A DNA stretch of 45,076 nt, from contig CAKZMM010000024.1 in the NCBI GenBank assembly GCA_937128505.1, positions 1 to 45,076 of the forward strand, read 5' to 3'. Made by a program: the position numbers and the translations under genes. A model generated the notes under the pieces. That model was not told the origin of the DNA and did not search any database. It saw only the letters and a list, made by a program, of their open reading frames with translations. Shown one piece after another: positions 1 through 45,076 of the stretch (position 1 is the stretch's first letter; each line of letters starts with the position of its first letter). Source of the stretch: an uncultured Thermogutta sp. Its GTDB lineage: Bacteria; Planctomycetota; Planctomycetia; Pirellulales; Thermoguttaceae.

Positions 1-10
1 CTAACCTCTG

Positions 11-106
11 TGTGCCAAATCATTTATCCTAACCTCTGTGTGCCAAAATCATTTATCTTTTTTGTGCTAATGTCGTTTACCTTTTTAATGTTAATGTCGT
101 CTATCC
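11..106. repeat. Four degenerate direct repeats, transposon-end-like
   Basis: Four copies of a unit close to TGTGCTAATGTCGTTTACC lie at 11-28, 39-57, 63-81 and 89-106, spaced 24-28 bases apart. The first two are nearly identical and share the preceding CTAACCTC. Arrays of degenerate 15-20 base units at this spacing are typical of transposase-binding sites at the ends of IS21-like, Tn7-like and Tn5053-like elements; that assignment is inference. The sequence to the left of position 1 is not in the window and no transposase gene is visible, so this may be one end of an element lying outside, or a remnant. Confidence 0.55.
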
Positions 107-673
107 GATATTTGCCTTTTTGTGTCGACGGCATTTGGTCGCGCTGATAGCTCCGCAGTGGCCGGAGTGCTATGGTTTACACCAATCCAGCATACGGAGC
201 GCGCTCAAAGGGCCGCCCCAACTTCGCGACAGTCGCTAGTAAGTAAAACCTATCCTCTTCCCCCATCCCAGCGCGGGACAAAAGTACTCGCCGAGCCATC
301 CCCGCAAAAGAATGTTCAACCGGAATGAAATAATCAGTCGGTAAGGCATCTGGGCTTCAGTGGCTCAGCTAATCAAGCTCTGTCCCGGGAACCAGCGCCA
401 CACAGCCGCTGTAACCCATGGGCTTATCAAGTCTAAGGCCCTCGAGTGGAATCGCGTCCTTAAGGGTGGGAAAAAATCCCCGGTTACCAGTTTCGCGCAA
501 TTGGATAGGTGAAATATCAATAGCCGTCGCCAGGTGCTTTTGATACGCGGAGCGCTAACCACAGAGGCTCGCTCAGCGAATAACGATCAGCGAAGCGAAT
601 CACGAAAAGCGAGGAGCCGAAAAGAAACCTTCCATCGCTCAATCGAGGAGGTTCAGCGAGGGCCAAAAACGCG
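107..673. other. Spacer without a recognisable gene
   Basis: This stretch lies downstream of the minus-strand sigma factor gene. Open frames here are short and have no good ribosome binding site or recognisable motif. Around 560-630 there is a run of short AGCGAA-like iterations. No terminator with a clear stem and T-run was found. Confidence 0.5.
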
Positions 674-1573
674 TCAAATTTCGTCTTCGGAGGTCTTCGC
701 ATTGCAGATGGGGCAACGAGCAAGCCGTATGTGATAATCCACATCGATCAGTTCCGGGGACAGTGGATTATCTGCATAGGCCGCAAGGCGCTCTTCACTT
801 GGACACAAGGCACCCATTTCCTCGATGACGAAGCGCACAACTTCCACTAAACTCCAGCCGGGATGGCAGGCGTTCGATCGCCCTCGGTTCAATGTGCTTG
901 AAGGATTCGGCCGGATTTCATCACCTGTTGGTGGGGCTGCAAATACTGGCCCGGTACCCGCTCCACCGTACAGGGTGCGAAAAACCGAACGATCGACATC
1001 CTTCCTTTGGATGCGATCGAGAATCCAATCGCGGGCACGTTTCAGGTGTTGGTCCACAGAGTTGCGATTCAGCGCGAGAGCTCCGGCGATAGCCAACGGC
1101 TTTTCTCCCCGCAGCGCTCGTTCGTAGATCGTCTTGCGCAAGTGCCCGGTCGGAAGCTGCTCGCACAGGCTCACAAACTCACGTAAGATATCGCTCAGGA
1201 GCAATCCTTGGCGCAAGCGGCGCTCGCTTTCCAACACTTTTCGATCTGGAGGGGCCGAATGCGCGGCCGGATCGATGCCTTCGAGAGGTTCCTCGGAATC
1301 CTCCCTGCCACCCAACTCCTGAAATCTGATCATTTCGTGTTGTCGCAGCAAATCTTTGGCGCGCCAATCACACCGCTGCCTTCACCAGCTAAAAGGATCC
1401 GTATGAAGCTCGAGGCCCTTTTTCAGCATTTCAACCAGCTCGGCGAAAACCATTTGGATGACATCATCTGTTTGCCTATTTCCTTCTAAGGTGGGATAAG
1501 TCTTGGCGAGGTACCGCCTCAGTCGCTCCCCGTAACGCTCGTACATACCCGAGGCAAACTCATGGGGTTGCAT
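674..1573 (-). pseudogene. ECF-like sigma factor with C-terminal zinc-finger-like tail, interrupted by in-frame TGA
   Basis: The reading frame runs from ATG at 1573 (AGGAG nine bases upstream) to a TGA at 674-676, but codon 64 is also TGA (1382-1384). Before it lies sigma region 2, with the core DDVIQMVFAEL and ending HTDPFSW. After it, in the same frame, come the rest of region 2 (RQRCDWRAKDLLRQ) and region 4, with the helix-turn-helix stretch ERALRGEKPLAIAGALALN. The unbroken frame on both sides points to a nonsense change, for example Leu to stop, rather than a frameshift. The last 50 residues (CPSEERLAAYADN...HIRLARCPIC) resemble the zinc-binding fold of anti-sigma factors, though His-x5-Cys-x2-Cys is wider than the usual His-x3-Cys-x2-Cys. 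It is the last gene of a four-gene minus-strand run, 42 bases after the FHA gene. Readthrough, or a functional second half, cannot be excluded. Confidence 0.75.
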
Positions 1574-1615
1574 GAAGCGAAACTCCTGAACGAGTTTTTG
1601 CCCGCCCCGGATGGC

Positions 1616-2938
1616 CTACACTATTTCCAGATTTATCGTAAGGAAATCATTTGGCGCGGAGTGCATGAACATTCGACCTAACCGCTCCGCCTCGCTGAGT
1701 CGGGACTCGATCACTACGCGGCAAGGAAAGGTGATTTGCTGCCCTTCGAGAGGCAAGGGAACGCCCTCGGGTGATTCCAGCCGGCAGTAGCCTTCGACTG
1801 CTTCGTAACCGATGCCATTATCCAAACGGGAAAAGCGAAGCAAACGGCAAGGTAAATCTGGTAGAACAAAATGCGCCGGCGCGCTGGGGGAGACCCGGAG
1901 ATCATCCGCCATTAAGATCACGCAGCGTTGGGTGCCGCTCGATGTTAACGCCAGTCCTAGATTCCCACTATGAGCATGAAGAAGGGCGGTACCTGAGCCC
2001 GCAATCGGTTGACAAAATCGCCACCCACGCCCGCCCGGCGCAAATTCAATCTCCGAAGGATCCGTCAGAATTACGGGGCCGCTGATCAACGAGCCGTTTA
2101 CTCTCACAAAGCAAGTTTCGCCCCTGTTATTGCGTAGCGGGGCAAGCTGCCACCCCCCTTTTGTACGAATGAAGAGGGCGTGCCGGCTGTGAACACGACC
2201 ATACACCGGCAGCAGAACCCGCGAATCGCACCCCACGGGGATTTCATCCGCGGTAATCACTACCGCCCATTGCCCTAAAGGCCATCGCACGCCGTGGGAA
2301 GTAGGCGGACGAGCCCCACTTTCTGAAGGGTACGCGGAAAAGGGCTTCGGGGCCCTACGGCCTAACTCTTCTTGAAGCGCTTTGACTTCCGGATCATCCG
2401 GCAGGATGCTTCGCGCTCGCCGATACGCTTCATATGCCGCCGAGTACTTTTGCTCTTCCAAATACCGCCGACAATCGGCGACATACTGCTCAAAACGCTC
2501 CAACTGTTTTTCCCATACTTCACAGCGGTGCTTAGCTTGGATGCTTCTTAGGTTTTCGGCTAATCGTAACGCCGTCCGAAGATGGCCGTGGTGTGCCAGC
2601 TGCTCCGCTTGCGCCAATTGCTGACGACTCCAATCGGCGCGGGCCTTTTCCGCCTCATATGCAGCCAAGATTTCGTCCCGCAAAGCGAGCTCGCCGCCTT
2701 GGAGGGCCGCACATTTCTCCGCCAGAAGGATGTACTCCCGAGCAGTTTTCAAATGGCCCTTTTCCCAAAACTGATGGGCTTTTTCCACAAGAAGGGTACG
2801 GACTTCTAGCAGGAGACGCCGTACGCTCCGGTGCTGCCGGTGCGGAGAATTCAGGAGAAGCTGTGCCGCTTCTTCAGCCTGCCCGCGCTTGATGCAATCG
2901 CGCGCAGCTATGCATTCGTGAGGGTCCAAAAGTCCCAT
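1616..2938 (-). CDS. Helical-repeat protein with FHA-like domain
   Basis: This is a 440-residue soluble protein. The ATG at 2938 was chosen because GAGGT lies about seven bases upstream; a longer open frame to 3004 lacks such a site. Residues 1 to about 200 are helical and TPR-like, rich in Ala, Glu, Arg and Leu. Residues 220-310 resemble an FHA domain: strand-rich, with RVHSRHALF followed by a tryptophan strand and then FVRVNGSLISGPVILTDPSEIEF, which fits the G-R-H-N-G order of FHA phosphothreonine readers. The remaining 130 residues look beta-rich and were not recognised. FHA proteins usually read Ser/Thr kinase signals, but no kinase is in the window. It sits between two membrane proteins and a sigma factor gene, so an adaptor role from envelope to transcription is inferred. 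The FHA call rests on pattern only. Confidence 0.65.
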   Translation of the reverse strand: MGLLDPHECIAARDCIKRGQAEEAAQLLLNSPHRQHRSVRRLLLEVRTLLVEKAHQFWEKGHLKTAREYILLAEKCAALQGGELALRDEILAAYEAEKARADWSRQQLAQAEQLAHHGHLRTALRLAENLRSIQAKHRCEVWEKQLERFEQYVADCRRYLEEQKYSAAYEAYRRARSILPDDPEVKALQEELGRRAPKPFSAYPSESGARPPTSHGVRWPLGQWAVVITADEIPVGCDSRVLLPVYGRVHSRHALFIRTKGGWQLAPLRNNRGETCFVRVNGSLISGPVILTDPSEIEFAPGGRGWRFCQPIAGSGTALLHAHSGNLGLALTSSGTQRCVILMADDLRVSPSAPAHFVLPDLPCRLLRFSRLDNGIGYEAVEGYCRLESPEGVPLPLEGQQITFPCRVVIESRLSEAERLGRMFMHSAPNDFLTINLEIV

Positions 2939-3074
2939 GGTAGACACCTCAAAAACCCTCGGAAGATGCACTTTAGTTCGGATGAGGTATACATCAGGCA
3001 GCAACGCTTCCAGGAGGCGTGATCGCTTGACTTTTTAGACAGACTAGTGACGATTGAGGCCCTCTTTTTTCATT

Positions 3075-3659
3075 CTAATATCGATTCTCCAGAAGCTGCC
3101 ACCAAGCAGCGACGGTGCCACCAATGGCTAATGCCAAACAGACTAGTACAATGGGGATTCTCCGATATCCGAGTGTCGCGCGATCGAGCAGCACCATCGC
3201 CCCAAAGGCCACAAGCCAGCCGACGACCGTGCCCCCTGCCACAATAAACCACCAAGAAATCCATTCCTGATGCATATCCTCCACTCGATCGAGCCATTCG
3301 GGCACAATTTGCGGGGGGATCCGCAATTCGTACCACGCTTCTACCACTATCCCGTAGTCTTTCGTCTGCACTTTAAATCGCGGGCCAGCGGTGACCCCCG
3401 GCTGAGCTTGCAACCAGTAGTATTCCCGCGATAGCGACCGCTTGGTAAGTGTGAGGTCACTCCGCTCCTTAATAAACCGGGCAAGCTCATCAAGCAAGGC
3501 CTGTTCGGCCGTTCGCTCAGCCTCCTGCCGAACGAGCGATTCCTCTTCACCCACGCAACGGCCGGAGTAACCCACCAGCCGATTTCCTCCCTCTTGTGGG
3601 CCAATGCCCAGCGGCAGCAAACACGCGAGCCCGATCGCGTAACTCAGCAGGGGATTCAC
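3075..3659 (-). CDS. Membrane protein with signal peptide and two C-terminal membrane segments
   Basis: This 194-residue protein belongs to no family I recognise. The GTG at 3659 is preferred because AAGGAG lies seven bases upstream; further-upstream starts lack a site. It opens with a hydrophobic signal-like stretch (LLSYAIGLACLLPLGIG). An exported region of about 110 residues follows, with a helical part (VRQEAERTAEQALLDELARF) and a strand-rich part ending ELRIPPQIVPEW. Two membrane segments lie near the C terminus (WWFIVAGGTVVGWLVAFGAM and PIVLVCLALAIGGTVAAWW) with a short basic loop between them. It starts 49 bases after the coiled-coil gene and stops 136 bases before the FHA gene, consistent with one operon. 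Confidence 0.7.
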   Translation of the reverse strand: MNPLLSYAIGLACLLPLGIGPQEGGNRLVGYSGRCVGEEESLVRQEAERTAEQALLDELARFIKERSDLTLTKRSLSREYYWLQAQPGVTAGPRFKVQTKDYGIVVEAWYELRIPPQIVPEWLDRVEDMHQEWISWWFIVAGGTVVGWLVAFGAMVLLDRATLGYRRIPIVLVCLALAIGGTVAAWWQLLENRY

Positions 3660-3708
3660 CGCTAAGCTCCTTCCCGAGGAAAGCCCTAATCGAGTGCGGG
3701 CAGTTTGT

Positions 3709-4485
3709 CTACGGGTTCCCGGCACCGAATAGCTCGTCGAACTTTTCCACAGCTGACCGGGTATCTACGTCCACCGGAATCTCGCCCGGTTTTTCTTCCT
3801 CGAGTGTCCGCGCCAAGACCTTAATCCGCCGCTCCACGTTTTCGGCCAACTGCTGCATAGACGCCATCTTCGAGTCGTCGATCTTCACCGAACCAATCGC
3901 TTGCTGGGAGCGCAATAGCTCTAGTTGCGATTGGAGGCTTTCGGCTTTAGCAACGAGCATCTCCCGCTGATGCCGGAATTCATTAAGCTTCTGTTTGGCA
4001 CTATCTAATCGCTCCTTGTGCTGCTTCAATAGTTCCTCCTTTGCTTTTTGCTCCGCGTCCCCCAATTTGAATCGTTCGAGCCGCTGACCGAGGTCCCGGT
4101 CCAATTCCTGCCGCGTATACTGACGACCACCAATTTCGTAAGTTTCACGCTCCTCAGCTAAAATGCCACGGAGCTTTTTCATTTCCGCAAGAGACTTCTC
4201 CTGAGCTTCCCGCAGGGCTGCAAGATTCTTTTCTTGATACTCCACATCGACCTCTAACTGGGCGACTTGCCGCTGCGCAGCGCGGATGGCCGGATCCAAC
4301 TCCTCAATGGATGCGTAGAGGTTTTTCAGATCCACCTCAAGGGGGACAAGGTCCTGAACGGCTTCTCTTACTACCCTCCGGCCCCCCTGCAAAATGCCGA
4401 CCGTTGTTTGGATGCCCAATACTCCCACAATTAGTGCGCCAACCCCACCGATAACCCACCATTTCTTTAGAAGAGCCCCTAACAT
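3709..4485 (-). CDS. Membrane-anchored coiled-coil protein
   Basis: This 258-residue protein has an N-terminal anchor (WWVIGGVGALIVGVLGIQTTVG) followed by about 180 residues of heptad-rich, Glu/Lys/Gln/Leu-rich coiled coil interrupted near residue 115 by YEIGGRQYTRQEL. The C-terminal tail is short and acidic and ends DELFGAGNP. ATG at 4485 has AAAGGAGG six bases upstream, one of the best sites in the window. The overall plan recalls PspA-like or other envelope-associated coiled-coil proteins, but I see no family-defining motif and do not assign one. It is the first gene of the minus-strand run that continues through the membrane protein and FHA genes to the sigma factor, so it may be the envelope-facing part of that cassette. 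Confidence 0.75.
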   Translation of the reverse strand: MLGALLKKWWVIGGVGALIVGVLGIQTTVGILQGGRRVVREAVQDLVPLEVDLKNLYASIEELDPAIRAAQRQVAQLEVDVEYQEKNLAALREAQEKSLAEMKKLRGILAEERETYEIGGRQYTRQELDRDLGQRLERFKLGDAEQKAKEELLKQHKERLDSAKQKLNEFRHQREMLVAKAESLQSQLELLRSQQAIGSVKIDDSKMASMQQLAENVERRIKVLARTLEEEKPGEIPVDVDTRSAVEKFDELFGAGNP

Positions 4486-5587
4486 GTTTAAGCCTCCTTT
4501 TAACTAAAAAAGTTACCCTGACGATCGTTACCCTTGCGATTAATTTCCAGCGGACCTCACGCCGGAACCGTTACTCTAACTGTAAAACGGAAAAGGGGAG
4601 AATCCTTTGACAAGACTTTCGAAAAAAATGGCGAATCATGCGAATACCCCGACATATCTTGTGAGCATTCGATCAGACACAACTACATTTTGTGTTCCTC
4701 GGAACTGCTCTCTTGAATCTAGAAAGCGGCTTTCTGCCCAAATGTCGTCCGGCACGCATTTAGAAGGCAGACATGTGCCCGGTCGGGGAGATCACAGCGG
4801 TAAGAAACGTAGAGCAAACGCCCCTCCGCACCCCCTGAACCGAGCCCGCGGCCGGGGGAAACCGAAAAATAACTATTGGAGGGACTAGATATCAGGAGGC
4901 AGGAGCAAGACTGCGCGTATTGGGGTTCCGCCAGTGGCCGCTCGTGGATGCCTTCTGGCCAAGTTAGCTGGCCGAAATACCAAGGGAAATATTTCAGAGA
5001 ATTTCAGAGCTGAAGCGCGGCAAGTCCGATGCAGGCGGGGTCGGCGGCGCATGAAGCATCATTCCCGTTCCGGGCTCTCGCAGGGCAGAAAGCGGAGGGA
5101 GCTTAACGGACAAGCACTTGCCTCGGGTAACCCGGTGCCCTTGGCAGTGAAGCTACTATTAGATAACCTGTTTTCTAGCAGCCCGTTTTTGCATGTTGGC
5201 TTTTATCAACCTTATTGTGGCGGGTAAGCGGACGGGGGCAGCCTCAAAGTTTTTTGTTGACGGCCTTAGGCAATAAACGGCTTGCAAGCGAAAATTCTCG
5301 GTCCTTAGCCCGACCTTGCCAAAAAATTAAGCTTGCTTTCTAGGGGTGGAAACAGAAAGTTGTAAGCTCGGAGAGTAGGAGCCTGGGTTAAGAGGAGTGA
5401 TGAGCAGAAGCTTGTAAGTATTTGTGGGTCAAGAAGTTGTAACTACTAGCACGAAAAGACGCAGCAAGAAAAAAAGTTTTGGAGAGTGAAAATAACACTT
5501 TTGGAAAGTTGAGACGTAGGAAGTTTCGAACATAACTCCCAAAGAGCTGAACTTCCTTTTTGGAGAGCATGGATTAAAGAAGAAGCT
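4486..5587. other. 1.1 kb divergent spacer between the coiled-coil cassette and proS
   Basis: This spacer must hold the promoters of both divergent units. Open frames inside it are short and lack motifs. The last 250 bases before proS are A-rich. A stretch near 5340 (AGGGGTGGAAAC) superficially recalls the T-box antiterminator bulge but lacks the rest of a T-box leader. No RNase P RNA, tmRNA or SRP RNA signature was found. Confidence 0.45.
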
Positions 5588-7111
5588 ATGGCCGGCACCC
5601 AGGAACACGCGATTAGCCCGACTCGAACCGAAGATTACCCCGAATGGTATCAGCAAGTGGTCCGGGCGGCAGACCTTGCCGAAAATGCCCCGGTTCGCGG
5701 ATGTATGGTCATCAAGCCGTGGGGCTACGCCATCTGGGAGAATATCCAGCGGATTCTGGATGCGAAATTCCGCGAAACCGGTCACCGCAATGCCTACTTC
5801 CCTCTATTCATCCCGTTGAGCTTCCTGGTGAAAGAAGCCCAACACGTCGAGGGTTTTGCAAAAGAATGTGCGGTAGTCACCCACCACCGGCTTGAATCCG
5901 ATGGGCAGGGCGGCTTGCGTCCTGCGGCACCGCTGGAAGAACCCCTGGTGGTGCGCCCGACCTCCGAGACGATTATCGGCGCGATGTTCGCCAAATGGAT
6001 TCAGTCGTATCGAGACTTGCCCCTTTTAATCAACCAATGGGCAAATGTGGTCCGTTGGGAAATGCGGACCCGGCTTTTCTTGCGTACCGCCGAATTCCTA
6101 TGGCAGGAAGGGCATACCGCCCATGCCACCGCCGAAGAAGCCATGGCAGAGACCTGCCTTATCTTGGACCTGTACGCCGAGTTCGCCGAACGTTACCTGG
6201 CCATGCCTGTGATCAAAGGTGAGAAGACTGAAAGCGAGCGTTTTCCTGGCGCGGTCTCCACCTTCTCGATCGAGGCTATGATGCAGGACCGCAAGGCGCT
6301 CCAAGCGGGGACATCGCACTTTTTAGGGCAAAATTTCGCGAAGGCTTCCGAGATCAAGTTCTTGGGACCTGCTGGGCGGGAAGAGTATGTTTGGACGACT
6401 TCTTGGGGTGTTTCTACCCGGCTGATTGGCGGCTTAGTCATGACCCACGGCGATGACGACGGTTTAGCCGTGCCGCCGCGCGTGGCTCCGGCTCATGTAG
6501 TCATTCTGCCGATCATTCATAAGGAAGAGACTCGAGCCCAGGTCATGGAGTACTGCCATCGATTGCTGAAAGAGATCCAAGCCCAGCAATATGATGGTCA
6601 AGCAGTGCGGGCCGAGCTGGATGCGCGCGATATCCGCGGTGGTGATAAGGTCTGGGAATGGATTAAAAAAGGCGTCCCGTTTCGCCTGGAGGTCGGCCCC
6701 CGAGACGTGGCACAGGACGCTGTTTTCGCGGGCCGCCGAGACAAAGGCCCGCGGGAACGGGAATCGATCCCTCGGGCAGAATTTGTCGCCCGACTACCTC
6801 AGCTTCTTGACGAGATTCAAGACAACTTGTTAGCTCGTGCAAAAGCGTTTCGCGAAGCCCATACGGTTGAAATCGATTCAAAAGATGACTTCTACAGCTT
6901 CTTCACACCGAAGAATCCCGAAGAACCCGAGATTCATGGTGGCTTCGCGTTATGCCATTGGTGTGGGGATCCTGTAGTCGAGAACCAACTAAAAGAAGAC
7001 TTGCAAGTCTCGATCCGCTGCATTCCGCTCGACGGATCCACTGAGCCGGGAACTTGCCCGTTCACCGGCCGGCCAAGCCCACGCCGTGTTCTCTTTGCCA
7101 AAGCTTATTAA
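5588..7111 (+). CDS. proS: Prolyl-tRNA synthetase, archaeal/eukaryotic-type
   Basis: It charges tRNA-Pro with proline in the cytoplasm. At 507 residues it has the length and layout of the archaeal/eukaryotic (ProS type 3) form, without the editing insert of the E. coli type. Class II motifs are clear: RPTSETII, the motif 2 region with FLWQEGHTAHAT, and motif 3 GVSTRLIGGLVMTHGDDDG followed by an anticodon-binding domain (AHVVILPI...). The C-terminal extension ends in the family's tyrosine (LFAKAY). It contains a zinc-site-like set, CHWC near residue 458 with two later cysteines (IRCIPL and GTCPF). ATG at 5588 matches the family N terminus; its ribosome binding site is weak (AAAGAAG). It stands alone after a 1.1 kb spacer. 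Confidence 0.95.
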   Translation: MAGTQEHAISPTRTEDYPEWYQQVVRAADLAENAPVRGCMVIKPWGYAIWENIQRILDAKFRETGHRNAYFPLFIPLSFLVKEAQHVEGFAKECAVVTHHRLESDGQGGLRPAAPLEEPLVVRPTSETIIGAMFAKWIQSYRDLPLLINQWANVVRWEMRTRLFLRTAEFLWQEGHTAHATAEEAMAETCLILDLYAEFAERYLAMPVIKGEKTESERFPGAVSTFSIEAMMQDRKALQAGTSHFLGQNFAKASEIKFLGPAGREEYVWTTSWGVSTRLIGGLVMTHGDDDGLAVPPRVAPAHVVILPIIHKEETRAQVMEYCHRLLKEIQAQQYDGQAVRAELDARDIRGGDKVWEWIKKGVPFRLEVGPRDVAQDAVFAGRRDKGPRERESIPRAEFVARLPQLLDEIQDNLLARAKAFREAHTVEIDSKDDFYSFFTPKNPEEPEIHGGFALCHWCGDPVVENQLKEDLQVSIRCIPLDGSTEPGTCPFTGRPSPRRVLFAKAY

Positions 7112-7786
7112 ATGAGGATCCGCTTTTTGTAGTCGATGAGGTATTCTCCCCGCGGTCACATATCCTCCCCGAAGTAAGGACCTTCAAGTTTGATGGGTAA
7201 AACGGGCAGGTGAACCCGCGTCGAGCCCCTCACACGTGCTGGAAGGCATTTTCAACCCGTTTGACGAATCTTGATCTGATCGTTGATCTACCGCCACGGA
7301 AAGATCAAAAACCGGTGGTACGCGTGGCTCTTGCTGCGCAGAGCGTCTGAAAACTTCCGAATCCGGCGCAGATCGGCAATCTTTTCCAAGGACAGTAACC
7401 TCTTTTTGCCTTCTTCAGCTAATTGATTTTGCCGCACCGTTGTCCGCGCTTTCTTCGCGCCATGCGATCATACCCGGAGCAACTCCCGCGGCATCACGAT
7501 ATTAACCGCAGATTTCTGCAATCGCCCCCTCCCGAAACGTCAGTCTCTATAGTAACCACTCTTTGAAGATTACCTTTTCTGGAGGCACGGATCCCGGGGC
7601 AGAAGCACAACGAGAAAGCATCCCACGACGAATCGCAAACGCCAACGTTAGCCCACGAACGCTTACACCAGAGCCTCCTAGGCTGATTGTTTCGAGCCTG
7701 TCGGGCGATTAGGCTTTAAATGCAAAAAGTACAGTTCGACGATAGTGCTATCTGAAGCTGGAGAGAAAGAAGCAAGGAGAGAACTT
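7112..7786. other. Spacer between proS and the sulfatase gene
   Basis: I see no recognisable gene, RNA gene or clear terminator in these 675 bases. Only AAGGAG at about 7774-7779, which serves the sulfatase start, could be assigned. Confidence 0.4.
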
Positions 7787-9376
7787 ATGCTTCGGATGTT
7801 CTGCCGAAACAAATTTGCTGTGATTTGTCGGCCCGTCACTGTGCAGAACGGCACTAGCCCCATGAGAGCTTCGATTCCGCTTTTGTTTTTCGCCCTTTGT
7901 GGGGTTTTCATGGGGAAATCGGTGTTTCTACCCGAAATCTGTGCTGTGGAAACTCGCCCGCCGAATCTTGTCATCATCTTCATCGATGATCTCGGCTACG
8001 CTGATATCGGGCCTTTTGGGGGGGAAGTTTATCCTACCCCGCATTTGGACCGAATGGCGCAGGAGGGGCGCATTTTCACGGACTTCTATGTTTCTCAAGC
8101 AGTATGTTCGGCGTCGCGGGCGAGCTTGATGACCGGCTGCTACAACGTGCGGGTGGGGATCTTTGGCGCGCTGAGCCATGCTGCTAATCACGGGATACAC
8201 CCCGACGAGGTGACCTTGGCGGAGCTCGTCAAGCAAAAGGGTTATGCCACGGCGTGTTTCGGGAAGTGGCATCTCGGACATCACCCAAAGTTCTTGCCCA
8301 CCAACAACGGTTTCGACGAGTACTTCGGCTTACCATACTCGAACGATATGTGGCCGTTTCATCCGACAGCCGGCAAGAATTTTCCCGACCTCCCCTTGTT
8401 GGAGGGCGAACGCATCGTCGATCCGCAAGTAACTGCCGAGGATCAGGCCCTCCTAACCACTTGGTACACCGAACGAGCCGTGGCTTTCATTGAGAAAAAC
8501 AAGGACCGCCCATTTTTCATCTATTTACCGCATACCATGGTGCATGTGCCGCTATTTGTGTCGGAGCACTTCCGGGGCAAAAGTGCTCGAGGACTTTTCG
8601 GTGATGTGTTAATGGAAATCGATTGGTCGGTCGGCCAGATCCTGGACACCATTCGTAAGCACGGGCTGGAAAAAGAGTCGTGGGTGATTTTCAGTTCGGA
8701 TAATGGCCCGTGGCTTTCATACGGGGATCACGCGGGCTCCGCCAAACCACTTCGGGAAGGAAAAGGGACGATGTTCGACGGTGGTTGCCGTGTACCCACT
8801 GTGATGTGGTGGCCCGGGACGATCCCCGCCGGCAGCGTTTGCCGCGAGCCGGCGATGACCATCGATATCTTGCCCACGGTTGCCGAGGTAATTGGGGCGG
8901 AACTACCGGCACACAAAATCGATGGCAAAAGCATTTGGCCCTTGGTGGTCGGAAAGCCCGGAGCGAAATGTCCGCACGAGGCACTTTTCTTTTATTGGCA
9001 GCGGGAACTCCAAGCCGTGCGTATGGGTCCGTGGAAACTCCATTTCCCCCACACCTACATAACACTGGGCGGACGCCCCGGGGGGACCGGGGGCAAACCG
9101 GCCGAGTATGAGCAGGCGAAGATTGATTTGGCACTTTTCAACTTAGAGCAAGATCCCGGGGAAACGACCGACGTGGCCGCTCAATACCCGGAAATAGTGG
9201 AAAAAATCAAGCACTTGGCCGACCAAATTCGTGCGGAGTTGGGGGACTCAGCCACCGATCAGAAGCCGACCCAAGCTCGTGAGCCGGGGCGACTTCAACC
9301 GGGAGATCTCCGCTTCGACTGGCAACCCGGTGAACCTCTGAAGACCGAACCGATCGTGGTTCCTGAAAAAGAATAA
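7787..9376 (+). CDS. Secreted arylsulfatase-type sulfatase (Cys-type)
   Basis: It hydrolyses sulfate esters, probably on sulfated polysaccharides, outside the cytoplasm. The protein has 529 residues. Cys107 in [11 protein letters not shown] is the formylglycine precursor of Cys-type sulfatases, and the second signature is [13 protein letters not shown]. Metal and phosphate-site residues are present in [11 protein letters not shown] and FSSDNGPW. The ATG at 7787 has AAGGAG seven bases upstream. A hydrophobic export signal ([20 protein letters not shown]) begins about 27 residues in, which is long, so the ATG at 7862 is an alternative start, though without a good site. Closest in plan to the arylsulfatase A / GalNAc-6-sulfatase group; the substrate cannot be told. 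No maturase or polysaccharide gene lies beside it. Confidence 0.92.
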
Positions 9377-9471
9377 CCTTCGTTTTCGGCCGTTTGAGCC
9401 ACTTTGGAAAGCGAGTTTTCGCCTTGGTTTTCCTAAAGCGCCGGAAATTCGCATATTCACACCAAGGTTTG

Positions 9472-9528
9472 GGGGATAAATCTCGCGAGAGCTTTCCCAA
9501 GCGATTTCTACGCGAGGGATTTATCCCC
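9472..9528. repeat. Spaced inverted repeat, 11-base arms
   Basis: GGGGATAAATC at 9472-9482 is the exact reverse complement of GATTTATCCCC at 9518-9528, with a 35-base spacer that itself contains CTCGCGAG. It lies about 95 bases after the sulfatase stop codon. It could be a transcript-end structure or part of an element end; there is no T-run after it. Confidence 0.6.
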
Positions 9529-9581
9529 GATTCGTGAGCGGTCTGCATTCCCCTCCACTTACTGCGAGAACCACATCGATA

Positions 9582-9603
9582 CACTCCGTTCGAGAACGGA
9601 GTG
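9582..9603. promoter_or_regulatory. Perfect 22-base palindrome
   Basis: The arms CACTCCGTTC and GAACGGAGTG are exact reverse complements around a GA centre. A perfect ten-base arm is rare by chance and could be an operator for a dimeric protein or a short hairpin. No promoter or nearby gene start ties it to a target, so its role is unknown. Confidence 0.45.
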
Positions 9604-9984
9604 CACGATCCCTCCATAAAATATAGTCAACTGAAACAACATTGGGAATAAGCTAAACTAATCTTGCCAAAATTGGCGGATGGTTACGGACAAGTGGATG
9701 ATCTGATAAGGACAAGCTTCGCGGCGTTTTTGAGTTGGCTTTACAGTCGACGAAAACAATTGGATTTGTGGCGGGAACAATTCGGGTGTGAGAGGCGAAT
9801 TGTCTAAGCGCATGCGCGTTTGGACGAGGACAGCTTCATCCTCGGCACCCTATACATGACTGCTTGGTGCTCTTGGTGTTACTGGTTGAGGTGTTTTTCT
9901 TACGATGCAGACGCCTTCGGCCGGATAGATGGATTGGGCAACCAACATCGGAGCCGAAAACAATGCCGAAAACAATAATGTCCT

Positions 9985-10108
9985 AACTGTTTCGCTCTTT
10001 CTTATCTGTCTCGCTATAAAATTTTTTATCTATTTCGCCTTTTTATCTATTTCGCCCTAAAAACCCCCGATCTTTTTTCGCCCTAAACAATCTGATCTAT
10101 TTCGTCCT
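9985..10108. repeat. Six degenerate direct repeats, transposon-end-like
   Basis: Units close to TATCTATTTCGCCCT occur at 9985, 10003, 10027, 10044, 10069 and 10094, spaced 17-25 bases. The spacing and degeneracy resemble transposase-binding arrays at the ends of IS21-like or Tn7/Tn5053-like elements. The unit differs from the array at the start of the window, so the two are unlikely to be ends of one element. No transposase gene lies near. The array ends about 90 bases before the mnmA start and could also affect its expression. Confidence 0.55.
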
Positions 10109-10198
10109 GTAGACACTGCGGGTCGTAGAATAATCGAAAAACTCTCGAGTGTGGCTCGAAAATGGGAGCAACGGCAGAAGGCGGAGGGCATAGGGGGG

Positions 10199-11326
10199 AT
10201 GGCGAGGGTTCTTGTGGCAATGTCCGGGGGGGTAGATAGCAGCGTGGCTGCATGGCTGCTCTTGCAGCAAGGGCACGACGTTTACGGACTTTTCATGCGG
10301 CACGGCCTAACTGAAACTCCCTTTTCTGCGGGACTGCCGGTTCTGCGTGAGCGCCGTTGTTGCAGTGCCGCGGATGCCAGCGATGCCCGCCGGGTAGCGG
10401 ACCGCCTCAATATCCCCTTTTACGTGCTGAATTTCGAGGAACCTTTTGCCCGGCTTCGCGAGTATTTTGTCAACGAGTATCTCCGCGGTCGCACGCCCAA
10501 CCCATGTATCCGTTGCAATTCGTGGCTCAAATTCGGCGAGCTTCTCCGCTATTCCGACGCGGTCGGCGCGGATTTCGTGGCAACTGGGCACTACGCGCGC
10601 TTGCTCTGTCGCGAGGGAGACGGGGGAACGAACGCATCCGCAGGCCGCCAAGTCACGAGCAAAGAGAATCCGATTCCGGTGCTGGTTAGGGCCATCGATT
10701 TGGAAAAAGATCAATCGTATGTGTTGTTTGAAATAGATCGTCGTCATTTGCCACGGATTTGTTTCCCGCTTGGCAAATATCTTAAAAGCCAAATCCGTCA
10801 ATTCGCCCGGCAAGTGGGGCTACCCGTCGCCGAGAAGCCGGATAGCCAAGAGATTTGCTTTGTTCCGGATGGCGACCACGGAAAATGGATTCGCCGCTTA
10901 CGGCCCGATGTTGACACCGCAGGGCCAATTGTCACGGTTGCCGGCGAGATCGTGGGGCGGCACTCGGGGATCGAAAATTTCACGATTGGTCAGCGGAAGG
11001 GTTTAGGGGTAGCACTGGGCGAGCGATACTTCGTGACGAAAATCGATCCCGACACAAAAACGGTCTTTATCGGTCCGCGAGAGTACTTGGCCCGCCGGCA
11101 ATTGACCGCTCGGGATGCCAACTGGCTTGTGGATATCCCTGCGGAGCCTTTTCGCTGCCAGGTGAAAATTCGCTACCGTAGCCCGGCCGTGCCTGCCACG
11201 GTCATTTGCGAGGACCAAAAGCGATTCACGGTGCAGTTTGACGAACCTTGTTTCGGCGTGGCGCCGGGTCAAGCCGCGGTGTGTTACGCGGGTGAGCAAC
11301 TGTTAGGCGGCGGGTGGATCGAGTAG
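10199..11326 (+). CDS. mnmA: tRNA-specific 2-thiouridylase MnmA
   Basis: It puts sulfur on C2 of the wobble uridine (U34) of tRNAs for Lys, Glu and Gln, using ATP and sulfur relayed on a cysteine. The 375-residue length is normal. The PP-loop ATP site is MSGGVDSS near the N terminus. Catalytic Cys103 is in TPNPCIRCN and the partner Cys220 is in SQEICFVPDGDHG, both as in the family; FTIGQRKGLGVA marks the later domain. The ATG at 10199 was chosen over an upstream GTG (10151) because the family starts a few residues before the PP-loop and GGAGGG precedes it. An insert at 145-165 (EGDGGTNASAGRQVTSKENP) lengthens one loop. It stands alone between two long spacers. Confidence 0.95.
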   Translation: MARVLVAMSGGVDSSVAAWLLLQQGHDVYGLFMRHGLTETPFSAGLPVLRERRCCSAADASDARRVADRLNIPFYVLNFEEPFARLREYFVNEYLRGRTPNPCIRCNSWLKFGELLRYSDAVGADFVATGHYARLLCREGDGGTNASAGRQVTSKENPIPVLVRAIDLEKDQSYVLFEIDRRHLPRICFPLGKYLKSQIRQFARQVGLPVAEKPDSQEICFVPDGDHGKWIRRLRPDVDTAGPIVTVAGEIVGRHSGIENFTIGQRKGLGVALGERYFVTKIDPDTKTVFIGPREYLARRQLTARDANWLVDIPAEPFRCQVKIRYRSPAVPATVICEDQKRFTVQFDEPCFGVAPGQAAVCYAGEQLLGGGWIE

Positions 11327-11399
11327 CATCTCGCGAAAAGCTCTTGGCAAATGTTAAGCAAGGGATCGGAAGAATCGCCGCGAATTTGCGATTAGGAAG

Positions 11400-11514
11400 C
11401 GATTCTCATTTCTTCTTATGCGGTTCTTTGCGTCCTCGCGATCGGCGTCGAAACGAACCTAGAGCATTATTACGATTCATTTCATTCCTTCTTATCAGGT
11501 TCTTTGCGTCCTCG
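11400..11514. repeat. Pair of imperfect direct repeats, about 75-base period
   Basis: Both copies contain CTTCTTAT, four variable bases, and GGTTCTTTGCGTCCTCGC-like sequence preceded by CGATTC and CATT. The shared core is about 35 bases. Downstream of mnmA; function unknown. Confidence 0.6.
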
Positions 11515-11730
11515 CCCTATCGCCCACAGCGAACTTTCGATTGCACAGTTCGCTGGCTCAAGGCGGCGACTTACTTCATATGTTGCTAGCCGTATAGTCA
11601 CTCACTTTTTTCAACTTTGTATCTGGTTTGTCAGTTCCGTTTTATCACCACATAACCGATCATGTTTTGGAGCGAAAGGTTGATCATTTTTCCATGAAAG
11701 TTTGCGCTTTTTCGCTCGGGATTCTTATGT

Positions 11731-11790
11731 CTGTATTTCTATATAGATTTCTATATTGATTTCTCTATTGCGGTTTCTGTATTGCGGTTC
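11731..11790. repeat. Short-period degenerate tandem repeat
   Basis: About five copies of a 12-15 base unit like TTTCTATATTGA drifting into TTTCTGTATTGCGG. It looks like slippage-generated sequence and has no assigned role. Confidence 0.6.
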
Positions 11791-11999
11791 TGCATTCGTG
11801 TGGCAAAGCACATGCGAAAGCGGCTTCAATGCAAGCCTCGGGGTATTCCAACGATTGCGGAATCGTCCCGCAATGTGGCGCAAATTTTCGGCGGGGATCG
11901 CAAAAACCAATCACAGAGATTGCAAAAGGACCGTACAATGCGACGGGTGTTTTTGATTGCATGGGGCAGTGGCAGTTTCCTTCACACCGAGTAACACCA

Positions 12000-12139
12000 T
12001 GCCCGAGGCGCGAACCCCCGGAAACTCACTCAACGCAGGGTGGAGGAGATAAAAGCCCTGCAGAGAGCATGCATCCTCGGGAGGCGCAAACACTCGGAAA
12101 CTCACTCATAGTAGCTTTGTGGAGATAGAAAGCTGCTCC
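12000..12139 (+). ncRNA. Candidate structured RNA: two tandem hairpin modules
   Basis: Two copies of a module lie 76 bases apart. Each has GAGGCGC (12005, 12081), then CGGAAACTCACTCA (12019, 12095), then a hairpin whose loop holds a GGAG...GATA motif. The stems differ in sequence yet both pair: GCAGGG with CCCTGC in copy 1 (12035-12061), and AGTAGCTTT with AAAGCTGCT in copy 2 (12110-12137, one G-U pair). CCCGAGG (12002-12008) can also pair with CCTCGGG (12075-12081), enclosing the first hairpin. Changing stem sequence with kept pairing suggests selection on RNA structure. It ends about 330 bases before the moxR start and matches no riboswitch I know. The strand is assumed from the downstream gene. 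Confidence 0.35.
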
Positions 12140-12468
12140 CGTGCCCATATCCCCAGTACTGGTCGCCGGCCGCACTCAGGGCTATCATTTAACTCCAAGA
12201 GCGCAAAAAGAAAAAAAGCAAAAACGGGGAAGATCTAGAAAATAGGCTAATAGTTCGTATTAGATTTTGTGTTACTTGACAGATTCGTGGCGGGGGAAGT
12301 AACCAAAATAAACGACGTGTGTCAGGACCAAGCTCATTGAGCCGAATTCGGTTCGGTAACTCGTCGATTTGGGATTTGATTTTCGTCTAAACAAATGGGG
12401 CGACAAACGTTTTACGGTTTAATTTTCCGGGCAATTCGGAAAAATCCTATTAACTTGGAGGGCATTTG

Positions 12469-13443
12469 GTGACAGGGGTGACGCTTGCGGCATCCGGGGC
12501 TACAGCCGGCATAAGCACCGAGTTAATTTGCCGGCTGCGGGAGAACATAAAGTCCGTTGTCTTGGGCAAAGACGAGGTGATTCAACTTTGTGTGGTGGCC
12601 CTCCTAACGGGCGAACATATCCTTCTAGAGGATGTGCCCGGGGTCGGTAAGACTCTGATCGGCAAAGCATTGGCGAAGAGTGTCTCCGGGACGTTTCATC
12701 GGATTCAGTTTACACCTGATTTATTGCCGGCCGATATCACGGGAAGCACCATCTACGACACCAAAGAGCAACGATTTGTCGTGATGCGTGGCCCGATCTT
12801 CGCAAATATCGTCTTGGCCGACGAGATCAACCGAACTACGCCCCGGACTCAAAGCGCCCTGCTTGAGGCCATGAGCGAAGGTCAAGTCTCGATTGACGGT
12901 CAACCGCACGCTTTGCCTCGGCCTTTTCTAGTGATTGCCACGCAGAATCCGCTTGAGTTCGAAGGGACTTATCCACTGCCGGAAAGTCAATTGGACCGCT
13001 TCTTGTTGCGAATTTCCGTGGGCTATCCAGATCGCGAATATGAACGTCAGCTCTTGATAACCCATCGAAATGGCGAGCCGGTCGATCAACTTCAGCCAGT
13101 CTTAAGCTGTGATCAAATCTTGGCCCTCCAGGCAGAGGTGCGAGGGGTTAGGGTCGACTCGGCCATCAGCGAATACTTGCTGGATTTAGTTCGACTGACC
13201 CGCGAATGTGACGAACTTTACGTGGGCGTCAGTGTGCGGGGAGCTTTATCGCTTTATCGCGCAAGCCAGGCTTTAGCCATGGTCGAGGGGCGGCATTATG
13301 TCGTGCCCGATGATATCAAGCGGCTTGCCGTACCGGTTCTTGCCCATCGCGTTATCCCGAAGGGGTATCTCCGTGGCGGGCAACGGGCCGCGGTGGAAGC
13401 CTTGATTTCCCGTTTGGTGAACGATCTACGAGTTCCTGCGTAG
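12469..13443 (+). CDS. MoxR-family AAA+ ATPase
   Basis: This 324-residue protein is an AAA+ ATPase thought to act as a chaperone that matures or activates partner proteins. The Walker A motif is GVGKT (Lys61) in LLEDVPGVGKTLIGKALA. Walker B is VLADEINR (Asp118, Glu119). The TPRTQSALLEAMSEGQVSIDG stretch after it and IATQNPLEFEGTYPLPESQLDRFL are hallmarks of the MoxR group. The GTG at 12469 is preferred because GGAGG lies seven bases upstream; the TTG at 12466 would be too close. It is followed on the same strand by a DUF58 protein and a transglutaminase, the classic companions of MoxR proteins. The exact substrate is unknown. Confidence 0.93.
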   Translation: MTGVTLAASGATAGISTELICRLRENIKSVVLGKDEVIQLCVVALLTGEHILLEDVPGVGKTLIGKALAKSVSGTFHRIQFTPDLLPADITGSTIYDTKEQRFVVMRGPIFANIVLADEINRTTPRTQSALLEAMSEGQVSIDGQPHALPRPFLVIATQNPLEFEGTYPLPESQLDRFLLRISVGYPDREYERQLLITHRNGEPVDQLQPVLSCDQILALQAEVRGVRVDSAISEYLLDLVRLTRECDELYVGVSVRGALSLYRASQALAMVEGRHYVVPDDIKRLAVPVLAHRVIPKGYLRGGQRAAVEALISRLVNDLRVPA

Positions 13444-13525
13444 GATCGTGCTACGAAACAATCTTATTCCTCGGTGGATACGTCTATGCTTACGTGGCTG
13501 GTTCAGACTCGTAGCGGTCGAGGAT

Positions 13526-13551
13526 AAAAGCTGAAATTTGAAGCAGCTTTT
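13526..13551 (+). terminator. Hairpin between moxR and DUF58 gene
   Basis: AAAAGCTG and CAGCTTTT form a perfect eight-base stem around a ten-base loop, followed by GTTCTTTC. It sits about 80 bases after the moxR stop. It could end or attenuate transcription so that moxR is made in excess of the downstream genes. The stem is AT-rich and the T-run is broken, so the call is tentative. Confidence 0.35.
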
Positions 13552-13736
13552 GTTCTTTCGTCCACGCAGGCGAAGCCAGTAGCTTACAAGCGTTTCTACT
13601 TCAGGAATCCAACGTTTCTGCCCCTGGAATCCAAGTGTTCAATCAAGCTGCGCGAGTAGGGGCAGGAGTTGGGTGGAGACAACCGGCTCGGGGAACGACA
13701 TCAGTCGACCTGGCCCGATATTTTCAAGGAGCCACC

Positions 13737-14969
13737 ATGCGGAAACGTGAACGTACTGCCGGCGACCAAGCGCGAGCCGCTCGCGGATGGTGGCGATGGT
13801 TTGTGGGTGTGCGCGTCTCGTCCGAGGGGTGGTACTATTTGTTGATCGTCAGCGTGGTGTTGATCATCGGCTTCAGCCGGCAGATGAACGTGATGCTGAT
13901 TTTGGCCGGCATGCTGCTTGGTCCCCTTTTTTACAATTGGCGCAGCGTCGTTCGGGGATTTGACGGGTTCACGTTTCGTAGACTCGTGCCATCCGGAATT
14001 TGTGCAGGCGATCTTCTGGTGGTTCGATGGGAGGCAACCAACACCCATAGTTCCCGGCATGGTTGCAGCTTCCGAATTCAGGATCAACTTCACCTTGTCG
14101 AGCCGGGTGCAGCGACGCTTGCGGCGCGACCAGCGGTTTTTTTTCTCCATATCCCTCCGGGGAAAAGCGAGACCGTAAGTTACGAAGGCCGATTGTTTCG
14201 GCGGGGGCGATATGAAATAGGTCCGGCCGTGATCAGCACGCGATTCCCGTTTGGGCTAATCGAACATCAGACTCCGATCTTCCTAAAGCAAAGGATTGTC
14301 GTTTACCCGCGGCTCGGGCGGCTGACGGAACACTGGTGGGCACGGCGTCGGGAAGAGTTTGAGGGGGCTCATCAGCGGGGAAACCGTGAAACCCGGATGA
14401 GCGGCGAGTTCTTCGGCGTCCGTGAATGGCAGGCGGGGGATAGCCGACGCTGGATTCACTGGCGTAGTTCAGCTCGTCACGGCACGCTGGTGGTCCGACA
14501 GTTCGAGCAGCCACGAAACCGCGACGTCGCCATTCTTTTGGATTTAGGTTTTGGGGAATCCACTCCGACCGAGGATGCGTATGATTCACCCATTGAAATT
14601 GCCGTGAGTTTTGCGGCCACGATCCTTTCGCAACTTTGCCGGGAGGGGGGAACAAGCGTGGCTCTTGGCACGACAACCCCCGAGGCGGTATGCATTCACG
14701 GACCGGCCTCAACGCCACTGCTCCGCTCGGGCATGGAGTTGCTGGCCGTCTCGCAGCCTCCGCGGCAGGATTGCTTTGGCCTTTTGTGGCGGAAACTTAC
14801 GGCGGTAATTGAGCCCGGGACGGAGGTGGTTTTGATCACCGTTCGGGAGCGAGATGCTGTTTCCATGTTGCCGAATGGCCAACAGATTCCCACCGGGGTT
14901 GCCAACCGTCAGTTGACTGTCATGCGGGTTCCAAGCGAAGAATTGAAGCAGGCTTTTTGCTGGGAATAA
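13737..14969 (+). CDS. DUF58 membrane protein
   Basis: This 410-residue protein is of the DUF58 family that almost always accompanies MoxR ATPases; its biochemical role is not settled. After a basic start there are two membrane segments (WYYLLIVSVVLIIGF and NVMLILAGMLLGPLFY, about residues 33-70). A beta-rich domain follows and leads to the family signature GEFFGVREWQAGDSRRWIHW near residue 225, then RHGTLVVRQFEQP. A von Willebrand A-like C-terminal part begins DVAILLDLG. ATG at 13737 has AAGGAG five bases upstream. It lies 293 bases after moxR and 184 bases before the transglutaminase gene on the same strand. Confidence 0.9.
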   Translation: MRKRERTAGDQARAARGWWRWFVGVRVSSEGWYYLLIVSVVLIIGFSRQMNVMLILAGMLLGPLFYNWRSVVRGFDGFTFRRLVPSGICAGDLLVVRWEATNTHSSRHGCSFRIQDQLHLVEPGAATLAARPAVFFLHIPPGKSETVSYEGRLFRRGRYEIGPAVISTRFPFGLIEHQTPIFLKQRIVVYPRLGRLTEHWWARRREEFEGAHQRGNRETRMSGEFFGVREWQAGDSRRWIHWRSSARHGTLVVRQFEQPRNRDVAILLDLGFGESTPTEDAYDSPIEIAVSFAATILSQLCREGGTSVALGTTTPEAVCIHGPASTPLLRSGMELLAVSQPPRQDCFGLLWRKLTAVIEPGTEVVLITVRERDAVSMLPNGQQIPTGVANRQLTVMRVPSEELKQAFCWE

Positions 14970-15153
14970 CGTCGTTGGATCGTGATGGACGGCAATTGAT
15001 TGTCAAAAAGACACCGATTACCAGCGCACGGGGAAGCGGCTTTGTCGGTTCGTTTGCAAAGCTGTGCGGGGGATGGATCCAGGTGATTCTGGCTGCGAGG
15101 AATAGTGCGATCGTCGTGAGATCCTTCGCATTTTCCGAGGAAATGGCTTCGGA

Positions 15154-17625
15154 ATGAACGTACCGTTTATCCATCGTGCATTACAACTTCACGTGGCGAT
15201 GACTGCCTCTTTGGCAACCCTGTTATTGGGGATGGGCCAAAGAAATGGAGACTTGCCGCTTCTGATGATTCTGGCGGCCACCAGTGCTTTCTTCCTGACG
15301 GATGTTTGGCGATGGATTCGGTTGAATTTCTTTTGGGCCAATTTGATTGTGGGGAGCATATTCCTGGTTTTGCTGCTTTGGAACATTACGCAGCTTCGGG
15401 GCACAGCTCAGGTTTTGGCGATCGCGAACGTTCTGGCTTATCTTCAAATATTCTGCCTCTTTCAGGAAAAAGACCCGCGAACCTGTTGGATCCTGGCGTT
15501 GCTCGGACTGTTACAAGTCGTGGTTGCCGCCGCATTGGACCAGGGATTTTGGTTCGGATTGCTTCTCGTCGCGTACCTTGCGGCAGCACCTTCGACTTTG
15601 GGATTGCTTTGCGTGTTCCGCGATCAGTCGGAAACTTCCCGCCAATCACCCGCAGCAGCGCAGGGGAGCACCTGGCCTAATTCTTCCAAGTCCCGCAGCC
15701 AGAACATCATCTCCTCATTTCAATCGCACGATCCCATCGGCGACCAAAGCCAACAGCAGGTCTTCCGACTAATCCGCAAACATGTGGGCCGGGTATTGAT
15801 TACCACGTTAGTGGCGACGTTGGTGATATTCTATTTGATTCCGCGACCTCGCGGGGCGGCATGGCGGGGACTGATGACCCTACCGGTGCGGATGGTCGGC
15901 TTTACCGAGCGAGTGCGGTTAGGCGAGCTGGGGCGCATCATCCAAAGTCCGCAAGAAGTGCTGAGAATTCGTTTTCGTTATCCGGGCACCGAGACAACCT
16001 ATCCGGTAGAAGGCTCTGTTTATCTGAGAGGGGTCATTCTCACCTATTATCAATCGGGCCAGTGGTTTCATATCGGTTCGGAGGGGGGATTGAGGCTTCA
16101 AATGTTGCCGGCATCCTCCCGGCCGCAAATTCCGGAGCTTGTTGAACAGGTGATCACCATCGAGCCGATGGATCGGCCGGAGCTTTTCTGTGTTTGGCCG
16201 ATTGTCAATGTGAATCGGGAACAGCGCCTTTTGCTGGATACGAATCGGAATGCTTTGAATAGGCCCCTAGAGCACATGGGCCAGCGATTTCAATACGAGC
16301 TTCTCACCCCGGCGTTTTATGATGGCCAGCAATGGCCGATTATGCCCGCAGCTTTTTCAGCAGCTGGCTTACCGCAGTTCACCGGCCCGCCGAAAGAAGC
16401 CTTGGCAGCCGTATATCCCAACCTGGTCGCATTAGTCGACCAGTGGGTGGAATTATTTTCTGTTTCGCCGGAGGATCCATTCACTTTAGCTCGGGTTTTA
16501 GAACGCCAACTGCGCGATGGCGGCGGATTTCAATACAGTCTCCAAGGACAACCACGAGACTTGTCCCTGGATCCGATTGAGGACTTCGTGTCGCGAAACC
16601 CGCGCGGACATTGCGAGTATTTCGCAACAGCTTTGGCCCTGATGTTGCGAAGTTGCGGTATACCCTGTCGATTGATCGTTGGCTATCGAACCGAAGAATG
16701 GAACCCGCTCGGTCGATTTTTCCAAGTGCGGCAATACCATGCTCATACCTGGGTAGAAGCCTACATACCGATATCAAAGATTCCTCAAGACATGAAAGTA
16801 AACCCCCAGTTGTGGGAAGGAGCCCCGGGGGCTTGGCTCAGGCTAGACCCGACCCCCGCTGCCGATGCGGTGCCTCGGGGAGGCGGTTGGCTGGGTCTCG
16901 GACACTGGCTGAATTGGCTCGACTTCGTGTGGCACAATTACATCGTGGAAATGGATCGCGCTCGGCAGTACGATTCAATCTATTCCCCCACAGCTCAAGT
17001 CTTGCGGGAAACCTGGGAGCGGGTGGCAGTCGCTTTTCCGCCGGTCCGGCAATTGGGTCTCCGGATCCAAAGCTGGGTCCAATATTGGCAGGAAGTTCTG
17101 AATCGCCTCAATTGGCAAGCAGCCCTTTTGATCGCCGGAATCCTCTTAGTGGCCATCGGCGGAATACAGTTACTCTTTAAGTGGGTATTCCGCTTGTTCC
17201 AATCGTGCTGGAAGCGCATTCGGTGGAGTCGCAATGCGACGGGAAGCCGAATCGAGTTCTACAATCAGCTGGAGAGAATTTTGGGCCGATGGGGGCTGGA
17301 ACGACAATGGGGACAAACTCCCCGTGAGTTTGCCCTTCAAGCGAGCCGATGGTTTATCGACCGTGCGGAACACCGTTTGGCGACATGGCCTCCCCGGATC
17401 GTAGAAATCTTTTACCGCATCCGGTTTGGAGGCGATGTTTTAGCCCCTGAAGAGGAGCGGGAAGTGGGGAGAGCACTCTGGGAGCTTGACCATTGGGGGC
17501 AGAGACGCGTCCCACTAGGGGCGGGCGAATTAGCAATGGCGGAAGAATCGACATCGTCACTGAATGATGATCGAAATGCCGATATTTCGAGTATGCGGGG
17601 AAGCCCAACGGACGTCAATGCATGA
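15154..17625 (+). CDS. Membrane transglutaminase-like protein (DUF3488 / TgpA type)
   Basis: This 823-residue protein has the TgpA plan. About six N-terminal membrane segments (within residues 8-225) come first, then an extracytoplasmic domain. The transglutaminase-like core has Cys487 in GHCEYFATALALMLRS, a His in YHAHTWVEAY (529 or 531) and Asp565 in LRLDPTP, giving the Cys-His-Asp triad. One more membrane segment (ALLIAGILLVAIGGIQLLF, about 650) and a cytoplasmic tail follow, the tail with a DUF4129-like stretch (FYNQLERILGRWGLERQWGQTPREFA). ATG at 15154 fits the membrane topology; the ribosome binding site is weak (GAGGAA). It is the third gene of the MoxR-DUF58-transglutaminase set. Whether it makes or cleaves isopeptide bonds in the envelope cannot be read from sequence. 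Confidence 0.92.
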   Translation: MNVPFIHRALQLHVAMTASLATLLLGMGQRNGDLPLLMILAATSAFFLTDVWRWIRLNFFWANLIVGSIFLVLLLWNITQLRGTAQVLAIANVLAYLQIFCLFQEKDPRTCWILALLGLLQVVVAAALDQGFWFGLLLVAYLAAAPSTLGLLCVFRDQSETSRQSPAAAQGSTWPNSSKSRSQNIISSFQSHDPIGDQSQQQVFRLIRKHVGRVLITTLVATLVIFYLIPRPRGAAWRGLMTLPVRMVGFTERVRLGELGRIIQSPQEVLRIRFRYPGTETTYPVEGSVYLRGVILTYYQSGQWFHIGSEGGLRLQMLPASSRPQIPELVEQVITIEPMDRPELFCVWPIVNVNREQRLLLDTNRNALNRPLEHMGQRFQYELLTPAFYDGQQWPIMPAAFSAAGLPQFTGPPKEALAAVYPNLVALVDQWVELFSVSPEDPFTLARVLERQLRDGGGFQYSLQGQPRDLSLDPIEDFVSRNPRGHCEYFATALALMLRSCGIPCRLIVGYRTEEWNPLGRFFQVRQYHAHTWVEAYIPISKIPQDMKVNPQLWEGAPGAWLRLDPTPAADAVPRGGGWLGLGHWLNWLDFVWHNYIVEMDRARQYDSIYSPTAQVLRETWERVAVAFPPVRQLGLRIQSWVQYWQEVLNRLNWQAALLIAGILLVAIGGIQLLFKWVFRLFQSCWKRIRWSRNATGSRIEFYNQLERILGRWGLERQWGQTPREFALQASRWFIDRAEHRLATWPPRIVEIFYRIRFGGDVLAPEEEREVGRALWELDHWGQRRVPLGAGELAMAEESTSSLNDDRNADISSMRGSPTDVNA

Positions 17626-18141
17626 AGTTGAAACCCGAGGAGTTCGTTCGGCAAATCGAGTAGTGTTTAGCCTCTTACGGTCGCTTAACTAAAAGATTAG
17701 GAGAACGGATGAAGTAGCCGGGTTACCGCTTTGGTTTTTTAGGGAATTTCTGTGTGGGGCGGGTGGCGGATGCCACGAGCTTGGAGACGCTTAGGGGGAT
17801 GAACTTTGCGCGCAGAGGCGAGTGGAACGCCAATTCTGGCCCATCGGGACGCGATTGGAATAAGCTTTGCAGGGGGCGAATGGGTGGCTTTGAATTATAG
17901 GAGGCCTCGCAGGACTAAAACACCGGAGCTCGACCGGAAGAAAGGACTTTGAACTTTCCGAGTTTGTGAAGTTTCCGGGTTTACGGGCAGAGGATGTGGG
18001 GTATTCGCGCGGTATTGCGGAAGCATCTCGGAAGTTCGGCCCCGATATTCAGTTGAGGATTAGTAGTAATGCGGTCCGGCAGTTAATCGGGCAACTGAAC
18101 AGCAAACATGAAGAAAGCAAAGACTAAAGACTGTAGCGTAC

Positions 18142-18173
18142 ATCAGAAAAGAGGAAAATCAGAAAAGAGGAAA
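18142..18173. repeat. Perfect 16-base tandem duplication
   Basis: ATCAGAAAAGAGGAAA occurs twice head to tail (18142-18157, 18158-18173). Likely a replication-slippage product. Confidence 0.8.
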
Positions 18174-18229
18174 AGATTATAAGACTCTGGGAAAAAGTCA
18201 TTTTTAGCCATGGTGACGGCAAACCCACC

Positions 18230-18265
18230 TCCAATTTTCCTTTTCAATCCAATTTTCCTTTTGAA
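18230..18265. repeat. 18-base tandem duplication
   Basis: TCCAATTTTCCTTTTCAA and TCCAATTTTCCTTTTGAA lie head to tail and differ at one base. The second copy runs into a GAAGGAG ribosome binding site before ATG 18278. Confidence 0.8.
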
Positions 18266-18649
18266 GGAGTTACAAAGATGAGGATTGAAAGGATTGGACC
18301 GGCTGTTCCGTTCCCACGCGCATGGGAAGCCTTTGCCTGAGGGTCTGAAACTTCTCCCGGAATCACCTGTCCCATCGCGGATGGGGGGAGCGTCCAACCC
18401 GGTAGGGCTCACAACGCATCAGCAAGTTCTTTTTCTAGCGGTGCTTCAGTGTAGTTAGTAAGTTGCCGGTGGCATAGGATAGGCCTGTGTGTTTTGCCAA
18501 TGGCCTCACTCGGGTGCGGCTAATAAGCTACGCAGTCAGGTATTTTTTGACGATCCAAGACTTTCTGAACCCAAAGAGCTTTTGGGCCATAAATCTCCGT
18601 AGCGATCATGCCTGAAGCATTTAAGATAGCCTGCACGGTTTCAAGTAGG

Positions 18650-18781
18650 ATGATCATGACGGCCGCACCTGAGCAAGCACGAAGCCCGGAGGGCGATCAG
18701 ATCCCCCGGCTGGGGTTTGACGACGAGCGTTCCGCTCCAAGCACATCGAACACCAGGTCAAAGCAGGTAGCCAGAAGATGA
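18650..18781 (+). CDS. Possible 43-residue ORF overlapping the RmlC-like gene
   Basis: A frame starting at ATG 18650 (with a second ATG at 18656 after AGGA) runs to TGA 18779-18781, sharing ATGA with the start of the next gene, the usual arrangement for translational coupling. The product is hydrophilic, Arg/Ser/Pro-rich and matches nothing I recognise. It may be a chance open frame or a coupling leader. Confidence 0.25.
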   Translation: MIMTAAPEQARSPEGDQIPRLGFDDERSAPSTSNTRSKQVARR

Positions 18782-19266
18782 CGGGCGGTCAGTTCATAGA
18801 CGGTGAGATTCACGGAGTTATTGTCAGAGAGCTTATCCTCCGTCGAGATGCCCGGGGTTGGCTGGTTGAGCTTTTCCGTGAGGACGAGCTGGATCAGTCC
18901 CTTCGGCCAGTCATGGCATACGTTAGTCAGACGTTGCCGGGAATTGTCCGCGGACCCCATGAGCATCGTGCTCAGGCAGATCATTTCGTCTTCCTAGGAA
19001 TCGGGCACTTTCGGCTTTACCTTTGGGATAATCGCCCAGATTCCCCCACGTTCAAAAAGCGTCAAATTCTGGAATTTGCGCCGGGTCAAGTATATGCCGT
19101 AGTAATTCCCCCAGGCGTCGTCCATGCCTACAAGAATGTGGGAACAGATCCCGGATTGATCTTCAATGGCCCCAACCGGCTGTACGCGGGTTGGGGGCGT
19201 CGGGCGCCCGTGGACGAAATCCGACACGAAGACCAGCCTGATAGCCCATTCCAAATTTGCGATTGA
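18778..19266 (+). CDS. dTDP-4-dehydrorhamnose 3,5-epimerase-like cupin
   Basis: This 162-residue protein has the RmlC cupin plan: RDARGWLVELFREDEL, then the active-site histidine region VRGPHEHRAQADHFVFLG, then LYLWDNRPDSPTFKK, then IPPGVVHAYKN, ending with a VDEIRHEDQP-type tail. True RmlC enzymes convert dTDP-4-keto-6-deoxyglucose to the rhamnose precursor. Here the usual RGLHYQ is RGPHEH and the protein is shorter than the usual 180 or so residues. It may act on another nucleotide sugar. The ATG at 18778 is fixed by an upstream in-frame stop at 18718 with no other start between. No other dTDP-rhamnose genes are in the window. Confidence 0.8.
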   Translation: MTGGQFIDGEIHGVIVRELILRRDARGWLVELFREDELDQSLRPVMAYVSQTLPGIVRGPHEHRAQADHFVFLGIGHFRLYLWDNRPDSPTFKKRQILEFAPGQVYAVVIPPGVVHAYKNVGTDPGLIFNGPNRLYAGWGRRAPVDEIRHEDQPDSPFQICD

Positions 19267-20307
19267 GCTTATGCTCCGCTTCCCAACGACTGGCTCGAAC
19301 TTACCGCCATTTGTGTGGCTAGTTCTATTACGGCTTCTATCACGGCAACGCTCGCGAGCCATGCCAGCCTCAAGCATGCATCGCTCTCTGGGCTAAATAA
19401 TTTGCCCCATCTTCTCAAGTTTTTCGCGCCGAATTTGCGCATTCTCCGTGTGGGCCAGGCCCGGCTGCCGGTCATGAATATCGCCGAGTATGAAACCGGT
19501 TATAAGTATCGCCGTGTATGAATATCGTGCCGCAGGAATCCCTTCAGCCCCGCTTTGGAACAAATCGGGTACCGGGTTCAGCGGTTCAGCGTTTGCCTAA
19601 AGAATTGACCTAGACAAAAAACTGGTTACTGACAAGAAAACCATATTTAAGCCGCCCTTCCGAGATTGCTAGCACGATGGGAGGATCGACAGCTATCCCG
19701 ACAAAAAACTAAGTGGGCAAATAAACTCCTTGAGGATTAATTCCGCCGTAACTTGAAAAAATTTACCTGATTTGGAACGGTGCAGCGCCGCTTATCACCG
19801 GGATAACGATGTTCTCCACTTCGAGCTCTGTCAGGAGAGGCTTAGCCATGTCGGCTCGTCAAATACTGATAGCGCCGCCATTTGTGAATACCGTTCGCGT
19901 AAAGCTGCTCTCCTTTCGATGGAAAGTTCGGCATAAGTTCGAGCGTGGGAAGTTTGGTTCAATCTTGGCATCGGGATTGCGCCTTCCCCATTATTCTGCA
20001 AGTTCAAGGTAGGCACTTTGGGGTGCATGGGTTGATTTTCGGCCAATTGGCGCTTTGGCGAATTGCGCAAAGCTTCTCCGTGGGCATCGCCCCGAAAACT
20101 CGTCAATAAATCCTCTGGTTTCGTCGAAGCTGTGCCAGCCTGTAACGGAAAAGTGATCTAAGTTTGAAGAGGGGTAGCGTTTGAAAAGGGGCAGCCCTGG
20201 TCAACAAGATGCGGGGAAAGATTTCACTTTTGAGCCGATTGTGCGGCCGGAGGATCCCCCGGTTACTGGGTAAGAAATCACAGCGATTTTCCGGAGCAAA
20301 ACCACCA
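19267..20307. other. 1 kb spacer without a recognisable gene
   Basis: Open frames here are short and lack motifs. Near 19478-19520 TATCGCCG with GTATGAA recurs, another small duplication. No promoter or terminator could be assigned. Confidence 0.45.
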
Positions 20308-21615
20308 ATGCCTTTTGTGGCCCGGATTATGGGAAATCGGGTTTTCAAGCGCAGTCCGGCACGGCCTCTGCGACTCGGAGGACTTTTTATCGCCCCGCGG
20401 ATTGGCCGGTTCGAGGTAGCCGTTGTAACAATCGAAGGCTCCCTAACCCAATGGCCGCCCCGGTTGGAGAGCGGCTTCGTCGCCGAGTTCGACAATGAAA
20501 AGAATTTCCCGTGGCGGGATCCTTGGCCAAGCGAAACCCCTTTAGCACCCCGTCAGTTTCTCAGTGGTTTATACGCCTTGCGGCATCAAGTGGCCGAGCG
20601 CGCCTCCGAGGTGGTACTAGATGCTCTGCGGCAATCGGGCCTTTCCCCGCAGCAAGTGGAAGCCATAGGCCTTCTGGACTATGCGGGTTGGAGCACCGGG
20701 GAAGGGGGCAGATGCATTTTCCTTGAGCTGTGCGATCCGGCCACTTTAGCATTGCGGTGTGGTTTACCGGTTGTTAGCGGTTTTGCGGAAAACGACTTGG
20801 CTGCCGGCGGACGTGGGGGGCCACTAACACCCGTACCACTTTGGTGGAAACTCGCGCAAAACGGTAAGAGGCGAATTCTACTGGATTTAGGGCGCTCGGT
20901 AAGCCTCATCTTTTTGCCCCCGAAGGACTCGGCCAACGGACCTGCGGAATTATTGGCTTTTCATGCAGGTCCGGGTACGGAGCTTCTTGATCGGCTTGCC
21001 ATCAAACTCACGGCAGGTCGGCAGCCGTTCGACCCTGGCGGCACTCTTGCCGTACAGGGCCAAAAAATCCCGGAGCTGCGTGAGAAATGGCTCAGCGATT
21101 CGATCATCCGTTCTCCCATTCCTCGATGGTATCCCGGCGGAGTGCCGGTCGATCGCTTCCTTTGCGAAGGTCTTCAGGCGGCTATCGAGAAAAATTGGTC
21201 CGTGCGGGATCTCCTGTGCACGGCGACCCATTTGGTAGCAGAAATTGCCGCTCGGGCAGTGGAAAAGGTCGCGGTGGCTCGCGGACCGTTAGACGAAGTG
21301 CTCATTACTGGCGGAGGTCAGAACAACGGCTTGCTTTTGGCCGAACTCACGAAATCTCTAGCTCCCTTGCCGCTGGTGCGGCTTTCCCCGAGTGAGGGCA
21401 GCGCCACACTTGGGGCACTTTCAGCAGCACTGCTCGCGGCTCTCTATTTGGAGCAACTCCCCGGCAATTGTCCCGCAATTACGGGTGCCGAAAGCCCTAA
21501 GATATTGGGACGACTTACCCTTTACGGCCGGCCGATCGAGCTGAAACACGTCAACCTGCCCCAAGGGAGCAATCACCTCCGCTGGATCACTCATTTCCGC
21601 CGCGCCGCCATTTGA
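20308..21615 (+). CDS. AnmK-like (anhydro-N-acetylmuramic acid kinase) protein, probably degenerate
   Basis: The middle and C-terminal parts follow the AnmK family, which phosphorylates anhydro-MurNAc during wall recycling: SGFAENDLAAGGRGGPLTPV matches the family's FRxxDxAxGGQGAPL block, HAGPGTELLD its DTGPGN block, and LITGGGQNNGLLLAEL its C-terminal nucleotide site. Key parts are changed. The N-terminal phosphate loop MSGTSLDG is replaced by IAPRIGRFEVAV, and the Asp of DTGPG, proposed as the catalytic base, is His in FHAGPG. The protein may be a pseudokinase or bind another ligand. The start is uncertain: ATG 20308 has GGAG eleven bases upstream, while 20209 and 20329 are possible. The product is about 435 residues, longer than the usual 370. 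Confidence 0.7.
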   Translation: MPFVARIMGNRVFKRSPARPLRLGGLFIAPRIGRFEVAVVTIEGSLTQWPPRLESGFVAEFDNEKNFPWRDPWPSETPLAPRQFLSGLYALRHQVAERASEVVLDALRQSGLSPQQVEAIGLLDYAGWSTGEGGRCIFLELCDPATLALRCGLPVVSGFAENDLAAGGRGGPLTPVPLWWKLAQNGKRRILLDLGRSVSLIFLPPKDSANGPAELLAFHAGPGTELLDRLAIKLTAGRQPFDPGGTLAVQGQKIPELREKWLSDSIIRSPIPRWYPGGVPVDRFLCEGLQAAIEKNWSVRDLLCTATHLVAEIAARAVEKVAVARGPLDEVLITGGGQNNGLLLAELTKSLAPLPLVRLSPSEGSATLGALSAALLAALYLEQLPGNCPAITGAESPKILGRLTLYGRPIELKHVNLPQGSNHLRWITHFRRAAI

Positions 21616-22375
21616 GGACCCCTGTTTGGATTGCTGCTAACGAGCGGACCGGCACCTTCTCCCCGAGAATGGCCATCTTTCACTGCTCCGGCCCCGCGCC
21701 TTTTCACTGGTCCAGCGCCACGGCCCCCGGTTCAAGGCCTGACAGATGATTTTCCGTCGCGGACGGGGACGCATCTGCCGATTTTCATCGAAAAAATTCA
21801 GATTTAAAGCGTGTTGGTTCAAACCAAGAGCGTGTTGGCCTAAACATCGCCTGGGGAACGGTAGGCAACGTAACCAGGCGAAGAATCGGAAACTTTGGAA
21901 GAATGGGTTAACTCAATCGATTTGAGAATCAGTATGCGTTAAAGATTTTGGGAAGATTTGGACGAGTGTTCCGATATTTAATCAAGGGAGTGGGCGGTTA
22001 GCCAGAAAAACCGGGAAGCTACCAAATTTCTCTTAACACATGAGCACGAACCGAATCTCTCGAAATACGAGCATTAACCGATCAACGGGGATTTTTTCGG
22101 ATTATCTAAAGACAAAATTTGGCAAGAGTCGGCCCCCTATCAGGGTAAAGGAACCCCTGTGGCAAACACGAAGGCGCTGGCCCGGCAAATTGGCCTTCCC
22201 ATAATGAGACTTAACGCTTGGCGAAGACGAAGGCGCCTGACAAGCGAATTCTCACAATAACCCCCTACAAGTTTTCTTTGTGAAAGGCCGTAGCCCTTGC
22301 GGAGATAGCGTGCTGCCAAATCGGACCTCCCCCTTTGGAAAAGCCCCTTTGGAAATAAAGAAAGAAAGGCCTTCT
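21616..22375. other. Spacer with small duplications
   Basis: No gene recognised. AGCGTGTTGG occurs twice around 21808-21840 with a TTGGTT-CA-AACCAA palindrome between. ACGAAGGCGC occurs twice about 60 bases apart (22168 and 22228 regions) with further matching bases on each side. Confidence 0.45.
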
Positions 22376-23524
22376 ATGGTCCATACGACAATTCCGCAAG
22401 CAAATAATTGGGGACGTCTTACTTTTGCCGACTTAGGAGTTTTACCGGGCAAAGATGGTGAACAAACAAGCGGAACCCACGCCTCGGACCGGCACCCGGT
22501 GGATCCGCAGCCTCGACCGCACTACTTCCTGGAAATCGCGGTAGGCGTGGGAAACACTCCTGGGGCATGGCGTCTGACGATTCGCGAATCGACCGGAGCC
22601 CTGGTTCTCATCGCCGAGGATGTGGAGCCGGATACCAGCGGGGAACGTCTGGAGCTTCTGACCCTGGTGCGCGGCTTGGAGGCCGTGGAAGGACCGGCGG
22701 ACATCACGATTCTGGATCCTAGCCCATACGTAGAGGAAGGAGTCCGATACGGAGTTCGGGAGTGGCGAGAGAATTCCTGGCTTTGGGAATGTTTTGGAAC
22801 AATGGTGCCGGTCAAAAACGCGGATCTCTGGCAACGCGTTGACCGCACGTCCCAATTCCACCGCTTGAAATGTCATTTTTCTTGGGCCAATTCGCGCGAC
22901 CAACTATCGGATCGAATTGAGCCTGGGTCTAGCAAGCACAATGTGTCCACAAAGAATAATCCGGACAAACTGAAGTCAGCTCTGCAAAATATGGCACGGG
23001 CCGCCAACGCGGAGCCGGTTCGCTCCAACTTCCAAACTGCTCTTTTTAAGGAAAGACAAAAGTTACTTCCCGCTAACCAGCCGACTCGCGAGCAGGTAGC
23101 TCGATCCTGCGTGAAGGGGAAAAGCCGGCCGGGTCGTCAAACTTTCCCATCCTCTCAGCCAGCTTCAGTTGAGGATGCTCCTGAGCATTCTACGGCCAAC
23201 TTTGAATGGTGGGGGCAGCTAACTTGGCCGGATAGGTGGCGTCTACATCGGAGAAATCACCGCGAAGCCTCAATGAGTCCCGAGGCTGCGGAATCAAACT
23301 TCGTACATGTCCCGCTGCAAGAGATTACCAGCACGGGCCCCGGTCGAAGTGGCAGCACCGCAAACGAGAACGGTAGATTGGGGATCCGGCGAGTTGCCCA
23401 GGTTTGGCAAAACGCTTGGAATTATTTTCTGCAAAAGATTACTCCCGAATTCTGGCGTTTTTGCAAGCCGGCACAGGTTACACATCCTCTCACTACGGGT
23501 TGCGAAAAAGCCACCGGTTGGTAA
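22376..23524 (+). CDS. RNase HI-fold protein with replaced catalytic residues and long tail
   Basis: Residues 48 to about 165 follow the RNase HI fold: HYFLEIAVGVGNTPGAWRL (first strands), ERLELLTLVRGLEAV (helix A with the conserved Glu), ITILDPSPYVEEGVRYGVREWRENSW, and PVKNADLWQRVD, the characteristic kN-x-DLW block. Two metal ligands are altered: the first Asp is Glu in FLEIAV, and the Asp of TDSxYV is Pro, with an Asp one residue earlier. The usual last segment with GHxGxxxNExAD is missing; after HRLKCHF the sequence turns into a 200-residue polar tail without motifs. It is probably not an ordinary RNase H. The ATG at 22376 was chosen because AAGG lies six bases upstream. It stands before glgB, 770 bases away. 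Confidence 0.65.
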   Translation: MVHTTIPQANNWGRLTFADLGVLPGKDGEQTSGTHASDRHPVDPQPRPHYFLEIAVGVGNTPGAWRLTIRESTGALVLIAEDVEPDTSGERLELLTLVRGLEAVEGPADITILDPSPYVEEGVRYGVREWRENSWLWECFGTMVPVKNADLWQRVDRTSQFHRLKCHFSWANSRDQLSDRIEPGSSKHNVSTKNNPDKLKSALQNMARAANAEPVRSNFQTALFKERQKLLPANQPTREQVARSCVKGKSRPGRQTFPSSQPASVEDAPEHSTANFEWWGQLTWPDRWRLHRRNHREASMSPEAAESNFVHVPLQEITSTGPGRSGSTANENGRLGIRRVAQVWQNAWNYFLQKITPEFWRFCKPAQVTHPLTTGCEKATGW

Positions 23525-24293
23525 ACGCCATGACCTATTGGGGTAAATTCTTCGCAGGAAGTCATGCTTTTGAAATTCCTGCTGGATTTGCCCAGCCGAA
23601 ACCGATCTTTGCCACTTGCACGGATTTATGAAAGTATCTTTAAAACCGCCAAATCCTTGCCCCCGAACTAGTGAGGGAACCGTTCCTAGACAAATTGGAC
23701 CAAAAAAGACAACACACCTATGAAGTCCTGCGAATTCCACGAACCGCGATTAACAGGCCGTCAAAAACTGTGATTGGGGCAACTCTTAACCGCTCCTTAT
23801 TTTGGCTGCGAAAGGAAACAAACTTTGAAACTTTAGCAAATAGATCAAGCTGATGCATGAACTAATCCGGGTATTTCGGGGAGGAGCATGTTTTTTCCGG
23901 GGGAGAAGGTGATAAGAGCTCAATGGTGCCCAGGATGGAGGGGATCTTGGTTGCCCGGCGGGCACATCGGTGGGTTCGCTTTTATCCCCGAAGCTGCCGG
24001 GCGATTTGACGCCGGTTAAGGACTCAAAAACTTATTTCGCCAAATTCCCGGATAAATTCCCGAAAGTTTCGCCAGATTCATTCAGAGTGATAGAACTTGG
24101 ATTCGAGGTGCAAATTGAGGTTCCATTTTCCGACATAATTCCTGGCCGATAGGTCCGGCCGAAGCGTGACGCCTTCCTAGTACCCAGTAACCACAACCTA
24201 TTCGAAATCATTTGCCGCCGTCTTGAAGTCCAAGTTGGAAGGATAGATAAATTAGCAAATCATTATCGATCTGGAAAATCAAGGAGGATACTC
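23525..24293. other. Spacer before glgB
   Basis: No recognisable gene; several short frames without motifs. Its last bases hold AAGGAGG (24281-24287), the ribosome binding site of glgB. Confidence 0.45.
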
Positions 24294-26564
24294 GTGCGGA
24301 CCAGCCTTCGTTTAACGGATGTAGCATCGTTAGTGGAGGGCCGACACGGTTCGCCGGAAATGGTTCTCGGCCCTCATTGGGCAAATGGCAACGGAAAAAA
24401 GGCGATATGTGTACGGAGCTTTTTGCCCGAGTGTACTCGGGCTTGGCTGATCTGCCCCGAAGGCCCGGCTTCCCCACGGCCGATGCGCCGGATCCACCCT
24501 TCGGGAATTTTTGAAGCTTTGTGTCCTGTTCCAAACGGTAAACCGGGGCTCGCCGAGGAAGAGAACTTGAGGTTGAATTACCGGATTCGGGTTATGGACG
24601 GGTCGGGCAAAGTCAAAACGCTGGATGATCCTTACCGATTTCCGCCGCTTTTGACAAGTTATGACCTTTATCTACTGAACGAAGGTACACATTGGCAATC
24701 GTACAACAAGTTGGGGGCTCAGATTCGCACCGTTGATGGCGTGAAAGGGGTGAATTTTGCGGTCTGGGCTCCTAATGCCACGAGTGTCAGCGTCATTGGT
24801 GATTTCAATGATTGGGATGGACGCCGCCACCCCATGCGGAAACATATCCCCGCCGGGTTTTGGGAGCTTTTTATCCCCGGCGTGCAAGAGGGTGCCATGT
24901 ATAAGTATCGTGTACGCTCTGGCGATATGGAGGTGGACAAGTCCGATCCCTACGGATTTGCCGCCGAAGTACCGCCGCGGACGGGGTCTATCATCGTGGA
25001 CTTATCCCGTTACACATGGCACGACGCGGAGTGGTTGGAGCGCCGCCGGCATACCAACTGGTTCGAACAACCCATCTCCCTCTACGAGGTTCATTTGGGC
25101 AGTTGGCGCCGTCCAAAGGACGATCCCTCTCGTTGGCTTAACTATCGGGAATTGGCCCATCAGTTGATCGATTATGTGAAGCACATGGGCTATACCCACA
25201 TCGAGTTACTGCCGTTGGGGGAACACCCTTTGTCGGCAAGTTGGGGGTACCAAACGGTCGGTTACTATGCAGTGACGTCGCGGTATGGTTCGCCTTTTGA
25301 CTTCATGTATTTCGTGGACCTCTGCCACCAAAATGGAATCGGCGTCATTCTGGATTGGGTACCAGCCCATTTCCCGCGGGATGGTCACGGGCTTAGGCGA
25401 TTTGACGGCACGGCGCTTTATGAGCACGAGGATCCACGTCAAGGGGAGCATCGCGATTGGGGAACCTTGATCTTCAATTACGGTCGCCACGAAGTGCGCA
25501 ACTTCTTGATCTCCAATGCTCTGTTTTGGTTCGATAAGTACCACGTCGATGGTCTCCGCATCGACGCCGTGGCTTCCATGCTTTATCTCGACTACAGTCG
25601 CCGCGACGGCGAATGGATTCCGAATGAATACGGCGGGCGAGAGAATCTCAAGGCGATCGCCTTTCTCAAGCTCCTTAACGAGCAGGTCCATGCCCAGTTC
25701 CCAGGGGTCCTCACTATAGCGGAAGAATCCACCGCTTGGCCTGCGGTATCGCGCCCCACCTACGTCGGCGGACTTGGGTTTAGCATGAAGTGGAACATGG
25801 GGTGGATGAATGACACCCGAAGCTACATGCGTCGGGATCCGATTCACCGGAAGTTCCACCACGATCAGTTGACCTTTAGTCTCATCTACGCTTTTCACGA
25901 GAATTTCGTCTTGCCGCTTTCGCATGACGAAGTTGTCCACGGTAAGGGGTCTTTGCTTGCGCAAATGCCGGGCGACCTTTGGCAGAAGTTCGCCAATCTG
26001 CGGCTACTTTATACATACATGTGGACGCATCCGGGGAAAAAACTCTTATTCATGGGCTCCGATTTTGCCCAATGGAATGAATGGGATTTTGACAGTCAAT
26101 TGCAGTGGGATCTCTTACGGTGGGAGACGCACCGCGGTGTCCAGAAGTGCGTGGCCGATCTGAACCGATTGATTCGGCAAGAGCCCGCCTTGCACGAATT
26201 GGATTTTGACGGACGAGGCTTCGAGTGGATTGACTGTCACAACTGGGCGGAAAGCACTTTAAGTTACCTCCGGCGAGCAAAGAATCCGCAGGATTATTTG
26301 ATCATTTGCTGCAACTTCACGCCCGTACCCCGGTTGCGACATCGAATTGGCGTCCCCGAGGAGCATTTCTTCCAAGAGATCTTCAATAGCGATTCGCAGT
26401 ATTACGGGGGAAGCAACCTAGGGAACTTTCCCGGCGTTGAGGCAGAGCCGATTCCCTGTCATGGTCGCCCGGCTTCGATGCAAATTGTTTTGCCGCCATT
26501 GGGAGCTGTGATTTTCAAACCCCGAGGTAAGCTGGATCAAAACCGCCGGTCCTACCACCCGTGA
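24294..26564 (+). CDS. glgB: 1,4-alpha-glucan (glycogen) branching enzyme
   Basis: It moves alpha-1,4 glucan chains to alpha-1,6 branch points during glycogen synthesis in the cytoplasm. The 756-residue length includes two N-terminal carbohydrate-binding modules, the second with [20 protein letters not shown] near residue 155. The GH13 barrel has [10 protein letters not shown] and [13 protein letters not shown]. The nucleophile Asp424 lies in [18 protein letters not shown], the acid Glu477 in [10 protein letters not shown], and the third acidic residue in [17 protein letters not shown] at 24294 has AAGGAGG six bases upstream. No other glycogen gene is in the window, so it is not in a glg operon here. 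Confidence 0.97.
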
Positions 26565-26585
26565 GCGGTGGAGGAGAGCACCGCT
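26564..26585 (+). terminator. Hairpin at the glgB stop codon
   Basis: AGCGGTG and CACCGCT form a perfect seven-base stem with an eight-base loop, starting on the last base of the glgB stop. A T-run (TTTCTGTTTTTTC) follows only about 20 bases later, so it is not a textbook rho-independent terminator. The convergent gene ends at 26854, and the 289-base spacer holds no other gene. Confidence 0.35.
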
Positions 26586-26853
26586 AACATAAGGCGCGGA
26601 TTTCTGTTTTTTCTCGCAAACGGGGTCATTGCTTCGGCGTGTTCGGCATCAACCGCGGCGAGTCGCAAGCGCGGGAAAATCAGACTTTCCCCAAACGAGA
26701 ACTCAGAGGAAATGATGTTCTTCAGGGGAGAGGGTACAACTTGGGAACAATTGACATTGGGGATCCGGAGTTTCAAGGCGGTTTATTGGCTGCAGGGTCA
26801 CAGGACGTCTGCGCCGGGCGTCTTCGCTCGACTTTTATTCCCGACTCATACCC

Positions 26854-29565
26854 CTAGTCGGTATAGCGACGCGGCCGTTCCCACATTCGCCGCTGCCACT
26901 CGGGATCCCACCGGAAGCTAAAGTCCGCCTTAATTTCCTCAAGCCATTGCTGATACATTTCGGCTTGGTCCTGCCGGGCCGCCCCCACGTAAAAGATGAA
27001 CGGTTGTTTCAGCATCTGCTCCCACAACACCTCGGGTGAAGGATTACTCTCCAGCAGCCGGATGACATAAGCCGCGGTTTGCGGATGGTTCATGGCCACG
27101 GCAATTTGCCCGGGCGAAAGTGAAAAAACAGTTCGCATGAACTCATGGCCGGGTCGGTCCACACCTTTTACCTCGCTAATTCGCGGCGGGGCCTGCATCC
27201 AAAACGGCGGCAATGCCCCGGATGTAAGCCAGCTAAAGGGCTGCGATTCCACTACAGTCAATCCCGCTTGGCCGGCAAGCGCTTCGGCCAGCTTGGTTCC
27301 TTTTTGCCGCGCCATTTCCGCGAGGCGATTGGCCTCTTGAAGGGCAAGTTGCCGAGCCCGCAGTGTCTTCCAAGCTACGAGGACCTTTTCCCGAGTCTGC
27401 GGCTCCGAAAAATCCGGAATTCGGCTTTCTTTTTCCTCTGTCTTCCATATCAGGTAAAAGTTCTGCTGCGGATCTTGGGCCACAGCCGGACGAAAGACCG
27501 GTAACCGCTCGAAGACTGCCTCCAACACCGAAGCCCCGGCTAAAGTGGTGGCTGAGCCGATGTCCAATTTGGCCACCTCGAAAATGCTGGATAGACCCAA
27601 TTGGCGATAATCGAGTGCGTGCTGTTTGCCCAAGGCAGCCAAGTCCGGCCGGATCGGCTCTGTTCGATTTCGTGCCTGACGGTTTTGAACCGATAGGTCG
27701 TAAAGGATTTTGTCCTCTCGATAACGGCTCAATTGACTCTCCAACTGGCCCAGCAGGTCGCGGATCTTTTCCGGCGCCTTTCGCCGCGCCAAAGTGCGCC
27801 GGATTTCGTCTTTGACTTCCTCAAGCGGTATGTAGGAAACAACCGAAGCCGCGGCTCCCCCCTCCGGTACCGGAGTGGCGGAAGTGCCCGGAGAATCCGC
27901 CGCAGTACCCGGCGACGGATTTTGCCGGGGTGCTTCCCCGGTTTGGGACGGAACTTCGCTTCCGCCAGGTGATTCCGCGCCGCCGGTTCCAGAGGGATTT
28001 ATCGCATTATCTGAGCTTGGATTCCCTGAGCTTGAAGAGATGGAGTCACCCCCTAAAGTGGCGGCTTCTGAGTTCGGGTTTTGGGCAGCCGTCCCCGCGA
28101 CCTTCTCTTCAGGCTGAAAGACTGCAAGGTGGATAAGGGGATTTCTATTAGGGCTGTGGCTTCGAATTCGTGAATTCATGGGGGGCCACTGTGCCGAGCC
28201 AGTCGCCCCGGGGCCCTCCGAAGAAGTGGGTTGCTGCCGCTCGCTAGGAAGTGGGGTTTCGGAAGCAGGCTCCCCGGCGGTACCCTTTTCCTGAGATTGT
28301 TCTACCGAAAGGGACTGTAGAGCTTGCTCCCCAGAAGTCTCCTCCGAACTCGACGGCGCCTTATTCCCCGAAGAACTACTATCCAGTTGAGGAGTACTAG
28401 CACTACCAGGCTGGGAAGTAGTTGAAACATCTGACTGTGGAGCGGCGGTATCCGTCTGATTTGTACTCGGCGGAATGACAGGCGTTGCCGGTAACCCGCT
28501 TGAGGGCAGTTGGTCATAGGAAGGTACTGCGGTAGAGGTTCCGACAGGATTGTCCGCGGTTTCACCCGTGGGACTTTGTCCGGCATCGGACGGTTGCTCA
28601 GTCGCCGGGGGAGATGGAGACGATGGAGAAGCCGGTGCCGCGGCCGCAGGTCCGGGGGAGACAGTCTCGGGTTTTGTCGGTGGCATCGTCGGGAGCGACT
28701 CCCGCCTGTACAGCCGATCCTTTTGCTCGTTGTAAAAACGCTCGACCTCTTCGTCGGTAACCGCGCCCAGGTCTACAAATTTATCAAACGGAGCCACCAA
28801 ATACTCTAGCGCCACTTGTTTCGGCTCGGCAAAACCCAGGTCGGGTGAATCGGGATCATCCACCTGAAGTCGATGGGCATCGAAAAGTTCGCGCAATTCC
28901 TTCTCTGAGGGACTTTCTTGAACTTGTGAAATGAATCGTTCGACCGGCAGCTCAACGGATTCAATGGTTACCATCCGATTAAAACGTTGGAAGTAATCCC
29001 ACCTTTGAGCCGGAGTGAAGCTGGCAAGACTCAGGCTGAATTGATCCATGGCCCGCAACGCTAAAAGCTCCTCGCGCAAGGCTCTGAACAAGGAATCCTC
29101 GGAAACACCTAGCTGAGCAAGGATGCCGCGGACGGTATCCGCGGTGACATAGCCCTGGGTCAAATCTCCTATAAAGTAGTTAATAGCCCTATTGTCGACT
29201 TCCAGCCCCAATCGCTCGGCGTACCGACTGAGGAGCCACCGTTCGACGACCGCTTCTTCTGAAGTCCCGCCGATCTGGTTCAGCACGCTCTGGACAACCC
29301 GGGGATCGCCACCCGCTTGCTGGATTGCCTCGGCCAAAAACATCAGGAAACGCACTACGGTGCCCCGCTGCCGTGTGAGGTCAACGAGGGTTGATTCGCG
29401 AATCTCCCCAAACCGAGTTTCGGCCACCAAGGGATTCGACACGGGCCCGGAGCCCAAACCTTGCATAATCACCGGCAATATCACAAAACCGAACATCGCC
29501 AGCACACCAAGGCAAGCAAGCATGAGCTTTCGGTGCCGGCGGAAAAATGTGAACGGGCTACGCAC
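26854..29565 (-). CDS. PpiD/SurA-like membrane-anchored chaperone with low-complexity insert
   Basis: This 903-residue protein starts at GTG 29565 (GGAG eight bases upstream) with a basic stretch and one membrane anchor (LMLACLGVLAMFGFVILPVIM), as in PpiD. Residues 45-285 look like the SurA-N/PpiD chaperone helices, including RWLLSRYAERLGLEVDNRAINYFI and a TDEEVERFYNEQKDRLY segment. The matching second half (VKDEIRRTLARRKAPEKI) comes only near residue 580. Between them is an insert of about 290 residues made almost wholly of Ser, Pro, Thr, Gly, Ala, Glu and Gln. No parvulin catalytic domain could be made out. It probably holds folding outer proteins at the membrane; isomerase activity is doubtful. 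It converges on glgB. Confidence 0.7.
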   Translation of the reverse strand: MRSPFTFFRRHRKLMLACLGVLAMFGFVILPVIMQGLGSGPVSNPLVAETRFGEIRESTLVDLTRQRGTVVRFLMFLAEAIQQAGGDPRVVQSVLNQIGGTSEEAVVERWLLSRYAERLGLEVDNRAINYFIGDLTQGYVTADTVRGILAQLGVSEDSLFRALREELLALRAMDQFSLSLASFTPAQRWDYFQRFNRMVTIESVELPVERFISQVQESPSEKELRELFDAHRLQVDDPDSPDLGFAEPKQVALEYLVAPFDKFVDLGAVTDEEVERFYNEQKDRLYRRESLPTMPPTKPETVSPGPAAAAPASPSSPSPPATEQPSDAGQSPTGETADNPVGTSTAVPSYDQLPSSGLPATPVIPPSTNQTDTAAPQSDVSTTSQPGSASTPQLDSSSSGNKAPSSSEETSGEQALQSLSVEQSQEKGTAGEPASETPLPSERQQPTSSEGPGATGSAQWPPMNSRIRSHSPNRNPLIHLAVFQPEEKVAGTAAQNPNSEAATLGGDSISSSSGNPSSDNAINPSGTGGAESPGGSEVPSQTGEAPRQNPSPGTAADSPGTSATPVPEGGAAASVVSYIPLEEVKDEIRRTLARRKAPEKIRDLLGQLESQLSRYREDKILYDLSVQNRQARNRTEPIRPDLAALGKQHALDYRQLGLSSIFEVAKLDIGSATTLAGASVLEAVFERLPVFRPAVAQDPQQNFYLIWKTEEKESRIPDFSEPQTREKVLVAWKTLRARQLALQEANRLAEMARQKGTKLAEALAGQAGLTVVESQPFSWLTSGALPPFWMQAPPRISEVKGVDRPGHEFMRTVFSLSPGQIAVAMNHPQTAAYVIRLLESNPSPEVLWEQMLKQPFIFYVGAARQDQAEMYQQWLEEIKADFSFRWDPEWQRRMWERPRRYTD

Positions 29566-31404
29566 GGGATTTGCTCCAAACGGGTGAATGTTTTTGAACC
29601 GCTGATAATTCTCTCTGTTAAGAAACCGCAGCCTAAAACTCCGGAAGTTTATTTCAAGCCCGCAGATTTCCGGGTCACCCGCTTGAGCCCTGCGGGCGCG
29701 AGGTTTAATTATCCCCAGTTACCTCGCAAATCCGAAAGCTGAACAAGTACGGTTATTCTCCCAGCAACGAAAATTTCCTGCAATGCCAAGCGATTCCAAA
29801 GAACATATCCGATCTGATCTTCCGAGACACGTGCGAACACCAAGCCATACTTTTTTAGTCGAAGGACCCAACACCACCGTTGAAAGCGGCCCAATACCTC
29901 GACATCAAAAAAGCTCATGGAAGGAAAGAGGACTAAGGAAAGGCGAGCAAAGACGAAATGAGCAAAAACCCTTAAAGGTGTCCGGGGACTTGGAGCATTT
30001 TGAAGATCACGCGAACTTGCCAATTCCTTTCTGCTGAGCACGGGGATCAACTAATCGGGTGCTCAGGGCAATCTTTTTGCTCCGTCATATGAGATTGAGA
30101 TTTGGCATTCTAATTTTTGGCACTCTATTCTTAAGGAAAATTAATCTCGATTAATCTCGATCAACTTTTCCATCATTCAGAGCGTTAGAGCAACAAAGTT
30201 TTATATTTGCAGCGAAGTATAAGGAAGGCTTTATGCGTTTGACACTTACGGCAATGGAATTTGCTGACACCCTCAAATAAGTGGTACCTGACTGACGATC
30301 AGAACTGCGCACCATTAAGAGAACTGCGAACTACTAATAATTCGGTTGCTGGTGACTATGCTTACCTCACGCCCTCATACCGAGCGCCAACGATCGCGGC
30401 ACTAATAATAACAATCTTGGTGTACTAAGTGATCATCGACGCGCCGTTTTACCGCCCGATTACCCTCTAGACTTTTTACACGGTTGTCCTTAAAGACTAA
30501 CTAAGACCGATAGGTAAAAATCGAAATTGGTCTCCGGGGGGGCCGCGTAATGAATTTTCAACCAAAGTTCTAGGCTTTAACGATTCCTTCGGCGCGACGA
30601 TCGATTTCCGCAACTTGACAGCTTGGGACCAAACTCGAAAAGAAGTTTTACTTTTTAGTCCGGTTTCCTTTAGATTCTTCTAGGGATGGGTATTGACAGA
30701 CAAAAATCTCATAGCCTCTTTCAGAGACTTTGTGAGGGCTTAGCACACGCAGCTAAAGTCAGTCGGCCTAGCAACGCGATGCTTCGGTACTTGGTCATCC
30801 TCTGGACATGGACTGACTATTAGGCTCACAAAGGCACTGCGATACGTTTGTAACTCGGCCGACTTATGTTACACCCGGAGCTCATTTTTACGGATAACGC
30901 TCACCGGTCATTGATTACGTGGAACTTAAGCTTTTGAAATAAACTCGTTGGCTTAATAGTCCCCCATGAGTTTACCCAGTCCTCGCAGAAGATCAGTTCG
31001 AATACAAATAAAATGATCGTTGCATCAGATGTCGAAAGCCCATCCAGTTGGTACCGGTGTTTGTTTAAAGCTCTCGTTATCACCGCGCGTCAAACGCCCA
31101 AGCCATAGTCGCCAAGCACAAATTTTCTGAAGATAGTGAGGTATAGGTTTGGGGTTGAACTTATAGGGTCCAAAGCTTAATAGCCCTTGCTTTCTGAGTT
31201 TTTGAAAGAGTGTAAATTCAAAACAGCGTAAATTAACAGAGGGTGAAAAGCGGGAAGTAGCAGGACGAATCGCCGCTCCGAAACCGCTGAAAATTCAGTC
31301 GCTCAATCTGTTGATAGCCCATATCTTTATTGGAGTCGGGTTCTCCCTCAGTCATTGACGAACGGAGTAGAAAACGAAGAAATCTGGGAATTCGGCCTTT
31401 AACC
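29566..31404. other. 1.8 kb spacer without a recognisable gene
   Basis: This is the longest non-coding stretch in the window, and it lies between a leftward gene and rightward topA. All frames are short and lack motifs. TTAATCTCGA is repeated head to tail at 30141-30160, and AGAACTGCG recurs near 30300-30330. No RNA gene signature was recognised on either strand. Promoters for both flanking genes should lie here but none was clear. Confidence 0.45.
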
Positions 31405-34059
31405 ATGGCAAAACGTTCTAAATCCTCGGAAGGAAAATCGCTGGTCATCGTCGAGTCCCCGACCAAAGCGCGGACCATAAGCCGTTTTCTTGGTAATGGG
31501 TTCCAGGTGGAGGCCAGTATGGGCCATATCCGTGATCTCCCTGAGGGAGCGAAGGAGGTTCCTGAAGAGTACCGGAAGCACCCCTCGGGACGTCTCGGAG
31601 TACATGTGGAACATCAATTTCAGCCCTTGTACATAATCCCTCGGGATAAGCAGAAGCAAGTTCGGAGGCTAAAATCGGCGCTCAAAGATGCTCAGCGGCT
31701 CTACCTCGCCACAGACGAAGATCGCGAGGGAGAAGCCATCAGTTGGCACTTGTGCGAGGTTTTACATCCCAAGATTCCCGTTCATCGCCTAGTTTTTCAC
31801 GAAATCACGCGTGAAAGCATTCTGGAAGCTTTAGGATCACCGCGGGACATCGATTTGCGCCTTGTTCGGGCGCAGGAAGCTCGGCGGATTTTGGACCGGC
31901 TTTTCGGGTACGAAGTTTCGCCGCTTTTGTGGCGGAAGGTAGGACCTCGGCTTTCCGCCGGTCGTGTGCAAAGCGTGGCCGTCCGACTTGTGGTAGGGCG
32001 AGAACGCCAACGCATGGCTTTTCGATCTGCCACCTTTTGGGATCTAGTCGGTCAGTTCCGCAAGGAAGGAAGCGAACCGTTTCAGGCCGCGCTAGTCTCG
32101 GTGGGTGGGCGGCGAATTCCTCAGGGGCGCGATTTTGATCCGGCAACCGGTTCCCTTAAAGATTCCACGCTCCTTTGGTTGGACGAGGCGGCAGCGCGTA
32201 ATTTGTGCGACCGCCTTAGGGGCCGTGAGGTTCGCGTCCTGGAAGTTGAGCAAAAGCCTTTTATATTGCGCCCGGCACCCCCGTTCACAACGAGCACGCT
32301 TCAACAGGAGGCAAATCGCAAATTCGGGTTTAGTGCCCGCTATACCATGCAGCTTGCTCAATCCCTCTACGAAAACGGGCACATTACGTACATGCGTACC
32401 GATTCTACTCAATTGGCGGCGGTAGCCGTCGAAGCAGCCCGCGAGATCATCCGCCAGCACTACGGGCTGGAGTATTTGCCCAGAGAAGCCCGGGTTTATC
32501 GCACGCGGGTCCGCAATGCCCAGGAAGCGCACGAGGCCATTCGTCCTGCGGGACATCCATTCACTGCGCCGGAGGATTTGCGATCCGTTCTTTCGGCAGA
32601 CGAGTGGAGAGTGTATGAGCTGATATGGAAACGGACGATCGCCTCCCAAATGGTTGATGCCCGAGGGTATCGCGTCAGTGTTGCCCTCGGAATCGAGGAT
32701 TCGCGCTTCGAGGTGGTGGGGCGGACCATCGAATTTGCCGGATACCTGAGGGCCTATGTGGAAGGAACCGACGAATCAGACGTAGAGGCCGCCGAGCCGC
32801 AGGCAGTATTGCCCCTACTACGGCCGGGAGAAGCCGTCGAATGTTTAACTCTGGAGCCGAAAAGTCACACGACGCAACCCCCGCCGCGGTATAGCGAAGC
32901 CACCTTGATTCGCTGCCTGGAGGAGATGGGAATCGGTCGGCCCAGCACCTACGCGACGATCATCGATACCATCCTTTCCCGAAATTACGTTTTTAAGCGT
33001 GGGAGTTCTTTAGTTCCCACCTGGTTGGGGATGGCCGTCACCCAGCTTCTCGAGGAGCACTTAGCCGAGCTGGTCGACTATCAGTTCACCGCTCAAATGG
33101 AAGAAGAGTTAGATGCAATTAGCCGTGGCGAATTGGACCACGTCGCATATTTGGCAAAATTCTATTATGGAAACGATCATCCGGGGCTGAAGAAGTTATT
33201 GGAAGAAAAGTTGGCCGAACTTCGGGCTGCGGATGTCAACCGCATGCTCATTGGTCAGCCGGAGGGGTCAGGGCCGCAAAGTGCGCCGATTTACGTGCGA
33301 ATCGGTCGGTTTGGCCCGTACATTGAGCAGGGGGCGCGGCGCGCACCCTTGCCAAAGAATCTGGCACCCGATGAGTTGACGGTCGATAAAGCCTTGGAGT
33401 TATTCACACAAGCTGAGCAAGAAGAACAACCAATCGGTTACTGCCCGAAAACCGGCAAACCGATTTACCTGCGCACGGGCCGGTACGGGCCATACATTCA
33501 AAGGGGCGATGCCACCGACGGCCAAAAACCGGAACAAGTGTCGTTACTGCGGGGAATGAAGCCCGAGGAGGTCACGCTGGATTTGGCGCTAAAACTTTTG
33601 GCCCTTCCCCGAGATCTTGGAGTCCACCCGGAAACCGGTGATAGGGTACTCATCCATAATGGGCGGTTTGGCCCGTTTGTTGAATGTGGGAAGCAAACGC
33701 GATCGCTTCCCGCGGATGTCTCACCATTTGAGATCACCCTGGAGCAAGCATTAGCCCTATTAGCGGCGCCAAAGACCTTTCGACGGCGGCGAAGCAGCGA
33801 ACCTATTCGCACTTTTCCTGAGGGCCCCAATGGGGAGCCTGCCATTCGGGTGATGAACGGTCGCTATGGGCCTTACGTTACCGACGGCACCATCAACGCT
33901 TCCATCCCACGGGAACTTTCACCGGAAGAAATCACTGAGTCTCAAGCCCGTAATCTTCTGCTTCAACGGGCCAGCCAGCCGCCATCAAGTCCGGGCCGGA
34001 GAAGGCGATCTCAAAGTGTGGCAGCACGCAGCAGCAAAGGTAATAATTCTGTTGAATGA
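31405..34059 (+). CDS. topA: DNA topoisomerase I (type IA)
   Basis: It relaxes negative supercoils by passing single strands. The 884-residue protein has the Toprim domain with VIVESPTKARTI near the start and ATDEDREGEAISWHL. The nucleophile Tyr329 is in ITYMRTDSTQL. The CAP-like region includes RLSAGRVQSVAVRLV and the ATLIRCLEEMGIGRPSTYATI block is typical. The C terminus has four repeats with a GRxGPYI/FV core (GRFGPYIEQG, GRYGPYIQRG, GRFGPFVECG, GRYGPYVTDG) in place of the four-cysteine zinc fingers of E. coli TopA, as in many bacterial forms. It ends in a basic Ser/Arg-rich tail. ATG at 31405 fits the family start; its ribosome binding site is weak. Confidence 0.96.
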   Translation: MAKRSKSSEGKSLVIVESPTKARTISRFLGNGFQVEASMGHIRDLPEGAKEVPEEYRKHPSGRLGVHVEHQFQPLYIIPRDKQKQVRRLKSALKDAQRLYLATDEDREGEAISWHLCEVLHPKIPVHRLVFHEITRESILEALGSPRDIDLRLVRAQEARRILDRLFGYEVSPLLWRKVGPRLSAGRVQSVAVRLVVGRERQRMAFRSATFWDLVGQFRKEGSEPFQAALVSVGGRRIPQGRDFDPATGSLKDSTLLWLDEAAARNLCDRLRGREVRVLEVEQKPFILRPAPPFTTSTLQQEANRKFGFSARYTMQLAQSLYENGHITYMRTDSTQLAAVAVEAAREIIRQHYGLEYLPREARVYRTRVRNAQEAHEAIRPAGHPFTAPEDLRSVLSADEWRVYELIWKRTIASQMVDARGYRVSVALGIEDSRFEVVGRTIEFAGYLRAYVEGTDESDVEAAEPQAVLPLLRPGEAVECLTLEPKSHTTQPPPRYSEATLIRCLEEMGIGRPSTYATIIDTILSRNYVFKRGSSLVPTWLGMAVTQLLEEHLAELVDYQFTAQMEEELDAISRGELDHVAYLAKFYYGNDHPGLKKLLEEKLAELRAADVNRMLIGQPEGSGPQSAPIYVRIGRFGPYIEQGARRAPLPKNLAPDELTVDKALELFTQAEQEEQPIGYCPKTGKPIYLRTGRYGPYIQRGDATDGQKPEQVSLLRGMKPEEVTLDLALKLLALPRDLGVHPETGDRVLIHNGRFGPFVECGKQTRSLPADVSPFEITLEQALALLAAPKTFRRRRSSEPIRTFPEGPNGEPAIRVMNGRYGPYVTDGTINASIPRELSPEEITESQARNLLLQRASQPPSSPGRRRRSQSVAARSSKGNNSVE

Positions 34060-34482
34060 GTCGAGCCATCTGTTTGCTCAATGTGCTCGGGATCCGTTCG
34101 CGAACCTCCGTAACAAGAAGCCTTTTCCGAAGCAACAGCTTTTTCAAAAAATTAGGGACGCGGATTTAGCAGTGTTGCAATTATCCGCGCCCCACCCGAC
34201 CAACGGTAGATCGGAAAATCAAAGAGCCGACTCAACAGAGCCAGGGCTAAAAACCACAGACCTGCGATCCTTCGCGATTTTTTGAATCCTCCGGCTTACC
34301 TGACCTTCTCGCTTACTTGCACTAGGTCGAATTGTCGCAGTTGCCCGAGCCGCCACCAAAAAAGGTGCAACTCGGACTTGCTTCCGATTGGCCAGAGGAC
34401 AAAGCAGGCGCATCAGATTCATCATAAGTCAGGGTACCTCGCGGGTTTTTCCGAGTCCCTTGCTTAACGATTCACGAAACTT
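34060..34482. other. Convergent spacer between topA and the M56 gene
   Basis: No gene recognised. I looked for a bidirectional terminator between the two converging genes and found no convincing stem with T-runs. Confidence 0.4.
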
Positions 34483-37137
34483 TTAATCCCGCGAGATACG
34501 TTCGCGCAACTGACCCATCTGGTCCCGAAGCTCGCGAACCTGGGCACCAAGTTCCTCAATCGCCTGCTTCAAAACTTGAAGCTCCCCGAGCAAGTCTCGC
34601 GGTGGACCGGCTCCCGGCCTTGGGCCCGCAGGCGGAACCATTACTGGAGGTACTGGTTCGCCTCGAAGCCGGCGTAGGGTCATCTCTACTGCCGCCGCTT
34701 GCTCCATCAAGCCGGCAGCCCGCAGATGCTCAATAGCCGCCTCCAAATGATGGATCCGCCGCTCGCGCTCCTCGGGGGGCATCTGTGCGACGCGCGGTGG
34801 CACCGGGGGAATGCCCGGTTCAGGCCGCCCTTCGATCCGCGGACGCCGTTGTTCCGCCTCGCGTTCTAGTCTTTCAAGCTCTGCTGTTACTCGCTCAATC
34901 TGCTGTCGCAATTCTGCTATTCGACCCTCCGCTCGTTCATGTTCCGCCCGAGCTAATTGCTCTCGCAATTCTGCCATATGCCGACGCAATCGTTCCATTG
35001 CGACGATCGGGCGCTGGGGTTCCCTCTGTTGCAATTCAGCCAGCCGGGCCTGAATCTCGCGCAATTCCCTTTCAAGCTGCTCTGCCCGATCCGGTCGCTC
35101 CCTGCCGATCCGCGCTAATTCCTCCCGCAGCTCCGCCGCACGCTGCTCGAGTTTCCGCCGCAGCTCAACCACTTCGGGCGGAGGACCTGGAGCTCTTCGT
35201 GCCTCCGGTGGCGGCTCGCGACGCTCGCCCTCACGCTCATGGGGCGGTCGATCCCGGCGCTCGCCTTCGCGACCGGGCCCCGCCGGGCGGTCAGGTCGCT
35301 CTGCTCGGTCGGGACGATCCGGGTGTTCCGGCCGATCCGGACGATCACCCTCTCGAGGACCCCTTGCTTCCGGCTGGTCGGGTTGTTCCCGCTCTTGCAC
35401 GGCTGCAAAAACTCCCGTCGAATCCGAAGATCCTACGCCCGGAAGGCCCGTCATCCATTCGCTCGGACCTCCAATCACTGTAAGACAACTCAAGACGGCC
35501 GCACCTAGGAGCGTACGTTCCCAAAAATGCTGTCCGATTTTCATCTCTGACTCTCCTTGCACTTTGAGCCACTTTACACGCACACCGCCGACACAACCCA
35601 CACTACCCACCGCTAGAGTGCCGATCAAAGCCAAGGCGACCAGCCTCCGCACTCCGCTCAATTTTTGGGGAGTCGATCCCCTTTTTGCCAAAGCTACAAG
35701 CCGTTTTACACGCCGGGCAAAAAACGATCGATTGTGCCCTAAAGAGAGAGCCATACCGGCCGGGGCCAACCAAAGCCGCCGGCATTCCCGCCCATATCGA
35801 AGCAGTATGTCCGCTAAAAGGATCGGTCCGTTGGGCAGGGCGGTCACGGCTTCGTCCGCAGCAAGCTCACTACTTTTCCGCAAATAAACCCCCAAAAGCC
35901 AAGCAAAAGGATTCCACCATTGAAATGCGGCGGCAAACCGAGCAAGCATCTGCCACCAAGGATCCCCCGCCGCTAAATGAGCCAACTCGTGGACCAGAAT
36001 GGCCTGGCACTGCTCCGTGCGAAATTGCTTTTCGAAACTTTGAGGAATAATCAGTGTCGGATATCGTAGGCCAAAAGCTGCCGGTACCTCGAGCCACGAG
36101 CTTATCAGTACCCGTACGGGTCGCTTCAAGCCAACCTCGCGAGCTATTTGGCTTACCTGGAGGCGAAGCTCCGCCGAGCATCCTTCAACCGCCTTCCGCC
36201 GTACGATGGCTAAGATAACTCGACCCAGCGTAAGCCAAGCCAAACACACTCCAACCCCAAAAAGCCAAATTCGGCCAACCCACAGGGCAACCCACATTCC
36301 AATGTCAAAAAGACCAATAGCCTTTTTCGCTCGGCTGTTGAGTGGTTCCGCAAAAGCAGACGGATCTTCCGCAATTGATAAACCGTTGGTAGAGGCAAGC
36401 TCCATCGCTTCCGGTGCTTGGGGCAGTTTCGGTTGCTCCGTACCCTGGCTTGATACGTTGCTCCCAGACTCAGAATCAAACGATATGACCTCGTTCCCGA
36501 AAAGCGTTCCCAGTCCAGGATCCTTAACCAGAGGGACTGCACCGGGCAAAGCTGGTTTAAGATCGCTTGAGGCTCGAGGCGGTATCTCTCCGCCCCCAAG
36601 CGTCGAGGAGGACCTCCTTGAAATCTTCCCTGCAAGTGTCTCCCAAACTTCGGCCTGACGACTTTCGGCTCCAACCGTACCCGCCCTTAGAAAAAAGCCG
36701 TCAAAACCAGCCTCGCTACGTGCGTAAGGTGGATTGGGTTCCCAGGAGTCGACCCACAGGTGGCCGGATTCAGATTTAAGACTCATTCGCGGCAACTCAG
36801 GCCCTCTTGAAGCCGAATTCGCGGCGGAATGAGCGTTGGGTGCAGCGCGAAAGCCGGGTGTTTCCTCGATAGTTGGGCCCCATTGAGAAGCTGAACGAAG
36901 CTGATCTTCCCCGCTTAACTTGCTAGACAATGTCCACGCCACAAGCCAACTGAGGCCACTGATCTCCAAAATGAGAAGGAGCCAAAGCCCTACCACTCCA
37001 CCCCGCCAACAGCTCCGTTGCCACTGAGCGTTGGCGCAGAGACGACCCAAAAGCCCCGCCGCCAAAAAAACTAAGCCGCCTCCCCCCAAGAGCACACCCG
37101 CGGACACGATCGCTGTTTCCGTCAGTGTAGCTGTCAC
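34483..37137 (-). CDS. M56 (BlaR1-like) membrane metalloprotease fused to a coiled-coil domain
   Basis: This 884-residue protein starts at GTG 37137 (GAGG eight bases upstream). Two membrane segments (about residues 10-32 and 47-70), a long polar loop to about 275, and a third segment (MWVALWVGRIWLFGVGVCLAWL) precede the zinc protease domain. HELAH at 383-387 and the downstream ELAADEAV are the M56 zinc-site motifs. A fourth segment is RRLVALALIGTLAVGSVGC. In BlaR1 this protease cleaves the BlaI repressor when an outside sensor fires. Here the part after the fourth segment is not a beta-lactam sensor. From residue 532 there is a new signal-like start, a Pro/Arg/Asp/Glu-rich stretch of RPDRPE-like iterations and about 200 residues of coiled coil. 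A BlaI-type gene lies just upstream on the same strand, supporting a protease-repressor pair. Confidence 0.85.
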   Translation of the reverse strand: MTATLTETAIVSAGVLLGGGGLVFLAAGLLGRLCANAQWQRSCWRGGVVGLWLLLILEISGLSWLVAWTLSSKLSGEDQLRSASQWGPTIEETPGFRAAPNAHSAANSASRGPELPRMSLKSESGHLWVDSWEPNPPYARSEAGFDGFFLRAGTVGAESRQAEVWETLAGKISRRSSSTLGGGEIPPRASSDLKPALPGAVPLVKDPGLGTLFGNEVISFDSESGSNVSSQGTEQPKLPQAPEAMELASTNGLSIAEDPSAFAEPLNSRAKKAIGLFDIGMWVALWVGRIWLFGVGVCLAWLTLGRVILAIVRRKAVEGCSAELRLQVSQIAREVGLKRPVRVLISSWLEVPAAFGLRYPTLIIPQSFEKQFRTEQCQAILVHELAHLAAGDPWWQMLARFAAAFQWWNPFAWLLGVYLRKSSELAADEAVTALPNGPILLADILLRYGRECRRLWLAPAGMALSLGHNRSFFARRVKRLVALAKRGSTPQKLSGVRRLVALALIGTLAVGSVGCVGGVRVKWLKVQGESEMKIGQHFWERTLLGAAVLSCLTVIGGPSEWMTGLPGVGSSDSTGVFAAVQEREQPDQPEARGPREGDRPDRPEHPDRPDRAERPDRPAGPGREGERRDRPPHEREGERREPPPEARRAPGPPPEVVELRRKLEQRAAELREELARIGRERPDRAEQLERELREIQARLAELQQREPQRPIVAMERLRRHMAELREQLARAEHERAEGRIAELRQQIERVTAELERLEREAEQRRPRIEGRPEPGIPPVPPRVAQMPPEERERRIHHLEAAIEHLRAAGLMEQAAAVEMTLRRLRGEPVPPVMVPPAGPRPGAGPPRDLLGELQVLKQAIEELGAQVRELRDQMGQLRERISRD
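35544..35558 (-). promoter_or_regulatory. Internal ribosome binding site and start inside the M56 gene
   Basis: AAGGAG (35558-35553) lies exactly eight bases before an in-frame ATG (35544-35542). The ATG opens a 353-residue segment that begins like a signal peptide (MKIGQHFWERTLLGAAVLSCL). This suggests either that the coiled-coil domain was once a separate gene whose upstream stop was lost, or that it is also made on its own from the same message. Confidence 0.55.
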
Positions 37138-37283
37138 GGCCGAGGCCTCGCGGGCATAGAGTCCCTAGAATCTTCTCCAAACGCCGGGAATGCCACGATG
37201 GATGGCCCCACCACAAAGCGTGGAACCAGAGCCATATTTGTAGTCGAACCCGTTTGTGAGTAAGTCGGAGGATTGACTTCGCC

Positions 37284-37329
37284 GAAGAAATCTTCCTTAA
37301 ATGACGCTGAAGAAATCTTCCTTAAATGA
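37284..37329. repeat. 21-base direct repeat, 25-base period
   Basis: Two identical copies (37284-37304, 37309-37329) each contain the near-palindrome GAAGA-AA-TCTTC. They lie 147-192 bases upstream of the M56 start, where tandem operators could act, but no binding protein can be named. Confidence 0.7.
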
Positions 37330-37582
37330 ACCCTAGTAAACCCCTCGCTCGATTATTTCCCAGAATCCGCGTTTACGGGTTTGGCCCCCTTGCATCTATG
37401 GAGTCTTTCCTGGTTCTCAGGCGAGTCGCAGAGCAGATCACAATTCTCCAAAACCTGCCCAAAAGCTTCTAACCATCAATTCTTTGCTAACCACTACGAT
37501 TCAACCGGAAACCCTCTCGCACTTTGCAGAAACGATACCGGCCGTGGATCGGTTCGATAACTTAGGCACTTTTCCGTGAGCT

Positions 37583-37671
37583 GTTCTCCCCATGATCGCG
37601 GGGGCAAAGCCTATCTCAGGGAAGATGATCGCGCGCTGGGTAGGTTCTCCCCATGATCGCGGGGGCAAAGC
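37583..37671. repeat. 28-base perfect direct repeat pair, 61-base period
   Basis: The copies at 37583-37610 and 37644-37671 are identical, with the core CCATGATCGCGGGGGCAAAG. A partial third match (GATGATCGCGCG) lies between them. They begin ten bases after the end of the blaI-like gene on its downstream side. Confidence 0.8.
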
Positions 37672-37680
37672 ACACTCAAA

Positions 37681-38085
37681 TCATGGTTCTCGCGGCCCCC
37701 GCTTGCCCGCCGATTCTTTATGGGCACGAATTAGTCTCTCGAGCTCATCCAATTCCTGGGCACTGACCTGGGGGCTTTCCAGCAAGAAACTTACCGCCGT
37801 GGCCAAACTGCCGTGAAACAACCGATGGAACAAATCTTGAATCATTCCGCGGGAGACCTCGTTTTCGCTGACCAACGGCTGATACACTAATCGCCGCTGT
37901 ACCCTACAATGCCGTACGAGGTTTCGGGCCTCCATCTTACGGAGCATCGTCGCGACGGTCGTATATGCCCATCGCTGCCCCAGTTGCCGATGAACCTCCC
38001 CCACAGTGGCTGGACCGTGCGACCACAAGATTTGGAGGATTTTGAGTTGAAGGTCCCCCAACCGGAATTTCCGTCCTGATTCCAT
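37681..38085 (-). CDS. BlaI/MecI-family transcriptional repressor
   Basis: This 134-residue winged-helix repressor has the family layout. The N-terminal DNA-binding domain is LGDLQLKILQILWSHGPATVGEVHRQLG, the recognition helix is YTTVATMLRKMEARNLV, and the wing is RLVYQPLVS. A C-terminal dimer part follows. BlaI/MecI proteins repress their own gene and their targets until an M56 protease cleaves them. The ATG at 38085 was chosen because GGAG lies nine bases upstream and the family starts just before LGDLQ. The gene has a strong promoter with inverted repeats overlapping it, so self-repression is likely. The partner M56 protease follows downstream. What it senses is unknown; no beta-lactamase is in the window. 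Confidence 0.93.
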   Translation of the reverse strand: MESGRKFRLGDLQLKILQILWSHGPATVGEVHRQLGQRWAYTTVATMLRKMEARNLVRHCRVQRRLVYQPLVSENEVSRGMIQDLFHRLFHGSLATAVSFLLESPQVSAQELDELERLIRAHKESAGKRGPREP

Positions 38086-38103
38086 GCTCTTTTGCTCCAA
38101 ATC

Positions 38104-38145
38104 TACTACCACAGTAATACTACCAAGGTAGCAAAAAGTTGTCAA
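38104..38145 (-). promoter_or_regulatory. Promoter and putative operator of the BlaI-like gene
   Basis: On the minus strand TTGACA (38145-38140) and TAGTAT (38122-38117) are separated by exactly 17 bases, a near-ideal housekeeping promoter giving a leader of about 25 bases. Two inverted repeats overlap it: CTACC-AA-GGTAG (plus strand, 38120-38131) across the -10 end of the spacer, and TACT-N5-AGTA (38104-38116) at the start site. TACTA-like arms recall BlaI/MecI operators, so binding by the gene's own product is inferred. Confidence 0.65.
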
Positions 38146-38624
38146 CTGGCACGTGGGGTTTTCTTTAGTAACTGTACCGATCCCAACCGTTCAGTTGGCC
38201 GACAAAAAGCGGAATAGTCTTGGGCGAAACGTTCGTTTGATTTACCGAAAGTATCTCTGGATAAGCCAGCTCTTCTCAAATCCAACGATTTAAAACAATT
38301 GCGATGATTCGCATACTCTTTTTTATCCCATTCGATAAAGTCGAGCCCCTTAACCGAGAATCAAAAGATCAGACTGCGGATTTCATAAAAACATTATCCC
38401 GTCAAATTAGACGCTGGTATTACAGATGGCAACTTTCTTTCCGTGGGACACATGTCGGCAAAACGCCCGAAAGCCGTAATCTCTATGGCCATCGGCCTTT
38501 TTTTGAGTCCACAATCGTTCAGTATGCTCAAGATCGTAAATTGCGAAACTGTCACGAGTTACGGTTTTCTAAAACTAATATGCTCCGCCGGCAGGCAGAC
38601 TTCCAGGCTTCAAACGGCCCAAGT

Positions 38625-38670
38625 ATCGACAGACCTTGGCCCGGCAGATCGACAGACCTTGGCCCGGCAG
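38625..38670. repeat. Perfect 23-base tandem duplication
   Basis: Two identical head-to-tail copies (38625-38647, 38648-38670) with the core GACAGACCTTGGCCCGGCAG. Likely recent slippage, since no base has diverged. Confidence 0.85.
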
Positions 38671-38919
38671 AGATCTACGTTAAACATTAGTTATTTTGTG
38701 ACTTATTGCAGTTAAAACGCAGGGCGAGAATTCAAGTGGTCCGGAAAGACCGGGCCCCGGCACTTCGGGTCTTCTAATCCTCCTCCGGTTTGTTCCAATT
38801 TTCCTCTTTTCCTCCGATTCAATGTTCAGGGGAAAAGCTGCCTTCCGGTTGGTTTCAACGCAATCGGGGTAATCTGTCGTCTTCCGAAAATCGCCAAACA
38901 GCTTTTTTCAAGCATCCCA

Positions 38920-38949
38920 TTATCAGATGAACGCCGTTATCAGATGAAC
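38920..38949. repeat. Short direct repeat, 17-base period
   Basis: TTATCAGATGAAC occurs at 38920-38932 and 38937-38949, with GCCG between the copies. Confidence 0.75.
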
Positions 38950-39241
38950 CGCGCAGAGATCCATTAATCTTTGAACGTCAGTGCGTTCTCCCGCCGGCCA
39001 GCCCGGGTGAGGTCTGGAATTGCCCGCCGGATTTGTCTTTTGGGAAAAAGATCAATAAGAACGAAAAATAGGATCGCTCTTTACGTGTCTGAAAACGCTC
39101 TACGTCGAAAGCTGGGCAAGCCAACTTACGTAAGTCTCCTGCCGGCTTGCTACCCTCCCTTTGACTCGGTGCATTACTCGGGCTCACGACGTCGCATCCT
39201 GGCTTGCGTTTGCCCGTACATGGCAAAGCTCCCTTGGTGCA

Positions 39242-40666
39242 CTAAAGCACGGGGCTGAGCAATTTCGCAATCCCGTCCAAAGTCTTAGCCCATTCAGGTC
39301 GATTTTCCCATTCTTCTAGCGTAAGGCGTGTAGAGCGTGCCAAGTACTGCCGTTGCACAACCCGTAATGTTTCGGTCACCTCCGTCCCATAGAGCAACAG
39401 GTTCAATTCGAAAGTTAGACTGAACGAGCGGATATCGAAGTTGCCCGTCCCCACGAATGCAAAGCTGTCGTCGATGGTCATGGTCTTTGAGTGAAGGAGA
39501 CCAGGATGATACAGGTACACTTCGGCCCCCAATTGGAGAAGGTCCCCAAAATACGACCGAGCAGCAGCTCCTACTAGCACCTTATCGCAGACGGCGGGGG
39601 CAATGAGCACCACATTCACTCCGCGAAGCACCGCCACTTGCACGGCTTGAAGGAAAGACTCGTCGGGCACAAAGTACGGAGTTGTGATGATGACCTGACG
39701 CCGGGCGGTATGAAGAGCCGCAAGAACCATTCGGTGATAGTTTTCAACCGGGTAGATGGGGCCACTCGGTAGGACCTGAATCGGCGTGTTGCCTGCCGGT
39801 GGGGTCCGCGGAAAAATCTCTGCATCAGTCAGGGTTTGCTCTGTCTCGAAATACCAGTCGCATAAAAACACGGATTGCAACGCCAGTACCGTTGGTCCGA
39901 GGACCCGCGCCGTCAGATCGTGCCAGGCTAACCCCCTCCGCCCGTAATCGGCATTGATGATGTTCTGTGAGCCCGTGTATGCAATTCGTCCATCAATCAC
40001 GACGATTTTTCGATGATTTCGCACATCAATCCGCGCCATTTTGCCGCGAAACACCCCCACGGGAAGGGCCGGAACCACTTCGATCCCCATCTTCGGTAAT
40101 TCTGATCCCAAGCCCCGAAGGAAACTGCGGGATCCAACCGCATCCACCAAGAGTCGACATTTCGCGCCGCGTTCCGAGGCCCGACGCAGTGCTTCAATGA
40201 CTCGTCGTCCCGTCTCATCGGCAGCAAAAATGTAGTACAGCATGTGCACGTGCGATTGTGCGGTGTCGATATCGGCGATCAAGCGGTTGACCATTTCGTC
40301 GGTGTCGGTGATCAATTCCACACGATTACCACCCAGAATAGGAAATTGGCCTAAACGCTCCGCTAAACGCACGGCCGACATCGCCTCGGGATCAAGTTGG
40401 GGCTCGACGATATTGGCCTGAGAACAAAATTCTTGAGTTATCTGATTGAACTCGGAAATCATCAATCGATATCGCTCTACCCGGCGGCGGGGCAGGCCTC
40501 GGGTACCAGCGATCAAAAATAGAAACAACCCTATCCAAGGGACAAAAAAGATAATCAGCAACCAGGCGATAGCGGTCGTCGGATTTCGTTTTCGCGGTAC
40601 CACATACAGCATTACCAGTCGAATGATCCACTCGCTAAGGTATGTCAAGAAAGACCACGAAATCAT
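39242..40666 (-). CDS. cls: Cardiolipin synthase (phospholipase D family)
   Basis: It joins two phosphatidylglycerol molecules to make cardiolipin at the inner membrane. The 474-residue protein starts with two membrane segments (FLTYLSEWIIRLVMLYVV and TTAIAWLLIIFFVPWIGLFLFLIAG). Two phospholipase D HKD motifs follow: His218-x-Lys220-x4-Asp225 in NHRKIVVIDGRIAYTGSQN, and His392-x-Lys394-x4-Asp399 in LHSKTMTIDDSFAFVGTGN. The ATG at 40666 was chosen because GAGG lies four bases upstream and the first membrane segment follows directly; a longer frame to 40756 adds 30 residues without family likeness. It stands alone between two long spacers. Confidence 0.94.
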   Translation of the reverse strand: MISWSFLTYLSEWIIRLVMLYVVPRKRNPTTAIAWLLIIFFVPWIGLFLFLIAGTRGLPRRRVERYRLMISEFNQITQEFCSQANIVEPQLDPEAMSAVRLAERLGQFPILGGNRVELITDTDEMVNRLIADIDTAQSHVHMLYYIFAADETGRRVIEALRRASERGAKCRLLVDAVGSRSFLRGLGSELPKMGIEVVPALPVGVFRGKMARIDVRNHRKIVVIDGRIAYTGSQNIINADYGRRGLAWHDLTARVLGPTVLALQSVFLCDWYFETEQTLTDAEIFPRTPPAGNTPIQVLPSGPIYPVENYHRMVLAALHTARRQVIITTPYFVPDESFLQAVQVAVLRGVNVVLIAPAVCDKVLVGAAARSYFGDLLQLGAEVYLYHPGLLHSKTMTIDDSFAFVGTGNFDIRSFSLTFELNLLLYGTEVTETLRVVQRQYLARSTRLTLEEWENRPEWAKTLDGIAKLLSPVL

Positions 40667-42395
40667 GGTGCCTCGCCTACACGTGGGTTGAACCCCGTGG
40701 CAAAGGGAAGGTACTAAGGGGACTATCAGCGGACTGTACGGGAACCGTTTTAACAATCTTCAAGTTAAAGCGGTAGCCTCCAAAAAGGCGACACTTCCAT
40801 TCGGAATCAAAAACTGCGAGCACTTATCTTCGCAGCTTGCCGAGGTGAGGAAGGGCACACCACCGCGGGAGTGCCCCTCTCATGGAGCTCCAAACCCACT
40901 CCCGCACTGTCTAGGCATAAGCACATACAGCGTAAACGGCTGCCGGGAGGCTTCCTCTTGTTTGCACTCGAGAGGATCTCGACCGCAACCTACTGCGGCC
41001 TAAAAAAGCCATCAGCCCATTAGTCTTTATTCTCGTCTTGGTAAGCTTGGTGGAGAAGAAGGCTCCTATGGACTCACCCCCAAAGGCGATAATCAGTCGA
41101 CTGATTATTCGCGGGTTTCCACCTCCCCGCCTCTTGCGCCCCTTGACTCTAAGTTTTTGATCTTCTACACCGCCGACGGGTGTCCAACCGGCGATACTTG
41201 CGGTTGACGATCGACTTCTAACAGATTTCGATTCTGATATTGTCAACCATGCTCACCTGGCGATGCACGGAAATGCAGATCTGGAATGAGTTAGAAAGTT
41301 GAGGGATTTAACGCTTTCAAACAGGCGGCAATTCGTCCGTAGCGCTTTGCAAGTTGGCCGGTCATCATCCTCCTCGAACTGAGGACCACCCATGGGGTAA
41401 CGTCCGCGCATCATTGCCGAGCAAGTCACCGTTACATCTAATTCAAAGTGCGGGATGGACCAATAGCTTGGTGTAGATCGGAACATCGAATCAATGGGCA
41501 ACTTGGGAAGGAAATTTTGAGGTAAATAAGCATTCCCCCAGGTGCGCGACGGTAACTTCGGCTAGCCAAAACTGTGATGATAGGCGATCGGGCTTCTGTC
41601 GAACGATAAGCGAACCCGTTCAACACCGGAGGACGCCGCTTTCATCACCACGTTAATGGTACAACTAACATATTGCGGTTGCCGAATGATCCAGAAAACA
41701 GGGAAGCTTGTGACGTTTTCAGCTAGAAAGCCGTCTAGCAAGCACCACCAGAGAAAAGCATACAAGAATTGCTTATAAATTTTTGAGGAAAACTTTAACC
41801 GCATTTATGAAGCTGGTTGGAATTGCTTACCAAAAGAAAAAGAATTTTGGAAAAATTCACGTGTAAGACCTTCCGCCAACGCGATACGTTAGTTCGTAAA
41901 AGAAGTGATATTTAGAATTCTCAAGAATCTTTCCACATCTTCCTTCAAAATAGTGGCCATCTTAAGGGAATTCGACGGCTCCAGCCGTCTGAAACGCAGA
42001 CCTTTTTTGCTTCCCGAGAGATAACCCATAACTTTCACGAGCAGGTGATCTAACACCCGTGAGCGCTCTTTTACGGACGTTTGCTTTTTCGCAACGGATT
42101 TTAGGATCTGTTGTTTTGGATTTGGGGATGTGAATTGACAAATCTTCGGCCAAAACCGATTTGTAGTGGCCCGCGATGCTCGGTCTGAATTTTTAATAAG
42201 CGAGATCGATCTAAATCCCGATTGCGACTCCACCAGTATTTGCTATGATTCAGATACGGAAAGCTCAACCAATCGAGTGAGCAAGTTTACTGACGATTGT
42301 TTGGGTAACTGATAAGGATTTCGGAGTTTGACAACCTGGCACGTGCGCCGGGAAAGGCCGGTGCGGACTGAACTATTGGATCGCGAAAGGTACCG
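40667..42395. other. 1.7 kb spacer without a convincing gene
   Basis: Several minus-strand frames of 60-115 codons lie here (for example 40911-41246 and 41889-42233), but none has a good ribosome binding site, recognisable motif or membrane segment. A small hairpin (GGGCAC with GTGCCC) is at about 40854-40876. No RNA gene was recognised. Confidence 0.4.
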
Positions 42396-42926
42396 GTGAC
42401 GGAATTAGCGTATCTGCTGCTGACATTTTCCGCCTTTGCCCTTCTGGCGGCCTGTGGGGTCTGCCTTCGGCGGTCTGTAAAAAGGTGTGCCTATTGGTTT
42501 AGCAGAATCTCCGCGGGCACACTTAGTTTGGCGTTAGCGTGGGTTCGCGGGTTAGTGGGGAGAAGCCCACAGTACCGCTCCGCGCGACGGGTCGGACAAG
42601 CCGCGCAGCCTCTGGGCAAAGTTATTGGATGTCAGGAACCGAAAGCCTCGTGGTGCCGCGCCATTCGGGCCGACATGATGTTGGCTCCCCGGATTTTGGG
42701 GGCGACATTGAGCCCACGGCTAGCCCACAGTGCGCCCACAAGGCTGGCAATGAGTGGTCTCGCTGGCTCAGACTTTCCAATCCGCCTGGCTTGCGAGGCT
42801 TCAAGGGGCATTTCGCCATCGTACCGTCTTTGTCTGTTTGGACCGCGGAACCCCGCGTCGAGCGTGGGTTTCCCGACCTCTCAAGGTCAGTGCGCACCCA
42901 ATTCGTCCGGAATTTGGGCGGATTGA
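42396..42926 (+). CDS. Possible short membrane protein upstream of rny
   Basis: GTG at 42396 has AAAGG five bases upstream and begins a frame with two hydrophobic segments (LAYLLLTFSAFALLAACGVCL and ISAGTLSLALAWVRGLVG). After about residue 60 the product becomes an Arg/Ser/Ala/Pro-rich sequence without structure, which looks like out-of-frame translation. Two other long frames overlap it (42539-42955 and 42754-43044), so the gene may be frameshifted or the whole frame may be spurious. No family is recognised. Confidence 0.3.
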   Translation: MTELAYLLLTFSAFALLAACGVCLRRSVKRCAYWFSRISAGTLSLALAWVRGLVGRSPQYRSARRVGQAAQPLGKVIGCQEPKASWCRAIRADMMLAPRILGATLSPRLAHSAPTRLAMSGLAGSDFPIRLACEASRGISPSYRLCLFGPRNPASSVGFPTSQGQCAPNSSGIWAD

Positions 42927-43185
42927 AGCCTGCTATTGGCGGACGCCCTTTGTAGTTCCGGCTGGATTCAGGTCAATCCGGTCGAAGGGTAACAGCCAAG
43001 CACAAAAAGCACCGATCGATCAAGTGCTCAGGGGAGGAGATTGAGAAACCCTTAAAGTGTTCGCATTCATCGGGGCTCCTCCTTGAACCCGACGGTGTCT
43101 TCTGCCAATTGACGGGTCACTTCCGGCCCGGCTTGGTGCACGTGCCGTGTAGCACAAAGCTTTTTTGGGATTGAGGGCGACGGCC

Positions 43186-44739
43186 GTGCACGAAGTTCTA
43201 TTCTATCTCGTCCTTTGTGCGGCGCCGGCCATTCTTACGCTTCTTTTGAAAGGCCTTTGGGATCGCCTTCGGCGCAAGGATGCCGAAACCGAGGCGAAGC
43301 TCATTATCGATCGGGCCATTCAGGAAGCAGAAACCCGGCGTCGCGAGGTCGAATTGGAGCTAAAAGAGCTAGCCCTGCGCTATAAGGCGGAGGCAGAGGA
43401 GGAACTTCGCAAACGTCGAGAGGAGCTCGACAATCGTGAAAGGCTCTTGAACAAACGTCAAGATGCTTTGGAGCAGCAGAGTGAACAGCTCCGCAAGCAG
43501 GAACGTGCCATCGAGAGCACCCAGCGGAAGTTGACGGAGAAGATTCAGGAATGTAACCGCCGGTCGGAGGAGCTGAGCAAGCTCGTCGACCTTCAGCGGC
43601 AAACCCTTCACGAAATCAGCGGTTTATCGCGGGAAGAGGCTACGCGACGGCTTCTGGAAAGTCTCGAAAATGAGCTGCGACAAGAGGCGGGGGCCATCAT
43701 ACTCCGTCATCAGAAGAAAATCGCGGAGATGTGCGAAAGCAAGACCCGCGAAATCCTATTGACGGCCCTCCAAAGGTATTCGGCATTTCATACCGCCGAA
43801 ACGACTACTTCCGTCATCGATATCCCCAGTGACGAGATGAAAGGAAGGATCATCGGCCGTGAAGGGAGGAATATCCGGGCATTCGAAAAGGCGACCGGGG
43901 TGGATATAATCATCGACGATACCCCTGGGGTGGTTGTGGTGAGCGCGTTTGACACTATCCGCCGCGAGGTCGCCCGGCTCGCTCTGACCAAATTAATTGG
44001 CGATGGCCGAATCCACCCGGCCCGAATTGAAGAGGTGGTGGCGCAGACTCAGCGGGAATTGGAGCGGCATATCCGCAACCTTGGCGAGCAGGCCTGCCAG
44101 GAAGTAGGCATTCAAGGACTCCACGAACGGCTTATCGATCTATTGGGCCGCCTCCACTTTCGCACCAGTTATAGCCAGAACGTCTTGCGACATTCAATCG
44201 AAGTTGCCTTTATCGCTGGCATGCTGGCGGATGAAATGGGCTTCGACGGCAGCCTCGCGCGACGCTGCGGCCTCCTACACGATATTGGCAAGGCGGCGGA
44301 TCATGAGGCTGAAGGGGGGCATCCTCAAATTGGGGCGGAACTTTTGAAGCGATGTGGGGAACGTCCGGAGGTTGTCCATGCGGCGGCTGCGCATCATGAA
44401 ACGCTGACGGTTGATCAGCCGTACACGGTCATTGTGGCGGCGGCGGATGCATGCAGCGCAAGTCGGCCCGGAGCTCGTCGAGAAACCCTCGAACGCTACC
44501 TCAAGCGGATGGAGGAATTGGAGCGGATTGCCATGAGTTTTCCCGGTGTAGAGCAGGCGTATGCCATCCAGGCCGGCCGGGAAATGCGAGTTATCGTTAG
44601 CGCTAAGGAAACCACCGACGAGGTTGCGGCAAAAATCTGTCACGAAATCGCGCGGGCTTATGAGCAACAACTCACATATCCGGGAGAGATTAAGGTCACG
44701 GTGCTTCGCGAGAGTCGTTACACGGATATTGCGCGGTAA
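43186..44739 (+). CDS. rny: Ribonuclease Y
   Basis: This membrane-anchored endoribonuclease starts mRNA decay. The 517-residue protein has the full plan: an N-terminal anchor ([17 protein letters not shown]), about 150 residues of charged coiled coil with repeated Arg/Glu/Leu heptads, a KH RNA-binding domain with [19 protein letters not shown] near residue 220, and an HD domain whose metal pair is His365-Asp366 in [21 protein letters not shown] and [18 protein letters not shown] follow as in the family. The GTG at 43186 was chosen because GAGGG lies eight bases upstream; TTG starts at 43165 and 43171 lack a site. It has no close downstream partner in the window. Confidence 0.96.
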
Positions 44740-45076
44740 GTTCGCATCCTAATTGGCAAATTGTGGGAAACCCGTGCTTTGCCGGCACAATAAAAACCCT
44801 TATCCCTTGCGAACGTTGGTTGTCCTGAAGCAATTCTCAAGAGGGCGTAAAGGTTTGCTGGCCAGGTTGCGAGTCCCTTGCTCCAGCCTTGAACGCACCT
44901 AAAACAAAATAAACAAATAATCAAGCAGCACTTCAGTCTGAGTCCGAAATGTCACGTTGCGGAAGCAAGGCTCTAGTGTGCAATCTCTCAAGTGTGCAAT
45001 CTCGCTCAGAAATTTTGATTTGACCGCGACTGACTCACGGCACAGAAGGCAAAGAAATGAATTTCCCTCAAAGCCG
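44740..45076. other. Spacer after rny to the window end
   Basis: No gene recognised. AGTGTGCAATCTC occurs at 44975-44987 and 44991-45003, a 16-base-period duplication. A weak hairpin (GTGC with GCAC, about 44773-44787) follows rny by about 35 bases but lacks a T-run. Confidence 0.45.

Follow-up and report, generated by a model that had tools for sequence, protein, structure and literature searches.

The window, a 45,076-nucleotide stretch of a contig from an uncultured Thermogutta sp. (GenBank assembly GCA_937128505.1, contig CAKZMM010000024.1), carries on its reverse strand a frame of 884 codons without a stop, which codes for an M56/BlaR1-like membrane protease with a coiled-coil tail and lies downstream of a gene for a BlaI-type repressor. 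The coordinates are collected in Table 1. The zinc motif of the protease part, HELAH (HExxH), occupies residues 383–387; H383, E384 and H387 are invariant in 15 sequences, and PF05569 is matched with E ≤ 0.001 in 15 of the 15 aligned members. The predicted membrane-protease part superimposes on S. aureus BlaR1 (8exs_A) with a Z score of 18.4 over 251 aligned residues (rmsd 3.3), compared with 11.8 for the best non-BlaR1 row, in a comparison based on an AF2 model whose mean pLDDT is 65.8 and whose confidence is low in the loop 79–259 and around 556–649. With the curated NCBIfam model blaR1_generic the protein scored 52 bits, below the cut-off of 400.

The last 353 residues consist of a low-complexity linker and long helices. 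This tail gave no Pfam match above the cut-off, and hence none to a penicillin-binding sensor domain, and is modelled as helices and coil. Matches to DUF4407, EzrA, SMC and similar families (Pfam, NCBIfam) all fell below the cut-off and were discarded, and the PDB rows obtained for the tail (Z 6 to 8.4) were taken as generic helices. A BlaI-type gene adjoins the M56 gene in all 15 loci in which the neighbourhood was examined, namely those of 12 of the 27 family members described below (one via the duplicate record L112) and of three verrucomicrobial genes.

Table 1. Features of the M56 locus, in positions of the window (all on the reverse strand)
Feature	Position	Strand	Basis
BlaI/Penicillinase_R-type repressor gene, upstream of M56 (ORF from 38145, likely ATG at 38085)	37681–38085	–	Pfam PF03965, 108 bits
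Full-length open frame, 884 aa, 97.5 kDa: M56 sensor-protease with coiled-coil domain	34483–37137	–	ORF, Pfam, fold match
Peptidase_M56 (BlaR1-type) match, residues 235–434	35836–36435	–	Pfam PF05569, 98 bits against a cut-off of 31
TM4, last membrane helix ahead of the junction (model helix 494–521)	35575–35658	–	AF2 model and hydropathy
Internal Shine-Dalgarno sequence AAGGAG	35553–35558	–	DNA read directly; Gly codon conserved
Internal in-frame start ATG	35542–35544	–	DNA read directly; aligned column conserved
Signal-peptide-like segment (n-region, W-R motif, hydrophobic core; end approximate)	35470–35544	–	Own scoring and alignment
Predicted free product, exported coiled-coil protein, 353 aa, 40.3 kDa unprocessed	34483–35544	–	Homologues and helical model

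Between TM4 and the tail, the initial annotation had pointed out a Shine-Dalgarno (SD) sequence, an ATG at eight bases from it and a signal-like sequence, all inside the M56 frame, and these are present exactly as described (35558–35542). After TM4 the protein reads KVQGESE-M-KIGQHFWERTLLGAAVLSCL, so that the internal ATG is followed by MKIGQHFWERTLLGAAVLSCLTVIGG and then by the coiled-coil tail. A profile built from ten members was searched against three overlapping samples of genomes, 396 from the order, 397 from the class and 392 from the phylum. Members were chosen as the junction-spanning matches above a visible score gap (matches reaching the junction scored at least 142 bits in the order search, where the M56 gene ranking next had 124, and a single non-member rose to 139 in the class search), plus the named contig L107 from a Pirellulaceae bacterium. 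Two loci with readable junctions were added by eye, L088, whose match to the profile ended at column 226, and L056, a contig-end fragment covering columns 130–261. L112 shares 450 identical residues with L051 and was excluded as a second record of the same gene. This resulted in 27 distinct members, from 26 genomes of 20 genera and the one named contig, some of them similar to one another over the junction (L041/L042 93%, L043/L046 87%). The frame is open through the junction in all 27, and no version split into M56 and coiled-coil genes was found among them.

ATG and GTG both serve as start codons in bacteria. In the alignment of the members, the start column is occupied by ATG in 25 of 27 and by GTG in the other two, with no other valine codon at this position. 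The glycine codon which supplies the GGA of the SD sequence is GGA in 25 of the 25 members with a glycine there, compared with 33 of 154 codons at seven other well-conserved glycine columns and an average of 21% among the remaining glycine codons of the member ORFs; the two members without this glycine (L066 and L087) are still SD-like at the DNA level. The distance from SD to start is identical in 24 of 27 members by our own scorer, L053 being counted from the GTG directly preceding the aligned ATG, which is the codon the script selected. An SD of at least 4 nt precedes the internal start in 27/27 members, a count to be read with the fact that the start-picking script itself demanded a G..M-like pattern and such an SD, and one of at least 5 nt in 23/27. 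Among the 863 other in-frame ATG or GTG codons of these members, the corresponding counts (spacing 4–9) are 91 and 19. The same sites were recovered by the alignment and by a listing of the W-R motif, which is free of any SD rule. The mRNA around the internal site is predicted to be less folded than about 90% of the windows of its own ORF (mean fraction 0.90; above 0.5 in 27/27; Wilcoxon p = 7e-9, a value which overstates independence because the members are related), and the local GC content is 50%, compared with 64%.

The segment behind the start resembles a signal peptide throughout the family, according to a crude scoring scheme of our own rather than SignalP. The n-region has a net charge of at least +1, a hydrophobic core follows it and the charge drops across the core in each of the 27 members, and the core is less hydrophobic than TM4 (mean KD19 1.29 vs 2.00). 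A signal-peptidase-like site scores at least 2 in 26 members and 3 in 16, the site of the window itself being weak. The signal peptide of the window is also among the weaker ones in other respects: its n-region carries a charge of +1, there is no clean AxA site, and the best cleavage-like site is VGS|SDS at residue 39; an AVLSC stretch within the segment could be read as a lipobox. In BlaR1, the N- and C-termini both lie outside and the sensor domain is cut off by signal peptidase, according to PMC9834060. The charges of the segment are distributed as in one that inserts from the cytoplasmic side, which in a full-length protein of this topology it would not do. Judged from the sequences, the internal start signals are real and conserved rather than a product of chance, and the start appears to be under selection, because the start column, the choice of GGA, the spacing, the low mRNA structure and the signal-peptide features all point to it.

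We therefore consider it probable (roughly 0.8) that one gene gives rise to two proteins from a single frame, an M56 sensor-protease and a free exported coiled coil. The initial annotation had raised the idea of dual products, and the conservation of the ribosome binding site, the start codon and the signal-peptide features in the 27 members supports it strongly. Ribosomes starting at about 37137 would produce the BlaR1-like membrane metalloprotease with its coiled-coil tail, and those starting at the internal AAGGAG/ATG (35544) the coiled-coil domain alone. We infer both this second initiation and the export of the short form, the latter because it would carry its own Sec-type signal peptide. 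In the scheme that we find most likely, the M56 part would cleave the neighbouring BlaI-type repressor, the tethered coiled coil could supply the sensor input from the periplasm, and its free copies could be an envelope-located form of the same domain, binding either the same partner or the tethered copies and thereby, as we propose, setting the threshold of the sensor. Competition of the free form with the tethered sensor, which had also been put forward, is only one of several possible roles.

Relatives of the tail also occur as stand-alone proteins. In two genomes of the same genus the coiled-coil protein is encoded by a separate gene (45% identity over the matched part in G002 and 44% in G001) that has an SD of its own and begins with a signal-like sequence; the roughly 20 kb around either gene gave no match to M56 or to a BlaI-type repressor. 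The gene in G002 is near one which resembles, by eye, the gene at 39242–40756 of the window, and this suggests that the two lie at the same locus. Further stand-alone homologues of the tail, with starts that look signal-like by eye, were found by profile in G165, G147, G156 and G172, where the flanks were covered for about 1.5 kb per side; similarity between coiled coils has to be read with caution in all these cases. Such stand-alone forms, like the signal-peptide features of the segment, would be expected if the tail functioned only as the free coiled coil and were attached to the M56 protein incidentally, with two genes sharing a frame. An incidental fusion should however acquire stops, and there is none between the two parts among the 27 members, so the open frame itself appears to be selected. 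We regard this explanation as unlikely, although it is the alternative which survives best.

The opposite natural control is provided by three verrucomicrobial genes (L106, L108 and L111), which are fused and have a similar hydrophobic segment, with no SD and start at that place in any of the three. L111 has a GTG there, without SD, and in L108 another in-frame ATG follows a GGAG some 20 residues upstream, where TM4 ends. The segment can thus persist without the start. Fused relatives lacking the ribosome binding site or the ATG, which the initial annotation had held to speak against its idea, are absent from the 27 members and do occur further out, in these three genes and in L206, a gene of the second subfamily described below. 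More broadly, at least eight M56 genes matching at 190–268 bits are without the layout (L106, L108, L110, L111, L113, L114 and L115, which are from Verrucomicrobia, and L109). The three fused genes are what one would predict if only the full-length protein were made throughout, the SD-like stretch serving as a pause which aids insertion of TM4 and the hydrophobic segment as an extra membrane element. A pause, however, needs no exactly spaced start codon, and the column is ATG or GTG in every member; the low mRNA structure fits an initiation site better; and the N-in charge bias, together with a hydrophobicity below that of TM4, fits a signal peptide better than a fifth helix entered from the outside. 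A full-length protein as the sole product is accordingly very improbable.

Slightly less probable still is that the internal start goes unused and that signal peptidase releases the tail from the full-length protein by cleavage behind TM4, as SpsB does with S. aureus BlaR1 (PMC9834060). Cleavage of the BlaR1 sensor is documented in the same source, and the signal-peptidase-like site scored in 26 of the 27 members would suit such a release, which nevertheless leaves the conserved codon choice in the SD and the conserved start codon unexplained. The other suggestion of the initial annotation, that a stop codon between two genes was recently lost in this genome, to which an assembly error can be added, has nothing beyond the single sequence in its favour, was not borne out when the junction region of the relatives was checked for stops, and was rejected as having a negligible chance, all 27 members from 20 genera and the named contig being fused in frame.

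The reading of two products from one gene can be compared with known systems. Like BlaR1 and MecR1, the protein described here has an M56 membrane metalloprotease fold, an adjoining BlaI-type gene and a C-terminal domain past the last membrane helix, and differs from them in that a penicillin-binding sensor domain is not matched. There is a precedent for a free sensor domain outside the cytoplasm that arises differently, since that of BlaR1 is shed by signal peptidase (PMC9834060), whereas here the free domain would come from an internal translation start and a signal peptide. Functional short forms from in-frame internal starts are known for CheA, IF2, SsaQ and CcmM, and PMC11005335 lists CheA-S/L, IF2 alpha/beta, SsaQ, CcmM and ClpB as cases; isoform ORFs have been detected by Ribo-RET, as reported in PMC9094748. 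The present gene would share with these cases the two products with a common C-terminus from one frame, and would be unlike those listed examples in that the short form gains a signal peptide and changes compartment, starting from a polytopic membrane receptor. The stand-alone coiled-coil proteins (G001, G002, G147, G156, G165 and G172) share with the tail their homology by profile and a signal-like start, but are separate genes. In the open-licence literature, no precedent was found for a nested start adding a signal peptide inside a polytopic receptor gene, no paper was found on BlaR1 with an internal start codon, and searches on BlaR1 shedding, its sensor domain and internal translation returned only the BlaR1 structure paper; for Planctomycetes with M56 or BlaR1, nothing on such a layout was among the matches listed.

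If the two-product reading is true, the receptor gene would itself provide, by translation from a nested start conserved even in its choice of codons, a soluble form of its domain, and the free sensor domain which BlaR1 obtains by proteolysis would here be written into the mRNA. Gene finders that call a single protein of 884 residues would then overlook, in every such genome, a protein that is exported, and the family would be a concrete system in which to test what such M56/BlaI pairs sense.

In order to judge how often such a layout arises, candidates combining an SD with a signal peptide were listed in 335 other ORFs (120,587 codons). The combination is rare there: 11 candidates were counted, two of them with an SD of at least 5 nt, and no fewer than four turned out to be M56 genes or a member of the family, which the regular expression for non-M56 genes had let pass. 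Under a loose criterion (SD of at least 4 nt and a signal-like stretch), 28 of 130 non-member M56 ORFs contained a candidate. The candidate lies 95–120 residues past HExxH in 17 of these, and we read the hydrophobic part there as TM4 itself, with the SD and start just ahead of it. The other 11 comprise eight genes of a group named WKN and L060, L151 and L173; L060 has an additional in-frame ATG and a signal-like stretch after TM4.

The WKN subfamily, named after a motif, comprises M56 genes whose C-terminal domain is a different one. In eight of nine full-length fused genes (L198–L206, from G119, G051, G582, G417, G438, G153, G572, G453 and G601), an in-frame ATG lies behind TM4 and opens a signal peptide of the MKxxLxTLAVLVGLTxPVAAEE type. 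The profile for this group (A2) was built from seven loci chosen for showing an internal start, and seven of the eight are those loci; of the two independent genes, L205 has the ATG and signal peptide and no SD by our scorer, and L206 has neither. The SDs are weak, with 4–5 nt in seven of the eight and none in L205. Because of how the subfamily was found, eight of nine lends weak support, and WKN is best taken as a lead that the nested-start design may recur. It is possible, though on balance doubtful, that genes for M56 sensor-proteases in this phylum repeatedly also specify, through a nested start, a free exported form of the protease's own sensor domain, the domain differing between the two subfamilies. 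Two starts on one mRNA would then fix the proportion of tethered and free domain and thereby tune when the BlaI-type repressor is cut. Stand-alone WKN proteins also exist (L207, L209). One WKN-type locus (L065, G367:C113) has a TAG inside the M56 part, its signal-peptide/WKN part being open, with GGAG and ATG; this was the only stop seen near such a match, it was kept as read or entered as X in profile searches, and the locus was considered as a split family member and rejected, as it belongs to this different gene.

The gap between the BlaI-type gene and the M56 gene is about 540 bp here, compared with about 60 bp in L188, and contains two kinds of repeat. One is a tandem pair of 25 nt, 96% alike, at 37280–37329. 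The other, just downstream of the BlaI-type gene, consists of two identical 28-nt repeats (37583–37610 and 37644–37671) spaced 61 nt apart, with a 33-nt gap between them. When up to 2 mismatches were allowed, the genome contained no further copy of the 19-nt core of these repeats, and with up to 12 mismatches the window contained no further match to the 33-nt spacer. On the same contig there are three 29-nt repeats with the same 61-nt period and a similar GGGAGAAC end, and the genome carries a type I-E Cse1 gene. The 28-nt pair between BlaI and M56 resembles an orphan CRISPR-like unit with a single spacer. Upstream of the BlaI-type gene (38085–38260), a TTGACA and a repeat-like stretch CTACCTTGGTAG...GTGGTAG were noted by eye as a possible BlaI operator.
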